NCBI RefSeq assembly: GCF_035610345.1
Contig: NZ_CP141213.1
Span: forward strand, 1,756,430 to 1,820,429
Source of the DNA: Sinorhizobium meliloti
GTDB taxonomy: Bacteria; Pseudomonadota; Alphaproteobacteria; Rhizobiales; Rhizobiaceae
Direction: 5' to 3'
DNA length: 64,000 nucleotides
In this document: positions 1 through 64,000 of the stretch, in pieces
How the letters are laid out: every line of letters starts with the position of its first letter
Position numbering within the stretch: position 1 is the stretch's first letter
Notes under the pieces: generated by a model
Database searches by the model: none
The model's input: the letters and a program-made list of their open reading frames with translations, nothing else
Told to the model about the DNA's origin: nothing
Made by a program: the position numbers and the translations under genes

Positions 1-25
1 AAGTTGATGCCAAAACCGCAAGGCA

Positions 26-1255
26 CTACTTCGCGAACTCACGATACAGCTCGACCGTCGGTGCGTGCGTATCGATCGTGTCAGCGACCTTGGCGGCCAT
101 CGGCAGGTTTTTCTTTTCCGCATCCCATGCCGCCCTAAAACGTTCAACCGTCTCGCGCGCCGTGTCGATCACCAGCTTTTCGGAAAGCTCCGCTTTCGCA
201 GCCAGATGCGCCAGCTCGTCCTTCGACAGCGCTGCCATCTTTTTTGTGCGGGAGAAATTGAGCGCCGCCGTATCTTCCCCCTCGATGTAAGGGATAGTCG
301 ACAACAAGTCATACGCTGGCGAGAGTGCAGGGGTGCGGCGATCAGGATAGATGAGCGACCAGTTCTTCAGGTGCATGTCGCCATTGCCGATTAGCGTGCT
401 GAAGACTAGACGCCGGATGAACTCCGCCACGTCGGCCGTGCTGGTTTCGATCCCCAGCACGCGGCCGATCACCCGGTAATTGCCCTTATCGTATTTGTGG
501 TCGGGAAAGACGCCGAAGACTTGCGCAAAGTCCTCGATATGCACCGCTCCCTCCGGCGTGCGGTCAAAACGCTTGATCGCCAGCGCCTGCCCGTGCAGTT
601 CACCCACCCCCTGCGGAAGACCGCTTACGGCGTCGAGATCAACCAGCTGGAGCTCAGGCACGTCCATACCCATCAGGCGGGCGATGGTCATCATCGCGAA
701 CTCATTCTCGGGCACGCCGCTATATTGCTGAGACGGCAACTTCACGATCCACGAGCCACCCGTGCCCTCGGCCGGAATGGTCAAGCCGCCGCCCTTTTTG
801 TCGTTCTTAAAGGCCGAGAACTTTAGCTGCACACCCGCCAGCGAAAAGCGCAGCGCGTTCGGCCGCGCTTCGACGATAGCCTGCCCGTCATTCGGAGGCG
901 CGTCATCCCCTTCGGAGGGATGCACCGTCACAGCCCCAGGCAGGTCGCGGCCGAGCATCCAGAGCAGGAAGAATTCCCGCGACGGCTTCACACCCGCACG
1001 ATCAGCGAGGTATTTGCGCAGCGGTCCTTCCGGCAGTACGTTCGAGAAGAAGGGCGGGACTACCATATTGTACGGCCTGAACTTCGTGATGAGCGCCCCG
1101 AACGGGTCTTTCAGGGACAGGCTAAGCGTCGGCCGCTTTTCGTCTTCGATATAAGCATCGTTGAACGCGAAGATGGTGCGCCCGTCCTGCAGATTCGTCA
1201 GGGTCGCAACCGGTTCCCCATAAAGCCTGACATCGAGTACCGTGACCTTAGGCAT
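26..1255 (-). CDS. hipA: HipA-family serine/threonine kinase toxin
   Basis: Toxin kinase of a type II toxin-antitoxin pair; HipA relatives phosphorylate glutamyl-tRNA synthetase or other targets and cause growth arrest. The protein is about 409 residues, the usual length. It has the HipA N-terminal subdomain, the FSLAGVQLK segment of the ATP-binding lobe, the catalytic loop GNGDMHLKN near residue 290 and the metal-binding motif PAYDLL near residue 313, so it looks intact. A longer frame reaches 1327, but I chose ATG at 1255 because it overlaps the hipB stop by 8 bp and gives the family's usual N-terminus (MPKVTVLDVRLYG). Co-transcribed with hipB and probably repressed by the HipAB complex at the palindrome upstream of hipB. 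The physiological target cannot be read from the sequence. Confidence 0.9.
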   Translation of the reverse strand: MPKVTVLDVRLYGEPVATLTNLQDGRTIFAFNDAYIEDEKRPTLSLSLKDPFGALITKFRPYNMVVPPFFSNVLPEGPLRKYLADRAGVKPSREFFLLWMLGRDLPGAVTVHPSEGDDAPPNDGQAIVEARPNALRFSLAGVQLKFSAFKNDKKGGGLTIPAEGTGGSWIVKLPSQQYSGVPENEFAMMTIARLMGMDVPELQLVDLDAVSGLPQGVGELHGQALAIKRFDRTPEGAVHIEDFAQVFGVFPDHKYDKGNYRVIGRVLGIETSTADVAEFIRRLVFSTLIGNGDMHLKNWSLIYPDRRTPALSPAYDLLSTIPYIEGEDTAALNFSRTKKMAALSKDELAHLAAKAELSEKLVIDTARETVERFRAAWDAEKKNLPMAAKVADTIDTHAPTVELYREFAK

Positions 1256-1838
1256 GATCGTCTTCCTCATCCAGCGCATAAGCCGAGCGAGGGACCGCGT
1301 CGTCACGCTCGCGGTGCACCGCGCCATTGCGTAGGTGTCTTACGACATGTGCGATCCTGCTCAGCTCCTGACGCGACGGAGGATCAGCCTGCCACCGGTC
1401 GAGGCGTGCAGTCGCCTCGTTGAATGTTTCCATCTCCTCGGCCGACAGAGGAAGATGCCGTAAGAGCGCGAGGCTATCTTTGAATGTATCTGCCTCGGAA
1501 GCACTACCGAACCCGCCCCTGTGCTGCGCAAACCACCGCTCAAGGCGCCCCACCAGTTTGCGCTGGTCGGATGTCACGACATCACTCGATGGCGATGCAC
1601 TATCGAGGATATTGCGGATTGCCGGCATCAGTTTTTTCGGGGCAAGGACGATCTCGAGGTCGAGCGCGCGCGCCACTTCCACTAGGCTGCCAAGTCCGGG
1701 CTCCATGGTGCCCCGTTCTATCTGAGAAATATGGCTTTGCGTCAGGCCCGATCGTGCGCTCAGCTCGCGCTGGCTTATTTTCTGCGCTTCGCGCGCAGCG
1801 CGCAGCTGCTGCCTCACATGCTCCGTTTTATATGCCAT
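1248..1838 (-). CDS. hipB: HipB-like XRE antitoxin, extended form
   Basis: DNA-binding antitoxin and autorepressor for the adjacent HipA. An XRE helix-turn-helix occupies roughly residues 8-65 (LTQSHISQIERGTMEPGLGSL matches the recognition helix pattern). The 196-residue protein is more than twice the length of E. coli HipB; the C-terminal ~120 residues are charged and probably hold the HipA-binding surface. The gene lies directly downstream of a 12-bp perfect inverted repeat, the expected HipB operator, and its stop overlaps the hipA start. Family assignment rests on the HTH and on the overlap with hipA. Confidence 0.88.
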   Translation of the reverse strand: MAYKTEHVRQQLRAAREAQKISQRELSARSGLTQSHISQIERGTMEPGLGSLVEVARALDLEIVLAPKKLMPAIRNILDSASPSSDVVTSDQRKLVGRLERWFAQHRGGFGSASEADTFKDSLALLRHLPLSAEEMETFNEATARLDRWQADPPSRQELSRIAHVVRHLRNGAVHRERDDAVPRSAYALDEEDDHA

Positions 1839-1841
1839 ATC

Positions 1842-1880
1842 ATTATCCTGTATCGCATGATGCGAAACATACAGGATAAT
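1842..1880. promoter_or_regulatory. hipBA operator: perfect inverted repeat
   Basis: ATTATCCTGTAT (1842-1853) and ATACAGGATAAT (1869-1880) are exact reverse complements 15 bp apart, and the spacer contains another perfect palindrome, CGCATGATGCG (1854-1864). It lies immediately upstream of the hipB start. HipB of E. coli binds TATCC-N8-GGATA sites, and TATCC and GGATA are both present here, so autoregulation is a strong inference. Confidence 0.75.
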
Positions 1881-1936
1881 ATATAAGGGGATTTTCAGGG
1901 CGATGCAATCGCGATATACAAAACCGCCTCAAAGCG

Positions 1937-1962
1937 CTGATATATAGGGAATTATATATCAG
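1937..1962. promoter_or_regulatory. AT-rich 10-bp inverted repeat
   Basis: CTGATATATA (1937-1946) and TATATATCAG (1953-1962) form a perfect inverted repeat around GGGAAT. It lies about 60 bp upstream of the hipBA operator in a non-coding stretch. It could be a second regulatory site or the scar of a mobile element; nothing else identifies it. Confidence 0.35.
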
Positions 1963-1995
1963 ATTGCAGTCTCAGGACTCACAGATATCCATCCA

Positions 1996-2280
1996 TCAGG
2001 CGCGCAGCAGATCAACCTGCGCAGACTCTGCAGGTATGGTGTCTGCTGTAAAGGGGACATTGATGTAGGCTCGCCCGTCCGGTTGCGGCCGCGCATGCAG
2101 GCCGAATTCCTCGAAAAGCCGGAAGCCTACCGCCCCGACATCGACCAGCGCATTGTAGCTTTCCCATTTCCCCCGAGTGCCCCATAGCGTGCGCAGCTCT
2201 GGTCCACCAACCAGCCAATCGATGATGGGAGATCGCGGCCCAGGCGCTTCCGCTTGCCCGGCCGTGCTCCGCCGTTCCGA
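1996..2280 (-). other. Possible C-terminal fragment of an unidentified protein
   Basis: The minus-strand frame carries about 65 residues ending in a plausible C-terminus (LRTLWGTRGKWESYNALVDVG ... VDLLRA is the readable core). The upstream part of the same open frame runs antisense to an integrase remnant and is probably not coding. I do not recognise the family. It may be the tail of a gene cut off by the integrase-bearing insertion. Confidence 0.25.
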
Positions 2281-2319
2281 CGAACTTAACGGGCTCGACG
2301 CCATTCTGCCCTTCGACCG

Positions 2320-3228
2320 GCGAGACCAATGGCCGCCCTTCTCGCTGACGACGACGTCGCGACGCTCAAACATCTCGCCGGCGAAGGCATGGGCGAGAAC
2401 ACGTTCCGGGCGCCTGCCTCCGATCTCGGCTACCTCGAAGCGTGGTGCCGAGGCCGACGGTCCGCACGCGCCAGGCACGGTGCGGCGGCGGCTGACCTCC
2501 TGGTCGATCTTGACCCGATGGCGAGGCCTGACAGGCTCTTTCGGCGCGCCGTCGCTGAAGAGCGCGCTGAGGCTGGCGGTGAAAGCAAGCAGCCGGCCGC
2601 GGCACCGCAAGAGCAACAAGGCGGTATCCAGCGACGTCCTGCTGAAGCTTCTTAAGGCTTGTGCCGGCGATCGGCTGGTCGACTTACGGGTCTCCGCGCT
2701 GCTTTTGACTGCCTTTGCCTCGGGGGTCGTCGCCGTTCGGAAGTGGCGGGGCTTCGGGTCGAGGATCTCAAAGATGAGGAGCCGGTGCGCGCCGATGCGA
2801 ACGACCAAGACCTCCACCCCCTTGTCTCGCCATCCGCCTTGGGCGCACCAAGACGACTAATGCCGACGATAACGAACCCGTGCTTCTGATCGGCCCGTGA
2901 CCGCCTTGAAACGGTTGCAGGCGGACTCCGTATCAATGACGGGCCGATATTTCGGCGTACCTATCAATGAGGCAGTATCGACCGGCGGGCGCTGACGCCG
3001 CAGTCGGTCAACCTGACCCTGACAGCTCGTTGCAAACAGGCGGGGCTCGATCCCACGCTGTTTTCGGCATATGGGTTGAGATCAGGGTATCTGACCGAGG
3101 CGGCAAATCGCGGCATTCCCCTGCCCGAAGCGATGCAGCAGTCACTGAATAAGTCGGTGAGCCAGGCGGCGAGTTAATACAACACCGCGGAACGGAAGAA
3201 CGGACGAGCGGCGCGGCTGATTGTCTAA
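2320..3228 (+). pseudogene. Decayed tyrosine recombinase (integrase)
   Basis: Pieces of a phage-integrase-type site-specific recombinase are spread over three frames. An N-terminal core-binding piece (ENTFRAPASDLGYLEAW) lies at about 2398-2448. A middle piece with SDVLLKLLKAC and LRVSALLLTAFASG follows to about 2730. The GRRRSEVAGLRVEDL box carrying the first catalytic arginine continues in the next frame. From about 2996, LTPQSVNLTLTARCKQAGLD runs into GLRSGYLTEAANRGIPLPEA, the His/Arg-box region, followed by an in-frame stop where the catalytic tyrosine segment (YNTAERKNGRAARL) should be read. At least two frameshifts and one stop make it non-functional. It indicates past integration of a mobile element between hipBA and vapBC. 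Confidence 0.8.
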
Positions 3229-3261
3229 GGCGTGCGGAACGGGCACACCGATTCAGAGACG

Positions 3262-3666
3262 CTATGGGTGTGGCGTGATCAGCGACAGCGTCGGAAAGTA
3301 GGTGCGATACCGTCCGATATCGCGGGTCAGAAGCGGAAGCTGGCTAACTGCAGCATGCGCGCCAATGAAAAAGTCGGGTAGGACGCCAGTCCTTGATCCT
3401 CCTGCCCGGCGATATTGCGTGAACACCTTTCCTGCGAGGAAAAGCGCGGCTCGAGGAATTGGCGTCATCGCCAGTCCAGCCTCCTCAAGAAATACCTCAA
3501 GGCCTTCAACACGATCGTATCTGACCGACAGCTCCGCGTAGACCAAATCGTTGATCAGCAAGGGCCCGTTTAGACTCGCCGCTTCGAGTTGAGCAATCGA
3601 CCAATCTGCCCAATTGTCGTTGTTTGTGACGACGTCCAAGAGGACGTTGGTGTCGATGAACGTCAT
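3262..3666 (-). CDS. vapC: VapC-type PIN-domain ribonuclease toxin
   Basis: Endoribonuclease toxin of a VapBC module; PIN toxins cleave tRNA or rRNA. The 134-residue protein starts TFIDTNVLLD with the first catalytic Asp, has the conserved Glu in YAELS near residue 45, and the later acidic pair in LPDFFIGAHA and LLTRDIGRY near residues 100 and 117, so the Mg-binding site looks complete. The start codon overlaps the vapB stop as ATGA, which implies translational coupling. Confidence 0.88.
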   Translation of the reverse strand: MTFIDTNVLLDVVTNNDNWADWSIAQLEAASLNGPLLINDLVYAELSVRYDRVEGLEVFLEEAGLAMTPIPRAALFLAGKVFTQYRRAGGSRTGVLPDFFIGAHAAVSQLPLLTRDIGRYRTYFPTLSLITPHP

Positions 3667-3896
3667 GCTTCGCCACGGGTGAGGGCCAAAATGGAGTCGG
3701 TATCGAGTCCTTTGCCGGCATGACCCCGCAACTTCGCAAAGCGGCTCGCTGGCTGCTTTTTGTCTGCACGCGTCAGTACGACGGTGCCGTCGGCAGCACG
3801 GTGAAAGTCAACCTTGCTTCCAGGACCAATGCCCAATAAATCGCGCACCCGTCTAGGAATGGTCACTTGCCCCTTAGCTGTAACTGTCGTTGTCAT
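3663..3896 (-). CDS. vapB: VapB-type antitoxin, AbrB/SpoVT family
   Basis: Antitoxin and autoregulator of the VapBC pair. The 77-residue protein opens with a swapped-hairpin AbrB fold (TVTAKGQVTIPRRVRDLLGIGPGSKVDF), which binds operator DNA as a dimer. The C-terminal half should wrap the VapC active site. It is the first gene of the two-gene operon. A short imperfect inverted motif (GTAAT ... ATTAC, about 3912-3939) just upstream is a candidate operator, but it is weak. Confidence 0.86.
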   Translation of the reverse strand: MTTTVTAKGQVTIPRRVRDLLGIGPGSKVDFHRAADGTVVLTRADKKQPASRFAKLRGHAGKGLDTDSILALTRGEA

Positions 3897-4303
3897 CTGC
3901 GTTCCTCGGTAATGCTAGATACACGGAAGGTATTACTTTGTGCAGGCGATTTCAAGGATAGCTGGGAATCCCACCGTTTTGGACAGGGGTCATGAGCTAT
4001 GACCGGCGGAACGCCACTACATCGTAGCCGTTCCTAGAAGCAGCGAAGCAGTGACAGCGTCGTCGTTTCGCCCCCCCGGAGCCACAGCGGAATTGGCGAG
4101 CAACGGATCTTGCAGATGAACGCTGAGTCACAACGCCCTCCGCTCTCCCATCATCTGTCCTGAGCAGCGCCATCACATCGGACCAAGCGAAAGCTCGCCG
4201 AGGGAACGACATGGTCGCACAGCGGCGTCGCCGTCGATGGGAGGCCATAGATTGTTTGCGAGATTACCGTCGCAGTTTTCAGCAGAAACGAAAGCCGTGG
4301 CAA
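3897..4303. other. Intergenic stretch with no convincing gene
   Basis: About 400 bp between vapB and ltrA. The open frames here have no recognisable protein pattern. It holds the vapBC promoter near 3900-3950; otherwise I see nothing supportable. Confidence 0.5.
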
Positions 4304-5482
4304 TCAGGCGGCGCTGCGCCGCAAGTGCTTCAGCGCGACATACTCCCAGACGGCTACCACGAGCAGTATCGCACCTGAAAGCGCCTGGATCGCGGAGTTG
4401 GCGATGAAAGGCACAAGCGTGAAACTGGCTGCCAGCAAGCCGATGCCAAAGGCATGCGAATAAGGCAGGACGCGCGAAGACACCCCTTTCATCCACATTG
4501 TCCCTGCAAGGAACAGGATCGGTCCGCCGAGCTGCGCCAGCGCGCTATTGTATGTTCCGGATTGGTAAGGATGCGCCAGGCTGAGGTCTTCTGCGACGGC
4601 GGTGAAGATGATGCCACCTACGATCGGAAGGTGACCGTAGGTGAAGAGATACTGCGCGGTGGTTTGCGGTTTAGACGTATCCTCTGCCTTGTCAGCAGCG
4701 CGTTCCTGGCCGTCGTGAAAATAGATCCACCACATGAGAACGGTAGTCAGGAAGGAAAGACACAGCACCAGAGGTGTACCTTCAGTGTCCAGGTTTTCAT
4801 ACGTGTGTTTGCCGATCGTCAGTATGGTCTCCCCGAGCGCGATAATGACAAAAAGCGCGCTGCGTTCAGCGAGGTGTTCCCCGTCGATGTCGAGCGTTTC
4901 GCGCGGCGAAGCTCCGAGAGGTGGTACCCAGTATCTGACCATCGGGCCTACGTATTCCAGAGCAAGTGCCACGATCCACAGGACGACGCGCAGATTCGGT
5001 TCGAACAGCCCCCCCGTTATCCAGAAGATGCTTGAAATAATAAGCCAGACGGTAATCCGGAAGAAGGTCATGAACGAGGCCAAGTCGCCTCTTCGGAACG
5101 CATAGAGGGTGAACAGCGACCGGCTGACCTGCATGGCCGAATAGGCGACCGCAAAGACAAGGCCCATGCCCGCGAGGGCTTCCGGCAGCGCGATGGCCAT
5201 TACCATGCCGCAAAACATCAGCGTAAAGAGCAGCAGGCGGACCGGTGAGATCTCGGTATCCAGAAGATCCATGACCCACGTCGTGTGGATCCATACCCAC
5301 CAAAGCGCGAAGATGAAGAGCACTGCTTCGGCGGCGATGCCAAGACTGAAATCATCCGAAAGGCTCTCGGAAAGCTGAATCAGGGCAAAAACGAAAACGA
5401 GATCGAAAAAGAGCTCAGGAAAGCTCGCTTTCGTCTGATCCGTATTTTCTTTCCGGAGCCAGTGCGTTTTGTTTTCGGCCAT
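4304..5482 (-). CDS. ltrA: Low temperature requirement protein A (LtrA) family membrane protein
   Basis: Polytopic inner-membrane protein of 392 residues, about 10-12 predicted hydrophobic segments, matching the usual LtrA length. The N-terminal signature ASFPELFFDLVFVFALIQLS and the internal ERSALFVIIALGETIL near residue 210 are hallmark LtrA motifs. The family was named for cold growth in Listeria; the biochemical role is unknown. It stands alone on the minus strand, divergent from the MucR-type gene with a ~125-bp shared promoter region. Confidence 0.85.
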   Translation of the reverse strand: MAENKTHWLRKENTDQTKASFPELFFDLVFVFALIQLSESLSDDFSLGIAAEAVLFIFALWWVWIHTTWVMDLLDTEISPVRLLLFTLMFCGMVMAIALPEALAGMGLVFAVAYSAMQVSRSLFTLYAFRRGDLASFMTFFRITVWLIISSIFWITGGLFEPNLRVVLWIVALALEYVGPMVRYWVPPLGASPRETLDIDGEHLAERSALFVIIALGETILTIGKHTYENLDTEGTPLVLCLSFLTTVLMWWIYFHDGQERAADKAEDTSKPQTTAQYLFTYGHLPIVGGIIFTAVAEDLSLAHPYQSGTYNSALAQLGGPILFLAGTMWMKGVSSRVLPYSHAFGIGLLAASFTLVPFIANSAIQALSGAILLVVAVWEYVALKHLRRSAA

Positions 5483-5607
5483 GTAACCCTTCGTAACGAT
5501 GAGAGCAGAGATATATAGCGCAGCGCTGGGTCAGGTGCCTTCGTTCCGACCGAAATATCTGCACGCTGCTGGCTCGATTCTTTTGTAATAGGCTGCGGAG
5601 AAGATCA

Positions 5608-6075
5608 TTGACAAAAGCGCACGCAAATGGACGAAGGCTTGAGCTCACCAGTCGCATCGTATCGGCTTATTTAAGCCGCAATATCATTGCCCCAGACGAA
5701 CTCCCCCACCTTATCCAGCAAACCTACGGCTCACTGGGCGAGACGTCTGCGTCAGCGCAGAGCCCGCCCGCAGTTGAGGAGCAACGTCCCGCAGTTCCGA
5801 TCAAGAAGTCCGTGACCGACGACTTCATCATATGCCTGGAGGACGGGAAAAAATTCAAATCTCTCAAGCGGCATCTGACGACTAAATACGGTTTGACGCC
5901 GGAACAATATCGCGAAAAATGGAAGCTTCCATCCGACTACCCGATGACCGCCCGCAACTATGCTCTGCAGCGCTCGGAACTCGCACGGGCGATGGGGCTT
6001 GGAAAGAGACACGTATCAACGCCCGCTGATGCCCCTGCGCCTGTTCGCAAGAAGATGAGTTTGAAGTTCGGTTAA
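5608..6075 (+). CDS. MucR/Ros-family transcriptional regulator with altered zinc finger
   Basis: Small H-NS-like DNA-binding regulator; MucR/Ros proteins control exopolysaccharide, motility and virulence genes in rhizobia. The 155-residue protein has the conserved N-terminal oligomerisation part (ELTSRIVSAYLS) and the C-terminal domain CLEDGKKFKSLKRHLTTKYG near residues 77-96. Compared with the usual C-x2-C/D ... H-x3-H arrangement, the second ligand is Asp, as in many MucR proteins, and the fourth ligand His is replaced by Lys, so zinc binding may be weakened or lost, as described for some Mesorhizobium Ml proteins. The TTG start at 5608 follows GGAG with 7-nt spacing; no suitable in-frame ATG is nearby. 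Confidence 0.85.
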   Translation: MTKAHANGRRLELTSRIVSAYLSRNIIAPDELPHLIQQTYGSLGETSASAQSPPAVEEQRPAVPIKKSVTDDFIICLEDGKKFKSLKRHLTTKYGLTPEQYREKWKLPSDYPMTARNYALQRSELARAMGLGKRHVSTPADAPAPVRKKMSLKFG

Positions 6076-6623
6076 CGCGGTGGAGGATGCGGATCGCATG
6101 CGAGCGACAACAACGTTCAGCCTCGGGGCCGCTCGCGCAATGCTAGTGGGTGGTGGGCCAGCGCATCGAGAAGGCCGGATCCTGACCGTTCTGGGTTGCG
6201 TCCTTGGATCCTCCTGTCGACCATGGTGTGGGCACGCTTGGCACTGAACGTTTGCCGTTCGATGAAGCCTTTGCTTGGGCTGTTTTCGGGGGACAAGCAC
6301 ACTCCGGTCAATTCGACAAGAGTAAAACAAGAATACAAAAACCCCTAAATTGTTACTGGCACACCTAATACCTTCGTATAAGATCGACCACGCTTTGACA
6401 CACCCTCTAGCATTGCCAGTGCTTGTAGTGGGCTTTGCGGCGGACCGTATTTCCGTGTCCTTGCTTCATACTGCAGAACGACAGTTCCAACGAAATTCCC
6501 TGACCGGAAACGGTCAGGGCTTCATCTATGCGCCTTAAGCTTGTTGATGTCAGCGCGCGCGATTCGGAAACGCAGATGGGCGAAACCGTTGCAGCGGCTG
6601 ACGAGCGCCCGCAACGGCTGCTT
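6076..6623. other. Intergenic stretch with no convincing gene
   Basis: About 550 bp downstream of the MucR-type gene. Open frames occur on both strands but none shows a recognisable pattern or a good ribosome-binding site. Nothing supportable seen. Confidence 0.45.
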
Positions 6624-6965
6624 TTAGAAGCTCCGGTCCATTTCCGTCGTTGGAAAAGACCGTTCCTCATTTATCAGCTTGTCGAGTGTGTTGTGACCGG
6701 CCTGCATGATGTCCATGTCGCAGATGTGACAGATAGCCGCCAATTCCTTCATCAGATCGCCTACTATGAGGTCGAGGCGCCGGAGCGGGCCTGTTGCCTC
6801 TTTCATAATGGCTGACTCGAGTTCCTCAAAAGACCCTCCCAGAGCCCGGTAGAGCTCCAGGGTCGACGAAAGAAGGTTTCGCCGGCGCTGGGCAGGATCA
6901 GTCACTGAAGCCTCGCCGTCGCAGACCGTCATAAGTTTAATAGTTTTGTTCCGAAATTCGCTCAT
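6624..6965 (-). CDS. Hypothetical helical protein, 113 residues
   Basis: Not recognised. The translation is rich in alternating hydrophobic and charged residues (LLSSTLELYRALGGSFEELE, then DLMKELAAICHICDMDIM), consistent with an all-helical soluble protein. Start is ATG at 6965; a TTG one codon upstream is possible and no clear ribosome-binding site is visible. It lies next to IS debris, so it may be an orphan accessory gene. Confidence 0.45.
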   Translation of the reverse strand: MSEFRNKTIKLMTVCDGEASVTDPAQRRRNLLSSTLELYRALGGSFEELESAIMKEATGPLRRLDLIVGDLMKELAAICHICDMDIMQAGHNTLDKLINEERSFPTTEMDRSF

Positions 6966-7009
6966 CAATACAAACGCAGATCTAAACCAATGTGCTCGGC
7001 ACGATATCC

Positions 7010-7440
7010 TTAAAGGTTGAACACCGAATTAATCTCAACCACTTCCGTCTTTTGGCGCCAGCGAAGGAGCGTCCGGACGTCGGCAGCTTCGATCAGGTGC
7101 CTTTGGGCGTAGAAATGCTCGTGCAGCGGGTACATTCGCGCACGGGACGGGTTGTTGGGAATCACCGCACAATGCCCTTGTCGACGATGGCGTCGCGCAG
7201 ACGATAACGCGGTGTAGGCCATGACGACCTCGGCGGGCAGGCCCTCGATCAGGGCGTCGGCTTGCGGCGCATCGCCCTTCTGGCCTGCGGTGAGTGTGAC
7301 CGAGACCTCGCAGGCCATGTGGATTTTGGTGTTCAAGCCGCCGCGCGAGCGGCCAAGGGCCTGATCTTCACCCGCTTTTTGCGCCTTCGGCGTGCTGATG
7401 GGCGCGGATGATGGTGGAATCGACTATCAGGTAGCACATG
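7010..7440 (-). pseudogene. IS5-family transposase remnant
   Basis: On the minus strand, VDSTIIRAHQHAEGAKSG is followed by a stop. In another frame EDQALGRSRGGLNTKIHMAC continues, then VTLTAGQKGDAPQADALIEG and VIPNNPSRA. These are consecutive blocks of the DDE transposase of IS5-type elements. The N-terminal third and the region after RHLIE are missing, and a frameshift lies near 7365. Terminal inverted repeats were not found. Confidence 0.8.
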
Positions 7441-7637
7441 GCGATCTCCTGTCGGTTATTCAGCATGGCTCCTATGCCGAACCCACACGCCAAATTGTCA
7501 TATAACCGTACGCGACGCCGGCGAAAGCACCCTCACATCTTCGAGCGAAAGATAACGAGACACTCGCGCCATAGTCCATTATGTCTATGCTCGTGCCGCA
7601 CTTGGCCTCTTAATGGAACGCGGCCGGACTGGGAGAA

Positions 7638-9392
7638 ATGCCTCACACACCACTTATTGCCACCCTCGTTGCCGGCCTTGGGCTGGCCTTCATTTTCGGC
7701 ACTGTGGCAAATCGACTTCACCTATCGCCGCTGGTTGGCTACCTCTTGGCAGGTGTTTTGATCGGCCCGTTTACGCCTGGCTTTGTTGCAGATCAATCGC
7801 TGGCGCGCCAACTCGCCGAGCTTGGTGTTATCCTGCTGATGTTTGGCATAGGGCTACATTTCTCCATCCACGACTTACTTTCCGTGCGGACTATCGCGCT
7901 TCCTGGGGCTCTCGGCCAAATGGCTCTGGTGACAACGCTCGGGTTCATCGTGGCGCAAGCGATCGGATGGCCAATTGCAGCCGGCGTGGTGTTCGGGTTG
8001 GCACTCTCGGTTGCAAGCACGGTCGTGGTACTAAGGGCCCTCCAGGAAAAGCGACAACTCGAAACCGATGGAGGGCGTATTGCCGTCGGGTGGCTGGTCG
8101 TCGAAGACGTCGCCATGATCCTCGCCCTCGTATTATTGCCGGCCTTCGCTGGCAGTCTTGGCGGCAGCACAACTCGGCCGAGTTCAGGCGATGGCGGCCT
8201 CTTCACGTTTCTTGAGCCGCAAACTGTGTCCGGCGCGCTTGCACTTGCGTTGACCAAGTTGACTGCCTTTTTTGCTGCGATGGCTATCTTCGGCCGGCGC
8301 GTCATTCCGTGGGTACTGCACTATGTTGCTCACACCGGTTCTCGAGAGCTTTTCCGTCTGGCGGTACTGGCGATTGCCCTGGGAGTCGCTTTCGGAGCAG
8401 CTGAACTGTTCGGTGTCTCCTTCGCTCTTGGCGCATTTTTCGCGGGAATGATCCTCGCGGAATCACAGTTGAGCCAAAGGGCCGCTCAGGAAACGCTGCC
8501 GCTCCGCGACGCATTTGCCGTGCTCTTCTTTGTCTCGGTAGGCATGTTGTTCAACCCCATGATTCTGGTGGAGCAGCCGCTGCTCGTCGGAGCAACATTC
8601 CTGATCATCGTGATTGGCAATGCTACAGCCGCGTCCGCGATCGCCATCATGTTCGGCTATTCCCTGCCTGTAGCTCTGACACTCGGCCTCAGCCTCGCAC
8701 AGATCGGCGAGTTCTCCTTCATACTTGCGGCGCTGGGAGTTGAACTCAAGCTTCTTCCGGAGGCAGGACGGGACCTGGTGCTTGCCGGAGCGATCCTGTC
8801 CATTCTCATCAACCCTCTTCTATTCGCCGGATTCGGTCGCCTAACGCCACGGCTCAAGCAACGCGAGCCGGTCGGCGCCGTACAAGAAGACCGCAAAACA
8901 GACACACCCGAGCTCACGGGTACCCGTCTCACCCACCATGCTGTCCTTGTCGGCTATGGGCGGGTTGGGAGCCTGGTTGCAGAGACGTTGCAAAAAGCAC
9001 GGTTGCCTTACCTGATAATTGAGGAGCGGCAAGCGGTTGCCGATCAACTTCGGGCGCTTGGCGCCGAAGTCATTATTGGGAATGCCGCTCAGCCCGGATT
9101 ACTTGAGGCGGCCAACGTTGGCGCAGCCAAATGGTTGATCAGCGCCATTCCAAGTCCGTTCGAAAGTGGCAACCTCATCGAGCGCGCCCGCACAGTGAAT
9201 CCGACACTCGAGATCATCGCCCGCGCGCATTCCGACGCTGAGGTCGATTACCTGACAAGGTTGGGAGCGAACCTCATCATCATGGGCGAGCGGGAGATCG
9301 CGCGGAGCATCTCGGAACATATTTTGAGCCGCATTGATGTATCCGCAGCTCCCAATCCTAACGAAGGCCAAACAGGCCGCATATCAGAATAA
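7638..9392 (+). CDS. ybaL: CPA2 cation:proton antiporter with RCK/TrkA-N domain (YbaL/Kef type)
   Basis: Inner-membrane monovalent cation (probably K+) / H+ antiporter. Residues 1-390 form about 12 transmembrane segments; GYLLAGVLIGPFTPGF and GVILLMFGIGLHFS are typical Kef/YbaL segments. Residues ~425-545 form a TrkA-N nucleotide-binding domain with the Rossmann motif HAVLVGYGRVGSLVAETL, which gates transport in response to nucleotides. At 584 residues it matches full-length YbaL. It appears monocistronic. No KefF/KefG-type ancillary flavoprotein is adjacent, which fits YbaL better than KefB/C. Confidence 0.88.
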   Translation: MPHTPLIATLVAGLGLAFIFGTVANRLHLSPLVGYLLAGVLIGPFTPGFVADQSLARQLAELGVILLMFGIGLHFSIHDLLSVRTIALPGALGQMALVTTLGFIVAQAIGWPIAAGVVFGLALSVASTVVVLRALQEKRQLETDGGRIAVGWLVVEDVAMILALVLLPAFAGSLGGSTTRPSSGDGGLFTFLEPQTVSGALALALTKLTAFFAAMAIFGRRVIPWVLHYVAHTGSRELFRLAVLAIALGVAFGAAELFGVSFALGAFFAGMILAESQLSQRAAQETLPLRDAFAVLFFVSVGMLFNPMILVEQPLLVGATFLIIVIGNATAASAIAIMFGYSLPVALTLGLSLAQIGEFSFILAALGVELKLLPEAGRDLVLAGAILSILINPLLFAGFGRLTPRLKQREPVGAVQEDRKTDTPELTGTRLTHHAVLVGYGRVGSLVAETLQKARLPYLIIEERQAVADQLRALGAEVIIGNAAQPGLLEAANVGAAKWLISAIPSPFESGNLIERARTVNPTLEIIARAHSDAEVDYLTRLGANLIIMGEREIARSISEHILSRIDVSAAPNPNEGQTGRISE

Positions 9393-9651
9393 GCTTGCGC
9401 TGAACTTCGGACCGGTCCCTCGCCTTAATGTGAGCAGAACTTGAGACCCCGCCATTCAACTTCTGGCGCAGTTGAAGGGAGCGGCGGAAAGCATGTGGCA
9501 AGCTGTCTTCTGAACGCCGTGCCGCCGAAATTCGCAGGAGACTGGTGTTCTATAACGTCCCGGACGCAGAATCCTGGAAGGGTCGCTATGGTCGCTTGGT
9601 CGGAGAAACCGGACTATCCCACCTCGAAGAGGCAGACCGCGCCGATCTGGA
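9393..9651. other. Non-coding or decayed stretch
   Basis: One plus-strand frame reads RRAAEIRRRLVFYNVPDAES and may be a relic, but it has no recognisable family. Nothing firm seen. Confidence 0.35.
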
Positions 9652-9822
9652 TTGGAGGTCGAGGCAGCGCTCGCATGGCACGATGGAGATCCGCGGCCAA
9701 CGATCGTCACACCGTTGCTCGACTGCAAGCATCTGCGCGAACAGCTTGCGATCGCCGAGCAGTTCATGAGTGTGGGGATCTCGCGCGGGTGGTCGCCACG
9801 GTTTCAGAGGCCGGAGGAGTGA
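9652..9822 (+). CDS. Possible small protein, 56 residues
   Basis: A short frame starting at TTG encodes EVEAALAWHDGDPRPTIVTP then DCKHLREQLAIAEQFMSVGI and ends RGWSPRFQRPEE. The composition is protein-like (acidic N-terminal helix, LREQLAIAE helix, basic/aromatic tail), and I have an impression of short rhizobial proteins with an HLREQL..A..MS.G..RGW pattern. No clear ribosome-binding site is visible, so it may also be a 3' remnant of a larger gene. Confidence 0.4.
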   Translation: MEVEAALAWHDGDPRPTIVTPLLDCKHLREQLAIAEQFMSVGISRGWSPRFQRPEE

Positions 9823-10432
9823 CCCAGCCAAATGTGGACGCTTGTTCTCCCGTCCGACCGGACGGACTCTCCATTGCCAGATTCGACGAGCAATTCCCTT
9901 TGGTATGTTATGTGATCCTTTGGTGAATATTCAGGAACGTTTTCGACGAGGCAATGCGCCATCTGCGCGTCGGCAAGGTCGTCGTCGATCGGCGGTCGCG
10001 CACCCGCATGGCATGGGGGCGCAAAGACTGCAGCGTGCCGCTCTGGTCCCGACTGCCAGACTGATCCGAAATTGGAAGCGCCGGTTGGACTGCGCGGCGA
10101 GCAGAACTTCCTGTTTCCGCACCGGGGCGGAACGCTATGGATTCTGAACAAGAGCTGAGCCTGGCTCCGCTATCGCTCGGAATTTGCCAACGACCGCGCC
10201 TCATAGCGAGCACGCATGCTGGCGCGCAAGCGCTTGCACCGTCTTGCGAGCTCCTGCACAATGCCACACGTGCCCAAGTGGCGTTACTGGGGCAGTAAAG
10301 CGAGCGCAGATGACCGTCATAAATAGGTGCGTCTTGAAGACTGGGCCCCATGTCTGCTGTTTTGCCTCCATCGTGTAAATAGGATACCGATGACCCTTGA
10401 GGGTCTGCGCGCACCGAGAGGGAAGCGAGAAG
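9823..10432. other. Intergenic stretch, possible gene debris
   Basis: About 600 bp before the histidine kinase. A plus-strand frame around 9935-10045 reads FDEAMRHLRVGKVVVDRRSR, which looks like protein but has no identifiable family and stops early. The last ~50 bp hold the kinase leader. Confidence 0.35.
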
Positions 10433-11629
10433 ATGGAAGCGGTGAAGGTGCCCACGCCCGACGTTTCGGCGGTTTACACGGTCGACCTGAGTGAGCGGCC
10501 AGTGCCACGCGGCGATGCCGCGCAGGAGAAGGCCGCACTTCTTCAGCTCGCCGGACGCATGCACGATGCGCCTGGAGAAATGCTCCCAAAATTCGTCGAA
10601 CTCGCCATGGAGCTGACAGGCGCGATTTCCGCGGGTGTCAGCCTGCTCGAACAGACAGAGTCGTTCCCGGTGTTCCGCTGGCATAATCTGAAGGGAATTC
10701 TGTCGCCGTTCAACGGGGCGACTACTCCCCGCGATTACTCGCCGTGTGGTATTACGCTCGACCGCAGCGCACCAACACTGGCGATCCATCCGGAACGCGT
10801 CTATAACTGGATACCAGCGGGCTTGTCGCTGCCAGAGGTTTTGCTCGTTCCCCTATATATGGGACGGACGGAGCCACTCGGGACCCTTTGGGTCGTCGCC
10901 AACAGGATCGGGTATTTCCACTGCGGTCACGGAGCCACGCTGCAGGAGCTTGCCGATTTCATCGGTATAGCACTGAAGGTGGCCCGATCCGAACAGGAAC
11001 TCCAGCAGGCGCTTGAACAGCAGGAACTGCTCACCAGAGAGATGAGCCACAGGCTCAAAAACCTTTTCGCCATCGTAGACGGCATAATCCGCATTAGCGC
11101 CCGAAGCACGGACAGCAAGGATGATTTAGTCGCGCTGTTGTCTGGCAGGTTGCATGCGCTCGCCGCTGCACATTCCTTGGTGAAGCCATCTTTTAGCGAC
11201 GTCCAAGGGGCGGCCTCCAATCTTGCGGACCTAATGGGCATCGTCATCGAGCCCCACAAGCCTGCGGCCATTCCCGGCAAGAGCGGGTTCTCTCTTGAAG
11301 GCCCTACCATTCTATGCGGCGAGCAATCGGTCAACGGACTTGCCCTAGTCTTCCATGAGCTGGCGACCAATGCGGCCAAATACGGGGCGCTGTGCGGCGA
11401 CAATGGCAGGGTGGACATTGTCTGGCAGATCAACGGCGACGACCTGAGCATCACTTGGAATGAAGAGGGGGAGAGAGAAATATCCTCCCCTCCTGCTTCC
11501 AAGGGCTTCGGCAGCACGTTGGTGGAGGCGACTGTGATCCGCCAATTCGGCGGTACCCTCAACTATGACTGGCGACCGACCGGTTTATCAGTGAACATCA
11601 TCTTGCCATTGTCCCGTCTGGCACAATAG
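10433..11629 (+). CDS. GAF-domain HWE-family sensor histidine kinase
   Basis: Cytoplasmic histidine kinase of about 398 residues. A GAF sensor domain spans roughly residues 35-190. The phosphoacceptor box EMSHRLKNLFAIVDGI follows near residue 205, and the ATPase domain has the N-box HELATNAAKYGAL near residue 305 and ITWNEEG, the W-x-E signature that defines HWE kinases. No transmembrane segment is seen. ATG at 10433 was chosen over an upstream frame start because GAGAGGGAAG precedes it. No response regulator lies adjacent; HWE kinases often signal to distant single-domain regulators in the general stress response. Confidence 0.87.
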   Translation: MEAVKVPTPDVSAVYTVDLSERPVPRGDAAQEKAALLQLAGRMHDAPGEMLPKFVELAMELTGAISAGVSLLEQTESFPVFRWHNLKGILSPFNGATTPRDYSPCGITLDRSAPTLAIHPERVYNWIPAGLSLPEVLLVPLYMGRTEPLGTLWVVANRIGYFHCGHGATLQELADFIGIALKVARSEQELQQALEQQELLTREMSHRLKNLFAIVDGIIRISARSTDSKDDLVALLSGRLHALAAAHSLVKPSFSDVQGAASNLADLMGIVIEPHKPAAIPGKSGFSLEGPTILCGEQSVNGLALVFHELATNAAKYGALCGDNGRVDIVWQINGDDLSITWNEEGEREISSPPASKGFGSTLVEATVIRQFGGTLNYDWRPTGLSVNIILPLSRLAQ

Positions 11630-11689
11630 CACCGTCCGGCTACCCTCGAAAATTAAGCTGACATCCGCGTATGTGAGCTCTCATGCTGC

Positions 11690-11867
11690 AAGAGCGCGCG
11701 CCACAGTTCTGGTCAAGAGAGCTGTTACAGAGGACTTCATCATCTGCCTGGAGGCGGAGGGAAATTCCAATCTCTGAAGCGGCACTTGCGGCCAAATACG
11801 GCCTTAGGCCGACGAATATCAGGAAAAATGGAGCTATCAGCCGGCTTCCCTTAACCGCTCGCAGTTA
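11690..11867 (+). pseudogene. MucR/Ros-family fragment, frameshifted
   Basis: AVTEDFIICLE matches the start of the MucR zinc-finger domain and resembles the intact gene at 5608. The following DNA encodes the equivalents of FKSLKRHL and YREKW only after frame changes, and the N-terminal domain is absent. It is a dead fragment. Confidence 0.7.
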
Positions 11868-12093
11868 GGCACGGCAGCGACCAGAATGCCTTCCAAGCAA
11901 GAGATGAGAATCACTCCAACCCTCGTTTTCGAGTCGGCTGGGGCGATCACGAACCCGCGACTTTTTCGGTCGGAAGTTCTTCCAGTGGATTACGCCCATT
12001 CTTGCGGAACAGTGGTAGCCGCTGACACCTGATGGTGAGCACTCGCCAGGCCCTCTCCGTTCCAGCGCGGGGAGCCAAACGCGTTTCCGACCG

Positions 12094-12121
12094 CCGATCT
12101 CCCGCAGCTGCGGGAGATCGG
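12094..12121. terminator. Perfect 28-bp palindrome, possible terminator
   Basis: CCGATCTCCCGCAG (12094-12107) is followed without a loop by its exact reverse complement CTGCGGGAGATCGG (12108-12121). It begins 9 bp beyond the stop of the minus-strand membrane-protein gene, so it may end that transcript, although no T-tract follows. A regulator or recombinase site is the alternative. Confidence 0.45.
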
Positions 12122-12130
12122 GGCTACTTA

Positions 12131-13042
12131 CTAGCCGGCCCGACGCGTGGCGCCAGTCGTGACCAGAGTACGTGGCGTTCCAAACGCACCACCGAACCAA
12201 GCTGCGACCGCGCCAACAACGAGGGAGAAGAAGCCCAAGATGGCCCCGCTAGAAACTGCGGTGGCGGCAGTATCGGCGGCTTCGGTCGCCTGTTGTTTGG
12301 CGCGTTCGATCGAGGCCTTGTAGCTCTCTTCGTATTGTTGAACCTGCGCGCGTGCCTGGTCCACCGGAATGTTCTGTGCCTTTGCAATGGCATCAGCAGC
12401 ACGATTTCGTGCTTCTTCCGCGGTCGCCTCGTCGCCGGTGACTGCTGCCTGCACAGCGGCGACTGCTGCGTCGCGGAGTGCTGCCGGATCGTTTCCCCCC
12501 GTCGCACTTCTTACCTGCCGCTCGATGTCGGCCATTGGATCCGCGGACGTGGCGATTGCCGGTGCGGCGGCAGAGGTGACTGTGGCGGCAGTCTTGCCGA
12601 CGCCCCCGATGATGCTACTCAGACCGCTGAAGGCGCCACCCACCAACGCGCCGACGGAGGTCGTAAGGAGATAAAGAACGATCAATGTCGTGACGGCCCA
12701 ACTCGTCAGCCCATGGTAACTTCCCGTCGTTTTGCTGGGGCGGCCGGAAACCCTGCTGGCGATATATCCGCCGACGAAGGCCGCAACTATGCCAGAGACG
12801 ACGAACCAGAGACCGCCGGCAATCGAAAAAGTGCTTGGGTTTGGGTTGTCGTTCGTTGTCGGATCGATCACGGCGGCTCCGATGCCGACGCCCAAGAGGT
12901 TCAGCAGAAATTGGACCGCAAGCGCGAGCGCGACACCCGCAAGCACCGCTCCCCATGAGATTTCGTTGATGACGGTATTTGCCGAGAGATCAGGCGCGTA
13001 AACGGTCTCGCGGGTTTGATGAACGGCGACAGGATCGCTCAT
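12131..13042 (-). CDS. PhnA-like / YrzE-type membrane protein
   Basis: About 303 residues. The N-terminal part carries membrane segments near residues 22-60, 75-100, 110-140 with glycine-rich GxxxG-type helices (ISWGAVLAGVALALAVQFLL; GGLWFVVSGIVAAFVGGYIA). A central Ala-rich soluble region (~150-260) is strongly helical (AAVAAVQAAVTGDEATAEEA), and a last membrane segment follows near residue 280. Such proteins are often labelled PhnA-like in rhizobia, but nothing ties it to phosphonate use. The start at ATG 13042 was chosen over an upstream frame because MSDPVAV is the more usual N-terminus. Function unknown. Confidence 0.7.
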   Translation of the reverse strand: MSDPVAVHQTRETVYAPDLSANTVINEISWGAVLAGVALALAVQFLLNLLGVGIGAAVIDPTTNDNPNPSTFSIAGGLWFVVSGIVAAFVGGYIASRVSGRPSKTTGSYHGLTSWAVTTLIVLYLLTTSVGALVGGAFSGLSSIIGGVGKTAATVTSAAAPAIATSADPMADIERQVRSATGGNDPAALRDAAVAAVQAAVTGDEATAEEARNRAADAIAKAQNIPVDQARAQVQQYEESYKASIERAKQQATEAADTAATAVSSGAILGFFSLVVGAVAAWFGGAFGTPRTLVTTGATRRAG

Positions 13043-13659
13043 GATGGTGTTCCTCCCTTTATGCAACTTGTCTAAACTAAGTCCCTGCAAAAGAGTTCCT
13101 TGGCCGCGGTGGTGGGCAAGCTCACCTAGATCGATCCGGGGAGCAGACTGCTATGCCAAACACCGTCCATCGTCGGCCCTCTCCCTGATCCCCTCAATCG
13201 AGGGATGCCTCAACTTCCGCTCATCGGTCCCACGCCCGATACTCGCCCCCACTGAAATGATCATCGAGGAAGGGCTCCGCCGTAGTTGCGAAGCCGCTGA
13301 GCTCCTCACCAAGAGGTTTGTTTTTGTGTCAGTCTGGGCCTGCGCGAAGGACCTGCTCCGCAAGATCGGGGTTTTCCCGGGTGGGCACCTGCTACATTCT
13401 TGCAGGGCGTTCTCGCTGCAGCGATGACGATGTGGCTACGTTGCTAGAAAATTGGACACAGTCTCTACCAGTTTTGCTGGGGAACGGCTTTTCTAGCATA
13501 ATGCCGTTCGGGACACTTCTGGACGCCCGAGCCTAGAAAGCCGTGTCCCGGCGACACGCGCGTCCCCCTAACCGGCAGGTGAATCCAGCACTGCTGAACG
13601 CATCTTCAATTTCCACCAGCATCAGCGTTTCGTCGCCGGCAAGCTGCGCAGCTCTCCCG
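13043..13659. other. Intergenic stretch at the edge of the accessory region
   Basis: About 600 bp before the catabolic block. Open frames here have no recognisable domains or good start signals. Nothing supportable seen. Confidence 0.5.
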
Positions 13660-14805
13660 TCATGATGTCGAGACGGCTTCCGCGCCGAGAGTCTTGAGCT
13701 GCTCGATGGAGGCAATCCCCATCAATGCAAGGCTGATCGCAATCTCCCGCTCGAGGATGGCGATCACCTCGGCCACGCCCGCCTGCCCGGCGGCCGAGAG
13801 GCCATAGGTATAAGCTCGGCCAAGCATCACGCCGTCTGCGCCGAGTGCGATCGCCTTGATGACGTCCGCGCCCCGGAGGATGCCGCCGTCAAGCATAAGG
13901 CAGAAGTCGGTTCCCACGGCGGCGCGAATGCTCGGCAGGGCGCGGATCGTGCTCGGGGCACCGTCGAGTTGACGTCCGCCGTGGTTGGAAATCACCACCC
14001 CATCGCAACCGAGATCGCGAGCGCGCACGGCATCCGCGGGCGTGAGAACGCCTTTAATTACGAGCTTGCCCGTCCAGCGTTCGCGTAGCGAGGCGATGTC
14101 CCTCCACGACAGCGTCTTGTCAATTCGGCGCGAGAGATTGGCCGCCTGCTCAAGCGCGCCGCGACCGAATTCCGGCCGGTGCTCGATAGCCCTGACCGAC
14201 GGCATGCCGGCAAGGGCCACCTGTGCGAGCCAGCGCGGCTTCAGCGCGAGACGGGCGAAGAGATCCGGCGTCACCCGCGTCAACGATCGGAAGCCGTTTC
14301 GCACATCCCGTTCGCGAATGCCCGTAATGGCTGTGTCCACCGTTACGAACAGGGTATCGACGCCGGCCTGTTCTGCCGCTTGGAGCAATTCCTCGCATAG
14401 CGAGCGATCCTCCAGCACATAGAGCTGGAAATGCAGCGGCCCTTCCGTGACGGTGCGAAGGTCGGCTAGTGAAGCGATGGAAAAGGTTGAAAGGCAGAAG
14501 GGGATGCCCGCGGCATGCGCCGCCTGCACGGCCTTGACCTCGCCCTTGCCGGCATAAAGACCGAGGAAGCCGACCGGCCCGAGCATGAACGGCAGGGGAT
14601 GACGTTTCCCGAGATAAGCCGTGGAAAGGTCCTGCGGCTGCGGCTCGACTAGCACGTTCTGGCGCAGGGTTATGCGGGAGAAGTCCGAGCGATTCGCCCG
14701 CATCGTCTCCTCCTCGAAGGAGCCGCCGTCTATATAGTCGAAGAAGATCTTCGGCAGCCGCCGTCGGGCGAGATCGCGAAAGTCGTGGATGTTGACCAGC
14801 GCCAT
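13660..14805 (-). CDS. FMN-dependent alpha-hydroxyacid dehydrogenase (LldD/lactate oxidase type)
   Basis: Cytosolic or membrane-associated flavoenzyme oxidising a 2-hydroxyacid to the 2-oxoacid. The 381-residue length is normal. FDYIDGGSFEEETM at residue ~22 and MLGPVGFLGLYAGKG are FMN-binding blocks; LVIKGVLTPADAVRA carries the catalytic-site lysine strand; VISNHGGRQLDGAPS near residue 275 contains the catalytic His and substrate-binding Arg; GADGVMLGRAYTYGL is the phosphate-binding end. It is the last gene of the minus-strand catabolic operon, one nucleotide after the kinase stop, so its natural substrate is more likely a pathway hydroxyacid than lactate. Confidence 0.85.
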   Translation of the reverse strand: MALVNIHDFRDLARRRLPKIFFDYIDGGSFEEETMRANRSDFSRITLRQNVLVEPQPQDLSTAYLGKRHPLPFMLGPVGFLGLYAGKGEVKAVQAAHAAGIPFCLSTFSIASLADLRTVTEGPLHFQLYVLEDRSLCEELLQAAEQAGVDTLFVTVDTAITGIRERDVRNGFRSLTRVTPDLFARLALKPRWLAQVALAGMPSVRAIEHRPEFGRGALEQAANLSRRIDKTLSWRDIASLRERWTGKLVIKGVLTPADAVRARDLGCDGVVISNHGGRQLDGAPSTIRALPSIRAAVGTDFCLMLDGGILRGADVIKAIALGADGVMLGRAYTYGLSAAGQAGVAEVIAILEREIAISLALMGIASIEQLKTLGAEAVSTS

Positions 14806-14806
14806 G

Positions 14807-16099
14807 TCAGCCGTTGTCCGGATCGATTGTGTCGATGAATCTTGAAATTAAATCGTCTCCCGCAGCCGGCTCGCTTCCGGCCATCACCGCGACGGAGAAG
14901 CCTATCAGGGAGGAAATCGCGTTATGAGTCGTTGCGCCGGCCCGCAGGTTCATCACCAGCGTCGGGCAGAGGAAAAGGCCAAGCCGGATGACCCGACGCC
15001 AGTCGGCCGGAAGCATGCCCCGCGCCTTCAGTTCGTGGAGCAGTGGACGCCATACTGCCTCTGCCTTTACGTCGAGAAGCGCCCGCCTGGCGGGACTTGG
15101 CATGAAGTCGGTCGTGACGCGGAGCAGACTACCATCGAGCATTACGCTTGCCGTGTAGTGCTCAGCCGCCATGGCAGGATCGTAGAGCCACAGCGGATGA
15201 GCGAGGGTGTTATGAAAGGTCGTCTTCACTTCGGCGAGCAATGTCGGGATGTTCTCGCCGGCAAAGGCGGGATCGAAAAAAGACAAGCGTGCCCTGTCAT
15301 CGCGCTCCTCGTACCAGACATTCGCGTTGTGGGCATCGCCATGCGCGACCACTCCCCCGGCATCGGTCAGCCGCGAGGGGTTCAGCCGCTCATGCGCGGC
15401 ATCGAAGAGAGCACCGAGGCTGTCGCGGTATTCGATGCCGTTCACCACAAAACGGCAGTGCGAAAGCGTCTCCCAATCGATCGTCAGGTTTGGAAAGGTA
15501 AAGTCCTTGTCGACATAGAAGCTCGCCATTCGCCCGCCCGGATAGGTACCTGCCGAAGGGTCGATGAGCCGTTCGTAAAAAAGCCGGTGGATCGGCTCGG
15601 CCGCAACCTCCCCCGCATTCACCGGATGCAGCGTATCGAGATAGACCTGAAGCACGGCTTCGCTCAGCCTGCGTTCGGCCTCAACAGCCCTTTCCCTCGC
15701 GGCAGCATCGTCATTCAGATCCAGCGCTCGCAGCACATCGGAAAAGCGCGGATCAGTGCGTCGGCGATAGACGAGGATCTGTTCGCCCGGAAGAGTCGAT
15801 ATCAGCAATGGCTGATCTACGGGAAGTCCGGCGCGGGCCAGGATGTCGGCGCGGTAATATTCGCCGCTCATGGCCTCCTCGCCTTCTTCCTGATGGAACT
15901 TGAAAAAGAACGCGCCATCTTCGGTATCGAAGAATCCATTGAGGGAATTGAGGCTATACTGGTCGTGATTGATCGCGACGTTCTTTGCCTCGATCCCGAA
16001 AAGGTCGCGCAGCAGCTCGGCCAGCAACTGTTCCGCCACGCCGTCTCCGGTTTTGGCGATCTTCCTAATTTGTGCGGTGCGGCTCGTGGCCTGGCTCAT
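14807..16099 (-). CDS. Phosphotransferase of the APH/choline-kinase fold
   Basis: ATP-dependent small-molecule kinase, about 430 residues. The catalytic loop VAHGDAHNANVWYEE (near residue 280) and the metal-binding motif LSFFDPAFAGEN (near residue 298) match the APH family (HGDxxxxN and D-x-(A/F)). The ATP-lobe piece AFFFKFHQEEGEE is near residue 70. The ATG at 16099 gives a normal N-terminus; a longer frame to 16192 overlaps the upstream regulator. The immediate junction with the hydroxyacid oxidase gene suggests a catabolic kinase acting on a hydroxylated or amino substrate, not antibiotic resistance. The substrate is unknown. Confidence 0.75.
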   Translation of the reverse strand: MSQATSRTAQIRKIAKTGDGVAEQLLAELLRDLFGIEAKNVAINHDQYSLNSLNGFFDTEDGAFFFKFHQEEGEEAMSGEYYRADILARAGLPVDQPLLISTLPGEQILVYRRRTDPRFSDVLRALDLNDDAAARERAVEAERRLSEAVLQVYLDTLHPVNAGEVAAEPIHRLFYERLIDPSAGTYPGGRMASFYVDKDFTFPNLTIDWETLSHCRFVVNGIEYRDSLGALFDAAHERLNPSRLTDAGGVVAHGDAHNANVWYEERDDRARLSFFDPAFAGENIPTLLAEVKTTFHNTLAHPLWLYDPAMAAEHYTASVMLDGSLLRVTTDFMPSPARRALLDVKAEAVWRPLLHELKARGMLPADWRRVIRLGLFLCPTLVMNLRAGATTHNAISSLIGFSVAVMAGSEPAAGDDLISRFIDTIDPDNG

Positions 16100-16139
16100 A
16101 GCGTTCTTTCCGAATGGGTCTTTTGGATAGGAACGGCGG

Positions 16140-16871
16140 TCACTTGCCGCCGTGCAGATAGCGGCTGCCGAGCGAATAACGGCTGCCGACATAGGTGAAG
16201 GTATTCACAGTTGCGACGACCGGTCCTGTCCAGGTCTTGCGGTGCAGGACCAGGCAGCAGTCACCCGGGCGAATGTTCAGCAGACGAGCCTGGTCAGCAC
16301 TGGCCGGCAGAGCGCTGATGAGGTGCTCCACCTCGGTCAGCGGGGTTGCGTTCTGCAGGTAGTCATAAGTGGCGACTGCGGCAAAGTCCTGGTCGACATA
16401 GCCGGAAACGAGGGTGGGATTGACATAGCGCTCCTCGAGCTGGACCGGCAGGTCGTTTTCGAAATGAATGACTACGGAATGGTCGACGGGCTTCACCGCC
16501 TCAAACTCGAAGGCGATCAGAAGCTCTGGTTCCGGTCGTGCAATGCGCTCGAGCACGAACACCTCGGCGCGGTGCCGGCTACCGCGCGCTCTGATCTCGG
16601 CGATGATGTTGCTGATTTCGATCAACGTCGACTGGGGCCGCGGCGGAGCGACAAAGGTGCCGACGCCCTGAATGCGGCGCAGATGCCCCTCCGAAGTGAG
16701 CTCCCGCAGCGCCCGGTGAACGGTCATACGGGACACGCCGAGTGCCATAACGAGTTCGTTCTCGGACGGAAGCCGGCTGTTGCGCGCCCACTTGCCGCTG
16801 CCGATGTTGCCAAGGACGAAGTCCTTCACCTTGGCGTAGAGCGGCGATGCAGAATCTGAAAGCGTATTCAT
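16140..16871 (-). CDS. GntR-family regulator, HutC subfamily
   Basis: Ligand-responsive repressor. The winged HTH is at residues ~8-75 (LPSENELVMALGVSRMTVHR then GHLRRIQGVGTFV) and a UTRA effector domain follows to residue 243, the normal HutC length. HutC itself senses urocanate, but HutC-like proteins respond to many ligands. Location inside the catabolic operon, between alcohol dehydrogenase and kinase, makes it the likely local regulator. Candidate operators are the shared TGTCTATACATAT sites at 23506 and 24534. Confidence 0.85.
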   Translation of the reverse strand: MNTLSDSASPLYAKVKDFVLGNIGSGKWARNSRLPSENELVMALGVSRMTVHRALRELTSEGHLRRIQGVGTFVAPPRPQSTLIEISNIIAEIRARGSRHRAEVFVLERIARPEPELLIAFEFEAVKPVDHSVVIHFENDLPVQLEERYVNPTLVSGYVDQDFAAVATYDYLQNATPLTEVEHLISALPASADQARLLNIRPGDCCLVLHRKTWTGPVVATVNTFTYVGSRYSLGSRYLHGGK

Positions 16872-16934
16872 GGTTCACTGCCTCCACCGCCGCCTTAAAT
16901 GAGCCGGCACCCGGAATGACATGACGGACCGGAC

Positions 16935-17948
16935 TTAGCCCGCCACCTCGATGATCGTCTTAAGCGCCTTGCTGTCGCCCCTCAGCAGCCTTTCGTATGC
17001 CTCGGGCACATCGTCGAGCGCCGGCAGCACCTCGATGAAACGTTGCAGCGCGGGTGCGAGATCGACGAGTAACCCAACGCTCTCGGGCAACTCGTCTGCA
17101 AAGGCATGGCAGCCGACGAGTGACATCTCCCGCTCCACTAGGATGTTCGGGTCGAAATCGAGCCTGCCGTGGCCAATGCCGACGAGCGCCAGCGCTCCGC
17201 CGGCCGACAGGATGTCGAGAGCCCGTGCGATCGCCTGAATGCTGCCGGTGGCATCCAGCGCATAGCGCACCCTTCCGCCGGAAAGTGCTTTTTCGATCAC
17301 CGCCCTGTCGAGAGCAACGACCGCGCCGCCAGTCACCTCGGCGACAAGAGCGGCTTTGTCGGCGTTCAGATCGGCCAGCAGCAGCGGACCAGCGTGCAAC
17401 CGGGAGAGAAGAAGGGCGCTCAACCCGCCGATCGTGCCGCAGCCGATGACGAGAACCGGTTCGCCGGCCGGAATGGCGAGGCGACGCACGGCATGCAAGG
17501 CGACCGCCATCGGTTCGGCCATAGCGGCAACATGGGGCGAAAGCTCAGGATCGTGGCGCACGACCAGTCGGGCTGGCAATTGCACCGCCTCGGCAAAACC
17601 ACCGTCACAGATCTCGCCGACGAAACCCAAGGCCTCGCAGACATTTTTGCGGCCGCTCGTGCAAGCCGGGCAGGTGCCGCACCACATGCGCGAGTCCGCA
17701 GAGACGACGTCTCCCCGCATCACGTGGCTGACGCCCTCTCCGATAGCAGTCACGCGACCGCAAAATTCATGGCCTGCCGTCGAGGGCCGGCGCGAGATCC
17801 ATTGGCCGGTACGGTAGTTGTGAAGGTCGGAACCGCAGATGCCGGCAGCCCTTACTTCAAGGTTGACGAAGCCTGGCGGCGGAGCCGACAGTTCGGCGAC
17901 CTCCTCCACCCGCAAGTCCTTGGCGTCGTAGAGCCGCACAGCCTTCAT
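16935..17948 (-). CDS. Zinc-binding alcohol dehydrogenase (MDR family)
   Basis: NAD(P)-dependent polyol/alcohol dehydrogenase related to threonine, sorbitol and galactitol dehydrogenases; 337 residues. GICGSDLHNY and AGHEFCGRV supply catalytic-zinc Cys and His; the structural-zinc lobe C-x2-C-x2-C-x7-C is intact near residues 91-105 (CGTCPACTSGRKNVC); the Rossmann motif VLVIGCGTIGG is at about residue 168. It sits 3 bp after the HisD-like gene, so the two are co-transcribed and probably act on related alcohols. Confidence 0.84.
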   Translation of the reverse strand: MKAVRLYDAKDLRVEEVAELSAPPPGFVNLEVRAAGICGSDLHNYRTGQWISRRPSTAGHEFCGRVTAIGEGVSHVMRGDVVSADSRMWCGTCPACTSGRKNVCEALGFVGEICDGGFAEAVQLPARLVVRHDPELSPHVAAMAEPMAVALHAVRRLAIPAGEPVLVIGCGTIGGLSALLLSRLHAGPLLLADLNADKAALVAEVTGGAVVALDRAVIEKALSGGRVRYALDATGSIQAIARALDILSAGGALALVGIGHGRLDFDPNILVEREMSLVGCHAFADELPESVGLLVDLAPALQRFIEVLPALDDVPEAYERLLRGDSKALKTIIEVAG

Positions 17949-17951
17949 GGT

Positions 17952-19280
17952 TCAGGCGCCCTGCTTCAGATAGCGATCGCGCACCGGCGATACGGCAAGC
18001 GCATGCGAGGAGAAACCCTCGTAGATCGCCAGATTGTGGGAATGCTTGGCGAATTCCGGATAGGCCGGTGCCGTGACATAGCCGATTGAGCTGCGCTTGA
18101 CGAAATCACTGACCGACAGCGGGCCGAACGTTCGGGCCCAGCGGCTGGTCGGCAATACGGCGTTCGGCCCAAGCGAAAAGTTGGCGATGCTGACCGGAGT
18201 ATGGGGACCCATCAGGATTTCGGACGCTTCAGTGATGTGGCCGAGATGAATGAAGGGCTCTTCCGAGAGAAGCTCCAGATGCTCCGGCGCATAGGCGTTT
18301 ACGAACTCGTAGCTTTCCTCGATGGACGACGTGAGAACGATGCCGCCGGTCTTTCCGCTCAGCACGGCCGTTGAGAAGGCGACGCGCTGTTCGGTCATCT
18401 TCGCCCAGTGTTCTGGAAGGGCTGCGAGCGCCTCCTCGGCGACGCGGCGGCTGTGGGTAACGAGATAGGCAGAGGAATCCGGGCCATGTTCCGCCTCGAT
18501 CAGCAGGTCGAGCGCGGCAAGACCACCATGGACCGTATCATCGGCGAGGATCATCACTTCGGACGGACCGGCAGGAAGACCGGTATCGATGACGCCGGAG
18601 AGCAAGCGCTTGGCGGCGACCACCCACGGGCTGCCGGGACCGACGATCTTCAGCGCCGGCTTGATGGTTTCGGTGCCATAGGCGACGGCAGCAACGGCCT
18701 GCGCGCCGCCCACCTTGTAGACGGTTTCGACACCGGCGAGGCGTGCGGCAACCAGCGTCGCAGCATCGACCGAACCGTCCGGTGCCGGCGGCGTGACGAT
18801 GGCCAGATTGGAGACGCCCGCAACAACGGCCGGGACCGATGTCATCATAGTCACCGACGGGAAGGAACCTTTGCCGCGCGGCACGTAGAGCGCGACCGAC
18901 TGAATGGGCGTAAAGCGGTCTCCGGCAAATGCGCCGGGACGGATCTCCTTCAGCCACATGGCTTCAGGCTTCTGCTCCTCATGGAATTTGCGGATGTTGT
19001 CTATGCCGAATTGAACGGATTCGATCACGCTTGCATCAACCAGCTTGAAGGCCGCATCGAACTCGGCCGCGGTAACCTTCAGATTGGCTTCCGTGACATC
19101 GGCCTTGTCGAGTTCGCGGCCAAATCGTGCAAGCGCCTTGTCACCCTCGGTGCGGACGGCTTCCAGGATCGGCGCGACCTTCTCGATGAAGGTCGATATG
19201 TCGGTTTCCGAACGGCGCAGCAGGGCGGCCTTTTCTTCGAGGTTCAGCTTGGAATATTCGTAGAAAGAGACGTTGGTCAT
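17952..19280 (-). CDS. hisD: HisD-family NAD-dependent amino/alkanol dehydrogenase (not clearly histidinol)
   Basis: HisD-fold enzymes oxidise a terminal alcohol to a carboxylate in two NAD-dependent steps; 442 residues, normal length. The catalytic pair Glu-His is kept (YAPEHLEL near residue 330) and so is the C-terminal zinc-ligand His (GFSSHALAV near 422). However, the usual Q-A-E-H zinc ligand block reads EAEHGPDS, the GDY aspartate ligand block reads ANF, and the GPNH histidine reads GPNA. Biosynthetic HisD keeps these, so I infer a paralogue with another substrate; sulfopropanediol dehydrogenase HpsN is one known catabolic relative. Flanked by transporter and alcohol dehydrogenase genes, which also argues for catabolism. 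Confidence 0.82.
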   Translation of the reverse strand: MTNVSFYEYSKLNLEEKAALLRRSETDISTFIEKVAPILEAVRTEGDKALARFGRELDKADVTEANLKVTAAEFDAAFKLVDASVIESVQFGIDNIRKFHEEQKPEAMWLKEIRPGAFAGDRFTPIQSVALYVPRGKGSFPSVTMMTSVPAVVAGVSNLAIVTPPAPDGSVDAATLVAARLAGVETVYKVGGAQAVAAVAYGTETIKPALKIVGPGSPWVVAAKRLLSGVIDTGLPAGPSEVMILADDTVHGGLAALDLLIEAEHGPDSSAYLVTHSRRVAEEALAALPEHWAKMTEQRVAFSTAVLSGKTGGIVLTSSIEESYEFVNAYAPEHLELLSEEPFIHLGHITEASEILMGPHTPVSIANFSLGPNAVLPTSRWARTFGPLSVSDFVKRSSIGYVTAPAYPEFAKHSHNLAIYEGFSSHALAVSPVRDRYLKQGA

Positions 19281-19319
19281 CGTCTTGTCCTTGTAGCTAG
19301 CCCTCGCAGGGCCGAAGGG

Positions 19320-20120
19320 TCATTTCGATTTCAGGAAGATGTCGAGACCGACCAGGCGGTCGAGCAGCGCGATCGCAACACCCGCGCAGGCGATGAACAC
19401 CACGGAGATGGCGGCCAGGTCGGGCGTGATGATCGAGCGGATGGAGTTGTAGATCTGCACCGGCAGCGTCACGCTTCGAGCGTCGACCAGCAGGAGGCTA
19501 ACCAGAAACTCGTTGAGCGCGAGGATGAACATCAGCAGCGATCCCGTAATCACGCCCGGCAAGACCGCCGGCAGCGTGATGTAGAGGAAGCGTTGCAGCG
19601 GCGGCGCTCCGCAATTGGCCGCAGCCAGTTCCAGGTCGGGCGACAGATTACTGGCACTGGCCGTCACAGCCCAGACCATGAACGGCAGGTTAATGACGGC
19701 GCAGGCGATACCCACCGGCCACAACCGCCCGAGAACGCCTATATTGCCGAGGACCAGCATCATGCCAATGCCGGAACCAATCAGCGGGATGGTGAACGGC
19801 AACAGCAGATAGATCTGGATCGATCGAGCAAACCGGACCCGATATTTGGCCAACGCGATGCCGGCGAGCGTGCCGACCGGGATCGAGACCACGGTGCATA
19901 TCGTGGCGACGATCAGCGAACGCAGGAAGGCCTGCCTGAGGTCACTTGCCTGGGCGATCGCCCCGTACCATTTCAGCGATAGGCCGTCCGGCGGAAAGGT
20001 AATGATGTTTCCGGCCGTAAACGAGGCTCCGAGCACCACGACAGTGGGCGCAGACAACATCACAAGCGCAGTCGCAACGAAAGCCCATAGAACGAAGGAT
20101 TTACTTTTGCTGCCCGTCAT
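19320..20120 (-). CDS. ABC transporter permease, PotC type
   Basis: Inner-membrane subunit of a spermidine/putrescine-type importer; 266 residues with about six membrane segments. The EAA loop is recognisable as AAANCGAPPLQRFLYITLPA near residue 165, the contact site for the ATPase. It overlaps the preceding permease by 4 bp (ATGA). Confidence 0.87.
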   Translation of the reverse strand: MTGSKSKSFVLWAFVATALVMLSAPTVVVLGASFTAGNIITFPPDGLSLKWYGAIAQASDLRQAFLRSLIVATICTVVSIPVGTLAGIALAKYRVRFARSIQIYLLLPFTIPLIGSGIGMMLVLGNIGVLGRLWPVGIACAVINLPFMVWAVTASASNLSPDLELAAANCGAPPLQRFLYITLPAVLPGVITGSLLMFILALNEFLVSLLLVDARSVTLPVQIYNSIRSIITPDLAAISVVFIACAGVAIALLDRLVGLDIFLKSK

Positions 20121-21061
20121 TTACGGCCTCCTGTCATGGCGAGCGTGCCTGCGCCGAATACCATGAACACGACGCCGACGAGCATGGACCCGACCGCAAC
20201 GAGCATCATTGACAGCGTAGCACCCATGCCCTGGTCGGAGGTGCGGAAGAACTGGTCGTAGATCGCGTTGGCGATAAAGTCCTGCGTGCCGCCGCCGAGT
20301 ATTGCGGGGATAGCGAAGTCGGTGAGCGACAGTGTCATCACGACTAGGCCGGCCCCCACGAGCCCCGGTCGGGAAAGCGGCAGAACGATGTGGCGAAAAG
20401 TGCGGGTCCAGCCCGCGCCGAGCGAGGCCGCTGCCGCCTCGAGGTCGCTGGGGATCGCGGTCAGAGCCGGTGCGAGCATCAGCACCGCGAAAGGCAGCAT
20501 GTACTGTATGAGGCCGAACAGTACCGCAGGGTAGTTGTAGAGCAGCCGTATGGGCGGGACGCCTACGAGACCGAGCGCCTCGTTGACCATGCCCTGATTG
20601 CCGAGAATGATGAGCCAGCCATAGGCGCGCACAACCTGTCCGATGAAGAAGGGCAAAAACAACGCAACCAGCAGAAACTTGCGAAGCGTGGACGAGGGCG
20701 TGCGGACCATGAGATAAGCATATGGAAACGCGAACACCAGCGTGATCACGGTCACGATCATCGAGCCGATCAGGCTACGGCCTGCCACGGTCGCAAAGAA
20801 GCTCTCGGTCAGAACACGCTGATAATTGGCGAGCGTATAGCTCTCCGACATCAGGAAGGTATTGGTATCGAGCGTTCTCAGGCTCGTGTCGCCAATCTGG
20901 ACGAGGCCGAGCACAAGCAGCCCCACGAGCACAATCGCGGGCATCAGCATGAGATAAGGTAAGCCTCGCTGGAAGCTCGAGGGCCAGACGAAAGCCGCAA
21001 GGCGTTCGAGCATATCCATGACGCGCCACGTCAGGGGATATGCGGCACGGGAAGCGCGCAT
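20117..21061 (-). CDS. ABC transporter permease, PotB type
   Basis: Partner permease, 314 residues, with six main membrane segments and an EAA loop AAAASLGAGWTRTFRHIVLP near residue 230. An internal ATG at 21019 is an alternative start; I kept 21061 because a weak AGGA precedes it. With the PotC-type gene it forms the heterodimeric channel of the importer. Confidence 0.86.
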   Translation of the reverse strand: MRASRAAYPLTWRVMDMLERLAAFVWPSSFQRGLPYLMLMPAIVLVGLLVLGLVQIGDTSLRTLDTNTFLMSESYTLANYQRVLTESFFATVAGRSLIGSMIVTVITLVFAFPYAYLMVRTPSSTLRKFLLVALFLPFFIGQVVRAYGWLIILGNQGMVNEALGLVGVPPIRLLYNYPAVLFGLIQYMLPFAVLMLAPALTAIPSDLEAAAASLGAGWTRTFRHIVLPLSRPGLVGAGLVVMTLSLTDFAIPAILGGGTQDFIANAIYDQFFRTSDQGMGATLSMMLVAVGSMLVGVVFMVFGAGTLAMTGGRK

Positions 21062-21129
21062 GGCATCGATCCTGTTTCACGAGAGAATGTTGCCCGCCGT
21101 GAGAAGGGACGCGGCGGGCACACAAGGCA

Positions 21130-22245
21130 TCAGCCCTGCATGATTTCCTTGAACTTGGCGAACCACTGGCTCTCGTTCTCGACCTGTACCTTGGACGAGA
21201 TACGGATCAGGTGTTTGAAGTCCTCTTCCGTGGTCGGGTAGGACGGATCGCCCACCAGATCGGCCGGCGGCGTGATGCCGGGGATGACGCCGGGAAGGCC
21301 GAGACCGTCGAGCCAGATCTGCTGTGCTTCCTTGGTCAGGGCGTGATCGATGTACTTCTTGGCCCAGTAAAGCTCATTTTCGGGCAGACCTTTCGGGATC
21401 CATAGGCCGTCGGTGTCGAACTTTGCGCCTTCCTCCGGCACGACCCAGGCGATCTCGATCCCGTTCTTCTTGGCTTCGCGCGCATTGGTCGAGATGGTGC
21501 AGGCGGCGTCGATCTCGCCCTTCTGGAACCAGGTGGTAAAATCCGGGTCCTCGCCGAGCAGCGGCTGCTGCTCCTTGATCTTCGAGATGAAATCCCAGGC
21601 CGGCTGCATGTTGGCGGGAATGTCCTCGAGCTTACCGCCGCCGGCGACCTGGGCGGGGAAGTGGAAGCCGATGCCGTCGTTATACAGCGCGATACGACCC
21701 TTGAGCTTGGGGTCGAGCAGATCCTTCCACGACTTTGGTGCGCCGTTCGGGAAGGCCGACGGGCGATAGGCGAGCACGTAAACATAGCCGTAGGTATTGA
21801 CGATCGGATAACCGTCGAGACCGACCGGCTTGGCAAGATCCGTGGCGTTCTTGAGATTCGGCAGGTCCGACAGGTCCTCGGTAACCCCGCGCAGCGCCGA
21901 CTTTGTCGCGTTCGTGGTCGTATCCCAGTTGATGTGGATCGGCGGGACACGCTTCTGGGCAACAGCGGCCCAGACCTTCGGCTGGATCTCGTTGTCCTCG
22001 GTCAGGTCGTGGCGGACGGCAATCCCGGTCATCTTGGTAAAGCTGTCGGAGACGCCCGCCTTGAGCGCATCGACCCAGCTGCCGCCCCAGGCGCGAACGA
22101 TGATCTCGGCCGGCTTTTCCGGCTCTTGGGCAAAGGCGCGACTGGCGCCGAGCGCAGAGAGGCCCGCCGAGGCGCCGGCCGCGGCGATCGACGCAAGCAG
22201 CGTCCGGCGGCGGATCTGCGCGGACAGGAACTTTTCATGGGGCAT
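21130..22245 (-). CDS. ABC transporter periplasmic binding protein, Tat-exported
   Basis: Substrate-binding component of the PotD/family-1 class, 371 residues. The N-terminus has a twin-arginine signal (IRRRTLLASIAAAGASAG) with a likely AFA-Q cleavage near residue 40, so it is probably exported folded by Tat. Mature blocks EIIVRAWGGSWVDALKAG and VVPEEGAKFDTDGLWIPKG are typical of PotD-like proteins that bind amines or small organic ligands. GAGGAGA precedes the ATG at 9 bp. Confidence 0.86.
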   Translation of the reverse strand: MPHEKFLSAQIRRRTLLASIAAAGASAGLSALGASRAFAQEPEKPAEIIVRAWGGSWVDALKAGVSDSFTKMTGIAVRHDLTEDNEIQPKVWAAVAQKRVPPIHINWDTTTNATKSALRGVTEDLSDLPNLKNATDLAKPVGLDGYPIVNTYGYVYVLAYRPSAFPNGAPKSWKDLLDPKLKGRIALYNDGIGFHFPAQVAGGGKLEDIPANMQPAWDFISKIKEQQPLLGEDPDFTTWFQKGEIDAACTISTNAREAKKNGIEIAWVVPEEGAKFDTDGLWIPKGLPENELYWAKKYIDHALTKEAQQIWLDGLGLPGVIPGITPPADLVGDPSYPTTEEDFKHLIRISSKVQVENESQWFAKFKEIMQG

Positions 22246-22278
22246 TAGACATTCTCCTCTGGCTGGACCTTCTCGGGG

Positions 22279-23412
22279 TCATTTTTGAAAGACATGCATA
22301 TCCCTGGCATTCCAGCCGAGACGAACCTCGTCGCCCGGACCGAACTGCAAGTGAGATTCTGGATCGTGGTCGAAAACCCGCATCAGCACGCCGGCCAGCC
22401 TCGGAACCTGAATTTCGTAAACGACGCGCTCGCCTTCGAAAATGCAATCGACGACCTGGCCGTCGACCACCGTTTCGAGTCGCTCGAGTGGCCTGTCCTT
22501 CGGTGCGATGCGGATCTGTTCCGCACGAACCGCGCCGCTGCAGGATATGCCGGTCGCGAGGGCAGCATCGGCAGGGATCCCGACGAGACGCACACCGTTG
22601 GCTTCGAACACGGCTCGCGCTGAAGTAAGTTCGACAACGTTGCCTTCAATGAAATTGGTCACGCCGATGAAGTTTGCGACGAAAGCATTCGACGGCGCGC
22701 GATACGCATCGACCGGCCGGGCCTTTTGCTGAATGGAACCACCATTCATGACGATGACCTCGTCGGAAACCACCAGCGCCTCTCGCTGGTCGTGAGTGAC
22801 ATTGATCGTGGTGACGCCGAGCTCTTTTTGGATGCGGCGGAACTCGAGCTGCATCTCCTCGCGCAGCTTGCGATCGAGCGCAGCAAGCGGTTCGTCAAGC
22901 AGAAGCAGGTCCGGCTCGAACACCAACGCACGGGCGATAGCGACACGCTGCTGCTGACCGCCGGACAACTCATTGATCCGCCGGCTGCCATAGCCGCCGA
23001 GGCGCACGAGATCGAGATAGCGCGCGACCTTTTCCGGGATCGTGCGGGCGTCATGGCGTCGCATCTTGAGCGGAAAGGCGACGTTTTCGGCCGCGGTCAT
23101 ATGAGGAAAAAGCGCGAGCTTTTGGAACACCATGCCGATGGCGCGCTTGTGCGCCGGCACGGCACTGACCGGCCGCCCATTGATGAAGATCTCACCGTGG
23201 GTCGGCCGGTCGAAACCGGCGATCATGCGCAGCAGTGTCGTCTTACCGGATCCGGACGGGCCGAGAATGGTCAGGAACCGCCCCTTCGGGAGGTCGAATG
23301 AGGCATTCCTGACAGCGTGAACATCGCCGAAAGCCATGCCGACGTCCTTGACGGAAACAGCGACCGGATTGACGGATCCGGTCGGACGGAGACCAACAGC
23401 AACAACGCCCAT
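22279..23412 (-). CDS. ABC transporter ATPase, PotA type
   Basis: Cytosolic ATPase, 377 residues. Walker A GPSGSGKTTLLRMIAG near residue 55, signature LSGGQQQRVAIARAL near 150, Walker B LLLLDEPLAALD near 170, switch His in NVTHDQREA. The C-terminal ~110 residues form the TOBE regulatory domain. First gene of the long minus-strand operon; AGGGGAA lies 5 bp before the ATG. The operon promoter and a TGTCTATACATAT site lie about 100 bp upstream. Confidence 0.88.
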   Translation of the reverse strand: MGVVAVGLRPTGSVNPVAVSVKDVGMAFGDVHAVRNASFDLPKGRFLTILGPSGSGKTTLLRMIAGFDRPTHGEIFINGRPVSAVPAHKRAIGMVFQKLALFPHMTAAENVAFPLKMRRHDARTIPEKVARYLDLVRLGGYGSRRINELSGGQQQRVAIARALVFEPDLLLLDEPLAALDRKLREEMQLEFRRIQKELGVTTINVTHDQREALVVSDEVIVMNGGSIQQKARPVDAYRAPSNAFVANFIGVTNFIEGNVVELTSARAVFEANGVRLVGIPADAALATGISCSGAVRAEQIRIAPKDRPLERLETVVDGQVVDCIFEGERVVYEIQVPRLAGVLMRVFDHDPESHLQFGPGDEVRLGWNARDMHVFQK

Positions 23413-23715
23413 TAAATTCCCCTGTCTTGCTCCGACCGATGAAGCCGCGGCGAAGCTATTCTATTGGCCCGGCGGGAAGGCACTCGACGAGCCTTTACGT
23501 CTAGTTGTCTATACATATTAGTACAAGTATCGTCAACCGGCATTGCGCATTTTTTGCACTGCAATTCTACATGCCAACTATTTGTGCAGATGCGAAAGGA
23601 AGGCGCAAAGCCGCTGACAGTTTGGCTAGCGACGGACAGAATGACAAGCAGTCAAGACGGGTCCGTCGCACGGTTTGCACCCCACACGGAGCATTCATGC
23701 AGGCTCGCGCACGGA
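23413..23715. promoter_or_regulatory. Promoter region of the catabolic operon
   Basis: About 300 bp between the convergent SDR end and the ABC ATPase start. It carries the operator-like sequence at 23505-23526. No gene seen. Confidence 0.5.
23505..23526. promoter_or_regulatory. Candidate GntR/HutC operator
   Basis: TTGTCTATACATATTAGTACAA has TTGT/ACAA ends, giving a loose dyad, and contains the 13-mer TGTCTATACATAT (23506-23518) also found at 24534. Both copies sit in promoters of the catabolic block; GntR sites are typically short AT-rich dyads of this kind. Binding is inferred. Confidence 0.5.
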
Positions 23716-24483
23716 TCAGATGGAGGCGAGATAGCCGCCGTCGACAGGAATACAATGCCCCGTTATATAGGCAGCCGCATCGCTGCAGAGGAAAACCGCG
23801 ACACCGCCGATGTCGCTTTCCTTGCCGAAGCGCCGCTGAGGGATTTTTTCCAGCATGCGGGATTGCCAATCCTCGTCCTCGTAGAAGCCCTCAGTCATGG
23901 CGGTGCGGAAATAGCCGGGCGCTATGGCGTTGACCCGGATGTTGTGCGTTGCCCACTCGGTTGCCAGGGCACGCGTTACGCCGAGTAGGCCGGACTTGGA
24001 GGCGCCATACGGTACCGCCGTCGGAATGCCGACATAGGATGTCAGGGAGCAGAGATTGACAATCGCTCCGCCGTTTGCGTCCGCCATGATCCGGCCCGCC
24101 GCCTGGGCACAGAAGAAGGCGCCCTTCAGATTGGTCGAGACGATCGCTTCCCAGAGCGCTTCGTCTACATCGAAGGAAGGCCGGACATTCTCGAACCCGG
24201 CATTGTTGACCAGGATGTCGAGACCGCCCAAACTTTCAGCCGCTGCTCTCGTGACGCTTGAGCAAGCCTCAACGTCGCGTACGTCCTGGGCAAGCGCCAC
24301 GGCGCGTCTGCCGGCCTTTTCGATCAGTGCCCGGGTCTCAGCCAAGCCCTCTACCGTTCGCGCGGTCACCGCCACGTGCGCACCGGCCTCGGCCAGGGCG
24401 AAAGCGATAGACTGCCCTATGCCGCGGCTTGCTCCCGTAACGAGGGCGCGGCGGCCGGAAAGGTCGAAGATCGGGCGGGTCAT
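23716..24483 (-). CDS. SDR-family oxidoreductase
   Basis: Short-chain NAD(P)-dependent dehydrogenase, 255 residues. TGASRGIGQSIAFAL near residue 15 binds the cofactor; NNAGFENVRP near 90; catalytic YGASKSG with the Ser upstream in NLCSLTSYVG near 145; IRVNAIAPGYFRT near 185. The frame extends to 24534 but ATG 24483 follows AGGAG and leaves the operator-like sequence outside the gene. Convergent in sense with the ABC operon but upstream of its promoter, so it is a separate unit divergent from the HisC-like gene. Likely oxidises a hydroxyl of the pathway substrate. Confidence 0.85.
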   Translation of the reverse strand: MTRPIFDLSGRRALVTGASRGIGQSIAFALAEAGAHVAVTARTVEGLAETRALIEKAGRRAVALAQDVRDVEACSSVTRAAAESLGGLDILVNNAGFENVRPSFDVDEALWEAIVSTNLKGAFFCAQAAGRIMADANGGAIVNLCSLTSYVGIPTAVPYGASKSGLLGVTRALATEWATHNIRVNAIAPGYFRTAMTEGFYEDEDWQSRMLEKIPQRRFGKESDIGGVAVFLCSDAAAYITGHCIPVDGGYLASI

Positions 24484-24533
24484 TACGGCTCCTGTCCTGT
24501 TCCAACCTGGATGACACCACGATCTCGACAACA

Positions 24534-24546
24534 TGTCTATACATAT
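24534..24546. promoter_or_regulatory. Candidate GntR/HutC operator, second copy
   Basis: TGTCTATACATAT, identical to 23506-23518, lies between the divergent SDR and HisC-like starts, followed by ATACAGA. The shared motif links the two transcription units to one regulator. Confidence 0.5.
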
Positions 24547-24610
24547 ATACAGATCATGAATCCCGGCTTATGAATAGCACATAGCAAGAGTACCTCATGG
24601 AGACGGTAAA

Positions 24611-25723
24611 ATGGCAAACCCATCAACCCCCATACGGAAAGAAATTCGCTCGATCGCCCCCTATAATGCCGGCCTGACGCTCGAGGAGGTGCGGGCGAAG
24701 TACCATGTCGACGAAGTCGCCAAGCTCGGCTCCAACGAGAACCCTCTCGGCCCCTCGCCCGCCTTGCGCGGGCTTTTTCCCGACATCGGCGAACTAGCCC
24801 GGCTCTATCCCGATCCGCAAGGCCGCGCGCTCTGCGCCCGCCTGGCTGCCAGCTTCGATGTCGAGAACAATCAGGTTATCCTTGGCAACGGCTCGGAAGA
24901 TCTGATCGCCGTCATTTGCCGCTCGGTGGTGCGCGCGGGCGACACGGTGGTGACGCTCTATCCATCCTTCCCCCTGCATGAAGACTATACGACCCTGATG
25001 GGCGGAAAAGTCGATCGCGTCACCGTTGCACCGGACCTCTTCGTCGACATGGACGCCGTTCTCGCCGCAATTGCCCGCAAGCCGCGCATGCTGATGTTCT
25101 CGAACCCGATGAACCCGGTCGGCTCATGGCTGACACCGCTCCAACTGGAAAAGGTTATCGCCGCGCTCGATCCGGAAACGCTCATCGTGGTGGACGAGGC
25201 CTATGCGGAATATGCAGCCGGCGACGACTATCCAAGTGCGGCCGACATGCTGAAGGTGACGGGCTTGAACTGGGTCGTGCTACGTACCTTCTCGAAAGCC
25301 TACGGACTTGCAGGCCTGCGCATCGGCTATGGTATTGTCAGCGACGGCAGCCTTTGCGATTTTTTCAATCGTGCGCGCACTCCGTTCAACACCAATGCGA
25401 TCGCCCAGGTATCCGCCCTCACCGCCTTCGATGATACCGATCACCTTAACCGTTCCGTCGAGCTTGCTCTGGTCGAACGCGAACGGATGAAGACAGAGCT
25501 CGCGACGATGGGCTACCGAATTGCACCATCGAAGTGCAATTTTCTGTTCTTCGACGCACGCACAGATGCAACCCGGATGGCCGAAGCACTGCTCCGGCAA
25601 GGCGTCATCATCAAACCCTGGAAACAACCCGGCTTCGAGACGTATATTCGCGTCAGCATCGGCTCGCCTGCGGAAAACGATCACTTCATCGACGCGTTGA
25701 AGAAGGCTGAGGCCGCCGGGTAA
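24611..25723 (+). CDS. hisC: HisC-family PLP aminotransferase
   Basis: Fold-type I class II aminotransferase, 370 residues, like histidinol-phosphate aminotransferase. N-terminal IAPYNAGLTLEEV, LGSNENPLGPSP, PLP-binding Lys in TFSKAYGLAGLRIGYG near residue 227, and C-terminal RVSIGSPAEN are all present. The usual NPNNPTG motif reads NPMNPVG. Located divergently from a catabolic SDR and sharing its operator motif, it is probably a catabolic paralogue that transaminates a pathway amine or aromatic/imidazole compound, not the biosynthetic enzyme. Confidence 0.82.
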   Translation: MANPSTPIRKEIRSIAPYNAGLTLEEVRAKYHVDEVAKLGSNENPLGPSPALRGLFPDIGELARLYPDPQGRALCARLAASFDVENNQVILGNGSEDLIAVICRSVVRAGDTVVTLYPSFPLHEDYTTLMGGKVDRVTVAPDLFVDMDAVLAAIARKPRMLMFSNPMNPVGSWLTPLQLEKVIAALDPETLIVVDEAYAEYAAGDDYPSAADMLKVTGLNWVVLRTFSKAYGLAGLRIGYGIVSDGSLCDFFNRARTPFNTNAIAQVSALTAFDDTDHLNRSVELALVERERMKTELATMGYRIAPSKCNFLFFDARTDATRMAEALLRQGVIIKPWKQPGFETYIRVSIGSPAENDHFIDALKKAEAAG

Positions 25724-26188
25724 GGCAGGCGTAAAGCGGACGGCAAGCACAAAAGGTCGTCCGGATAAGTGATTGGAACCTTTACTGGCTTTCGTTCATG
25801 CCGCACTTCGAGTGCGGTGCATTCAACCTCCCTGCCCTATCTCCGCGCGGCCAGCTGGCGTTTCCTGAGAGTGGGAGCGGCGAAGTCTTGGCTGGCAGTT
25901 CTGATCGCTGTCGCGGCGACATGCCGTGGCGAGGCTGGCCACAGCCTGCACCGCCTAAAATGGCGCGAGTTTCTGGCCGGCCATTTCGGCCAAGTCCGGT
26001 CCTTAGTTCTAAACGTCGCCGCGACATTGACGAGTGACAGGTCCGGCCGGACTGGATGCGCAAAACAGATCAGGGTGAGCATTTGGACCCCACCTATCGC
26101 GGCCGCCCAAACCGATGTATGTCAAATTCGTTAGCTTGTCGCTCAGGAGCGCGATAGCGCTGAAAGCGGAAAACGGGATTGAACGGAT
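25724..26188. other. Intergenic stretch
   Basis: About 460 bp with open frames that look non-coding. The end holds the phosphatase promoter. Nothing further seen. Confidence 0.5.
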
Positions 26189-26773
26189 ATGGATGTCATT
26201 TTCACACCGGAGTTGACAGTTTGCGGGATTGAGGAACTGCCGGGCCAGAGCACACGCAACGTCTCCCATGTCCTGTCGTTGATCGATCCCGAATATCCCG
26301 AGATGGACGCCTTCCAGACCTACGGCAAACACCACCGCACCACGCTACGCTTCCACGACATCATTGCGGAGGCGCCTGGGCGGGTGATGCCCCATCCGGA
26401 CCATGTGGCAGAGATCCTCCGCTTCGGAACGGATTTTCAGTCAAGGCAGGATGCAAATGGCTCAAGCCATCTGCTCGTCCATTGCCATATGGGCGTGTCG
26501 CGCTCGACGGCCGCCATGCTGTCACTGATGGCGCAGGCGAACCCAGATGAGTCTGCCGAGGACCTGTTTGCCCGTTTGATCGTGATCCGGCCGCAAGCAT
26601 GGCCGAATTCGCAGATGATCCGTTTCGCCGACGAGCAACTTGGACGCAAAGGCGACCTGACAGCAGCGCTCGGCCGCCATTATGGCCGGCAAATCAAAAG
26701 CCGACCGCAGTTCACCGAGTGGATGACAACACTGGGTCGACAGGCCGAGTTGCAAATGGCGGTTCTGAACTGA
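26189..26773 (+). CDS. Tyrosine phosphatase-family protein
   Basis: Cys-based phosphatase of the dual-specificity type, 194 residues. The P-loop HCHMGVSRSTAAML near residue 98 carries the C-x5-R signature; the upstream HDIIAEAPG block supplies the likely general acid Asp. The family in rhizobia is conserved but of unknown substrate. No ribosome-binding site stands out; ATG 26189 gives the usual short N-terminus. It stands alone between the catabolic block and IS debris. Confidence 0.8.
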   Translation: MDVIFTPELTVCGIEELPGQSTRNVSHVLSLIDPEYPEMDAFQTYGKHHRTTLRFHDIIAEAPGRVMPHPDHVAEILRFGTDFQSRQDANGSSHLLVHCHMGVSRSTAAMLSLMAQANPDESAEDLFARLIVIRPQAWPNSQMIRFADEQLGRKGDLTAALGRHYGRQIKSRPQFTEWMTTLGRQAELQMAVLN

Positions 26774-26811
26774 CCGCACATGCGGGGCCACTGGGAACAA
26801 GTTAGAGGTTG

Positions 26812-26924
26812 GAAGGAGCCTTCCTGCGGTTTGGCGGTGTTCCCAGTGAGGTACTGCTGGATATGCCAAGCCGCTGGTTGAGTACTACGACGCAGCTACG
26901 CGGGAGGTGCGCTTCAATGCGCGG
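26812..26924 (+). pseudogene. IS21-family IstA fragment
   Basis: LRFGGVPSEVLLD in one frame is continued by LVEYYDAATREVRFNARL in another. These are adjacent blocks of the IstA integrase core. Only about 110 bp survive, frameshifted, directly abutting the 283-bp repeat. Confidence 0.7.
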
Positions 26925-27207
26925 CTATCTGCCTCACAGAGCCTACGCGGAACGACGAAAACGAGCTCCAGCCTGTTTGCGAAAGCAGTGAACCTGCCCC
27001 CTCCCCGCAGCACTGTGATGACCTGGGATGCAGCAGCTGGCCCGCCAGGGCCATGGCAAGTGATGAGCGTACCAGGCGCAGACGCTTCAGCGTCGAAGCC
27101 AGTTCGCGCGCAACTTGACCGGTTAACAGCGCAGCCGCAGGAGGCTTAGCATTAGCGCCGCCCGACGGGCGGAAGCCGGGACCGACTGCGCCCGGCAAGT
27201 TGCTCCG
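26925..27207. repeat. ~285-bp dispersed repeat, copy 1
   Basis: Closely matches 34745-35030 from CTATCTGCCTCA to AAGTTGCTCCG, with scattered substitutions and short indels. It contains the hairpin GACGCTTCAGCGTC. Identity of the element is unknown; no terminal inverted repeats are seen. Confidence 0.8.
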
Positions 27208-28080
27208 TCTCCTGCGAGTTCATTGGCTGACCTTTGCGTTCAATAGGGCGCCGCCTGAAATAACTATGAACAGGACGTGAGCATGGCCAAGCCCACCCAT
27301 GGATGCCATGACCGAGAGGCCAATCGTAGCTTGCCGAGCGCACCAATGCCGTTGATTGGCAGATAGACAGCAGGGCCGCCTTTGCCGACGCAAAGACGTT
27401 CTGCGCTCGCGGGATGCAGGTGTCTGGCGCGGCAAGTTCAATTGCCCTGCCAGGCAGGCGAAGTGCAACGTGGCGCGGCCCGCGGAACGCTTGCGGCTAA
27501 GCGACATCGATATGCAGCGGCAGCAATTCTCGACACCTCTGCATTTCGGGATAAAGACGTAATTTGGAGGCTCGCGATGAAGACAGCGTTCCTTAGCGGC
27601 AATCGCTGCGACGGTTCGTGGTGAATGGGCGAAGGCACCGGTGAAGTCCGACAAGCTCATCCGAAGAGAGCTGAGAGTGAACGACCCCTCAGATCCGGAG
27701 CAAGGTGCGACTGCAAGAAGACCAACACGTGTCGTTGTCACACCCCCTGCCATTTGTCAGGCCGAAGGTGCGGTCCCTCCTTTAGAAGTCGCAATAGTGA
27801 CTGGCGCCTTCGTTTGAATGTCAGGCGTCCATCCCCGCACGTCGCAAGTTCGCATCGGCTCCGCGCTGGAAGTTGTTCGAAAGACGGCTTCGATTCAGTG
27901 GGGGTGAGCTTGAACGAGAAATGATCCTCCGGAAAGATTGCCCATCTGGTCTGCACTTCGACATGCCGCAATTCCTCCGCCCATGAATCACGAAAGCGCC
28001 GCAATCGGTTCACCGGCCATTCAGCTTCGCTGCCCGATGATCAGCCATAGATTTCAACGGCTTCTCTGAAAGGTCCAGCA
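27208..28080. other. Long intergenic region, probable decayed DNA
   Basis: About 870 bp of short overlapping frames with no recognisable domain. A small frame near 27577 follows GGAGG but encodes only 15 residues (MKTAFLSGNRCDGSW). The last 200 bp should hold the promoter of the RTX gene. Confidence 0.45.
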
Positions 28081-29118
28081 ATGGCTGCGCGCATCTACGG
28101 AACGAACTACGCAGACATCATCAAGCAGAACGGCTACATCGCGGTCGAGATCTACGCCTATGACGGCGACGACGACATCTACCTGAACCGGACAGACAGC
28201 TACGGCGGATACAATTTCGTCGATGCGGGTTACGGCAATGATCTCGTGGTAAACTCCTTCGAAGGTGGTAACGACATCTATCTGGGCGGCGGCAACGATC
28301 TCTACATTGCTGACATCCGTGCACGTGATGCGAGCTCCCACGACATCGTCTATGGCGGCAGTGGCAACGACCGCTTCGAGATCGAGGGCTACGCCAGCGA
28401 CTATTACGGCGAAAGTGGCAACGACACCTTCCTCTCCGTCGGCTTCAACAACTACTTCAACGGCGGCAGCGGCATCGACACGATCAGCTACCAATTCCAG
28501 GACACCTGGAGCTCGGAACGTGGCAGAGGGGTCACCATCGACCTTGGCTACCAGTACGCAACCACCGCGACCGGTCGCCGCGAAGACCTGATCAGCATCG
28601 AAAACGCCACCGGCACGAATTACGGCCATGACGACATAACTGGTAGCGCCGCTGCCAACACGCTGCGCGGGCTCGGCGGCGACGATATTCTCGAGGGACT
28701 CGGCGGCAACGATTTCCTCGACGGGGGCGCCGGCGCCGACGATCTCTATGGCGGCTCGGGCGCCGACATCCTGCGCGGCGGCAGCGGCTTCGACTATCTG
28801 GCAGGCGGCACCGGGACGGACACATTCGATTTCAACGCGATCGGGGAAACGGCGGTCGGCAGCAGCCGCGACGTAATCACCGACTTCCGCCGGGCCGAAT
28901 ACGACGTCATCGACCTTTCAACGATCGACGCCGATACGACCTGGAGCGGAAACCAGAGCTTTACCTATGTCGGCAGCAACGCCTTCTCGGGCGAGGCCGG
29001 AGAGCTCAATTTCCGCTCGGGGATCATCTCGGGCGACGTCAATGGCGACGGCTACGCCGATTTCCAGATCAAGGTGAACGGCGTCACGAGCCTGCGCGTC
29101 GACGATTTCTTCCTTTGA
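28081..29118 (+). CDS. Secreted RTX calcium-binding protein
   Basis: 345 residues without N-terminal signal. Degenerate nonapeptide repeats run from about residue 40 (GYGNDLV, GGNDIYLGGGNDLYI, GGSGNDRFE), and a classic RTX block follows at 195-245 (GGDDILEGLGGNDFLDGGAG). The C-terminal ~100 residues have the serralysin-type domain (DVITDFRRAEYDVIDLSTID ... DVNGDGYADFQIKV) and end DDFFL, a type I secretion signal. It should be exported by a TolC-dependent ABC system encoded elsewhere. Such proteins occur beside exopolysaccharide loci in Sinorhizobium. The ligand or enzymatic role is unknown; no catalytic domain is visible. Confidence 0.85.
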   Translation: MAARIYGTNYADIIKQNGYIAVEIYAYDGDDDIYLNRTDSYGGYNFVDAGYGNDLVVNSFEGGNDIYLGGGNDLYIADIRARDASSHDIVYGGSGNDRFEIEGYASDYYGESGNDTFLSVGFNNYFNGGSGIDTISYQFQDTWSSERGRGVTIDLGYQYATTATGRREDLISIENATGTNYGHDDITGSAAANTLRGLGGDDILEGLGGNDFLDGGAGADDLYGGSGADILRGGSGFDYLAGGTGTDTFDFNAIGETAVGSSRDVITDFRRAEYDVIDLSTIDADTTWSGNQSFTYVGSNAFSGEAGELNFRSGIISGDVNGDGYADFQIKVNGVTSLRVDDFFL

Positions 29119-29477
29119 TCGCAGGCCGAAATGCCAACTAGGCGACAAATCAGGCTGCGCGGTGCAATCAACTCCCGCGCCGATTTTCACCAAACCGTTT
29201 GTGCGAAACAGCCTCTGAGGTGGAAGTGAGCCGTCCTCCGGACTGGGAAAGCGGCACAAATCCGGAAATTAGGTAGCAAAATGCGAACGCCAAAACTCAG
29301 ATTGTGGAGCCGACAGGAGGCTCGAATGGCTGAATTAATCAAAGCATTATACGCCGAAGGCTGCAACCTTGCGCTTTTAGGCGATGAGGATGCCCGACCA
29401 ACTTGTCGAAGAGTTCGATCGAGGACCGCAAGGTGGCTTCAACGGCATGCAGGCCTCGCCTGACCGTCCCTTTGAAA
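29119..29477. other. Intergenic stretch
   Basis: About 360 bp. A frame from 29281 begins MRTPKLRLWSRQEARMAELI and is preceded by no clear ribosome-binding site; it could be a short relic. Nothing else supportable. Confidence 0.4.
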
Positions 29478-29650
29478 AACGTCAGTGGCTGATACATCGC
29501 AGCAGAAGACCGCCCAAGGCGTCATGGCTTCTCGCACGTCGATCCGGGCCTCGTGATCGCGGACGGGTGCTGCCATCGTGTCATCCAGCCGAGGGTCCGC
29601 TCGACGCCCCAGCGTCGCGCCAGAACATTTCCGGACGCGCTCGCTGACAC
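29478..29650 (-). pseudogene. IS5-type transposase C-terminal remnant
   Basis: Read on the minus strand, ARRWGVERTLGWMTRW is followed in another frame by VRDHEARIDVREAMT and then LGGLLLRCISH. These are the last DDE blocks of an IS5-type transposase, frameshifted. The rest of the element is absent. Confidence 0.7.
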
Positions 29651-29683
29651 TGGTTACTCTTCGCCCTTTGTCTTCGTCTGCGC

Positions 29684-30121
29684 TTAGCTGAGTTCTTGGG
29701 CGAGCCCGATGAGAAGCCCTTCAGGCCCTCGGATGTAGCAGAGCCGATACGCTTCTTTATACTGGACTACTTCGCCCACGAGCTGCGCGCCGCGCGTGCG
29801 GAGCTTTTCAAGCGTCTCGTCGATGTCGTCCACGGCGAACATGACGCGGAGGTAGCCTAAGGCGTTAACCGGTGCGTTCCGGTGATCTGCGACGACAGGG
29901 GGCGTGAGGAAGCAGGAGAGCTCGAGCCGGTTGTGGCCGTCCGGCGTGCGCATCATGGCAATCTCGACACGCTGATGGCCCAGTCCGGTGATACGTCCGG
30001 CCCATTCTCCCTCGATCGTGGTCCGCCCTTCGAGCTCGAGCCCGAGTTCGAGAAAGAAATCAATCGTCTCTCCGAGGTCTTCGACGACGATTCCAACGTT
30101 GTCCATCCGCTTGAGCGCCAT
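29684..30121 (-). CDS. VOC-family (glyoxalase/bleomycin resistance-like) protein
   Basis: About 145 residues, one VOC domain built of two beta-alpha-beta-beta-beta modules: MDNVGIVVEDLGETIDFFLE at the N-terminus and LGYLRVMFAVDDIDETLEKL near residue 88, ending YIRGPEGLLIGLAQEL with a likely metal-ligand Glu. The ATG at 30121 gives a typical start (MALKRMDNVGIVV); a frame to 30136 is possible. Substrate unknown. Flanked by dead genes on both sides. Confidence 0.8.
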   Translation of the reverse strand: MALKRMDNVGIVVEDLGETIDFFLELGLELEGRTTIEGEWAGRITGLGHQRVEIAMMRTPDGHNRLELSCFLTPPVVADHRNAPVNALGYLRVMFAVDDIDETLEKLRTRGAQLVGEVVQYKEAYRLCYIRGPEGLLIGLAQELS

Positions 30122-30311
30122 GTTTCCAATCTCCAAGGTGTAGTTCTAGTCTTAGTCTAACTACAGGGTGTCGCCTGGCCTTACAACGCATGCTTGAGGT
30201 GCCCAACACCGGCAGTGGCCATCCGGGCCCGCATCACCGCTGTCCGCATCAGAAGCTTGAATCATGGATCGCCTTGAACTGCCACCCTGTTTTCAAACGG
30301 CCTCTGAGGCT

Positions 30312-30840
30312 CTAGTTGAACGTCTGTGCCAGCGCGGAGGCGGTGAAAAGGTCGAGATGTGCACCGCCTTTGTTCTTGAACACGGTGATCTGGTCGGCCT
30401 CGGTGCGGCCTTCGCTCTTTCCCTGGACGAGTTCGAAGAGATCGGCCTTCACGGCATTCCAGCTGATCGCGCCGGACGCGATAGCCTGCGAGAGGTCGCC
30501 GCGGCTCTCCATATTGTTGCGACTGTCGACGAAGATCGTGCCGCGCGCGAGCGCGGTGTCGTCCGCTTCCCGGCGCGTGGGAGCCCGGCCGCAGGAGCGC
30601 GCCCTTGACCAGCGCCTTGTCCGACATGGTCCCGCAGGTCACCACATCAGCGCATGCTACAGAGCCGTCGAGATCGGTGCTGACTGTAGCGTCGGTGCCT
30701 TTCTCGCGCAGCTGCGCGGCGACCGCTTCGGCACGGGCCGCGGTGCGGTTCCAGATCGAGACCCGACGCAGCGAGGGCCGCGCTGAAAGATGCGCCTCGG
30801 CGAAATGCGGGGCGAGCGCGCCCGCCCTGCCAAGGTGCCG
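30312..30840 (-). pseudogene. Ornithine cyclodeaminase/mu-crystallin family remnant
   Basis: On the minus strand ALAPHFAEAHLSARPSLRRV, IWNRTAARAEAVAAQLREKG and ADVVTCGTMSDKALVKGALL match the NAD-binding half of the family. A frameshift follows, and MESRGDLSQAIASGAISWNA, KADLFELVQGKSEGRT and ALAQTF complete the C-terminus. The N-terminal half is missing, fused to a transporter remnant. Confidence 0.75.
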
Positions 30841-31590
30841 GCAAGGAGGAGGTATAAGATTGGGTCGCGTATGACCTCGCCGCGCGTCCAATCGCGTCCC
30901 GTGCGTACCCTCGCGACCTTTGCCTCGTGCGAATGTGGCACGCGTTCGACCCGCATCAAGGAGACGATCGCCGGCAAGCCGATTAGAACGACCGCTGCCG
31001 CCGAGACGAACCAGCCTGCCCGCCAGCTGCCGCCCAACTGGGTGATGCCGACAACAGCAGCTGGCAGAATAGCTGAACCCACCTGCTGGCCCTGCGTGAT
31101 CAGGCCATCGCCCGGGCCTGGTTCTCAACGAACCAACGTCCAACTTCGTGAAGGCGATCTCGGTCATTATTCCCTGGCCGAACAAACGCAACAGATAGAT
31201 CGCAAGCGCCAGGACGGCGATATCCGGCGCGACTGCAATCAGCACGCAGGCGAGCGCGAGCCATGCTGAAGCGCACCACCTTCCCGCCGGGCATCAAGTC
31301 GAGTGTACGCCCAAGCCACGACAGGGTCACAGCGCTTGCCAGTGTCGCCAGCATATACAGCCCACCGAGTTCACCGCCGGGCAAATGGAAGGTGTTGCGC
31401 AGCTCGTTGCCCGACAAGCCGATGAAGAAAGACGAGAACATCGTCAGCAAAAACCCGGCGCCAATCCATCGGGTATTGTCGCGGATGAAAAGGAGATTAT
31501 CGCGTGCAAAATCAAAAATGGTGTCGCTGTAATGGGACTTCCGCTGTGAGGGACGGCACATAAGGAGATGCGCTAGTCGGGCCAACTTTT
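30841..31590 (-). pseudogene. MFS transporter remnant, frameshifted
   Basis: Pieces in several frames: TRWIGAGFLLTMFSSFFIGL and LGGLYMLATLASAVTLSWLG, then VAPDIAVLALAIYLLRLFGQ, then PAAVVGITQLGGSWRAGWFV and REDPILYLLLAGTLAG-like residues. They correspond to about the first two thirds of a major facilitator. The remainder is deleted at the junction with the ornithine cyclodeaminase remnant near 30840. Confidence 0.7.
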
Positions 31591-31639
31591 AGCAGAGTAT
31601 GAGGTCAAGCACGATCTTCCGAGCCTCGGTCGCAGGAGA

Positions 31640-31880
31640 TGCTCGTGAGCCCGCACCGGCTGGTCCACCCCGACGGTAACAGCCGCACCTTGCTTCTCTC
31701 CATGTGGATGCCACGGCGCGCCGGGAGCGCGAGGCACAGAACGACATCCTTGCCGGCAAACACTGGCACCGAATGAAGAACCTGCTCGCTCTGGGACAGA
31801 TGACGCGCGCCAAACCTCCGTCAAGGGTCGCTCGGCCGAGGAATACCGCGACGCTTTCCTTGGGCGTCAATGCGCTCGCA
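31640..31880 (+). pseudogene. HWE-family histidine kinase remnant
   Basis: VDATARREREAQNDILAGKH then HRMKNLLALGQM is the phosphoacceptor box of an HWE kinase. After a frame change VKGRSAEEYRDAFLGR follows, and the original frame ends in NALA and a stop. An upstream piece (HRLVHPDGNSRTLLLS) resembles the end of a PAS domain. The catalytic domain is absent. Confidence 0.7.
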
Positions 31881-32250
31881 TGATTCCGTTCAAGGCGAGG
31901 GATTTGGAAAAGAAACCTCGCTCCTCAGGCACCGTACCCTGATTGCCGACGATCTGAGCTAGTCCATTTTGAGTAGAAATGAACGGCGCGATAACTTTCG
32001 AAACTGGGCGATAATGACAACGGCGCTCGATGGTTGTATCTATAAAACGCAATTATCGCCACGTTTTTAGTTTCGGCGCTAGCGATCTACTGTACGTTGT
32101 AAGTTAAATTCCTATAAATGGTGCTGCCGTCAGAGATATATTGCAATAAACAATTCGAGAGCGCATCTAGAGGTGTGCTCGGTGGCGCTTTGACATATTT
32201 AGGTTGAGGTCAATATTTCCTAATAAATAGCTAGCTACAAGGAGGGGTAA
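31881..32250. promoter_or_regulatory. AT-rich upstream region of the LuxR-type gene
   Basis: About 370 bp with clearly lower GC than its surroundings, no gene seen. The strong ribosome-binding site CAAGGAGGGG lies just before 32251. Confidence 0.5.
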
Positions 32251-33036
32251 ATGCACCGAATAAACTCGACCTTGAGCAATTCTGAAGATAACAAAAAGGT
32301 ATCCTCGAAGAAGAGCAAGATTGTAATGCTCGCGAAATCCGACCTGCTCGCCGAATGTCTGACGCAGGCGATCAGCGCGCATTTTCAAGGTCAGGACGTT
32401 ATAAGCCTTTCCGATGCCGACCGTCTCCTGGACTGCGATCTTATCGACGTAAGTCTGGTCTTGCTCTATCGCCTGCCGGTGGCAGCATTTCCATCGATAC
32501 TGAGGACGATCCAGGAGCTCCATCCGAAGGCCGCGATCGGCCTGATGGTGCAGAATGGGGACGAGCTCGATTCGTCGATCGCGGGATTTGTCAATGCAGG
32601 TTTGATTCACGGCGTGCTGCCCCTGAATCTCAATCTCGACGTATGCCTTACCGCCATCGAGCTTTTGATGAAGGGCGGTGAGCATTTTCCCGCCGCGTTG
32701 CTTCGGCGCCAGGCGCCGAGAGGGTCCGCAGAGTGCGGCCTTGTCGCGCAAAAGCAGGCGTCTTCGGAAGACAGCGATCTGGAACGCATGACCGACTTTG
32801 GCGAAGGGCTTCTGACGATGCGCGAGATCCAGATTCTCGATCTCCTCTGTATGGGCACGCAGAACAAGAACATCGCCGATCGTCTCGGGCTTTCCGAAAA
32901 TACTGTCAAAGTGCATATCCGCAACATCTATAGAAAGATGAATGTTCACAACCGGACGGAGGCGGCGTCGCGCCACTTCCGGAGTGACGCCGATCACGCT
33001 CCGCACCGCTCAGGCGGCGGACGTGAATTTCGGTAA
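32251..33036 (+). CDS. LuxR-family DNA-binding response regulator-like protein
   Basis: 261 residues. The N-terminal half resembles a receiver fold (KIVMLAKSDLLAECLTQAIS; HPKAAIGLMVQNGDELDSSI), but the acidic pocket and phosphoacceptor Asp are not evident where expected, suggesting a pseudo-receiver. The C-terminal LuxR HTH is complete near residues 185-245 (LTMREIQILDLLCMGTQNKNI then LGLSENTVKVHIRNIYRKMN). Such regulators control surface polysaccharide and motility genes in Sinorhizobium. It is monocistronic and shortly upstream of the polysaccharide island. Target genes are unknown. Confidence 0.82.
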   Translation: MHRINSTLSNSEDNKKVSSKKSKIVMLAKSDLLAECLTQAISAHFQGQDVISLSDADRLLDCDLIDVSLVLLYRLPVAAFPSILRTIQELHPKAAIGLMVQNGDELDSSIAGFVNAGLIHGVLPLNLNLDVCLTAIELLMKGGEHFPAALLRRQAPRGSAECGLVAQKQASSEDSDLERMTDFGEGLLTMREIQILDLLCMGTQNKNIADRLGLSENTVKVHIRNIYRKMNVHNRTEAASRHFRSDADHAPHRSGGGREFR

Positions 33037-33157
33037 CGTCGCCTACGCGTTCCCAATCGAACTCAAATCGCCAAAGATCTCGGAAAATGACGTTCAGCCT
33101 TCGCGAACATCGAAGTGCCGGTCTCCGGGTTTCTTCGTGCTGCGGCTTGGGCTGCGC

Positions 33158-33736
33158 TTAGAAGTTCGCGTCTTGTCGTGCTGGCCTGGTCGGACGAGGG
33201 GCCGGTTCTGAAAGATAACGGTCAATCTCATTCCGCAGGGTGATAAGATCAATGAAGTGATCCGCCTGACGGCGTAGCTCGTCTGCAGCCATGGGTGGCT
33301 GGGTCGAGATGGTCGAAACGACGGAAACTTTACGTCCCTTGCGCTGCAATGCCTGCACGAGCGTCGCAAAATCGCCGTCGCCAGAGAAGAGAACGATATG
33401 ATCAACCCTGGCGGATTGTTCCATTGCGTCGATTGCTAGCTCAATGCCCATGTTCCCCTTGATTTTGCGGCGGCCATGGGAGTCGGTGAATTCGCGGGCC
33501 GGCTTGGTCACAACGGTGTAGCCGTTATAGTCGAGCCAATCGATCAATGGGCGGATTGAGGAGAACTCGAGATCATCGATGAGCGCCGTGTAGTAATAGG
33601 CCCGCAAAAGGTAGGCACGCTTTTGAAACGCGGCCAGCAATTGCCGATAGTCGATATCAAAGTCCAGGCTCTTCGAGGTCGCGTAAAGGTTGGCTCCGTC
33701 AATAAACAGAGCGATCTTTTCGCGAGAATCGAACAT
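33158..33736 (-). CDS. NYN-domain (LabA/DUF88-type) putative ribonuclease
   Basis: About 192 residues, a PIN-like NYN fold. IALFIDGANLYATSKSLDFD near residue 8 provides the first catalytic Asp, GIELAIDAM the second acidic region, and DHIVLFSGDGDFATLVQALQ near residue 105 the D-x-D motif. Family members are putative RNases; the substrate is unknown. AAGGGGGC precedes the ATG at 33736. A conserved chromosomal-type gene sitting among dead genes. Confidence 0.84.
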   Translation of the reverse strand: MFDSREKIALFIDGANLYATSKSLDFDIDYRQLLAAFQKRAYLLRAYYYTALIDDLEFSSIRPLIDWLDYNGYTVVTKPAREFTDSHGRRKIKGNMGIELAIDAMEQSARVDHIVLFSGDGDFATLVQALQRKGRKVSVVSTISTQPPMAADELRRQADHFIDLITLRNEIDRYLSEPAPRPTRPARQDANF

Positions 33737-34744
33737 GGTGCCCCCTTTGGACATGCGGTCGCCACACGCCGAGCACATCGACTGATAGGCGCCTTGACCT
33801 CACATAAAGAATAGGCGGTTCCCTAAAAACGGTGCGCCTCTCTGCAGCAATTCAGCAACTTTGGTTAACTGTTATTCTGCCGTATCGCCATTCGGCCGGT
33901 CTGGTGTTCCGGTATGAGGCGCGCCCCAGCCGCGGCGGCCTCCTGGCGGTTCCTGACCGCAGGCTTCGGAACAGTGCTGCCCTGTGGATCTTCACGGTAC
34001 CTTCGCCGAGTTTCAGCTTTCGGGCGATCGCATCAAAACCAAGAGCTGACCGAAACGAGAAAAAAATGCCGCCCATTTTATTTGGACGCATCTCTCTCCT
34101 CTGCGCCGAATATGAGCCTTCGGTGAACTTCAGCAGGAGCAACATCCAAGCCGATCGTCGCCGCTCCAGTTTATGCTAACCCTGAGGTCATCTTTTTCTG
34201 ACCTTCCACCCAACGGTCAAGAAGCGCGTTGCGGGCAGCCCGTGCGTGGCGAAGCCGCGATAGGCTGGGTCGGTCGGGATGACGCGTCGCGCCCAGCGCC
34301 GTCAACGTATCGTCCACACAACCCCGCTCTCGTTGTTTGCTATCCCCGATCAACTGCGGTGCCGTCTCGCCCGATATGATCGAGAGCGAGCTCTTCGGCC
34401 ACTTGAAAGGCGCATGCCGCGAGTGTCGGCTCGTCCCATGCGATTTCCCGTCGGGATGCCGACGAACTCCTCAAAGACGGTCCTGATGCCGGACAGCGCA
34501 TCGCCGGGCAGCGCCGGAGCGAGACCTGCTTCGACCTGACCACGACTTCTCAAACCACGACGGAGTGACCCACACAACGACCGGCCTCTCCTCGCATACC
34601 TTAGGCCGTAAGAGGTGCCTCCGAACCGATTTGTTGGTTCACCTCCGTCATCGAAGTGCGGGTGCCAATCTTGGCGCCGATCTGATCGACGTGGCCGGAG
34701 CCAAGAAATCGAAAACCGGACTGCTGGCTGGGAGAAGTCACCGC
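33737..34744. other. Decayed region with a LuxR-type HTH remnant
   Basis: About 1 kb without an intact gene. On the minus strand at about 33950-34050 FDAIARKLKLGEGTVKIHRA then ALFRSL is the HTH of a LuxR-type regulator, without the rest of the protein. Minus-strand 34340-34540 also reads like a protein fragment (DEPTLAACAFQVAEELALDH) but I cannot name it. Confidence 0.5.
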
Positions 34745-35030
34745 CTATCTTGCCTCATACAGCCTGCCGCGGAACGACGAAACCGAGCTCCAGCCTGTTT
34801 GTGAGAGCAGTGAACCTGCCCCCTCCCCGCAGCACCGTGATGACCTGGGATGCAGCAGCTGGCCCGCCAGGGCCATGGCAAGTGAAATGAGCGTACCAGG
34901 CGCAGACGCTTCAGCGTCGAAGCCAGTTCGCGCGCAACTTGACCGGTTAAAAGCGCAGCCGCAGGAGGCTTAGCATAGCGCGGCCCGAATGGCGGAAGCC
35001 GGGACCGACTGCGCCCGGCAAGTTGCTCCG
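34745..35030. repeat. ~285-bp dispersed repeat, copy 2
   Basis: Second copy of the element at 26925-27207, in the same orientation, with a handful of substitutions and small indels. Upstream flanking DNA differs from copy 1, so the shared block marks element boundaries. Confidence 0.8.
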
Positions 35031-35433
35031 CTTGGCGGCCCAGGTCCACCCCTCGTCTAGGCTGCACGAACAACTTTGCAACATCTGTGATGATTGTAGC
35101 GGCCGAGATTCGTTCCTGCTTGTTCGAGACGCTATGACTGAAACGGCGATCGTCGTCCTTGGCTCAGCTTCAGTTCGGGTGCGCGAAATGACGCGTCCCA
35201 TTCAGGCACAACGCCCGAGGCTAAGTTGACACTTCTTGTCTGCCATCCAAAAATCCGAGGACGTTCGAGAACAGCATCGCTTAACACCGCAAACCGCCAG
35301 CGGCTGCATTCAGCCTCTCGCGCGGCGGCCGCCGCAGATCGCCGGGTATCGCGTGATCAACAGGAATTTACGGGTATGCACAAGACCGACTGCGATCTAC
35401 CATGGCAGTGATTCATTCAGTGGTTTCAAGGGA
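35031..35433. other. Upstream region of the nucleotidyltransferase-HEPN gene
   Basis: About 400 bp. The gene's frame stays open back to 35236, but these residues look non-family and are probably untranslated. No other gene seen. Confidence 0.4.
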
Positions 35434-36381
35434 ATGGCCGAAGAGAAAAACGCACAGTCGTCAATGAGATCGAGCCTTGAGCACCTGCCGGAGAAGAAGC
35501 AGCGCGAGCTCGCTCGTATCGTCGAAGTCATTCACGAGGAATTCGAAGACGCGCTGAAGGGCGGGACGAGCAATTTCAAGAAACGCGGTCGTCTTCTCAA
35601 AATCATTCTGTATGGCTCTTACGCCCGCGGTACTTGGGTCGACGAACCGCACACGAGGAAGGGCTACAAATCCGATTACGATCTTTTGGTCGTGGTCAAC
35701 GACCGGCGGCTGACGGATTTTGCTACCTACTGGTCAAAGGCTGAGGACCGGCTGATGCATCTGTCGGACGTTCAGACGCCGGTGAGCCTCATTGTCCATT
35801 CGCGTCGGGAGGTGAATACGGCCTTGTACGAAGGGCAACCCTTCTTCGTTGACATCCGCCGCGATGGCGTCGCGATCTACGAGTTGGACGACACGCCACT
35901 CGCAGAGCCCAAGCCACAAACGCCAACCGAGGCCTACCGACTAGCCAAAGAGCATTTCGACGATCGGCTGCCTCATGCCAGGGTATTTATAAAAACGGCA
36001 GCCTTTTGCGTCGGCGAGAATGATTTGAAGGAGGCGGCCTTCTTGCTACATCAATCGATTGAACAAGCCTATGCCGCTCTGTTGCTTGTTTTGACGAACT
36101 ATAGCCCTGCTTCCCATAATCTGAAGCATTTGCGCGGCCTCGCAGACGGGCAAGACCGACGCATCGCAGAGGTATGGCCTCGCGATCATCAGCGCCATAT
36201 TGGCTGGTTCAACATTCTAAACGAGGCCTATGTAAAAGCACGCTATTCGAAGCATTTCGAGATAAGCGAGGAGGCGCTTAGCTGGCTGCTCGAGAGAACC
36301 GAACACCTCCTCCGCCTTGTCGAGATGATTTGCACGGAACGACTCGGAGAGCTTGAACGGGCGACCGTCCGAGACCAATAA
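35434..36381 (+). CDS. Fused nucleotidyltransferase (MNT) and HEPN domain protein
   Basis: About 315 residues. The N-terminal domain has a pol-beta-type nucleotidyltransferase core: IILYGSYARGTWV with GS motif and SDYDLLVVV with the metal-binding D-x-D, near residues 58-90. The C-terminal ~150 residues form a HEPN domain (AAFLLHQSIEQAYAALLLVL; HNLKHLRGL; AYVKARYSKHFEIS). When split, such pairs act as toxin-antitoxin systems in which MNT AMPylates HEPN; the fused version is of unknown role. ATG 35434 is chosen; ATG 35464 is also possible. Alone, next to a dispersed repeat and upstream of rkp genes. Confidence 0.78.
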   Translation: MAEEKNAQSSMRSSLEHLPEKKQRELARIVEVIHEEFEDALKGGTSNFKKRGRLLKIILYGSYARGTWVDEPHTRKGYKSDYDLLVVVNDRRLTDFATYWSKAEDRLMHLSDVQTPVSLIVHSRREVNTALYEGQPFFVDIRRDGVAIYELDDTPLAEPKPQTPTEAYRLAKEHFDDRLPHARVFIKTAAFCVGENDLKEAAFLLHQSIEQAYAALLLVLTNYSPASHNLKHLRGLADGQDRRIAEVWPRDHQRHIGWFNILNEAYVKARYSKHFEISEEALSWLLERTEHLLRLVEMICTERLGELERATVRDQ

Positions 36382-36468
36382 TTTGTGATAATCAATAAGC
36401 GCTTGAGACTGGCGGATCGACCGCAGGGTGTGTAGATAACAGTCTGTTTTTTCGGATCCAAGGCGCCG

Positions 36469-37767
36469 ATGGCGGTAACGCGACGACAAAGGGAAGATTT
36501 CGCCAGTATTTCCTCCGCTCCCACCCCGGAGCCGGTGACGACCTTTGCCGTCCAGATCATCGGATGGAAGAGAGAGTCTTTCGAGCGATATTTCCCCGAC
36601 AGGCACCTCCGTTTCCTCCCGATGAATGTCGGCGAGCGCGAATTCGAGCGCGTCTGGAAGCCGCGGATCGTGGCCGAGAAGGACGCCGAATTTCTCGCCT
36701 GGGGCCCGGAGCTGCCGGGCCCAGTGGAGGCGCTGGCAAAAGCGCGGAACATTCCCGTCACCTTCATTGAGGACGGTTTCCTTCGCTCGGCCCGCCCAAG
36801 CGCCAGCCGCACGCCTCCCCTCTCCCTGGCGCTCGACGGCCGGGCGCTTTATTTCGATTGCCGGCATGCCTCCGACCTCGAAGTGCAGCTCAAGACCTAC
36901 GATTTCGAAGCGGATACGGCGCTGATGGTGCGTGCGCGCGCCGGCATCGCGCTTCTCACCGAAAGCGGCATCAGCAAATATAATGGCGCGCGCCGGCGCA
37001 CGGCCGAGGAGGTCTATGGCGAGAAGACGCGCAAGCGGGTGCTGGTCGTCGGCCAGGTGGAGGACGATGCTTCGATCCGCTACGGCTGCCTCAGCCGCAT
37101 GACCAACAACGACCTGGTGCGGCTCGCGGCGTCCGAGCAAGCGGACGCCCAGATCCTTTACAAGCCGCATCCGGACGTGCTGAGCCGCGCCCGCCCGGCA
37201 AGGTCAGACCCCGCCGAAGTGGCGCAGCTTTGCGAGCTCGTGACCGAGAGCCTGCCGCTCGCCGAGGCGCTGCGGACCGTCGACCACGTATATACGATCA
37301 CCTCCCTTGCGGGCTTCGAGGCGCTCCTTCGCGGCATCCGGGTCACGACCGCCGGCTGTCCCTTCTATTCCGGATGGGGCCTGACGGACGACCGGCAGCC
37401 GAACCCGCGCCGCGGCCGGCACTTGAGCATCGAAGCGCTTTTCGCCGGCGCCTATCTGCTTTATCCTCGCTACTTCGATCCCGAGACAGGAGCGCAAACC
37501 TCATTCGAAGCGACCGTGACCGCGATCAGAAGACAGCTCGACGAGCCGCAGGGCCTTCGCCCGCGCCGACCGCAATGGCGCGCCTGGGGCCCTTACGGCC
37601 TTCTCGGCTGGCGTCATCTGTTGACCGCCTTCGTGACGCCGGCGATCCGAAAGATCGGCAGTGACCGCGATGTCGAAGACTTCAGGTCCGACCCGATCCG
37701 CTTCTTCCGCACCCTGTCCGAGCGGAAATACCGCATCATCGGCCGCATCCTCTATCCGTTCGGGTGA
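36469..37767 (+). CDS. rkpZ1: Capsule polysaccharide biosynthesis protein, KpsS/KpsC type (RkpZ)
   Basis: Cytoplasmic glycosyltransferase-type protein of the KpsC/KpsS class, which builds the Kdo linker for group-2-like capsules; in Sinorhizobium RkpZ (LpsZ) affects K-antigen chain length. 432 residues, with FIEDGFLRSA near residue 100, VLVVGQVEDDASIRYG near 190, YKPHPDVLS near 228, and HVYTITSLAGFEALLRGI and PFYSGWGLTDDRQ near 270-310, all characteristic of the family. First gene of a four-gene operon; its stop overlaps the next gene's GTG start. A second, shorter homologue is at 49393. The numbered symbol follows my memory of pSymB naming. Confidence 0.84.
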   Translation: MAVTRRQREDFASISSAPTPEPVTTFAVQIIGWKRESFERYFPDRHLRFLPMNVGEREFERVWKPRIVAEKDAEFLAWGPELPGPVEALAKARNIPVTFIEDGFLRSARPSASRTPPLSLALDGRALYFDCRHASDLEVQLKTYDFEADTALMVRARAGIALLTESGISKYNGARRRTAEEVYGEKTRKRVLVVGQVEDDASIRYGCLSRMTNNDLVRLAASEQADAQILYKPHPDVLSRARPARSDPAEVAQLCELVTESLPLAEALRTVDHVYTITSLAGFEALLRGIRVTTAGCPFYSGWGLTDDRQPNPRRGRHLSIEALFAGAYLLYPRYFDPETGAQTSFEATVTAIRRQLDEPQGLRPRRPQWRAWGPYGLLGWRHLLTAFVTPAIRKIGSDRDVEDFRSDPIRFFRTLSERKYRIIGRILYPFG

Positions 37768-38543
37768 CTGACATGGGCTATCTCACCACCCATTTCCGTG
37801 TCGTCGGTGCCCTTCTGGTTCGCGAAATGGCGACCCGCTTCGGCTCCAAGCCCGGTGGCTATGTCTGGGCGCTGCTCGATCCGGCCGCCCATATCCTGCT
37901 GATGACGGTCATCTTCCAGGCGATCGCCCGAGCGCCGGCGCTCGGCACCAGCTTCGCGCTGTTCTTCGCCACCGGCTATATCGCTTTCCAGTTCTACCAG
38001 GCGATGACAGGCTATCTGAACGCCGCGGTCAGGGCCAACAAGGCGCTGCTCAGCTACCCCAATGTCGCGCCGATCGACACCATCGTCGCCCGCTTCGTCC
38101 TGCAGATGGGCACGACGTCGCTGGTCGCCTTCATCGTGCTCGGCACCATCGTCGCCACCATGCGGGTCGACACCAACCTCCACTGGCCCTCGATCCTCGA
38201 AGCGGTGGGGCTCGCCTGCCTCTTCGGCCTCGGCGTCGCCATGGTCAATTGCGTGCTTTTCCTTAGATATCCGCTCTACGAGCAGGTCTTCGGCATCGTC
38301 AACCGGCCGCTCTTCCTGATATCCGGCGTCTTCTTCCTGCCGGACTCGATTCCCGCGCCCTATCGCGATCTCGTGCTCATCAATCCGCTCGTCCACATCA
38401 TCATGGGCTTCCGGCAGGGTTTCTATCCGGAGTATCGCGCGGTCGGCCTCGACATGGACTATCTCTACGGAATCGCATTTCTGACATTGTTTGCCGGAAT
38501 GCTGGTCTTCACCCTCTCCAGAAAGACGCTGAGAAACGAATGA
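37764..38543 (+). CDS. rkpT1: KpsM-type polysaccharide ABC exporter permease (RkpT)
   Basis: Inner-membrane subunit of the K-antigen exporter; 259 residues, six membrane segments. MATRFGSKPGGYVWALLDPA near residue 22 and PLFLISGVFFLPDSIP plus LINPLVHIIMGFRQGF are KpsM hallmarks. GTG 37764 overlaps the rkpZ stop, or ATG 37773 may be used. Stop overlaps the ATPase start as ATGA. Confidence 0.87.
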   Translation: MTDMGYLTTHFRVVGALLVREMATRFGSKPGGYVWALLDPAAHILLMTVIFQAIARAPALGTSFALFFATGYIAFQFYQAMTGYLNAAVRANKALLSYPNVAPIDTIVARFVLQMGTTSLVAFIVLGTIVATMRVDTNLHWPSILEAVGLACLFGLGVAMVNCVLFLRYPLYEQVFGIVNRPLFLISGVFFLPDSIPAPYRDLVLINPLVHIIMGFRQGFYPEYRAVGLDMDYLYGIAFLTLFAGMLVFTLSRKTLRNE

Positions 38544-39199
38544 TCCGGTTCGAGCAGGCGACGAAATATGCGCGCACCAAGGGCATCGAGAAGCCGATCA
38601 TCGAGGATGCATCGCTGACGCTGAACCGCGGCAAGAGCGTCGGCCTGCTTGGCCGCAACGGCGCCGGAAAATCCACGCTGCTGCGCCTCATCGCCGGCGC
38701 CATCAAGCTCGACAAGGGCCGAATCATCCGCCGCGGCAAGATCTCCTGGCCGCTCGGCTTTGCCGGCAGCTTTCAGCCATCCATGACGGGCGAGCAGAAT
38801 GTGCGCTTCGTCGCCCGCATCTATGGTGTCGATACGGAGAAACTGATCGACTATGTGGAGGATTTCGCCGAGCTCGGCCCCTTCTACAAGGCGCCGGTCG
38901 GCACCTATTCCTCCGGCATGAAGGCGCGGCTAGCCTTCGGCTTGAGCATGGGCGTCAACTTCGACTATTATCTCGTCGACGAAATCACCGCCGTTGGTGA
39001 CTCAAATTTTAGGAAGAAATGCCAGGCTGTCTTCCAGACCAAGCTGCAGGAATCCGACATTATCATGGTCTCTCACAGCACCGGCACGATCCGCGACTAT
39101 TGTGATTGCGGCGTGGTGCTGGAAAAAGGCAAGATGACCTATTATGAGAATGTCGAAGACGCGATCCGCGCACACGACAAGAATATGAGGGAAAATTAA
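38540..39199 (+). CDS. rkpS: KpsT-type polysaccharide ABC exporter ATPase (RkpS)
   Basis: Cytosolic ATPase partner of RkpT, 219 residues. Walker A LGRNGAGKSTLLRLIAG near residue 36; the signature appears as TYSSGMKARLAFGLS, usual for KpsT; Walker B YYLVDEITAVGD; switch His in MVSHS. Overlaps neighbours on both sides (ATGA and TAATG), so tightly coupled. Confidence 0.88.
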   Translation: MIRFEQATKYARTKGIEKPIIEDASLTLNRGKSVGLLGRNGAGKSTLLRLIAGAIKLDKGRIIRRGKISWPLGFAGSFQPSMTGEQNVRFVARIYGVDTEKLIDYVEDFAELGPFYKAPVGTYSSGMKARLAFGLSMGVNFDYYLVDEITAVGDSNFRKKCQAVFQTKLQESDIIMVSHSTGTIRDYCDCGVVLEKGKMTYYENVEDAIRAHDKNMREN

Positions 39200-40527
39200 T
39201 GGCAGTCAGGAACGACGCGGCGGTGGACAGGTCTGGTTCTGCGCACGCCGACAGAAATACTGCGACTGCCGATGCCAAAAGCAAGGGCATTGCCATTCTG
39301 GAGGGTTTGCTCGGACGAGAGGGCGCGCCTGTTATCCCGCTGCGCGAACGTCATGAAAGAGTTCTGCCGGACGACAAGCCCGACTTGCGACCGAAATGGC
39401 TGAAGAAGCTGTCATTTCGCCACACCATCATCGCTGGCTCGTTTCTCGGCCTCGTCGCTCTTCCGGCCACGTTTGCCTCGCTTTACATGGCCTTCATCGC
39501 CGCCGACCAGTATCACAGCACGGCATCCTTCGCTGTGCGCAGCATAGAAGGCGGCGTATCGAGCGACATTCTCGGCATGTTCACGCAAGCTTCCGGTGGC
39601 AGCACGGCTTCCGACAGCTACATCCTCATGGATTATATCCTGAGCGAGCGGATGGCCGCGGATGCGGATCGGCGTTTCAAGTTGGAAGAAGTCTACGCCA
39701 CTCGCGGCCTCGACTTTTTCTACGGCATCGGCTCCGACCTGCCGATCGAGGACAAGCTGGCCTACTGGCGCGACATGGTGAAGGTCAATTTCGACCATTC
39801 CTCCGGCATTATGCAGGTGACCGTGAAGGCCTTCGAGCCGAAACGGGCGCAGGAGATCGCCCAGTTCATCGTCAACCAGAGCGACAATCTCGTGAACAGC
39901 CTCTCGCTTTCGGCGCGCAACGACGTCCTACGCGCCGCGCAGGACGAAGTGCTGGCGGGCGAAGCGCGGCTTTCCAAGGCTCGCGCGGGGCTGCGCGATT
40001 ATCGCGACAAATCGCAGGAAATCAGCCCCGAAGAAGGCGCAAAGCTCGCGATACAGCTCATCGGCGGGTTGGAAGCAGAATTGACGAAGCTCAATGCCGA
40101 TCTCGCCACGGCTAAAAGCCAGATGAGCGAGGATACACCGCGAATTCGCGTGCTCAAAACCCGCATCGAAAGCCTGGAGCAGCAGCTTGCAGTGGAGCGC
40201 CAGCGGCTGGGCGCGGGTGAAAGCGCATCGGCTGCGGGTGATCCCAACTCGCCCGACGTTGCCGGCCGAATCGCCGAATTCGAGGAGCTGGAAACGGAGC
40301 GCGAGTTCGCCGAGCGCGCCTATACTGCGGCTTTGGGCTCTCTCGAGAAGGCTCGCATCGATGCAAACAACCGGCAGCGCTATCTCGCGCTCTTCATCGA
40401 ACCGACGCTTTCGCAAATGGCGCAATATCCGAGCCGGCTGCTGAACGCTTTTCTTGTGGCATTCGGGCTGCTCTTTGCCTGGGGGATCGCCGTGATGAGC
40501 TATTATAACATACGTGACAGAGCCTGA
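39199..40527 (+). CDS. rkpR: KpsE-type capsule export protein (RkpR)
   Basis: Inner-membrane, periplasm-spanning polysaccharide co-polymerase/adaptor of the PCP-3 class, 442 residues. One membrane segment near residue 75-95 (IIAGSFLGLVALPATFASLY) and a C-terminal one (LLNAFLVAFGLLFAWGIAVM) flank a long coiled-coil periplasmic region (about 230-400). It links the ABC exporter to the outer-membrane channel; no KpsD homologue lies in the window. Last gene of the operon; a small hairpin CAGAGC/GCTCTG (40518-40534) overlaps its stop. Confidence 0.85.
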   Translation: MAVRNDAAVDRSGSAHADRNTATADAKSKGIAILEGLLGREGAPVIPLRERHERVLPDDKPDLRPKWLKKLSFRHTIIAGSFLGLVALPATFASLYMAFIAADQYHSTASFAVRSIEGGVSSDILGMFTQASGGSTASDSYILMDYILSERMAADADRRFKLEEVYATRGLDFFYGIGSDLPIEDKLAYWRDMVKVNFDHSSGIMQVTVKAFEPKRAQEIAQFIVNQSDNLVNSLSLSARNDVLRAAQDEVLAGEARLSKARAGLRDYRDKSQEISPEEGAKLAIQLIGGLEAELTKLNADLATAKSQMSEDTPRIRVLKTRIESLEQQLAVERQRLGAGESASAAGDPNSPDVAGRIAEFEELETEREFAERAYTAALGSLEKARIDANNRQRYLALFIEPTLSQMAQYPSRLLNAFLVAFGLLFAWGIAVMSYYNIRDRA

Positions 40528-40576
40528 CGCTCTGGTGGATCGCATCTAAGGTCGGGGCATACCCTAGGGCTTTGAA

Positions 40577-42037
40577 CTATTCCCGGGCACTCGGCACGCG
40601 TACTCTTTCCTCGTTATTAAACATCTCGAACGGTCGATATAGGCTTTTACGATTGCGCAACGCATTTACATGCCAGTTCATCCAAGTCTCCCAGTATTCC
40701 AGGCGTTGCACATTCATAGCTCTGCCTCGTGCACTCCCGGTGGCGCTGTCGGTCATTAGCGAGTTGGGGCGGTGGGCACCGAATGCCAGCGGCTCGCTGA
40801 GCTTTCGCCAGCCGCGCCGGCCAAATATCAACTTAAGTCTGGCAATGTATTCGCTATCTGCCCCCGTACGAACATTGTCGTAGAACCCAGCTCTGTCGAT
40901 CACTATCGCCCTACGGAACAACGGCGAGGCCGGATTCAGCCGCGTCAGTGGATAGACTTGTCTAGCGTAAAACAAGCCATCATCTTGGATGCGAGCCCAT
41001 GTAGAGAGTGTAAAAATCAAACTGGGATCCTTCAGCAGAGGCGTAACTTGTCTATAAATTTTTTCGGGATGTGCCCAGTCGTCGGAGTCATGGCACGTCA
41101 CGAAGTCGCCACGCGCGTTCGCGAGTGCCATATTTCGCGCGGCATAAGGGCCACCGTTCTCAGATCGCTCGATGAGGCGAACGCGAGAATCTCTTACGGC
41201 GAGCGCTCTAATAACGTCTACAGTCTCGTCCGTACTGCCATCGTCAACTACGAGTACTTCAATGTCTCGATATGATTGGGCAAGCAGGGATTCGATGGAG
41301 GCCCCAATACGTTTAGCGGTATTGTAGGCTGGCATTGTGACGGTCACCAGCGGTCCCCGGACAGAACCCGCTTTGATTGTCGAAGTTAGATTGCCCGCAG
41401 ATGGTGATGCAAGGACGTTCTTGATGCCCACCGGGGATAAGCCATACGCGGCCAGATACTCATTCATCAGCTCAAGCGACACCGCGTAGTCGGACGCAAG
41501 GTTCGCCTTCAGCAAGAACATATCCGGATCGACTACACTGTGATTCTTGGCAAGCGTCTTTTTCACCACCACGATCGCTTCATCGATGCGATCGTGCGCG
41601 ACCAACAATGCGGTGAGCAGCTCTGGTTTAGCCGACGGAGATTTCTCAATGAGTTCGAGAGCAGCAGTCGGGCTATACTGCGCAATCGCGCACGCTGTTT
41701 CGTTCAGCAACTTTGAATTAAGAAGGCCTTCCGAATAGGCGTCGCGAATTAGCTGGCAACCCTTCACAATATCCCCGCAGGCTGCCAACGATGTGCCAAG
41801 CGCCAGCGCCTCTCGCCCGCTGCGAGGATTACGGTTGAAGGCAATCGCGGAGCGATAGCATCCGAGTTTGAAAAGGGCCCATGCCGCGTCCCGAGCCCCT
41901 GAGAAATCTTTCTCCTCAATGGTCGCAAGTGCCTCCGCAAATCTCTTGCTCGAGAGCAGATACGCGAAGCGAACACGTTTGCTGATATGCAATTGAGACC
42001 TCGTTGAAAGTTGGTACCAGAGCCGGCGCCGGCCCAT
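40577..42037 (-). CDS. Family 2 glycosyltransferase with helical N-terminal region
   Basis: 486 residues. The first ~220 residues are helical and repeat-like (AYLLSSKRFAEALATIEEKD; TACAIAQYSPTAALELIEKS), similar to TPR scaffolds. From residue ~228 a GT-A fold follows: VTVTMPAYNTAKRIGASIES, VLVVDDGSTDETVDVIRALA, and the D-x-D motif CHDSDDWAHPEK near 315. Probably adds sugars to the K-antigen or a protein-linked glycan. Convergent with rkpR and divergent from the FkbM-type gene across a ~430-bp intergenic region. Confidence 0.8.
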   Translation of the reverse strand: MGRRRLWYQLSTRSQLHISKRVRFAYLLSSKRFAEALATIEEKDFSGARDAAWALFKLGCYRSAIAFNRNPRSGREALALGTSLAACGDIVKGCQLIRDAYSEGLLNSKLLNETACAIAQYSPTAALELIEKSPSAKPELLTALLVAHDRIDEAIVVVKKTLAKNHSVVDPDMFLLKANLASDYAVSLELMNEYLAAYGLSPVGIKNVLASPSAGNLTSTIKAGSVRGPLVTVTMPAYNTAKRIGASIESLLAQSYRDIEVLVVDDGSTDETVDVIRALAVRDSRVRLIERSENGGPYAARNMALANARGDFVTCHDSDDWAHPEKIYRQVTPLLKDPSLIFTLSTWARIQDDGLFYARQVYPLTRLNPASPLFRRAIVIDRAGFYDNVRTGADSEYIARLKLIFGRRGWRKLSEPLAFGAHRPNSLMTDSATGSARGRAMNVQRLEYWETWMNWHVNALRNRKSLYRPFEMFNNEERVRVPSARE

Positions 42038-42463
42038 TTACCGGGTTATAATTCCAGTCTGTCGACGGCACAACATCACATTGGCCTGGCTCCGAGATTG
42101 CGTATGGGACCGGGCAGGCCACAAGTCTTGATCGTTCCATTGAGAGAGTGCGGACGCTCGGTCTCACTGATCCGTATTCACATATTCGGGTCAGTCGAAC
42201 TCTTAAGTTTGAGAGTTGCCAGCTTCGCCCCGAAGCGGCCAGAGGCCGGCATCCACAGTATGCCCCTTGTCGCTTTGACTTTTCCTGAGCCTTGCATTAT
42301 TGCCTGCGCCTTGAACCGCTCTGATCGGACGGCGCATGTTTGCGACGATACGAGCTGCGGTCTCTATCTTGCAGGGCCGGGTTGGCAAAATGGACCGGGG
42401 TATTATCTCCGAGTTATTCGGACTTCCCCCAGCACTACGTTTGGTGACGGAATTGAGGAAATG
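42038..42463. promoter_or_regulatory. Divergent promoter region
   Basis: About 425 bp between two divergent polysaccharide genes. The downstream frame stays open through it but the translation lacks family features, and GAGG five bases before 42464 marks the real start. No other gene seen. Confidence 0.45.
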
Positions 42464-45442
42464 ATGACGGAAAAGCAAATTCTCAAGGTCAACTTTGACG
42501 ACAAACTTTTCCAAATCGCAATCAACAATCCTGACGATCATATAGCAAAAATCATTCGCAAAAGCGGAAGCTTTTATGAATCAGAAATCTTGAGATCGCT
42601 TCTTTGCTTTGATTTTAAGGACTCTTGGGCCATTGATGTCGGCGCAAATATCGGCAACCACAGCATATTCTTTTCTGGAGTTCTCGGACTGAGAACATTA
42701 GCCATTGAGCCTTCGCCAGAAGCTTCAATGTTGCTGGAAGAGAATATCGAACTGAACGATCTAGTAGAGAAGATCGTGCCGCGCGCGGTGGCCGCTTGGT
42801 CACACAGGACTGCAGGCAGCATCGTTGAGCCCGACGACGCCAACTTGGGAAGAGCGTTTTTCGAAGAAGATCCATCCGGCCCCGTGGAAGCCGACACGAT
42901 AGATTCGTTGGCGGCGGGAAAAGCCGTGGCGCTGCTAAAAATAGACGTCGAAGGGGCTGAACTCCCCGCACTGCGGGGCGCATTGAACACAATTAGAGAA
43001 GATCAACCTCTTCTCATTATCGAATGTCAGAGCTTTAGGTCGCTTTTCGATGTAAAGTCGGAAATTGGTGGCCTTGGATATTTTGCAATCGGTCGCTTTA
43101 ATGCAACACCGACCTATGTCTTCGCTACCGAGGGGCACCTAAAGAATGTCTTTTTTGATGGTCGCTTTAACTCACAGGATTATCTTCTAAGTTTAAATGA
43201 AGAAAAATATAAAGATCTTCTAATAGACAGACGCATAACCGCACTTAAGCGCGAGCTAGATACTACGAAGCGCGACGCCGAGACAGTTCGCAAATCGGCT
43301 AACGTGCTTAAGACCGAGGCAGACAAGGAAAAGCGCGAGGCCAATAAAGCCAAACTCGAAGCCGAGAAGGCGAAACTCGAGGCCGACAAAGCCAAACTCG
43401 AAGCTGACAAGGCCAAACTCGAGGGCGATAAGGCGAAACTCGAAGCCGACGAAGTTAAACTCGAGATCGACAGGATAAAGTTCATCGCGGAAAAGACCAA
43501 GTGGGACGCAGAGAAGACCAAGCGCGAGGCTGAGCAGATTCGCAAGCTTGCCAAGGCGGAAATCAGTGCTGAAAAGGCGGCGAAGAAAATCCTCGAGGAC
43601 GAGGCATTGCGTTTAAGATACATCGCGAAGCGGCACAATAAAAAGATATCGTTTCTGATGGCTCAGCGCTCTTCCTCCATGCGCGGACGGTTAGGAGCAT
43701 TCCTGGCGAAATATTTTAAGATTGACTTATTGCCACCTTACCAGTCGTTTGCTCAGTACAAAAGAAAAGTAGACGGCGAGCTAAAGCGCTTGCGAATTAG
43801 CGCTGCTGCCAGCGCTAATGACCGGCGCAATGGCGACATCTTTAGCCCACTGACACGTCACTCCAGTGATCCGATAATTGCAAAACTCGCAACATTCCCT
43901 CCCCGAGAAGAGAACCTGGAGAAGGTGATACAGTGCCTGTTGCCTCAGGTCGATGAAATCCATGTATACCTCAACGAATATAATGAGGTTCCCACCTTTC
44001 TAAAACGGGATAAAATAAAGACTTTCCTGGGTCACGAGCATAGTGGCGACCTCAAAGACAATGGAAAGCTCTACAATATAGATGCATACGGCAATTGCTT
44101 CATTCTCTTGTGCGACGATGACATCTTGTATCCGCCGGACTATGCTCAAAGCATGAAGGAAGCGACTATACGATATGGATTTACGTCCGTTGTGGGTGTT
44201 CACGGGACGACTTATCAGGACCCTGCGCAATCGTATATTAAAGATCGATCGGTGATCCATTTTAAGGATGCCTCTGATGACGCGTTGGTCGACCAATTAG
44301 GCAGCGGCACCGTAGCTTTCCACACTTCTATGAGGCCTATCAGATGGGAAGATATCGAAACATCCGGTATGCTTGACCTTTGGTTGGCTAGAGCTAGCGC
44401 GCAAAAGGGGTTCGCCTCACTGGCAGTTCGGCGCCCAAAAGGATGGCTTAAGCCGCTGCCGCAGGTCGGACACACAATATTCAATGCGGTAAAAGTGGAC
44501 GATACTAAGGAGAGCCAGCTTCTTACTGACAAGCTCTTGCCTGCTCTACAGAACTCGCCGCGCCGCCACATAAGCAATCACGTGAATGATATGTACACGG
44601 AGCTAGGATGCCGAAATAGAGGCATTCAGAGCGTAGCAAATATTACCGGTACAACCAGCAATTTCGAACCGTGTCATCCGATTCTAACCTTTGAGATAAT
44701 AGTGACTGGTTGGAATTGTCGCGACCATGTTGAAAAATGCATTTCATCGATTGCCAGGCAAAAACCGGGACCATATCGCCTTAAAATCAGGTACCATGAT
44801 GATGGCTCGACCGACGGGACGCCGGATAAGCTCAATGCATTGAGCGCCGACGTCAGAATGTATGGTCAATCCTCATCCGTAAATATGGGCCCAGCATACG
44901 CAAGGGATGTGCTAATTCGGCAGGTAAACAACCCTGATGCAATTTGTGTTCTAATAGATATGGACGATGAGCTTCTTCCGGAAGCTTTGTACGATATCGC
45001 AAGAGTTTACATCGAGAATCCGGATTGCCTGATGACTTATGGAAACTGGGTAAACCAACATGGACGTCTAAACACCGAGGGACGCTACACAGCTGAAGAG
45101 ATAGATACTAGATCCTATCGCAGGATGGATAAGTTCCTTATGACGCATCTGAGAACGTTCAAAAGACACTTGTATGATGCCGTCACGGAAGACAACCTAA
45201 AAGATGGTGATGGAAATTGGCTGCGGTACTGCAGCGACGTTGGCCTTATGTTTCCCTTGCTTGATCAATGCAGCGGGAGCAACGTAATCCACTTCGAGAA
45301 GCCTCTATATCTTTACAACCAGTATCGCACCACGGGCACGCAGACGAGGTTTGGTGGAGCCGCAAAGAAGCAGATGTTTTTATATTTGCGAGACGAAGAG
45401 CGATTGTTCCGATTCAAATCTGCGTCGACGTTAGTAGCTTAA
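42464..45442 (+). CDS. FkbM methyltransferase / coiled-coil / double glycosyltransferase protein
   Basis: 992 residues in four parts. An FkbM-type SAM methyltransferase (about residues 40-220: AIDVGANIGNHSIFFSGVLG, LLKIDVEGAELPALRGA) is followed by a charged coiled coil (about 250-390) with near-perfect 7-residue repeats of KAKLEAD. A first glycosyltransferase-like domain follows (about 460-690, LLCDDDILYPPDYA) and then a GT2 domain (about 740-900, IRYHDDGSTDGTPDKL and VLIDMDDELLPEA). GC content is below that of the neighbouring rkp genes, suggesting transfer. Likely modifies and extends a surface glycan; the coiled coil could act as a spacer or oligomeriser, as in O-antigen chain-length regulators. 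The order of domains and exact acceptor are inferred. Confidence 0.8.
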   Translation: MTEKQILKVNFDDKLFQIAINNPDDHIAKIIRKSGSFYESEILRSLLCFDFKDSWAIDVGANIGNHSIFFSGVLGLRTLAIEPSPEASMLLEENIELNDLVEKIVPRAVAAWSHRTAGSIVEPDDANLGRAFFEEDPSGPVEADTIDSLAAGKAVALLKIDVEGAELPALRGALNTIREDQPLLIIECQSFRSLFDVKSEIGGLGYFAIGRFNATPTYVFATEGHLKNVFFDGRFNSQDYLLSLNEEKYKDLLIDRRITALKRELDTTKRDAETVRKSANVLKTEADKEKREANKAKLEAEKAKLEADKAKLEADKAKLEGDKAKLEADEVKLEIDRIKFIAEKTKWDAEKTKREAEQIRKLAKAEISAEKAAKKILEDEALRLRYIAKRHNKKISFLMAQRSSSMRGRLGAFLAKYFKIDLLPPYQSFAQYKRKVDGELKRLRISAAASANDRRNGDIFSPLTRHSSDPIIAKLATFPPREENLEKVIQCLLPQVDEIHVYLNEYNEVPTFLKRDKIKTFLGHEHSGDLKDNGKLYNIDAYGNCFILLCDDDILYPPDYAQSMKEATIRYGFTSVVGVHGTTYQDPAQSYIKDRSVIHFKDASDDALVDQLGSGTVAFHTSMRPIRWEDIETSGMLDLWLARASAQKGFASLAVRRPKGWLKPLPQVGHTIFNAVKVDDTKESQLLTDKLLPALQNSPRRHISNHVNDMYTELGCRNRGIQSVANITGTTSNFEPCHPILTFEIIVTGWNCRDHVEKCISSIARQKPGPYRLKIRYHDDGSTDGTPDKLNALSADVRMYGQSSSVNMGPAYARDVLIRQVNNPDAICVLIDMDDELLPEALYDIARVYIENPDCLMTYGNWVNQHGRLNTEGRYTAEEIDTRSYRRMDKFLMTHLRTFKRHLYDAVTEDNLKDGDGNWLRYCSDVGLMFPLLDQCSGSNVIHFEKPLYLYNQYRTTGTQTRFGGAAKKQMFLYLRDEERLFRFKSASTLVA

Positions 45443-45502
45443 CCCTTTCACGATCGCTCGTTTTAAGCGATCGTTCCTGGGCTGCAAAGACCGTTAGTTG
45501 GT

Positions 45503-45640
45503 TTGTCATTCGCGGACGAAGCGCTGGATACCACCGGCCATACCTTTGACACGATCTCCTATTGGGAGGACCAACACAAGCAATTTACAAATGATTATAG
45601 TATAGAAGGAAAGAAGGAAGTCTCTGCCCTATACGCGATA
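45503..45640 (+). pseudogene. N-terminal remnant of a SAM methyltransferase
   Basis: TFDTISYWEDQHKQFTNDYS aligns with the start of the intact methyltransferase at 48563 (GGFNQVSYWVERHKELRGDH). Only the first ~45 residues are present before the sequence changes. It appears to be a truncated relative. Confidence 0.55.
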
Positions 45641-45664
45641 AAAAACCCCGCCGAAACGGGGTTT
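45640..45664 (-). terminator. Rho-independent terminator of the RTX gene
   Basis: On the minus strand AAACCCCG, a six-base loop, CGGGGTTT and a run of six T form a classic intrinsic terminator 20 bp beyond the RTX stop codon. Confidence 0.85.
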
Positions 45665-45684
45665 GTAATTCCATCCCAAGTCGC

Positions 45685-46995
45685 TTAGAGGATGAAATAA
45701 TCTTTGCTGAGAGTAAAAGCGTCATCCAACAGGATTTTAAAGTCGGCGATCGCGTCGCCGTTTACATCCGCATAGACGGCGGTGCCGGATGCTCCCTTGA
45801 TATATCGAAGTTCGCCGACGGCACCGGTGAATGCTACGGTGCCAATAAACGAGAACGCCTGATTACCGGAACCGGCCGTGCTGGCATCGATCGCCGATAG
45901 ATCGATACGGTCCTGTTCACTGGGCGCAAAGTCGAAAATCGTGTCGAAGCTCTTACCGCCCGACTCGGCCGTTGCCTTGAACACGAAAGTGTCGGCGCCC
46001 GCACCGCCATAAAGGCGATCGATGCCGGCCCCGCCGTAAAGCACATCATCGCCCCCGTTTCCCGCGAGAGTGTCACTTCCGCCTCGAGCGAGGAGGCTGT
46101 TCGCACCGTCCGTGCCGTACAGCCGGTCCGCATAGTTCGATCCGGCTACGTTCTCGATAGACGAATATCTATCACCCGCGGCATCGTTGGTGTTTCCGGT
46201 GGGGTACCCCAGGTATACGGCGACGCCGGCTACGGCATCAGCGTATGAGGCTGTATCTACACCGTTGCCACCGTGGAGCTTGTCCGCGCCAGCACCGCCG
46301 ACGAGCGTGTCGTTTCCGTCGCCGCCATTCAGGATGTTTGCCGCGGCATTTCCGACAAGAATGTCGCCGTAGCCCGATCCGATAAGATTCTCGATATTGT
46401 AATAGCTATCACCGCTGGCGTGGCCGGTGTTCGTCGCCGGAGCGATAAGGCTTGCCAGAACTCCGCCCGAGGCCGTGACATAGGACGCAGTGTCGTTCCC
46501 GCCGCCCCCGTCTATTCTGTCGCCACCGGCTCCGCCGATGATCGTGTCGTTGCCGGCATAACCATAGAGGAGATCGTTGCCTCCATTGCCGTTAATGACG
46601 TCGTTGCCGTCGAAGGCATAGAGAATATCAGCAAGATTGCCGCCGGCGATCGTGTCATTGCCCTTGAGCACCTCGACGATCACACCCAGATCATCGCTCG
46701 TGCTGTAGGTCTGAGCCGCAGCAACGATTTTGGTCGCGGCGACGCTCCCGCCTTCAACGTAGAAGAGACGTTGGCCGCCGTAGAAGGCAGCATAGCTCGT
46801 CACCGTCCCAGCGGTCGGCTCACCAGAAGAGTTGTAACGAAAACCCGTGCCCCGAAATTCTTCCACCGTTCCGTCACCATAATTGACCCGGAAGAGCGTC
46901 CCCGACTGAACATATGATGCGCCGTAATAAATTGCACTAAAGTCGAAAGCACTCATGTCGAGCGAATAGTTCGACGCCACTGAAATCTTTGCCAT
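45685..46995 (-). CDS. Secreted RTX calcium-binding protein, second copy
   Basis: 436 residues, no signal peptide. The N-terminal ~95 residues are of unknown fold (SVASNYSLDMSAFDFSAIYY). Several RTX clusters follow between about 110 and 345 (GGNDLLYGYAGNDTIIGGAG; GGDGNDTLVGGAGADKLHGG; GGDDVLYGGAGIDRLYGGAG). The C-terminal serralysin-type domain (DTIFDFAPSEQDRIDLSAID; YADVNGDAIADFKI) ends KDYFIL, a type I secretion signal. The C-terminal domain resembles that of the protein at 28081. GGGGGC precedes the ATG. No enzymatic domain seen; may bind or cross-link the capsule in Ca2+. Confidence 0.85.
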   Translation of the reverse strand: MAKISVASNYSLDMSAFDFSAIYYGASYVQSGTLFRVNYGDGTVEEFRGTGFRYNSSGEPTAGTVTSYAAFYGGQRLFYVEGGSVAATKIVAAAQTYSTSDDLGVIVEVLKGNDTIAGGNLADILYAFDGNDVINGNGGNDLLYGYAGNDTIIGGAGGDRIDGGGGNDTASYVTASGGVLASLIAPATNTGHASGDSYYNIENLIGSGYGDILVGNAAANILNGGDGNDTLVGGAGADKLHGGNGVDTASYADAVAGVAVYLGYPTGNTNDAAGDRYSSIENVAGSNYADRLYGTDGANSLLARGGSDTLAGNGGDDVLYGGAGIDRLYGGAGADTFVFKATAESGGKSFDTIFDFAPSEQDRIDLSAIDASTAGSGNQAFSFIGTVAFTGAVGELRYIKGASGTAVYADVNGDAIADFKILLDDAFTLSKDYFIL

Positions 46996-47177
46996 GTTTG
47001 CCCCCTAGCCGAATGTAAGCAGGGATAGAGCAGTTTTAAGTTGTGAGCAATGAGCATTAGCAGATGAAAACTCAACTTTCCAGAGTTCCGAAAGCGTTCC
47101 CAGCACGCGCCGCTCCCTTGAACGAGCACGACGTCAAGCGTATGCATCGGGTGGTAAAGCACCAGTAGGAAAACAGA

Positions 47178-47837
47178 ATGGGAATATCCCTGCGAAAGAA
47201 GTTCATATATTTCGTGATCCCGAAGACCGGATCTGCTACACTAAGAAAAGCGCTAAGCCCCTACGTCGATATTAAGCGCCCGACGCAGCATTTTTCTGAG
47301 CACGTTCCCATCAGACGCTTTCTGGAATCGCAACATTCCAGCTTGGCCGAAGAATTCTTTAAGTTCAGTTTCGTCCGCAACCCATACGATAGGCTGTACT
47401 CGGGATTCCAGCAAGATCTTCTTGCGGCCTACAAGCTGAAGCATTGGGAAGCGGCGAAGAAACCGATCTTCGACAAAATCGGAGAGAACTTTAACAGATA
47501 CATCGAAGAATATGTGACTGTTGCCGATATTCGTAATGATCCGTTCTGGGTTTGCTTTTGCCCAATGAATGAATTTACCCATCGTGATGGAAAGATCTTC
47601 GTTGATTTTATCGGCAAGGCTGAACGTCTGTGGGACGACGCCAAGAAACTGGAAACACTCCTCGACGTTGAGTTCCTTCAAACAGAAGATCTGAACGTCA
47701 GAGACGCGTCGCGCGCACCGCTCAAATACGTGAAGCACTACAATCGCCGATCGATCGAGATTGTGAATGAAATCTACGCTGAAGACTTTCAGTACTACGG
47801 GTATGACATCCTGAATCCGCAAGCTTTTCCCAAGTGA
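47178..47837 (+). CDS. Sulfotransferase family protein (carbohydrate type)
   Basis: PAPS-dependent transferase of the sulfotransferase family-2 class, 219 residues. The 5'-phosphosulfate loop is FVIPKTGSATLRKAL at residue ~12 and the 3'-phosphate motif FKFSFVRNPYDRLYSGF near residue 62. These match enzymes that sulfate sugars, so it may decorate the K-antigen or another surface glycan, but no PAPS-synthesis genes are nearby. AGGAAAAC precedes the ATG. Its GC content is lower than average here, as for its neighbours. Confidence 0.83.
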   Translation: MGISLRKKFIYFVIPKTGSATLRKALSPYVDIKRPTQHFSEHVPIRRFLESQHSSLAEEFFKFSFVRNPYDRLYSGFQQDLLAAYKLKHWEAAKKPIFDKIGENFNRYIEEYVTVADIRNDPFWVCFCPMNEFTHRDGKIFVDFIGKAERLWDDAKKLETLLDVEFLQTEDLNVRDASRAPLKYVKHYNRRSIEIVNEIYAEDFQYYGYDILNPQAFPK

Positions 47838-48029
47838 GCAAGATCTTTGGTGAGGGAAGCGGGCTGTCGAGCCCGCTATCGACGCCGCCCTTCAAGAGAA
47901 TGTTGCCCGTTCAAAGCTATTATGTCGGACGCATAATGAATCGAGTCGTTCAAATTCAAGTACCCTACAAGTACCAATCGGACGGAGACGAGACTCTTCG
48001 CGCTATCCAGAGGCCACCAAGGCGTCCGT
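47838..48029. other. Intergenic stretch
   Basis: About 190 bp between converging genes. Nothing supportable seen. Confidence 0.4.
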
Positions 48030-48419
48030 TCATGCGCCGTCGGCGACTCGCGCCTTCTTCGCCCTTAGAGCCGCGATGCACAAGGCCAGGGCCGGCGTTG
48101 CGGCCACACAATAGGGCCCGTCGCCAATTATCGCCGTTCCCTTCCCGTTCGCCCAGCTCACTCCGCCCGCGCCATCCGCCGCCATTTCGTTAACCAGCAA
48201 CATGGCCGCGTCAATCGATGTCGTGAACTGTGGGACGATTCCTGTTTCGTTGCCGGCCGGAACTACCCACAATGTTCGCCTGACAGCGGCACCATCGTCG
48301 CTGTGCTTCACGTATTCGACCTTCTTCCGCCATCCAAGCAGCCGGCCAATTGCGGCGTCCATCGCCCGCTCCCCCATTTCCGCGCTCTCTAGCCTCGCTA
48401 TCAGAATGTCTACTTCCAC
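48030..48419 (-). CDS. Phage-ABA-sandwich-type small protein
   Basis: 129 residues. The arrangement LIARLESAEMGERAMDAAIG at the N-terminus, FTTSIDAAMLL in the middle and CVAATPALALCIAALRAKKA at the C-terminus matches the phage ABA-sandwich domain seen in prophage cargo. Role unknown. Start is GTG at 48419; no strong ribosome-binding site. It is an orphan among polysaccharide genes and suggests phage-borne DNA entered here. Confidence 0.6.
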   Translation of the reverse strand: MEVDILIARLESAEMGERAMDAAIGRLLGWRKKVEYVKHSDDGAAVRRTLWVVPAGNETGIVPQFTTSIDAAMLLVNEMAADGAGGVSWANGKGTAIIGDGPYCVAATPALALCIAALRAKKARVADGA

Positions 48420-48562
48420 TGATCGTCCACTTCATCTTTTTGAACACCCGCCCACAATCGCGGTCACGACCGTAGCAACGCAGCAAAGCAGCAACTGAGC
48501 ATTGCGACTTTGTAAAGCCCACGATACAAATCAGCGCCAAATCAACCACACGAGGTGACGGA

Positions 48563-49240
48563 ATGGCAAGCGGTGGATTCAATCAAGTCTCTTACTGGGT
48601 CGAGCGCCACAAAGAGTTGCGTGGCGATCACCGCGCAACCGGTAACAGATCTAGATCACCGGAGGAAATGAGGCAGCGCAAGATATACCAAGCCTATTTC
48701 TTCGCTTGCCTCGCTCAACTCCTAAGTGGGGCGGCGCTGAATGGTGATGACCGCGCCGCTGAAATTCTAGATATCGGTTTTGGTACCGGATTTCTTGCGT
48801 CAATACTTACGAGAACAGGCTTCATTTACACCGGCTATGACCTCTCGCCAGTAGCTGTTGAAGACTCGCTAAAACTGGCGCCCCAGGCTAACCTTATTGT
48901 GCGCAACATCGTCGAGGAGATCCCGCAGAAGAGCGATATTATCTTCGCGTCGGAAGTACTCTTTCACATAGTTGACGACGCGCAGTGGAAGGCAGCCGTC
49001 CGAAACATTGCGTCGGCTATGAAGCCCAACAGCTTTTTCGTTTTCACCGAAACATTTGTCGAGACGGTCTCAGACCATCTAGCGCACTTCAAACCGCGCA
49101 CGCGGCAAGCCTATGAAGAGCTCTTCAGAGAGTGCGGGTTGCGATTTGTTCCTGATGACGCGACTGTGATCCAGCAAATGCCTGTGTTCACGGAGAATGT
49201 GAATTTCACTCGGTCTGTGCACCTCGCCAAAAAGGTCTAG
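48563..49240 (+). CDS. Class I SAM-dependent methyltransferase
   Basis: 225 residues. The SAM-binding motif EILDIGFGTGFLASILTRTG is near residue 70 and post-I acidic YTGYDLSP near 95; DIIFASEVLFHIVDD near 125 is motif IV. The N-terminal SYWVERHKEL pattern is found in nodulation-type and glycan methyltransferases. Probably methylates a sugar residue. GAGGTGACGG precedes the ATG. A truncated relative lies at 45503. Confidence 0.78.
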   Translation: MASGGFNQVSYWVERHKELRGDHRATGNRSRSPEEMRQRKIYQAYFFACLAQLLSGAALNGDDRAAEILDIGFGTGFLASILTRTGFIYTGYDLSPVAVEDSLKLAPQANLIVRNIVEEIPQKSDIIFASEVLFHIVDDAQWKAAVRNIASAMKPNSFFVFTETFVETVSDHLAHFKPRTRQAYEELFRECGLRFVPDDATVIQQMPVFTENVNFTRSVHLAKKV

Positions 49241-49392
49241 GTCGAACAAAGGACCGCGACACGCGACGAAGAATGCAAACGATCGCCCGGGAACTCCAAC
49301 AACGTCTGTATCCTGGACTCGGAATCCCGGTCACTGTGGGCGGCGCTGGCAAGTACAAAGCATCTCGCACAGGCAGGGGCCAAAGTGATGTA
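49241..49392. other. Convergent intergenic gap
   Basis: About 150 bp between the methyltransferase and the converging rkpZ-like gene. No gene or clear hairpin seen. Confidence 0.4.
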
Positions 49393-50415
49393 TTAGACGC
49401 TTATCAAATCAACCAACCGCTTACTGACAGCCTCCAATCCCGATGGCTCCCCGTTCTCTGCATGGAAATATAGCGAACGCAACAAATACGCGGCGGCAAA
49501 GATTTCGTGCGCCTGCAAGCGCCGGGTTCGCCGGGGACACGGCTGCCTGTCGTCGGTCGCCCCCCACCCCGCATAGAAGGGCAACCCGTAACAAGTCACG
49601 GGAATACCGCGAAGCAGCGCCTCGAATCCCATGAGTGACGTGATCGTATAAACGTGATCGACCCCCTCCAATACATCGGCGGGGGCGATATCCTCACGTA
49701 GGATATCGCACAGATGCGCCACGTCCGCAGGGTTCGACACGCCCGCACGGGCGCCATGCAGTACCGCCGGGTGCGGCTTGTATATAATCCGCGCGTCCGG
49801 ATTTTCAGACGCCGCCAGTCGAACGAGATCGTTGTTGGTGACGGGGCGGTCGCAGCCGAAAGCTATCGCCTCGTCAGTCTCCACTTGCCCGATCACCAGC
49901 ACGCGCCGCTTGGTCTTCAAGCCTAAGAGGCTGTCAAGGTCGACGCGCTTGCCGAGATTGTACTTGCTCACGCGCAAGTCGAGTAGCATGCGGATGCATT
50001 TCTCGGCGCGCTCCATCAGGACCTCGTCGGCCGCGAAGTCGTAGGTCTGAAGCGTCAGCTCCAGGTCAGAGACATTCTGCGCGTCGTAGTGCAGCGTCCG
50101 CGAGTCGATGATCAGCGAGGCTGGCGGCGATCTCTGGGCGCCGAGCGCGACGGAACGGACGAAACCGTCTTCGACATGATAGAACGGAATGCCGAAGCGA
50201 CGGCAGAACCATTTGAGGAACGGCGGGTATTTGAAGCCCCAGACAAAAACTTCGGGGCTGCGGTAGAAAAGCAGCCGAAGCGGCCATCCCCGGAGAAGCA
50301 TATCGCGTGGCTTGCGGCTCACCACCTTGCAGTCCCGGTCGGGAAACCAGCGCTGAACGTAGTCTTTCCAGGGCTCGAAGCCGAAGAAGATTGCTGGCCG
50401 CCGCGAACCGCTCAA
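49393..50415 (-). CDS. rkpZ2: KpsS/KpsC-type capsule biosynthesis protein (second RkpZ)
   Basis: 340 residues, about 90 shorter than the copy at 36469 but with the same blocks: HVEDGFVRSVALGAQRSPPA, VLVIGQVETDEAIAFGCDRP, YKPHPAVLHGARAGVSNPAD, HVYTITSLMGFEALLRGIPV and PFYAGWGATDDRQ. The C-terminal extension of the first copy is absent. Overlaps its permease gene by 4 bp. The two copies could act on different chain types or act sequentially. Confidence 0.83.
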   Translation of the reverse strand: MSGSRRPAIFFGFEPWKDYVQRWFPDRDCKVVSRKPRDMLLRGWPLRLLFYRSPEVFVWGFKYPPFLKWFCRRFGIPFYHVEDGFVRSVALGAQRSPPASLIIDSRTLHYDAQNVSDLELTLQTYDFAADEVLMERAEKCIRMLLDLRVSKYNLGKRVDLDSLLGLKTKRRVLVIGQVETDEAIAFGCDRPVTNNDLVRLAASENPDARIIYKPHPAVLHGARAGVSNPADVAHLCDILREDIAPADVLEGVDHVYTITSLMGFEALLRGIPVTCYGLPFYAGWGATDDRQPCPRRTRRLQAHEIFAAAYLLRSLYFHAENGEPSGLEAVSKRLVDLISV

Positions 50416-51212
50416 AGCCTATCCTCCCGTATCTCCCGCATCGAGGCCGTCAACAGCAGCAGCCCTGCCACAAAGCAGACCAGCGCGAATTCGATAACAT
50501 AGCCCTTGTCCAGCAAATCGGCCCGGTATTCCGGGTAGATGCTTGCGCGGAACCACATGATTATGTGCACGAGCGGATTGTGGAGGAGAAAATCGCGGAA
50601 GGGATTCGGCAGTGATTCCGGCAGGAAGAAGACGCCTGATATCATGAAGAGCGGCCGGTTGATGATGCCGAAGATCTGTTCGTAAAGTGGGAAACGGGCG
50701 AACATCACGATGTTGATCGTGCCTATGCCGAGGCCCAGCAGGGCGGCGGCGCCCGCGGCCTCGATCATGCCGGCGACGTTCATCGGCTGGGTGACGCCGC
50801 CGAGTTCGATGATCATCATCAGGATGAGGATCGTCACTAGCGTATCGGTCATCAACTGCAGGATGAAGCGCGAGACAATCGCATCGAAAGGGGTGACGAT
50901 CGGGTAGGAGAAGAGCGCCTTGTTGGCCTTCACCGTGCCTGCCATGAAGGCGGACATGCGCTGATAAAAGGCGAAGGGCAGATAGCCGCTGGCGAAGAAC
51001 AGCGGGAAGCTCAGGCCCAATGCCGGCATCCGGGCGATCGCCTGGAAGATCAGCGTCATCAACGCGACATGGGCCACCGGGTCGAAGATCGCCCAGAGAT
51101 AGCCTCCCGGCTTCGAGCCGAAGCGCGTCGACATTTCGCGAACGATCAGCGCTGCCGTCACTCTCAGGTGCTGTTGGATGAGATTCACGTCCGACCTCAA
51201 CTGTATTGCCAT
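50412..51212 (-). CDS. rkpT2: KpsM-type ABC exporter permease (second RkpT)
   Basis: 266 residues, six membrane segments; MSTRFGSKPGGYLWAIFDPV and PLFMISGVFFLPESLP match the copy at 37764. No ATPase or KpsE-type gene accompanies it, so it must share RkpS/RkpR or be non-essential. With rkpZ2 it forms a two-gene operon running towards rkpR. Confidence 0.85.
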   Translation of the reverse strand: MAIQLRSDVNLIQQHLRVTAALIVREMSTRFGSKPGGYLWAIFDPVAHVALMTLIFQAIARMPALGLSFPLFFASGYLPFAFYQRMSAFMAGTVKANKALFSYPIVTPFDAIVSRFILQLMTDTLVTILILMMIIELGGVTQPMNVAGMIEAAGAAALLGLGIGTINIVMFARFPLYEQIFGIINRPLFMISGVFFLPESLPNPFRDFLLHNPLVHIIMWFRASIYPEYRADLLDKGYVIEFALVCFVAGLLLLTASMREIREDRL

Positions 51213-51446
51213 GGATGACCTGGCCGCCGCCCCTCATCCGCCTGCCGGCACCTTCCCCACAGGCGGGAAAAGGGACAGGCGGCATGCTGCGGCGTAAGGG
51301 GCGGCGCCTGCATCCCGCCGCCATATTCCACAAACCGCTCCTGCTGGCAAATCTTTGGCGATCTCCCTTGCCAGACAAAAAAGGCCGCCCCGAACCTTTC
51401 GGTCGAGGCGGCCAGGCGGCCCCACTGGGAGGTGAGCTCGTCCTGC
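51213..51446. other. Intergenic region with RIME-like repeat and terminator
   Basis: About 235 bp. At 51229-51279 a RIME-like mosaic (CCCCTCATCCGCCTGCCGGC, then a G+C-rich dyad) matches, in inverse orientation, the end of the repeats near 54040-54075. The rest holds the panB-like terminator and the rkpT2 promoter. Confidence 0.6.
51376..51413 (-). terminator. Rho-independent terminator after the panB-like gene
   Basis: On the minus strand GGCCGCCTCGA, a short loop, TTCGGGGCGGCC and TTTTTT follow the panB-like stop by about 35 bp. Confidence 0.8.
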
Positions 51447-52247
51447 TCAGCGCTCGCCTTCGAGTTCCCTCAGGAAAGCGCCAAGCTCCTTCTCCTCAAT
51501 ACCGACAAGATGGTTTTTTTCCGGATAGGCGCCGGAGCGGACGTCGAAAGCGAATTCGGAGAAGGCCGCGATGCGCTCCTGCTGCAGGCGGTCGTATTCG
51601 GCGGCGAAGTTGCGATAGGTCTTGGCGTGGCGCGGATAATGGCCGCGGTGGGCGCCGAGCACGTCCTCGGCAAAGAGATATTGCGCGTCGCAGCCCGTCC
51701 CCGCCCCCATCGACAGCATCAGCATGGAGGTGCGCGCGCTGATCGCGGCGGCGACTTCGCCCGGCACCACCTCGATCTCGGCCGCAAAAGCGCCCGCCTC
51801 TTCCAGCGCCTTCGTCTGGCGCCAGATCTCGAGCGCGCTTGCCGCCGTCTTGCCGACGGCGCGAAAGCCGCCGGTCCAGGTGGCCTTGGAAGGGATCAGC
51901 CCGACATGGCCGCAGACGGGAATGCCCTCCTCGCGCATGCGCCTGACTGTCGATAGGCTCGCGGCGCAGTAGACCGCATCGCCGCCGGCTTTCAGCGCCT
52001 GAAAGGCGGCGCGGATGTAATCCTCGGCGGTCACATGGTCCCCATATTCGAGGCCGGGAAAGGCGAAGACGGAAGGCGCCGCCTCGCGAAATTCGGGGCC
52101 GAGCAGCGCCGGCGGGACGGAGACGAGGTCGATCCTGGCCTTCTCGGCGGCCTCCGCCTCCTCCAGCGTCACGACCCGAAGCATGGTGAGCTGACGCTTT
52201 CCTTTCATCGACAGGAGATCGGCAACGGTCGGGCGGCGGTGTCTCAT
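51447..52247 (-). CDS. panB: PanB-like protein (ketopantoate hydroxymethyltransferase family), altered active site
   Basis: 266 residues of the PanB TIM-barrel family. The second half is typical: GIPVCGHVGLIPSKATWTGG, EIWRQTKALEEAGAFAAEIE and GAGTGCDAQYLFAEDVLGAH. In the first half the metal-binding VGDS and DMPF blocks of true PanB are not recognisable (the region reads VSVPPALLG and FAFPGLEYG), and the KLEGG glutamate is absent. I infer a different reaction from pantothenate synthesis. Last gene of the moc-like operon, 39 bp after the reductase, ending at an intrinsic terminator. Confidence 0.75.
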   Translation of the reverse strand: MRHRRPTVADLLSMKGKRQLTMLRVVTLEEAEAAEKARIDLVSVPPALLGPEFREAAPSVFAFPGLEYGDHVTAEDYIRAAFQALKAGGDAVYCAASLSTVRRMREEGIPVCGHVGLIPSKATWTGGFRAVGKTAASALEIWRQTKALEEAGAFAAEIEVVPGEVAAAISARTSMLMLSMGAGTGCDAQYLFAEDVLGAHRGHYPRHAKTYRNFAAEYDRLQQERIAAFSEFAFDVRSGAYPEKNHLVGIEEKELGAFLRELEGER

Positions 52248-52286
52248 CGGGTTCTCCTGATTTCGAGGGCGGGGGCGCGGCGGCTC

Positions 52287-53513
52287 TCAGGCCGCCAGCA
52301 GCTTCTTGAGCCTGGTTTCGGGCGAGGCAAGCGCCAGCGGATCCGGCTTTGCCCTGGCTGCGATCAGCATTTCGGCAAGGCGAATATCGCGGGCGACCGC
52401 ATTGCCGGGGCCGATGCCGCTCGCGGCGATCAGCCGTCCCTCGCCATTTAGATGAAAAAGGATGAAGGCGCCCTCCTCCATGTCGCGCCGGACGGTCGTT
52501 TCCGCACCGTCGGCAAGCCCCGCGATCTGCAGGGTGAACTCGTACTGATCCGACCAGAACCAGGGAATGCTGGCCATGGTTTCTGCCGCGCCGATCAGGT
52601 TGGCGGCGGCCAGCGCGCCCTGGTCCTGGGCATTGCGCCAGGCTTCCAGCCGCACCCGCCGGCCGCCATAATGCGGCAGAGGGAAGGAGCAGCAGTCGCC
52701 GGCCGCGTAGATGTCCGGGTCCGAGGTGCAGAGCCTCTCGTCGACGGCGATGCCGTTTTCGATCGCAAGCCCGGCGGTCTCCGCAAGTTCGGTGTTGGGC
52801 ACCGCGCCGATGCCGACGACGACAATATCGGCCTTAAGGCCGACTCCGTCGGTAAGCAGCAGGCGTGCGCCGTCAGCGGCTTCCTCGATTGCCGCTATCT
52901 GCGCGCCGCAGATAATCTCCACGCCTTCTTGCCTGTGCCGCGCGGCGACGACGGCGGCGATCTCCTCCGGCACGCCGCGAGAGAGAACGCGCGGCAGACC
53001 CTCGACGAGCACGACTTCGGCGCCGAGCCTGCGTGCGGTCGCGGCAAGCTCCAGGCCGATGAAGCCGCCGCCGATGACGGCGAGCCTTGCACCGGGTGTA
53101 AGGGCGGCGCGGATCGCAAGCGCATCGGCATGCGTCCGCAGCATGCGGATGCACGCGGCATTTTCCGGCACGCCCGGGAAGCGGCGCGGGCGGGCGCCGG
53201 TTGCCAGAAGCAGGCGGTCGTAAGTGAGGGATCGTCCGTCCGAGAGCGTGACGCTCTTCTGCGCCCGGTCGATGCTCTGCGCCGTGACGCCGGTCAGAAC
53301 CGCAATCCGCGCTTCCTCGTAGCGCGCAGCACCCGCGATGAATTTCGGCAGCGAGGCTTCCGCGAGCCCGTCCTTGGAAAGCGGCGGCCGCTCATAGGGA
53401 AGATGCGGTTCGGCGCCGATCAGCGTGATCTCGCCGCCGAAGCCCTTTTCCCGGAGGGCAAAAGCTGCCCGCGCACCACATTCGCCGGCACCGATGATAA
53501 CAATATGCGTCAT
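52287..53513 (-). CDS. FAD-dependent ferredoxin reductase (MocF-like)
   Basis: 408 residues, NAD(P)/FAD two-dinucleotide-fold reductase of the putidaredoxin-reductase class. FAD motif IVIIGAGECGARAAFALREK at residue 4; NAD motif LAVIGGGFIGLELAATAR near 148; FAD-linked IYAAGDCCSFPLPHYGG near 280. Likely transfers electrons from NAD(P)H to the Rieske ferredoxin at 54100 for the di-iron oxygenase. The ATG at 53513 follows GGAAGGAGGAGAGAGC; that whole start region is repeated twice upstream. Confidence 0.84.
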   Translation of the reverse strand: MTHIVIIGAGECGARAAFALREKGFGGEITLIGAEPHLPYERPPLSKDGLAEASLPKFIAGAARYEEARIAVLTGVTAQSIDRAQKSVTLSDGRSLTYDRLLLATGARPRRFPGVPENAACIRMLRTHADALAIRAALTPGARLAVIGGGFIGLELAATARRLGAEVVLVEGLPRVLSRGVPEEIAAVVAARHRQEGVEIICGAQIAAIEEAADGARLLLTDGVGLKADIVVVGIGAVPNTELAETAGLAIENGIAVDERLCTSDPDIYAAGDCCSFPLPHYGGRRVRLEAWRNAQDQGALAAANLIGAAETMASIPWFWSDQYEFTLQIAGLADGAETTVRRDMEEGAFILFHLNGEGRLIAASGIGPGNAVARDIRLAEMLIAARAKPDPLALASPETRLKKLLAA

Positions 53514-54075
53514 GCTCTCTCCTCCTTCCGAGGCCTTGGCTGCGGGGCGCTTGAGCCTCGGCGAATGCCCCTCACCCTACCCCTCTCCCCGCAGGCGGGG
53601 AGAGGGGACTTGAGCGCAAAGCGAGCGGCGAGTTCCCTTCTCTCCGCCTGCGGGGAGAATGTGCCGGGAGGCGGACGAACGATATGCGTCATGCTCTCCT
53701 CCTTCCGAGACCTTGGCTGCGGGACGCCTGAGCTCCGGCGAATGCCCCGCGCGCGGGGAGAGGGGACTTGAGTGTAATGCCAGCCGCGAGTTCCCTTCTC
53801 TCCGCCTGCGGGGAAAGGGTCGGCAGGCGGATGAGCGATATGCGTCATGCTCTCTCCTCCTTCCGAGGCTTTGGCGGCGGGACGCTTGAGCCCGGCGAAT
53901 GCCCCTCACCCCTAGCCCTCTCCCCGCGCGCGGGGAGAGGGGACTTGAGCGCATCGCGAGCCGCGCCCCCCTTCTTTCTCGCCTGCGCGGAGAAGGGAAC
54001 CGAGCGCAAGGCGGGCCGCGAGTCCCTTCTCCCCCCCTGCGGGGAGAAGGTGCCGGCAGGCGGATGAGGGGCAGC
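53503..54075. repeat. Triplicated RIME-like unit carrying a start-codon region
   Basis: Three tandem units start at 53503, 53682 and 53838, about 179, 156 and 238 bp. Each carries, on the minus strand, the ribosome-binding site and ATGACGCATAT of the reductase gene, then a stretch like CTTGGCTGCGGG, then palindromic RIME-type CCTCTCCCCGC/GCGGGGAGAGG dyads. No other gene is present. Confidence 0.8.
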
Positions 54076-54099
54076 CCGCCGAGAGCTCACCCCCTTAGA

Positions 54100-54417
54100 C
54101 TACGAAAGCCCGATGAACACGCTCCCCGCCTCCACCTTGACCGGATAGGTCCTGAGGTTGACGCAGACTGGCGCGCCCCTGGCCTGGCCGGTCTTGTAGT
54201 TGAAGCGGCCGTTATGCTTCGGACATTCGATGATGTCGCCCATCACCAGGCCGTCGGCGAGATGGATCTGCTCGTGCGTGCAGAGCCCGTCGGTCGCAAA
54301 ATACTCGTCATCCGGGCTGCGATAGACGGCAAAGGTGCGTCCCTCGTGATCGAAACGCACGACGTCTTCCTCGTCGATCTCTTCGGCCGCACAGACCTCC
54401 ACCCAGTTCGAGCTCAT
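54100..54417 (-). CDS. mocE: Rieske-type [2Fe-2S] ferredoxin (MocE-like)
   Basis: 105 residues. The Rieske motif C-x-H ... C-x2-H is present as DGLCTHEQIHLADG and ECPKHNGRFNY, near residues 43-63. Soluble electron carrier between the FAD reductase and the di-iron oxygenase; in S. meliloti the moc set demethylates rhizopine. The ATG at 54417 is chosen because the upstream frame lacks family residues. 44 bp after the oxygenase stop. Confidence 0.83.
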   Translation of the reverse strand: MSSNWVEVCAAEEIDEEDVVRFDHEGRTFAVYRSPDDEYFATDGLCTHEQIHLADGLVMGDIIECPKHNGRFNYKTGQARGAPVCVNLRTYPVKVEAGSVFIGLS

Positions 54418-54461
54418 CTCTTTCCTCCATTCGATGGTTTGCTGCGATCGCCCGCGCTGCC

Positions 54462-55553
54462 TCACTCCGCGGCAGGAACGAGCCGGTCGTTGTGGAATTC
54501 TTCGCGATAGGGCTTTGCCGTCGGCGGCAGTTCGCGCTTCAAGAAGTAATCCTCGTTGCGCAGCTGCCGCAGGAATGCGGGGATCATTTCACGGTAGCCG
54601 TGCAGGATCGAAGGATTGGCCGCCGGCAGGTCGTGCCTGATCATGGCGTGCAGCTTCGGCAGCGCGTGATAGGGCACCATCGGGAACATGTGGTGCTCCA
54701 CATGATAGTTCATGTTCCAGTAGACGAAGCGGCTGACCGGATTCATGTAGACCGTGCGGCTGTTCAGCCGGTGGTCGGTCACGTTGTCGGCAAGGCCGCC
54801 ATGCTGCAGAAGCCCCGTCAGCACGTGATGCCAGGCGCCGTAAAGCCGCGGCAGGCCGATGAGCATCAAGGGCAGGATCGAGCCGAGATAGAGCGAAAGT
54901 CCGATCGTCGCGAGATAGATGGCAAGCCAGATCCGGGCGACGCGGATCGCCTTCGGCTGCTCCGTTTCCGGAATGAAGGTCTTCTCGGCGGCGCTGATCA
55001 CGCCGAAGGCGTTTCTGACCATGTCGGTTACGGCATGCCAGACGTCGATGATGCCGAAGAAATTGAGGACCAGGCGGATGAGATCCGGCGGCCGCATGAC
55101 GGCGATTTCCGGGTCGCGGCCGACGATGACGGTATCGGTATGATGGCGGGTATGGCTCCAGCGCCAGGTGACCGGGTTGCGCATGATCATGAAACAGGCG
55201 ATCTGGTAGACGGCGTCGTTCATCCACATCGTCCTGAAGGCGGTGCCGTGGCCGCATTCATGCCAGCGGCTGTCGGAAGCGGAGCCGTAAAGGACGCCAT
55301 AGGCGAGGAAAAAGGGCAGCGCCCACCAGCTGCCCCAGAAAAAGACGCCGACGCCGCCGAGACAAACCATGCTGCCGAGCCAGATCGCGGTGTCGCGGAT
55401 GGCGGGACCGTCCTCCCGCTTCATCAGCTCCTTCACCTGCTTGCGCGGAATGTCGGTGTGATACCATTCGGCCGCGGCAAGGCCGCTTGCAACCGCCGCC
55501 TCGGCATCGCGGCCGAGCAGGCTGTAATCGCGCTTCGTCGCAACTGTCGTCAT
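54462..55553 (-). CDS. mocD: Membrane di-iron oxygenase of the fatty acid desaturase family (MocD-like)
   Basis: About 363 residues, integral membrane. Three His boxes are intact: HECGHGTAF, HTRHHTDT and NYHVEHHMFP, near residues 100, 135 and 265. These bind the di-iron centre. Homologues are called hydrocarbon oxygenase MocD. ATG 55553 was chosen over a frame reaching 55709 because the latter adds low-complexity residues. First gene of the operon, divergent from a LacI regulator. Confidence 0.84.
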   Translation of the reverse strand: MTTVATKRDYSLLGRDAEAAVASGLAAAEWYHTDIPRKQVKELMKREDGPAIRDTAIWLGSMVCLGGVGVFFWGSWWALPFFLAYGVLYGSASDSRWHECGHGTAFRTMWMNDAVYQIACFMIMRNPVTWRWSHTRHHTDTVIVGRDPEIAVMRPPDLIRLVLNFFGIIDVWHAVTDMVRNAFGVISAAEKTFIPETEQPKAIRVARIWLAIYLATIGLSLYLGSILPLMLIGLPRLYGAWHHVLTGLLQHGGLADNVTDHRLNSRTVYMNPVSRFVYWNMNYHVEHHMFPMVPYHALPKLHAMIRHDLPAANPSILHGYREMIPAFLRQLRNEDYFLKRELPPTAKPYREEFHNDRLVPAAE

Positions 55554-55762
55554 TCCCGCCTCCCCTGCAGCGCCGCGCCTCTCACGGGGAGCGCAATGCG
55601 GCTGCAGCCTAATCAACCGGCGCCACTCCCGATCGGCGCCTTCATTCGATGCACCGAGGATAGGTTGACTTCTGACGGTTCTCAATGCAGTCATGATATA
55701 TTCTCTCAAATCCTATCAGCATGACAGCCTCAACGATGAGGGAATAGTTTCAGGGAGGAGAC
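55554..55762. promoter_or_regulatory. Divergent promoter between mocD-like and lacI-type genes
   Basis: About 210 bp. GGGAGGAG precedes the regulator start. A LacI operator is expected here, but no clear dyad was found by eye. Confidence 0.5.
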
Positions 55763-56794
55763 ATGACGAAGAGGCCGACGATCGCGGATCTCGCCCGCGC
55801 CTCCGGGGTCAGCGTCGCAACGGTCGACCGGGTGCTGAACGGCCGCCATCCGGTGCGCGAGGAAACGGCGCGCCGCGTCTACGATGCGGCAAAGGCGATC
55901 GGCTATCATGCCGTCGGCCTGCTGCGCCAAAGGGTCTTCGAGGATCTGCCGCAATACCGGCTCGGCTTTCTCCTGCAAAAGCCGGAGCAGTCGTTCTACA
56001 AGGCCCTGGCAAAGGAGATCGAAAACGCGGCGCTATCGGTGAGCCATGTCCGTGCCATCGCGCAGGTGGATTTCGTCGCAAGCTCCACGCCCGGCGCGAT
56101 CGTCGAAAAGCTGAAGACGATCGCCGCGCGCAATCAGGCGATCGCGCTGGTGTCGCCCGACTACCCGGCCGTGACTGCGGCAATCGAGGAACTGAAGGAG
56201 CGCGGCATCCCCGTCTTCGCCCTCCTGTCGGATTTCGCGGCCGGCGTGCGCGAAGGCTATATCGGTTTGAACAATCAGAAAGTCGGCAGGACCGCTGCCT
56301 GGATGATCGCCAAGGCGGCCAAGCTGCCGGGAAAGGTCGCAGCCTTCGTCGGGAGCCACCGGTTCCACGGGCACGAACTCCGCGAGATCGGATTTCGCTC
56401 CTATTTTCGCGAGAACGCACCGGAGTTCGAGGTCCTCGACACGATGGTGAACCTCGACACGCCCGAGATCACCCATGAGGCGACGCTCGATCTCCTGCAG
56501 CGCCATCCGGATCTCCTGGGCTTTTACGTCTGCGGCGGCGGCATGGAGGGCGCCATCTCGGCGATCCGCGAGGAAAAGCTCGGGGGCAAGCTGCTCGCCG
56601 TCGTCAACGAGCTGACGCCGGAATCGCGCGCGGCCCTTGCCGACGAAACGGTGCTGATGGCGGTCTCGACGCCCGTTCCTGCTTTGGCCCGGGAAACGAT
56701 AGACCTGATGGTCGGCGCGATCGACCGGGGTGCTTCGAGCGTCCCCGGCCAGACTTTCCTGCCTTTCGACATCTATACGCCGGAAAATATCTGA
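55763..56794 (+). CDS. LacI-family transcriptional regulator
   Basis: 343 residues. N-terminal HTH TIADLARASGVSVATVDRVL and hinge helix at residues ~5-60, then a periplasmic-binding-protein-like sensor domain (IGFLLQKPEQ-like strand, FYVCGGGMEGAISAIREEKL near 255). Such sensors usually bind sugars or inositol-like ligands. Divergent from the moc-like operon, so probably its regulator, which would fit a cyclitol or rhizopine ligand. Confidence 0.85.
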   Translation: MTKRPTIADLARASGVSVATVDRVLNGRHPVREETARRVYDAAKAIGYHAVGLLRQRVFEDLPQYRLGFLLQKPEQSFYKALAKEIENAALSVSHVRAIAQVDFVASSTPGAIVEKLKTIAARNQAIALVSPDYPAVTAAIEELKERGIPVFALLSDFAAGVREGYIGLNNQKVGRTAAWMIAKAAKLPGKVAAFVGSHRFHGHELREIGFRSYFRENAPEFEVLDTMVNLDTPEITHEATLDLLQRHPDLLGFYVCGGGMEGAISAIREEKLGGKLLAVVNELTPESRAALADETVLMAVSTPVPALARETIDLMVGAIDRGASSVPGQTFLPFDIYTPENI

Positions 56795-56878
56795 CGCCGG
56801 CGTCGCGAAGACATTTGCGAAATCGCGCTTTCTGGAAAACGATAGCGAATCAACAGCTTTCGCAACCAGGAGAAAGTG

Positions 56879-59800
56879 ATGCGGCGCTTCATTCTTTGTC
56901 TTCTGGGCGTTGCCGCGCTCGCCGTCACTGCAATCGCCATTCTGCCGAGCCTGATTTCCAGCGACTGGATGCGGGCCGAGCTCGGTCGGCAATTGTCGGC
57001 TGCGACCGGCAGTTCGATCGCGTTCAACGGTCCTGTGAAACTTTCGGCATTTCCCTATCTTGCGGTCGTCGCGGAAGACGTGACCCTCTCGGCCGAAGCG
57101 GAAGGGATCACCGCCGAATTTGCGGAGGTCGCCGGTTCAGTGGCGCTTTCCTCGCTCTGGTCGGACCGGCTGCACATCAAGCAGATCGCGCTCGACCGTC
57201 CCGTCGTCGTTCTCGACGAGAAGGCGCCGGGCGAGGCGACGCCGGCTCCGGACGGCGGCGATGAGACCGGTTCCGGCGATCCGCTTCCCGCCCTCGTCGC
57301 CTTTCTCGAACGAAGCGCAATCGAGTCAGTCTCCATCACCTCCGGCACGTTCGTACGGCGAAGCGCAGCCAACCCCGAGGAGGTCGTTTCCGATGTCGAG
57401 CTCACGCTCACGGCTCCCGACATCGATGACGAGTTCTCTCTTTCCGCATCCGCCCGCATGGGGGAGCAAAGTTACGAGACGAGCTTCACCATCTCGACCC
57501 TGCGGTCGCTGCTCGAGCGCCAGCCCGCCGATGTCGCCCTTACGTTGGAAGCGGATCCGGCTCCCGCGCCAGGCCTGACCACCTTTGAGGCAAGCGGGCA
57601 AGTCACCCTGAACGCCAATGGCAGCTATCAAATCCGTGGCGGCGAAGTGGAAGCCGGCGAACAGGCCTTTGTCCTGAATGCGCTCTTCGTCCCCGGGGAG
57701 CGTGCGCGCTTTCTTGTCGACCTCGAAGCCGACCGGCTCGACCTGACGCCGTTCATGGACGCCACTCCGGAAACGTCGCAGTCGGGAGCGCCGGCCGCGG
57801 ACACAGCCAAGCCGGCGAATTTGCAGTTCCTGGCCGGCTTCGATGCCGATATGAGCCTCAACGCGGCCGCTTTGACCCTCGGCGATATTTCAGCGTCGGA
57901 CGTTTCCTTTTCGGCCGCACTCAAGGACGGGAAGCTGGTTGCCGAGCTCGGGCATTTGGGGATAGATGCTGGCGTCGTCGCCGCAAATGTCGCTACGGAC
58001 GTCCGGGTCGACGATCCGGTCTTCCGGGGCGGGATCACCAGCAAAAGTCTCGATATAGCCAAGCTTTCCGTCCTGGCCGGCCAGTCCGTCCCGCTTTCCG
58101 GAGCCCTGACGATCGACGCCGGCTTTGCCTTTCGCGGTCTTGATGCGGAAGATTTCAGAAAGACGGTCGATCTGGCGGGAACGATCGGCCTTCGCGATGC
58201 GGCTTATACAATGCCCGGCATTGCCGATGAGACGATGCGCGAGGTGAAAGCGAAGAAGATCACGGCCCGGATCGAAAGCCTCGCGAAGCCGCTGCGCGTG
58301 GCCGGCCGCCTGGAATGGCGCGACAAACCGGTCGATGTCGATATGCAACTTCCCGCCGCCGATACACTTCTCGCCGGCAATCTCGCCGCCGAGGGGATCC
58401 CCCTCAGGCTTCAGGTGAAATTGCCCGACGCAAGCCTGTCGCTCGACGGCAAAGCTGCTCTGCCGGGGACCTATGCGGGAAAACTCGATTTTTCCACCGC
58501 CGACCTTTCTGCTTTCCTCGCGGGCCTCGGGCAGAGCGGTGCCGAGAGCATCGGTCCGCTGGCGTTCAACGGGCATGTCGATGCGGGCACGACGAGCGTT
58601 TCCTTTCAAAAGGCGACTATAACCGTCAACGGCGTCGAAGGCGCGGGCAGCGGCTCTGTCGAATTTGCGACCCCGCTGAAGATCACGACCGCGCTGAACT
58701 TCGACGAGCTGGACCTTGCGCGCCTGGCCGGGGCGCAATCCCCCGCTCCGCAGGCAAAAGCGGCGAAAGGGGCCGAACCTGCCGACGCTCCGCTGGATCT
58801 CTCTTCGCTCCGGTCGGTCGATGCGACCGTCCAGCTCAATGCCAAAAAGCTCGGCTACGGCAAGGTCTTTGCCGGACCGGTTGCCACCAGTCTCGTCGTC
58901 TCCGACGGCGTCGCAAGCCTGACGCTGCCCGAAAGCCCGTTCTATGGCGGCCATATTGTCGCGAGCCTCAAGGCCGACGGCTCCCGGGCCGAACCCTCGA
59001 TCGCCCTGCAGGCGTCCATTTCCGGAGCCTCGGCCGCACCGCTTTTGACGGACATGGCGGGCTTCAGATATCTCGAAGGCGCATTGAAAGCCCGGTTCGA
59101 CGTAACGGGTGCGGGCGGCACGACCAGGACGCTCGCGAAGTCGCTGCAGGGCACAGCGGATGTGGCCTTTTCCGATGGCGCCATTCGCGGCATCGACATC
59201 GCCGACGTCTACAACAATCTTGTGAGCCTGATGTCGTCAGGCTTCAAGCAGGACGGCAGCAAAGCGACGACATTCACCGAGCTTGCGGCATCCTTTGCCA
59301 TCGAAGGCGGCGTTGCCCGCACCGAAGACATCAAGCTTGTCGGCCCGCTGGTCCGCATGACAGGAAACGGTGCGGCCGATCTTGCCGAACGCACTCTGAA
59401 CTTCCGGCTCGAGCCCCGGCTCGTCGCTTCTCTACAGGGCCAGGGCGCCGAGATCTCCACCGACGGCATCGGCGTCCCCGTGGTGGTCGAAGGCAGCTTC
59501 GCCGCACCGCGCATCTATCCGGACCTTTCGGACCTGCTGAAGAACCCCGATGCCGCATTGGCAAAGCTTAAAGGTTTCGGACTGCCGATCGACAAGCTGC
59601 CGATCGGCGACCTCATTAAAGGAGGAGGCTCGGGAGGCTCGGTGAAGGACCTGCTCGGCGGCGCCGTTGGAAAGGTGCTCAAAGACAAGGCGTTCAAACA
59701 GGAAGAACAGCAGCTCTCGATCGAGGAGATAATTGGCGGCGACGGCGCGCCCAAACCGGACGAGGCGGCTGTGGAAATACCCTCGAACGAGGAACCGGCC

Positions 59801-59902
59801 ACGGCCGACGCACCCGCCGAACAACCGGCAAACGGAACTGCACTGCCCGGCAATGAGGCAGACAGTCCGATGGAGAGCCTGTTCAAAAAGCTCCTGCGTT
59901 AG
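56879..59902 (+). CDS. AsmA-family protein
   Basis: About 1007 residues. N-terminal membrane anchor (ILCLLGVAALAVTAIAILP), AsmA N-terminal domain (AATGSSIAFNGPVKLSAFPY) and the conserved AsmA C-terminal region (GTADVAFSDGAIRGIDIADV near 775; GNGAADLAERTLNFRLEPRL near 840). A Pro/Ala/Glu-rich tail ends LFKKLLR. AsmA-type proteins bridge the envelope and affect outer-membrane lipid transport. GTG 56876 is possible, but AGGAG is better spaced for ATG 56879. Monocistronic. Confidence 0.85.
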   Translation: MRRFILCLLGVAALAVTAIAILPSLISSDWMRAELGRQLSAATGSSIAFNGPVKLSAFPYLAVVAEDVTLSAEAEGITAEFAEVAGSVALSSLWSDRLHIKQIALDRPVVVLDEKAPGEATPAPDGGDETGSGDPLPALVAFLERSAIESVSITSGTFVRRSAANPEEVVSDVELTLTAPDIDDEFSLSASARMGEQSYETSFTISTLRSLLERQPADVALTLEADPAPAPGLTTFEASGQVTLNANGSYQIRGGEVEAGEQAFVLNALFVPGERARFLVDLEADRLDLTPFMDATPETSQSGAPAADTAKPANLQFLAGFDADMSLNAAALTLGDISASDVSFSAALKDGKLVAELGHLGIDAGVVAANVATDVRVDDPVFRGGITSKSLDIAKLSVLAGQSVPLSGALTIDAGFAFRGLDAEDFRKTVDLAGTIGLRDAAYTMPGIADETMREVKAKKITARIESLAKPLRVAGRLEWRDKPVDVDMQLPAADTLLAGNLAAEGIPLRLQVKLPDASLSLDGKAALPGTYAGKLDFSTADLSAFLAGLGQSGAESIGPLAFNGHVDAGTTSVSFQKATITVNGVEGAGSGSVEFATPLKITTALNFDELDLARLAGAQSPAPQAKAAKGAEPADAPLDLSSLRSVDATVQLNAKKLGYGKVFAGPVATSLVVSDGVASLTLPESPFYGGHIVASLKADGSRAEPSIALQASISGASAAPLLTDMAGFRYLEGALKARFDVTGAGGTTRTLAKSLQGTADVAFSDGAIRGIDIADVYNNLVSLMSSGFKQDGSKATTFTELAASFAIEGGVARTEDIKLVGPLVRMTGNGAADLAERTLNFRLEPRLVASLQGQGAEISTDGIGVPVVVEGSFAAPRIYPDLSDLLKNPDAALAKLKGFGLPIDKLPIGDLIKGGGSGGSVKDLLGGAVGKVLKDKAFKQEEQQLSIEEIIGGDGAPKPDEAAVEIPSNEEPATADAPAEQPANGTALPGNEADSPMESLFKKLLR

Positions 59903-60529
59903 CCGGCCTATCCTGCTATCGTCTTGGCGCGACCTGATCCTGCGTGGCCACTTACTGTGTTTGCCTTATCGCCGGCGACGTAGTCGGCGAACATGATTTT
60001 GACCGGGATGTCCTGCCGCATGGCGAAAGTGAAGTCGCGCAGCAAAGCGCCGTTCAGTGCAGGCCACGCCCATATTGGCGCGCTATCAGTTCAGTCCCGC
60101 TCGTCGCCAGAGGAGGTGAGCGCCAGGCGGCACGGCTTCCGAGTTGCTTCACAACGTCAAGCGTGAACCTAGGTGGCGCTATTAGAGTTGGGGCAGTCCC
60201 GGTTCCTCGCGAGGTGGACGTTCGCGGTTCTGCAATCGCCACACTAGAGGAAGGGCCGCCATCGAGCGGCCTTCAATGTCTTCATACGGGTATGCGAGCG
60301 CAACGCGATAACGGGCAGCCTAATTGAGTGGGAGCAGCTTCGGAAGCTGATCGATGAGGGGCAAACAATCGCAGAGTGCGATAGTCGTCCCGCGTAAAAA
60401 GCTCGGGGCTTTTGTGGAGCCTCCTCAAAGGTTCTAAGACGCGACAATAGCTGACGCGCACTACCTCCCTCGACAACGTCGCAGCGCTTTGCTTCATTCC
60501 CTCTTAATCGTGGAGGAAACTCAAATCTC
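59903..60529. other. Intergenic stretch
   Basis: About 630 bp. Open frames have no recognisable pattern. GGAGGAAA at 60512 belongs to the next gene. Nothing else seen. Confidence 0.45.
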
Positions 60530-60784
60530 ATGATCAACGAACTCAGCCAGTTGCTCGATCTTGACCGAGAAAACGAATTGTCATCGCTGGAGCCGGCATC
60601 CGACAGCGATGTCATGACCATTGCCGAACTCTATCCTAATGTTTCCAAACAGTACCTGGAGTTCATTCGCAAAGTGGGCACGGAATCTACGGCACGCGGA
60701 TTTGAAATCTACAAACCGGAGCCTGAGCGTCGAGTTGAACAGCATCCATCAGGGCTTCAGCTTCGGAGGGACGACACTCGATGA
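60530..60784 (+). CDS. Short SUKH/SMI1-KNR4-like protein, possibly truncated
   Basis: 84 residues. LYPNVSKQYLEFIRKVGTES then FEIYKPEPERR resembles the N-terminal part of SMI1/KNR4 (SUKH) domains, which are often contact-dependent or polymorphic-toxin immunity proteins. Full SUKH domains are about 120-150 residues, so the C-terminal half is lost, perhaps by a frameshift near 60725. Good GGAGGAAA upstream. Confidence 0.5.
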   Translation: MINELSQLLDLDRENELSSLEPASDSDVMTIAELYPNVSKQYLEFIRKVGTESTARGFEIYKPEPERRVEQHPSGLQLRRDDTR

Positions 60785-61104
60785 AGAGGTACATGCTCAT
60801 CTCCTGAAATGATGAAGCCCCGCTCCCTGTTACGGCGGCGGGGCTGGGGAATGTCAGGACGTGCCGGGCTTGACACCGGCTGCCAGCGGCCGAACGCATC
60901 TAGCATCGACGCTTCGCGTTCAATCAAGCTGGCGGTGATCGCCTGCGTGTCCTTCCACGCCGCCGTCCGGCTCGGGAATTGGGCTGGCGAGTTGCGGTCT
61001 ACCAGCTTAATGGACAGCGAGCCCGGCTCAATTGGCTTCCCGATAAGTAGCCCGCAACGGTGCGCTTCTGTGAGAGGCGGCGCGGGCCTTGTTTTGGTTG
61101 CCAA
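60757..61104 (-). CDS. Possible hypothetical protein
   Basis: 115 residues from a TTG start preceded by AGGAG at 9-bp spacing. SLSIKLVDRNSPAQFPSRTA then AAWKDTQAITASLIEREASM looks like genuine protein, but no family is recognised. A hairpin lies inside the frame at 60816-60845 and the 3' end overlaps the SUKH-like gene, which lowers confidence. Confidence 0.35.
   Translation of the reverse strand: MATKTRPAPPLTEAHRCGLLIGKPIEPGSLSIKLVDRNSPAQFPSRTAAWKDTQAITASLIEREASMLDAFGRWQPVSSPARPDIPQPRRRNRERGFIISGDEHVPLHRVSSLRS
60816..60845. terminator. Hairpin with 8-bp stem
   Basis: AGCCCCGC (60816-60823) pairs with GCGGGGCT (60838-60845). It follows the SUKH-like stop by about 30 bp. No strong T-tract on either strand, so a factor-independent role is uncertain. 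Confidence 0.4.
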
Positions 61105-61150
61105 TCAACAGAACTCCTGCGCATCGTGTCGTTCTAAGCAGGAGGGGACA

Positions 61151-61369
61151 ATGTCAGAGCTGGAAGAGAACCGCTTGTTAGACAGTGAATTCCAGACAAT
61201 TTCGTCAGAGCCGTTGATTGGGCGCCTCAACCTTGAGACCGACTTGGGCACCATCGACCTTTTGGTGAACAAAGAGGCCGCGGAGTTCTTAATTTCGGTG
61301 TTGCTCGAGTTCCTTGCAGAAGGGACCGGCGGAGACGCTCCGAAGTTCAAGGTGCATACTGAGCAATAG
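61151..61369 (+). CDS. Small conserved-type hypothetical protein
   Basis: 72 residues, well supported by GGAGGGG four bases before ATG 61151. Acidic, with SEPLIGRLNLETDLGTIDLL and EAAEFLISVLLEFLAEG; resembles short proteins with one beta-sheet/helix unit. Family not recognised. An upstream extension of the frame to 60809 is not coding. Confidence 0.55.
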   Translation: MSELEENRLLDSEFQTISSEPLIGRLNLETDLGTIDLLVNKEAAEFLISVLLEFLAEGTGGDAPKFKVHTEQ

Positions 61370-61529
61370 CTGCCCGGTGAGCCCTGAATAAGCCGGCCGT
61401 CGCACAAAACGTCGGTCATTCAGTGGCACCTGCGTAGAGCGAGCTACGCGAGTTACCGGGTACGCCGACATTCGGGCACCCCTGTGCTATACTTTAGCGA
61501 TTGCTGTACGCTCAAAGAGGACACAACGG

Positions 61530-61733
61530 ATGTGGCTTGAATTGCGCGACAATAACGGCCCGATCTTCGTCAACATGGACAATGTCGTCCACTTCCAGCG
61601 GGTTGAAGGGCAGCGACGTACCACTCTCATTGCCTTCGCGGCCAACCACGGGACCTGCGTGACGCTGCAGGTTCACGAAACGCCGAACGAGATCATGGAA
61701 CTGCTATGGGAGGAGCAGCATAACGCGGACTAA
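61530..61733 (+). CDS. Small hypothetical protein
   Basis: 67 residues. The pattern MWLELRDNNGPIFVNMDNVV followed by VTLQVHETPNEIMELLWEEQ reads as a small beta-rich domain of unknown function; similar short proteins occur in mobile DNA of rhizobia. GAGG precedes the ATG. Not identified further. Confidence 0.55.
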   Translation: MWLELRDNNGPIFVNMDNVVHFQRVEGQRRTTLIAFAANHGTCVTLQVHETPNEIMELLWEEQHNAD

Positions 61734-61954
61734 GCCGCGCTGCGTGCGCCTGTATAGCTATGAACATATCGGGAACGTTGTGGCGGCAGATTGCGCCGTA
61801 CCACCTGTAGTCTCAGGCAATTTGCTCACCAGCATGGTATGATGCTAGTGTGTTGAAACTTCTCAACCTTTGTTACCCAGGTTCCACCATCGGCGCAGGG
61901 TTTTCTGCATCGTTGGCACGTTCTCTCTGTGTCTAGAGAGTGGAGTACGTTCGA

Positions 61955-62134
61955 ATGAGCGGACGGCATTATCCAGAACCGGAACACCACGCCTCGGCGG
62001 CACTTCCGGTAAGCATTCTGCTACTCGTGGTCCTCGGAATATCAGCCTACCTGCTGATAGGAGGTTCACTGAATAATGGGGAGCGGGTCGGATCCAAGGT
62101 GTACCTGCCCGCCGAACAAACCCAGGATCGCTGA
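61955..62134 (+). CDS. Small single-span membrane protein
   Basis: 59 residues with one hydrophobic segment (VSILLLVVLGISAYLLIG) and a charged tail. An in-frame GTG at 61940 is possible. Function unknown; such short membrane proteins are common in Rhizobiales. Confidence 0.5.
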   Translation: MSGRHYPEPEHHASAALPVSILLLVVLGISAYLLIGGSLNNGERVGSKVYLPAEQTQDR

Positions 62135-62166
62135 GAAAAACATCCGACCACCTCTAAGCGGAATGA

Positions 62167-62213
62167 AGGCGCCACCCTCCCGCATAGACGGCAGTCAGAG
62201 GGTGGTCGCGGCG
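62167..62213. repeat. Hairpin repeat, imperfect copy
   Basis: AAGGCGCCACCCT ... AGGGTGGTCGC closely matches the copy at 62804-62852 but lacks one base in the left arm. It ends the small membrane protein region, so it may be a terminator. Confidence 0.6.
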
Positions 62214-62223
62214 ACGCTTTGGT

Positions 62224-62290
62224 TGCAGGCCCGGGAATCGAACCGGTCTTCGTGGTTATGCACCATGCGGCTTACCAGTTGCCCTGCCTC
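62224..62290 (-). tRNA. Degenerate tRNA-like sequence (CAT anticodon), likely pseudogene
   Basis: On the minus strand, GGCAACTGGTAAGCC forms a D-arm-like hairpin, CATGG-TGCATAA-CCACG an anticodon arm with CAT, and CCGGTTCGATTCCCGG a T-arm with the TTCGATT loop. One G of the T-stem is missing, U33 is replaced by G and the acceptor stem is poor. It therefore looks like a decayed or phage-type tRNA. Confidence 0.35.
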
Positions 62291-62429
62291 CGTCGTTGAA
62301 CTTCGGTCATCCGCTCTCCGGCGAGAGGGGGACAGATTTGGCGACTTGATTTGACTAAACTCCTGCGCGAACGTCTTATTCCGGTCACCATCGGTGGCTG
62401 CTACAACTGTCGAACGAGAGGAGCTTTCA

Positions 62430-62798
62430 ATGCGTATCCTATTGATCCCAGCCGTGATGCTTATCGGTTCGTTGGGAGCTGTGGCTGTCGCAGCCGAAGG
62501 CGACGAGGCGTTCGCTACGGCTGACAACGAACTGAATTCGACGTTCAAGGAGATCGAGGCACGGATTGGCGACGACGCCGGCACGAAAAAGCTGCTTGTC
62601 TCCGCCCAAAGGGCATGGATTTCCTTCCGCGACAACGAGTGTGCATTTCAGACATCAGCCAGTGCGGACGGTAGCGCCTACCCTATGCTCGTCGCTGCCT
62701 GCAGAACCGAATTGACGACAGACAGAACGAAGGCACTTAAGGCGTATCTAAATTGCCAGGAGGGAGATCTTTCCTGCCCGCTACCTTCTGGGCAATAA
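62430..62798 (+). CDS. LprI-like (DUF1311) periplasmic protein
   Basis: 122 residues. Sec signal MRILLIPAVMLIGSLGAVAV with cleavage after AVAA near residue 22. The mature part ATADNELNSTFKEIEARIGD ... AQRAWISFRDNECAFQTSAS ends with conserved Cys residues, typical of LprI/DUF1311 proteins, some of which inhibit lysozyme. GAGAGGAGC precedes ATG 62430. Flanked by two copies of a hairpin repeat. Confidence 0.75.
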   Translation: MRILLIPAVMLIGSLGAVAVAAEGDEAFATADNELNSTFKEIEARIGDDAGTKKLLVSAQRAWISFRDNECAFQTSASADGSAYPMLVAACRTELTTDRTKALKAYLNCQEGDLSCPLPSGQ

Positions 62799-62803
62799 AG
62801 CTT

Positions 62804-62852
62804 GAAGGCGACCACCCTACCGAATAGACGACGGTCAGAGGGTGGTCGCGCT
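62804..62852. terminator. Hairpin repeat, perfect copy; likely terminator of the LprI-like gene
   Basis: GCGACCACCCT (62808-62818) and AGGGTGGTCGC (62839-62849) form a perfect 11-bp stem directly after the LprI-like stop. The same sequence occurs at 62167-62213. Confidence 0.65.
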
Positions 62853-62944
62853 TTCCCAGTTCGGGTCTATCTGCTTGATACCTTCTAATGGCGCCAGCTT
62901 GTCTCCAAATCGTGGATCGGAGTTCAAATGAGCCGCAGCAACAC

Positions 62945-63460
62945 ATGAACATCAACAGCATTCGAGATCGCGCGCAAGGTGTCGACGACGGTCCTGTTTC
63001 TGAACAGGAGGTCGAATTTGCGCGCCAAATATTGCGGTCTGGTGATGACGACGTTGGAGCCGTGTTGTTCGTGGTCGGACCTTGCGGCGCGCACCGCGAT
63101 GCGACACTGATTGAGCCGTACCTCTGCAGCGAACACAAAGACGTCCATGGCGAGTTGGCCCTCAAAGGCATGTGTCCCTACCTGGGCTTGATCGATTACT
63201 ATCGACCCGTCGTTCGCAAATACATCTTGGCCGGCGGCGATATCGATTTTGCCGGAAGCAAAGCGGCCGCCATACATCTCGCGCCGGAGTATCTGCTGAA
63301 TCTCAGAGACAAAGAAGTCGAAAGGACGCTGCTTGTGATCTCCTGCGATTTTCAAAATCGCAATCGAAGCGCAGCGCGGCACGTTGTTCAGATCCTCGAA
63401 CTCCACGGAGAGCTCAAGGATCCTCTGGGGCTGCGCACGGATGCCGATGAGAACTGGGCT
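62945..63460 (+). CDS. Hypothetical protein, probably truncated at its 3' end
   Basis: About 172 residues to the point where the frame enters foreign sequence. DDVGAVLFVVGPCGAHRDAT, LIEPYLCSEHKDVHGELALK and YLLNLRDKEVERTLLVISCD suggest a helical, HEAT-like solenoid. Family not recognised; immunity-type proteins of similar look accompany polymorphic toxins. The frame continues to 63640 but reads an asmA-derived fragment out of frame there. ATG 62888 is an alternative start. Confidence 0.5.
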
Positions 63461-63462
63461 CG

Positions 63463-63562
63463 GGGCGGCTGTGGAAGTGCCCTCAAAGGTCGAACAGGCC
63501 ACAGCCGACGCGCCCACCAAACCGCCGGCAAACGGAGGACCAGGGCCCGTCACGGGGCCGAT
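63463..63562 (+). pseudogene. Copy of the asmA 3' end
   Basis: GAAVEVPSKVEQATADAPTK then PPANGGPGPVTGPM aligns with EAAVEIPSNEEPATADAPAE and QPANGTALPGNEADSPM of the AsmA tail at about 59760-59875, at both DNA and protein level. The match stops at the PM codons, exactly where the IS66 end begins. It is a fragment only. Confidence 0.65.
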
Positions 63563-64000
63563 GTAAGCGGCAAGCAGATCCCGTCTGGCGGAAGGGGTGA
63601 GCGGTCGGATATTGGTAGCGGACACGATGAGCTGCTGTGAGCTTCTATGTCTGCGCCTAGTTCTGGAACTCGAACCTTCCATATGATCGAAGCCGTTGCC
63701 GAGCGCCTTGAGGGTGCGCCGCGGCAGCTTCGCCGACGCTGGTCGGATGAGTTCAAGGCACGGGCGGTGGCGGAGGCATTGGAGCCAGGCGCGAGCGTCT
63801 CGGCGATTGCGCATCGGCTCGGCATTCACCCGTCGCAGCTCTTTGGCTGGCGTCGTGCGGTCTTAGACGCTCGGAAGGTTTCCACGGAACCGGCGCGTTG
63901 TGAGATAGCCGCGGCGTCTACTGGCGAAGCGGTGATCGAGGTTGTCATTGGCGACATTGTCGTGCGCGCCGGCGCAGACGTCGACGAGGTGCACTTGCAG
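63563..64000 (+). mobile_element. IS66-family insertion sequence, left end (partial)
   Basis: GTAAGCGGCAAGCAGATCCC at 63563 has the GTAAGCG beginning usual for IS66-family terminal repeats, followed by a TnpA gene. The element continues past the window. Confidence 0.75.
63647..64000 (+). CDS. IS66-family TnpA accessory protein (partial, 3' end outside window)
   Basis: First 118 residues. RRRWSDEFKARAVAEALEPG then ASVSAIAHRLGIHPSQLFGW is the TnpA helix-turn-helix common to IS66 elements. ATG 63647 is taken; ATG 63683 (MIEAVAERLEG) is an alternative. TnpA is required with TnpB and TnpC for transposition. Confidence 0.8.
   Translation, partial: MSAPSSGTRTFHMIEAVAERLEGAPRQLRRRWSDEFKARAVAEALEPGASVSAIAHRLGIHPSQLFGWRRAVLDARKVSTEPARCEIAAASTGEAVIEVVIGDIVVRAGADVDEVHLQ

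Follow-up and report, generated by a model that had tools for sequence, protein, structure and literature searches.

Two described systems come closest to the locus analyzed here. In the pathway for sulfopropanediol (DHPS), as set out in the sections available of one report, the Cupriavidus pinatubonensis cluster hpsRNOUPsuyAB centers on HpsN, which carries a GRY(A/S)H motif with a sulfonate-contacting His (PMC11382572). The HutC regulon, in the sections available of its description, covers the hut enzymes, HutD and transporters, joined in two species by the operon for histidine biosynthesis, and the word "histidinol" is absent from those sections (PMC5343134). The hisD2 gene serves as a strain marker in one study (PMC12824645), and the block's importer in Sinorhizobium meliloti 1021 is listed as of unknown function in the part of a tolC study that was available (PMC2912261).

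We analyzed a 64,000-nucleotide stretch of S. meliloti DNA (the window), in which a first-pass annotation had described an eleven-gene catabolic block. All eleven genes are present at the coordinates given for them, and profile searches assigned their families. On the minus strand lie HAOX, an FMN-dependent alpha-hydroxyacid oxidase/dehydrogenase (13660..14805; PF01070, 425 bits; PRK11197, 374 against a cut-off of 376); APHK, an APH-fold small-molecule kinase (14807..16099); a HutC-type GntR/UTRA regulator (16140..16871); a zinc alcohol dehydrogenase resembling threonine/idonate dehydrogenases (16935..17948; PF08240/PF00107); HisDL, a HisD-fold alcohol dehydrogenase (17952..19280; PF00815, 450 bits); the PotC-like (19320..20120) and PotB-like (20117..21061) permeases of an ABC importer, assigned by profile matches and overlapping by 4 bases; its periplasmic binding protein (21130..22245; Pfam SBP_bac_8); its PotA-like ATPase (22279..23412; TIGR01187, 354.1 bits, just below the cut-off of 355.6); and an SDR dehydrogenase (23716..24534; PF13561, 226 bits), whose start, judging from the sequence, is probably at about 24483. 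A HisC-type aminotransferase is encoded divergently on the plus strand (24611..25723; NF003496, 640.7 against 540; TIGR01141, 295 against 276.55). If the kinase and SDR genes are counted from their long starts, no gap between HAOX and PotA exceeds 68 bases, 303 bases precede the SDR gene, and 76 separate it from the HisC-type gene. The kinase reading frame extends to 16192, and residues 1 to 33 of the predicted structure have pLDDT values below 50, so the start probably lies near 16099, giving a protein of 430 aa and a gene that does not overlap the HutC gene. An Rfam search of the 10- to 30-kb part of the window gave no match.

We then collected 80 loci by means of the kinase, 57 of them with full flanks. 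The gene set, which the first-pass annotation had proposed to look for in other genomes, recurs as a conserved unit: a HisD-like gene is present in 78 of the 80 kinase loci, and among the full-flank loci the SDR occurs in 56, the zinc dehydrogenase in 51 and exactly one of three importer types in 55 of 57. The same block is found by synteny in the hisC3-hisD2 region of pSymA in S. meliloti 1021. Such synteny in many genomes shows that the gene set is not a chance assembly, and the earlier view of a single catabolic block with oxidation of an alcohol to an acid and a transamination step is supported. HAOX (23/57) and the HisC-type aminotransferase (25/57) are less constant, so that other enzymes take those steps or the steps are not obligatory; both also accompany the block in distant lineages, as in the Acidocella locus L070, where the HisC-type gene lies within the operon. 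Two Klebsiella plasmids combine the block with another alpha-hydroxyacid oxidase (38% identity) and an enzyme resembling hydroxypyruvate reductase, a combination that points to a 2-hydroxy-acid intermediate. One locus, L145, has seemingly broken genes.

Histidine utilization, a link that the first-pass annotation overlooked, is indicated by the HutC-type regulator, its operators and the neighboring genes. The regulator exceeds the curated HutC cut-off (TIGR02018, 258.5 against 220 bits). Using GTMTAKAC, the operator consensus of the HutC subfamily, we predicted one operator upstream of the PotA gene (23504..23516; core GTCTATAC at 23507), a position conserved in other loci, and a second between the SDR gene and the divergent HisC-type gene (24532..24546; core GTCTATAC at 24535). 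Across the 80 loci, 98 of 122 GTMTAKAC sites lie upstream of block genes; 54 loci have predicted operators in the tested zones and 26 have none. Of the 18 linked loci with a readable promoter, all but L012 have the same site near the hutI or hutF start (17/18), and in the window's genome it precedes hutI.

In 20 of the 80 kinase loci, hut genes lie no more than about 10 kb from the block, whereas chance alone would, on a rough estimate, place them there in 1% of loci; this count omits the possible hut neighbors L095 and L102 to L105, which are on other contigs, and a 33% hutH-like match in L059. In three loci (L117, L118 and L120) hutF and the HAOX gene of the block flank a HutC gene, the sole one found in the 20 kb. 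In an order-wide sample of 199 genomes, 14 were kinase-positive; of 10 regions retrieved from these, 7 had hut genes at similarly short range from the block, and hutU was present in all 14 versus 89 of 185 kinase-negative genomes (Fisher, 6e-5, without kinship correction). Among the searched genomes of the kinase loci, hutU was found in 70 of 71, in 69 of them over the cut-off.

On balance, these data favor the view that the block works under HutC control as a peripheral pathway, leading from an imidazole-bearing three-carbon alcohol into histidine utilization. Several observations count against such a feeder role: hutU lies about 630 kb from the block in the window's genome, a recognized HutC gene is present in only 43 of the 80 kinase loci, the loci lacking operators include all eight from Ancylobacter, and the two Klebsiella plasmid stretches contain no HutC-like, HisC-like or hut gene detectable with our query set and no HutC-type operator beside the gene set. 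The patchy occurrence of HAOX and the HisC-type enzyme, the kinase's want of a step in the scheme, and the finding of the kinase away from the block and of HisD-like relatives away from the kinase weigh on the same side.

If histidine is the product, the nutrient could also be L-histidinol, with HisDL as a dedicated catabolic histidinol dehydrogenase yielding histidine in one enzyme and the SDR, zinc dehydrogenase, kinase, HAOX and HisC-type enzyme handling isomers or side products. The hut linkage and the operators agree with histidine as product, and HisDL lies above the cut-off of the HisD profile TIGR00069 (419 against 243.8). However, placed by E. coli HisD residue numbering, the zinc-ligand positions of HisDL read Glu, His, Asn, His in all 78 aligned orthologues; the exchanged residues are E262 (Gln to Glu) and N367 (Asp to Asn), whereas Gln and Asp stand there in three HisD sequences from the PDB and in L107, the usual HisD of this genome. 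The catalytic Glu-His pair is kept (E333 and H334, 78/78). In an unrooted tree, a HisDL clade of 39 sequences is split from five HisD/HpsN-like sequences with a support of 1.0. We checked residue spacing against the residues given for MtHDH (PMC5585171) and HpsN (PMC11382572) in the sections available of those papers; Glu455* of MtHDH is described as hydrogen bonding the imidazole. Its equivalent is Glu in 78/78 HisDL orthologues and was counted in favor of an imidazole substrate, but this is weak evidence, because the HpsN-like paralogue L085 also carries Glu. Judged by these residues, HisDL is neither a canonical HisD nor an HpsN. The departure from biosynthetic HisD, the presence of a usual HisD in the same genome, and the five further enzymes that histidinol would leave superfluous, two of which (the SDR and the zinc dehydrogenase) occur almost as regularly as HisDL does, make L-histidinol an unlikely substrate, though it is the most credible of the alternatives. 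HisD-like relatives without the kinase were seen in 8 of 19 genomes; one distant relative (L132) adjoins phosphoglucomutase and glucose-6-phosphate isomerase genes.

The regulator might instead be a HutC paralogue that responds to a non-imidazole nitrogen compound, such as an amino alcohol or a polyamine relative, with the hut neighbors and co-expression reflecting shared nitrogen control. The Pot-type importer, with its ATPase, two permeases and binding protein of the PotABCD family, would suit such a compound, three regulators in the window's genome reach the HutC level, and a more distant HisDL (59%, L127) is accompanied by Pot genes, DAO-family and ThDP enzymes rather than by hut genes; this context and that of L132 were uninformative for the window block. 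In the tolC mutant of S. meliloti 1021, hisC3, SMa0391/92/94/96, hisD2 and the GntR gene SMa0402 were down 8- to 23-fold on the array, and hutU, hutG and hutH dropped together with these seven genes, according to the sections available of that study (PMC2912261). We count this shared drop in favor of the feeder pathway. The same sections suggest low NtrC as the cause for the nitrogen-compound transport genes, so the co-expression may reflect nitrogen control instead of HutC. Co-regulation of the two units, whose absence the first-pass annotation had named as a refutation, does appear to hold, given operators before both and the published co-expression of the seven genes. Nothing points to a polyamine substrate: the similarity of the binding protein to PotD is remote (24.6 bits against a cut-off of 582 for PRK09501; 34 bits to solved PotD), and 17 of the 57 full-flank loci have, in place of the Pot-type importer, one of two other importer kinds, one of them SsuA-like (TIGR01728, 143 bits, below the cut-off of 163.5). 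Aligned orthologues of the binding protein, 33 in number, are 70 to 97% identical to the window copy (mean column identity, 81%), and the PotC-like permease cluster has an open reading frame in 44 loci. Since block and hut operons lie physically together in several families, a single HutC gene sits between the two in three loci, and operators of the same core precede both, we regard a non-imidazole compound as quite unlikely.

The kinase had no Pfam match at an E value of ≤0.001, and weak APH matches (E≤1) appeared in 26 of 47 aligned orthologues. The structure predicted for it nevertheless shows the APH fold, and the HGDxHxxN loop is present. Searching its profile against solved structures yielded just two chance-like matches (E values of 0.47 and 0.53). 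Homologue lengths are mostly 423 to 448 aa among the 120 listed, in line with the 430 aa obtained from the later start. Judged by the model, the kinase represents an APH-fold family that is so far undescribed and hardly recognized by Pfam. It also occurs without the block nearby (L040 and L122), where the neighbors gave no hint of its substrate. A salvage route would give the kinase a step, making imidazole-acetol phosphate from imidazole acetol, which the HisC-type enzyme, above the HisC cut-offs, would convert to histidinol phosphate for a phosphatase and HisD to turn into histidine. We consider this improbable, as no HisB or HisN homologue is among the assigned block genes, the HisDL active site departs from that of HisD, and the association is with degradation genes. 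The sulfonate lead of the first-pass annotation, with HisDL as HpsN and the SDR and zinc dehydrogenase as HpsO and HpsP, finds a similar trio in the DHPS cluster, as far as the available sections of that report go (PMC11382572), but can be all but dismissed, because the HpsN motif reads GKG(S/A)F in 78/78 orthologues (GKGSFPS in 52, GKGAFPS in 26) with Phe at the HpsN-defining His, the zinc ligands are not the Gln, His, Asp, His of HpsN, HpsN chains score lower than HisD chains do (184.6 versus 269.5 bits), no SuyAB gene is among the assigned block genes, and the hut linkage would be left without explanation.

Returning to the feeder pathway, we infer its substrate, order of steps, inducer and kinase role as follows. 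The importer would take up an imidazole-bearing three-carbon alcohol, most likely 3-(imidazol-4-yl)propane-1,2-diol or its keto form, imidazole acetol. The DHPS-2-oxidoreductases HpsO and HpsP are held to act as a racemase pair on DHPS, and by analogy the SDR and zinc dehydrogenase may interconvert the C2 isomers via the ketone. HisDL would carry out a four-electron oxidation of the primary alcohol to imidazole-lactate, HAOX would convert this to imidazole-pyruvate, and the HisC-type enzyme would form histidine for degradation by the hut enzymes. Urocanate or a related compound would relieve HutC repression. The kinase would phosphorylate an alcohol intermediate at some point in the route. Imidazolyl-propanediol is not known to have been described as a nutrient, and no such description was seen among the matches listed from the open-licence PMC literature. 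A published pathway with this gene set was likewise not seen among the open-licence PMC papers listed or in the available sections of the HutC-regulon paper (PMC5343134). Among the papers listed for the locus tags and gene names were array, sRNA, PhaR and Hfq studies, besides unrelated ones.

More tentatively, the block may represent a new pathway for an unrecognized imidazole-alcohol nutrient in Alphaproteobacteria and on Klebsiella plasmids, with a new HisD subfamily (Glu/Asn for Gln/Asp in the zinc site) and a new family of APH-fold kinases whose substrate would be an imidazole alcohol or a comparable small aromatic one. The analysis gives the orphan hisC3-hisD2 region of the model symbiont S. 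meliloti 1021 a testable role, defines a kinase family, and cautions that some plasmid "histidinol dehydrogenase" labels are probably not biosynthetic. If the reading is correct, a soil and plant nutrient that is at present not sought is widely consumed.

Compared with known systems, the block has in common with the HutC regulon (PMC5343134, sections available) a HutC-type repressor and operators, is joined to hut operons in many genomes, and adds the HisDL, SDR and kinase genes to what has been described. With biosynthetic HisD, HisDL shares the fold family, the catalytic Glu and His, two of four zinc ligands and the imidazole-contact Glu, but it differs in the two exchanged ligands, in a His-to-Ala/Cys change and in its separate clade. 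The kinase is about 8 to 10% identical to the APH-fold enzymes PsiK and methylthioribose kinase. As in the DHPS pathway (PMC11382572, sections available), there is a HisD-family enzyme for four-electron oxidation of an alcohol to an acid, dedicated uptake and, by analogy, a pair of alcohol dehydrogenases acting at C2; unlike that pathway, the block lacks the HpsN motif, shows no SuyAB among its assigned genes, has the altered zinc site, and includes the kinase, HAOX, HisC-type enzyme and HutC. HisDL thereby joins HpsN as a second catabolic offshoot of the HisD fold, one that two residues make recognizable.

The eleven genes grouped in the first-pass annotation at 13660..25723, which encode an importer, a HisD-like protein (HisDL), an APH-fold kinase, an SDR, a Zn-dehydrogenase, an FMN alpha-hydroxyacid oxidase (HAOX), a HisC-type aminotransferase and a HutC-type regulator, were confirmed, and the set recurs in other genomes. 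A kinase-word scan of a one-genome-per-species collection returned 117 relatives, the best 80 of which were used as kinase loci. HisDL was present at 78 of these 80. Across the 57 loci with full flanks, HisDL and the SDR were each found in 56, the Zn-dehydrogenase in 51, HisC in 25 and HAOX in 23. The importer was Pot-type in 38; a second kind occurred in 10 and a third in 7, none was recognised in 2, and two kinds occurred together at none of the 57 loci. Among 387 genomes sampled evenly across the class, the kinase was found in 11, all of which carried HisDL at about 10 kb or less by their listed coordinates, and eight more had HisDL (E ≤ 1e-120) without the kinase. Three of 40 sampled relatives, counting the window's own genome, contained the kinase. 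Adjoining the HisC gene in the window is a small dual-specificity-phosphatase-like ORF (26189-26773), whose DSPc match is below the cut-off.

We then considered the physical link to histidine utilization (hut) genes. Near the block, NCBIfam cut-offs were passed for hutF, hutI and hutU (locus L012) and hutH (L070), and the remaining hut genes were called by similarity to these. Using extended flanks, with contigs matched through their length and overlapping sequence, hut genes were located about 10 kb or less from the block in 20 of the 80 kinase loci (L004, L010, L011, L012, L015, L019, L035, L039, L045, L050, L060, L065, L069, L070, L072, L073, L075, L076, L078 and L079), a count taken over interdependent loci, some on contigs that end early. 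At L039, hutI/hutF were seen near the block, and at L076 hutF only; the organism name attached to L075 is odd. A less biased sample is provided by 199 genomes of the order, which contained the kinase in 14 and hutU in 103: hutU was present in all 14 kinase-positive genomes versus 89 of the 185 others (Fisher 6e-5, uncorrected for kinship). Among ten regions fetched from the 14 genomes, hut genes touched the block in seven, four of them from one genus (L117-L121, L123 and L124), and did not in L122, L125 and L126. L123 has hutH and hutI at the block and hutU on another contig, while L117, L118 and L120 have a single HutC gene between hutF and HAOX. In three kinase-positive genomes outside the fetched ten (G265, G285 and G252), kinase and hutU are on different contigs, and in the window's own genome hutU lies about 630 kb from the block on the same contig. 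Separately, a HisD-like gene occurs about 2 kb from hutU at L128:4900-10000, in a genome in which the kinase was not found. Many kinase-locus genomes (e.g., G041, G042 and G044) also carry a second urocanate-hydratase-like gene, which scores about 675-700 bits, is situated far away or on a different contig and is possibly of the thiourocanate hydratase type.

Putative HutC operator cores, GTCTATAC, are located at window positions 23507, before PotA, and 24535, between the SDR and HisC genes; the whole window contains three. They match the operator consensus of the HutC subfamily. The 80 loci together contain 122 cores, of which 98 fell in the upstream zones of block genes; these zones amount to 71 kb of 1.54 Mb. 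At least one core was present in 54 loci; the 26 with no core in these zones include all eight Ancylobacter loci. Of the 18 linked loci whose hutI/hutF start could be read, 17 have a core of this type close to it (L012 does not), as do three unlinked hut stretches (L102, L103 and L105), and the window's genome has one ahead of hutI. A recognisable HutC-like gene is present at 43 of the 80 loci, and none was found in 17 kb around the hut operon of the window's genome. That genome has two more regulators over the HutC cut-off (G000:C1:2735334 and C2:570590).

In S. meliloti 1021, the block is complete and syntenic on pSymA (record positions 209023-221079), with both operators present. SMa numbers were matched to its genes via gene order, replicon and annotation. 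In a published tolC mutant study, block genes were down (hisC3 SMa0387, -11.4; SMa0391, -15.6; SMa0392, -8.3/-23.5; SMa0394, -10.5; SMa0396, -10.1; hisD2 SMa0398, -10.6; GntR SMa0402, -8.4) alongside hutU (-10.3), hutG (-11.5) and hutH (-7.7), and the transporter was labelled as of unknown function (PMC2912261). We treat these data as co-expression rather than HutC control because, for genes of nitrogen-compound transport, the authors propose that low NtrC is responsible (PMC2912261). A further study reports that the AbcR1/2 sRNAs repress SMa0392 reporters (PMC8844928).

Kinase matches were also detected in 106 of 72,556 plasmid records, 105 of them covering at least 80% of the kinase, from hosts that included 52 Sinorhizobium, 35 Rhizobium and 9 Klebsiella. 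Two Klebsiella records, L147 and L148, carry a compact set of HAOX-like, ABC importer, hisD-like, kinase, Zn-dehydrogenase and SDR genes, with IS elements nearby in L147, which supports a transferable unit. Their alpha-hydroxyacid oxidase is only 38% identical to HAOX and is accompanied by a hydroxypyruvate-reductase-like enzyme; no HutC, HisC or hut gene was recognised in either record. Also near the cassette are an arsenic-resistance operon (L147) and an N-formylglutamate amidohydrolase gene (L148).

The main rival reading is that the substrate is L-histidinol itself. We compared HisDL residues with those described for solved HisD and HpsN in published structural reports (PMC5585171, PMC11382572). 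In 78 of 78 HisDL sequences the catalytic Glu-His pair is kept, as are two zinc-ligand His residues and the Glu in contact with the imidazole in the solved histidinol dehydrogenase MtHDH. All 78 likewise have Glu for the zinc-ligand Gln and Asn for the zinc-ligand Asp, and the His367 position is Ala in 76 and Cys in 2. Net charge at the metal would be unchanged and its position shifted relative to HisD, which suggests a second ligand or donor pattern different from that of L-histidinol. The Glu/Asn pair is kept in further relatives, down to 48% identity, and a tree separated 39 sequences of the HisDL kind from five HisD/HpsN-like ones with support of 1.0. The window's genome contains a third HisD-family gene (L108:6463-7905; C1, about 1994.5-1995.9 kb) with a GRYPL motif and Asp-Lys, HpsN-like but without the HpsN His; its neighbours resemble, by eye, a TRAP transporter, an HTH/cupin regulator and a Pot-type importer, the Pot genes being assigned by tblastn. 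At L127:2983-14100, a 59% HisD-like gene accompanies a Pot-type importer and DAO-family and ThDP enzymes without the kinase, a possible sister pathway.

The most plausible interpretation of the block is a new feeder pathway under HutC control that delivers an inferred substrate into histidine degradation and draws on a new HisD subfamily and a kinase family not described before. HisDL would oxidise a primary alcohol to an acid. A 2-hydroxy acid is the predicted intermediate because HAOX is in the block and the Klebsiella plasmids carry a second such oxidase with the reductase-like enzyme; HisC would then yield an amino acid. Since hut lies downstream in this scheme, the simplest chain would be imidazolyl-propanediol to imidazole-lactate, imidazole-pyruvate and histidine. 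The kinase fits securely at none of these steps. The first-pass interpretation is supported in part: its proposal of alcohol-to-acid oxidation with transamination is, but its sulfonate lead through HpsN is not, as the HpsN His is replaced by Phe in every HisDL. The SDR and Zn-dehydrogenase may interconvert C2 isomers, a role modelled by analogy on HpsO and HpsP.
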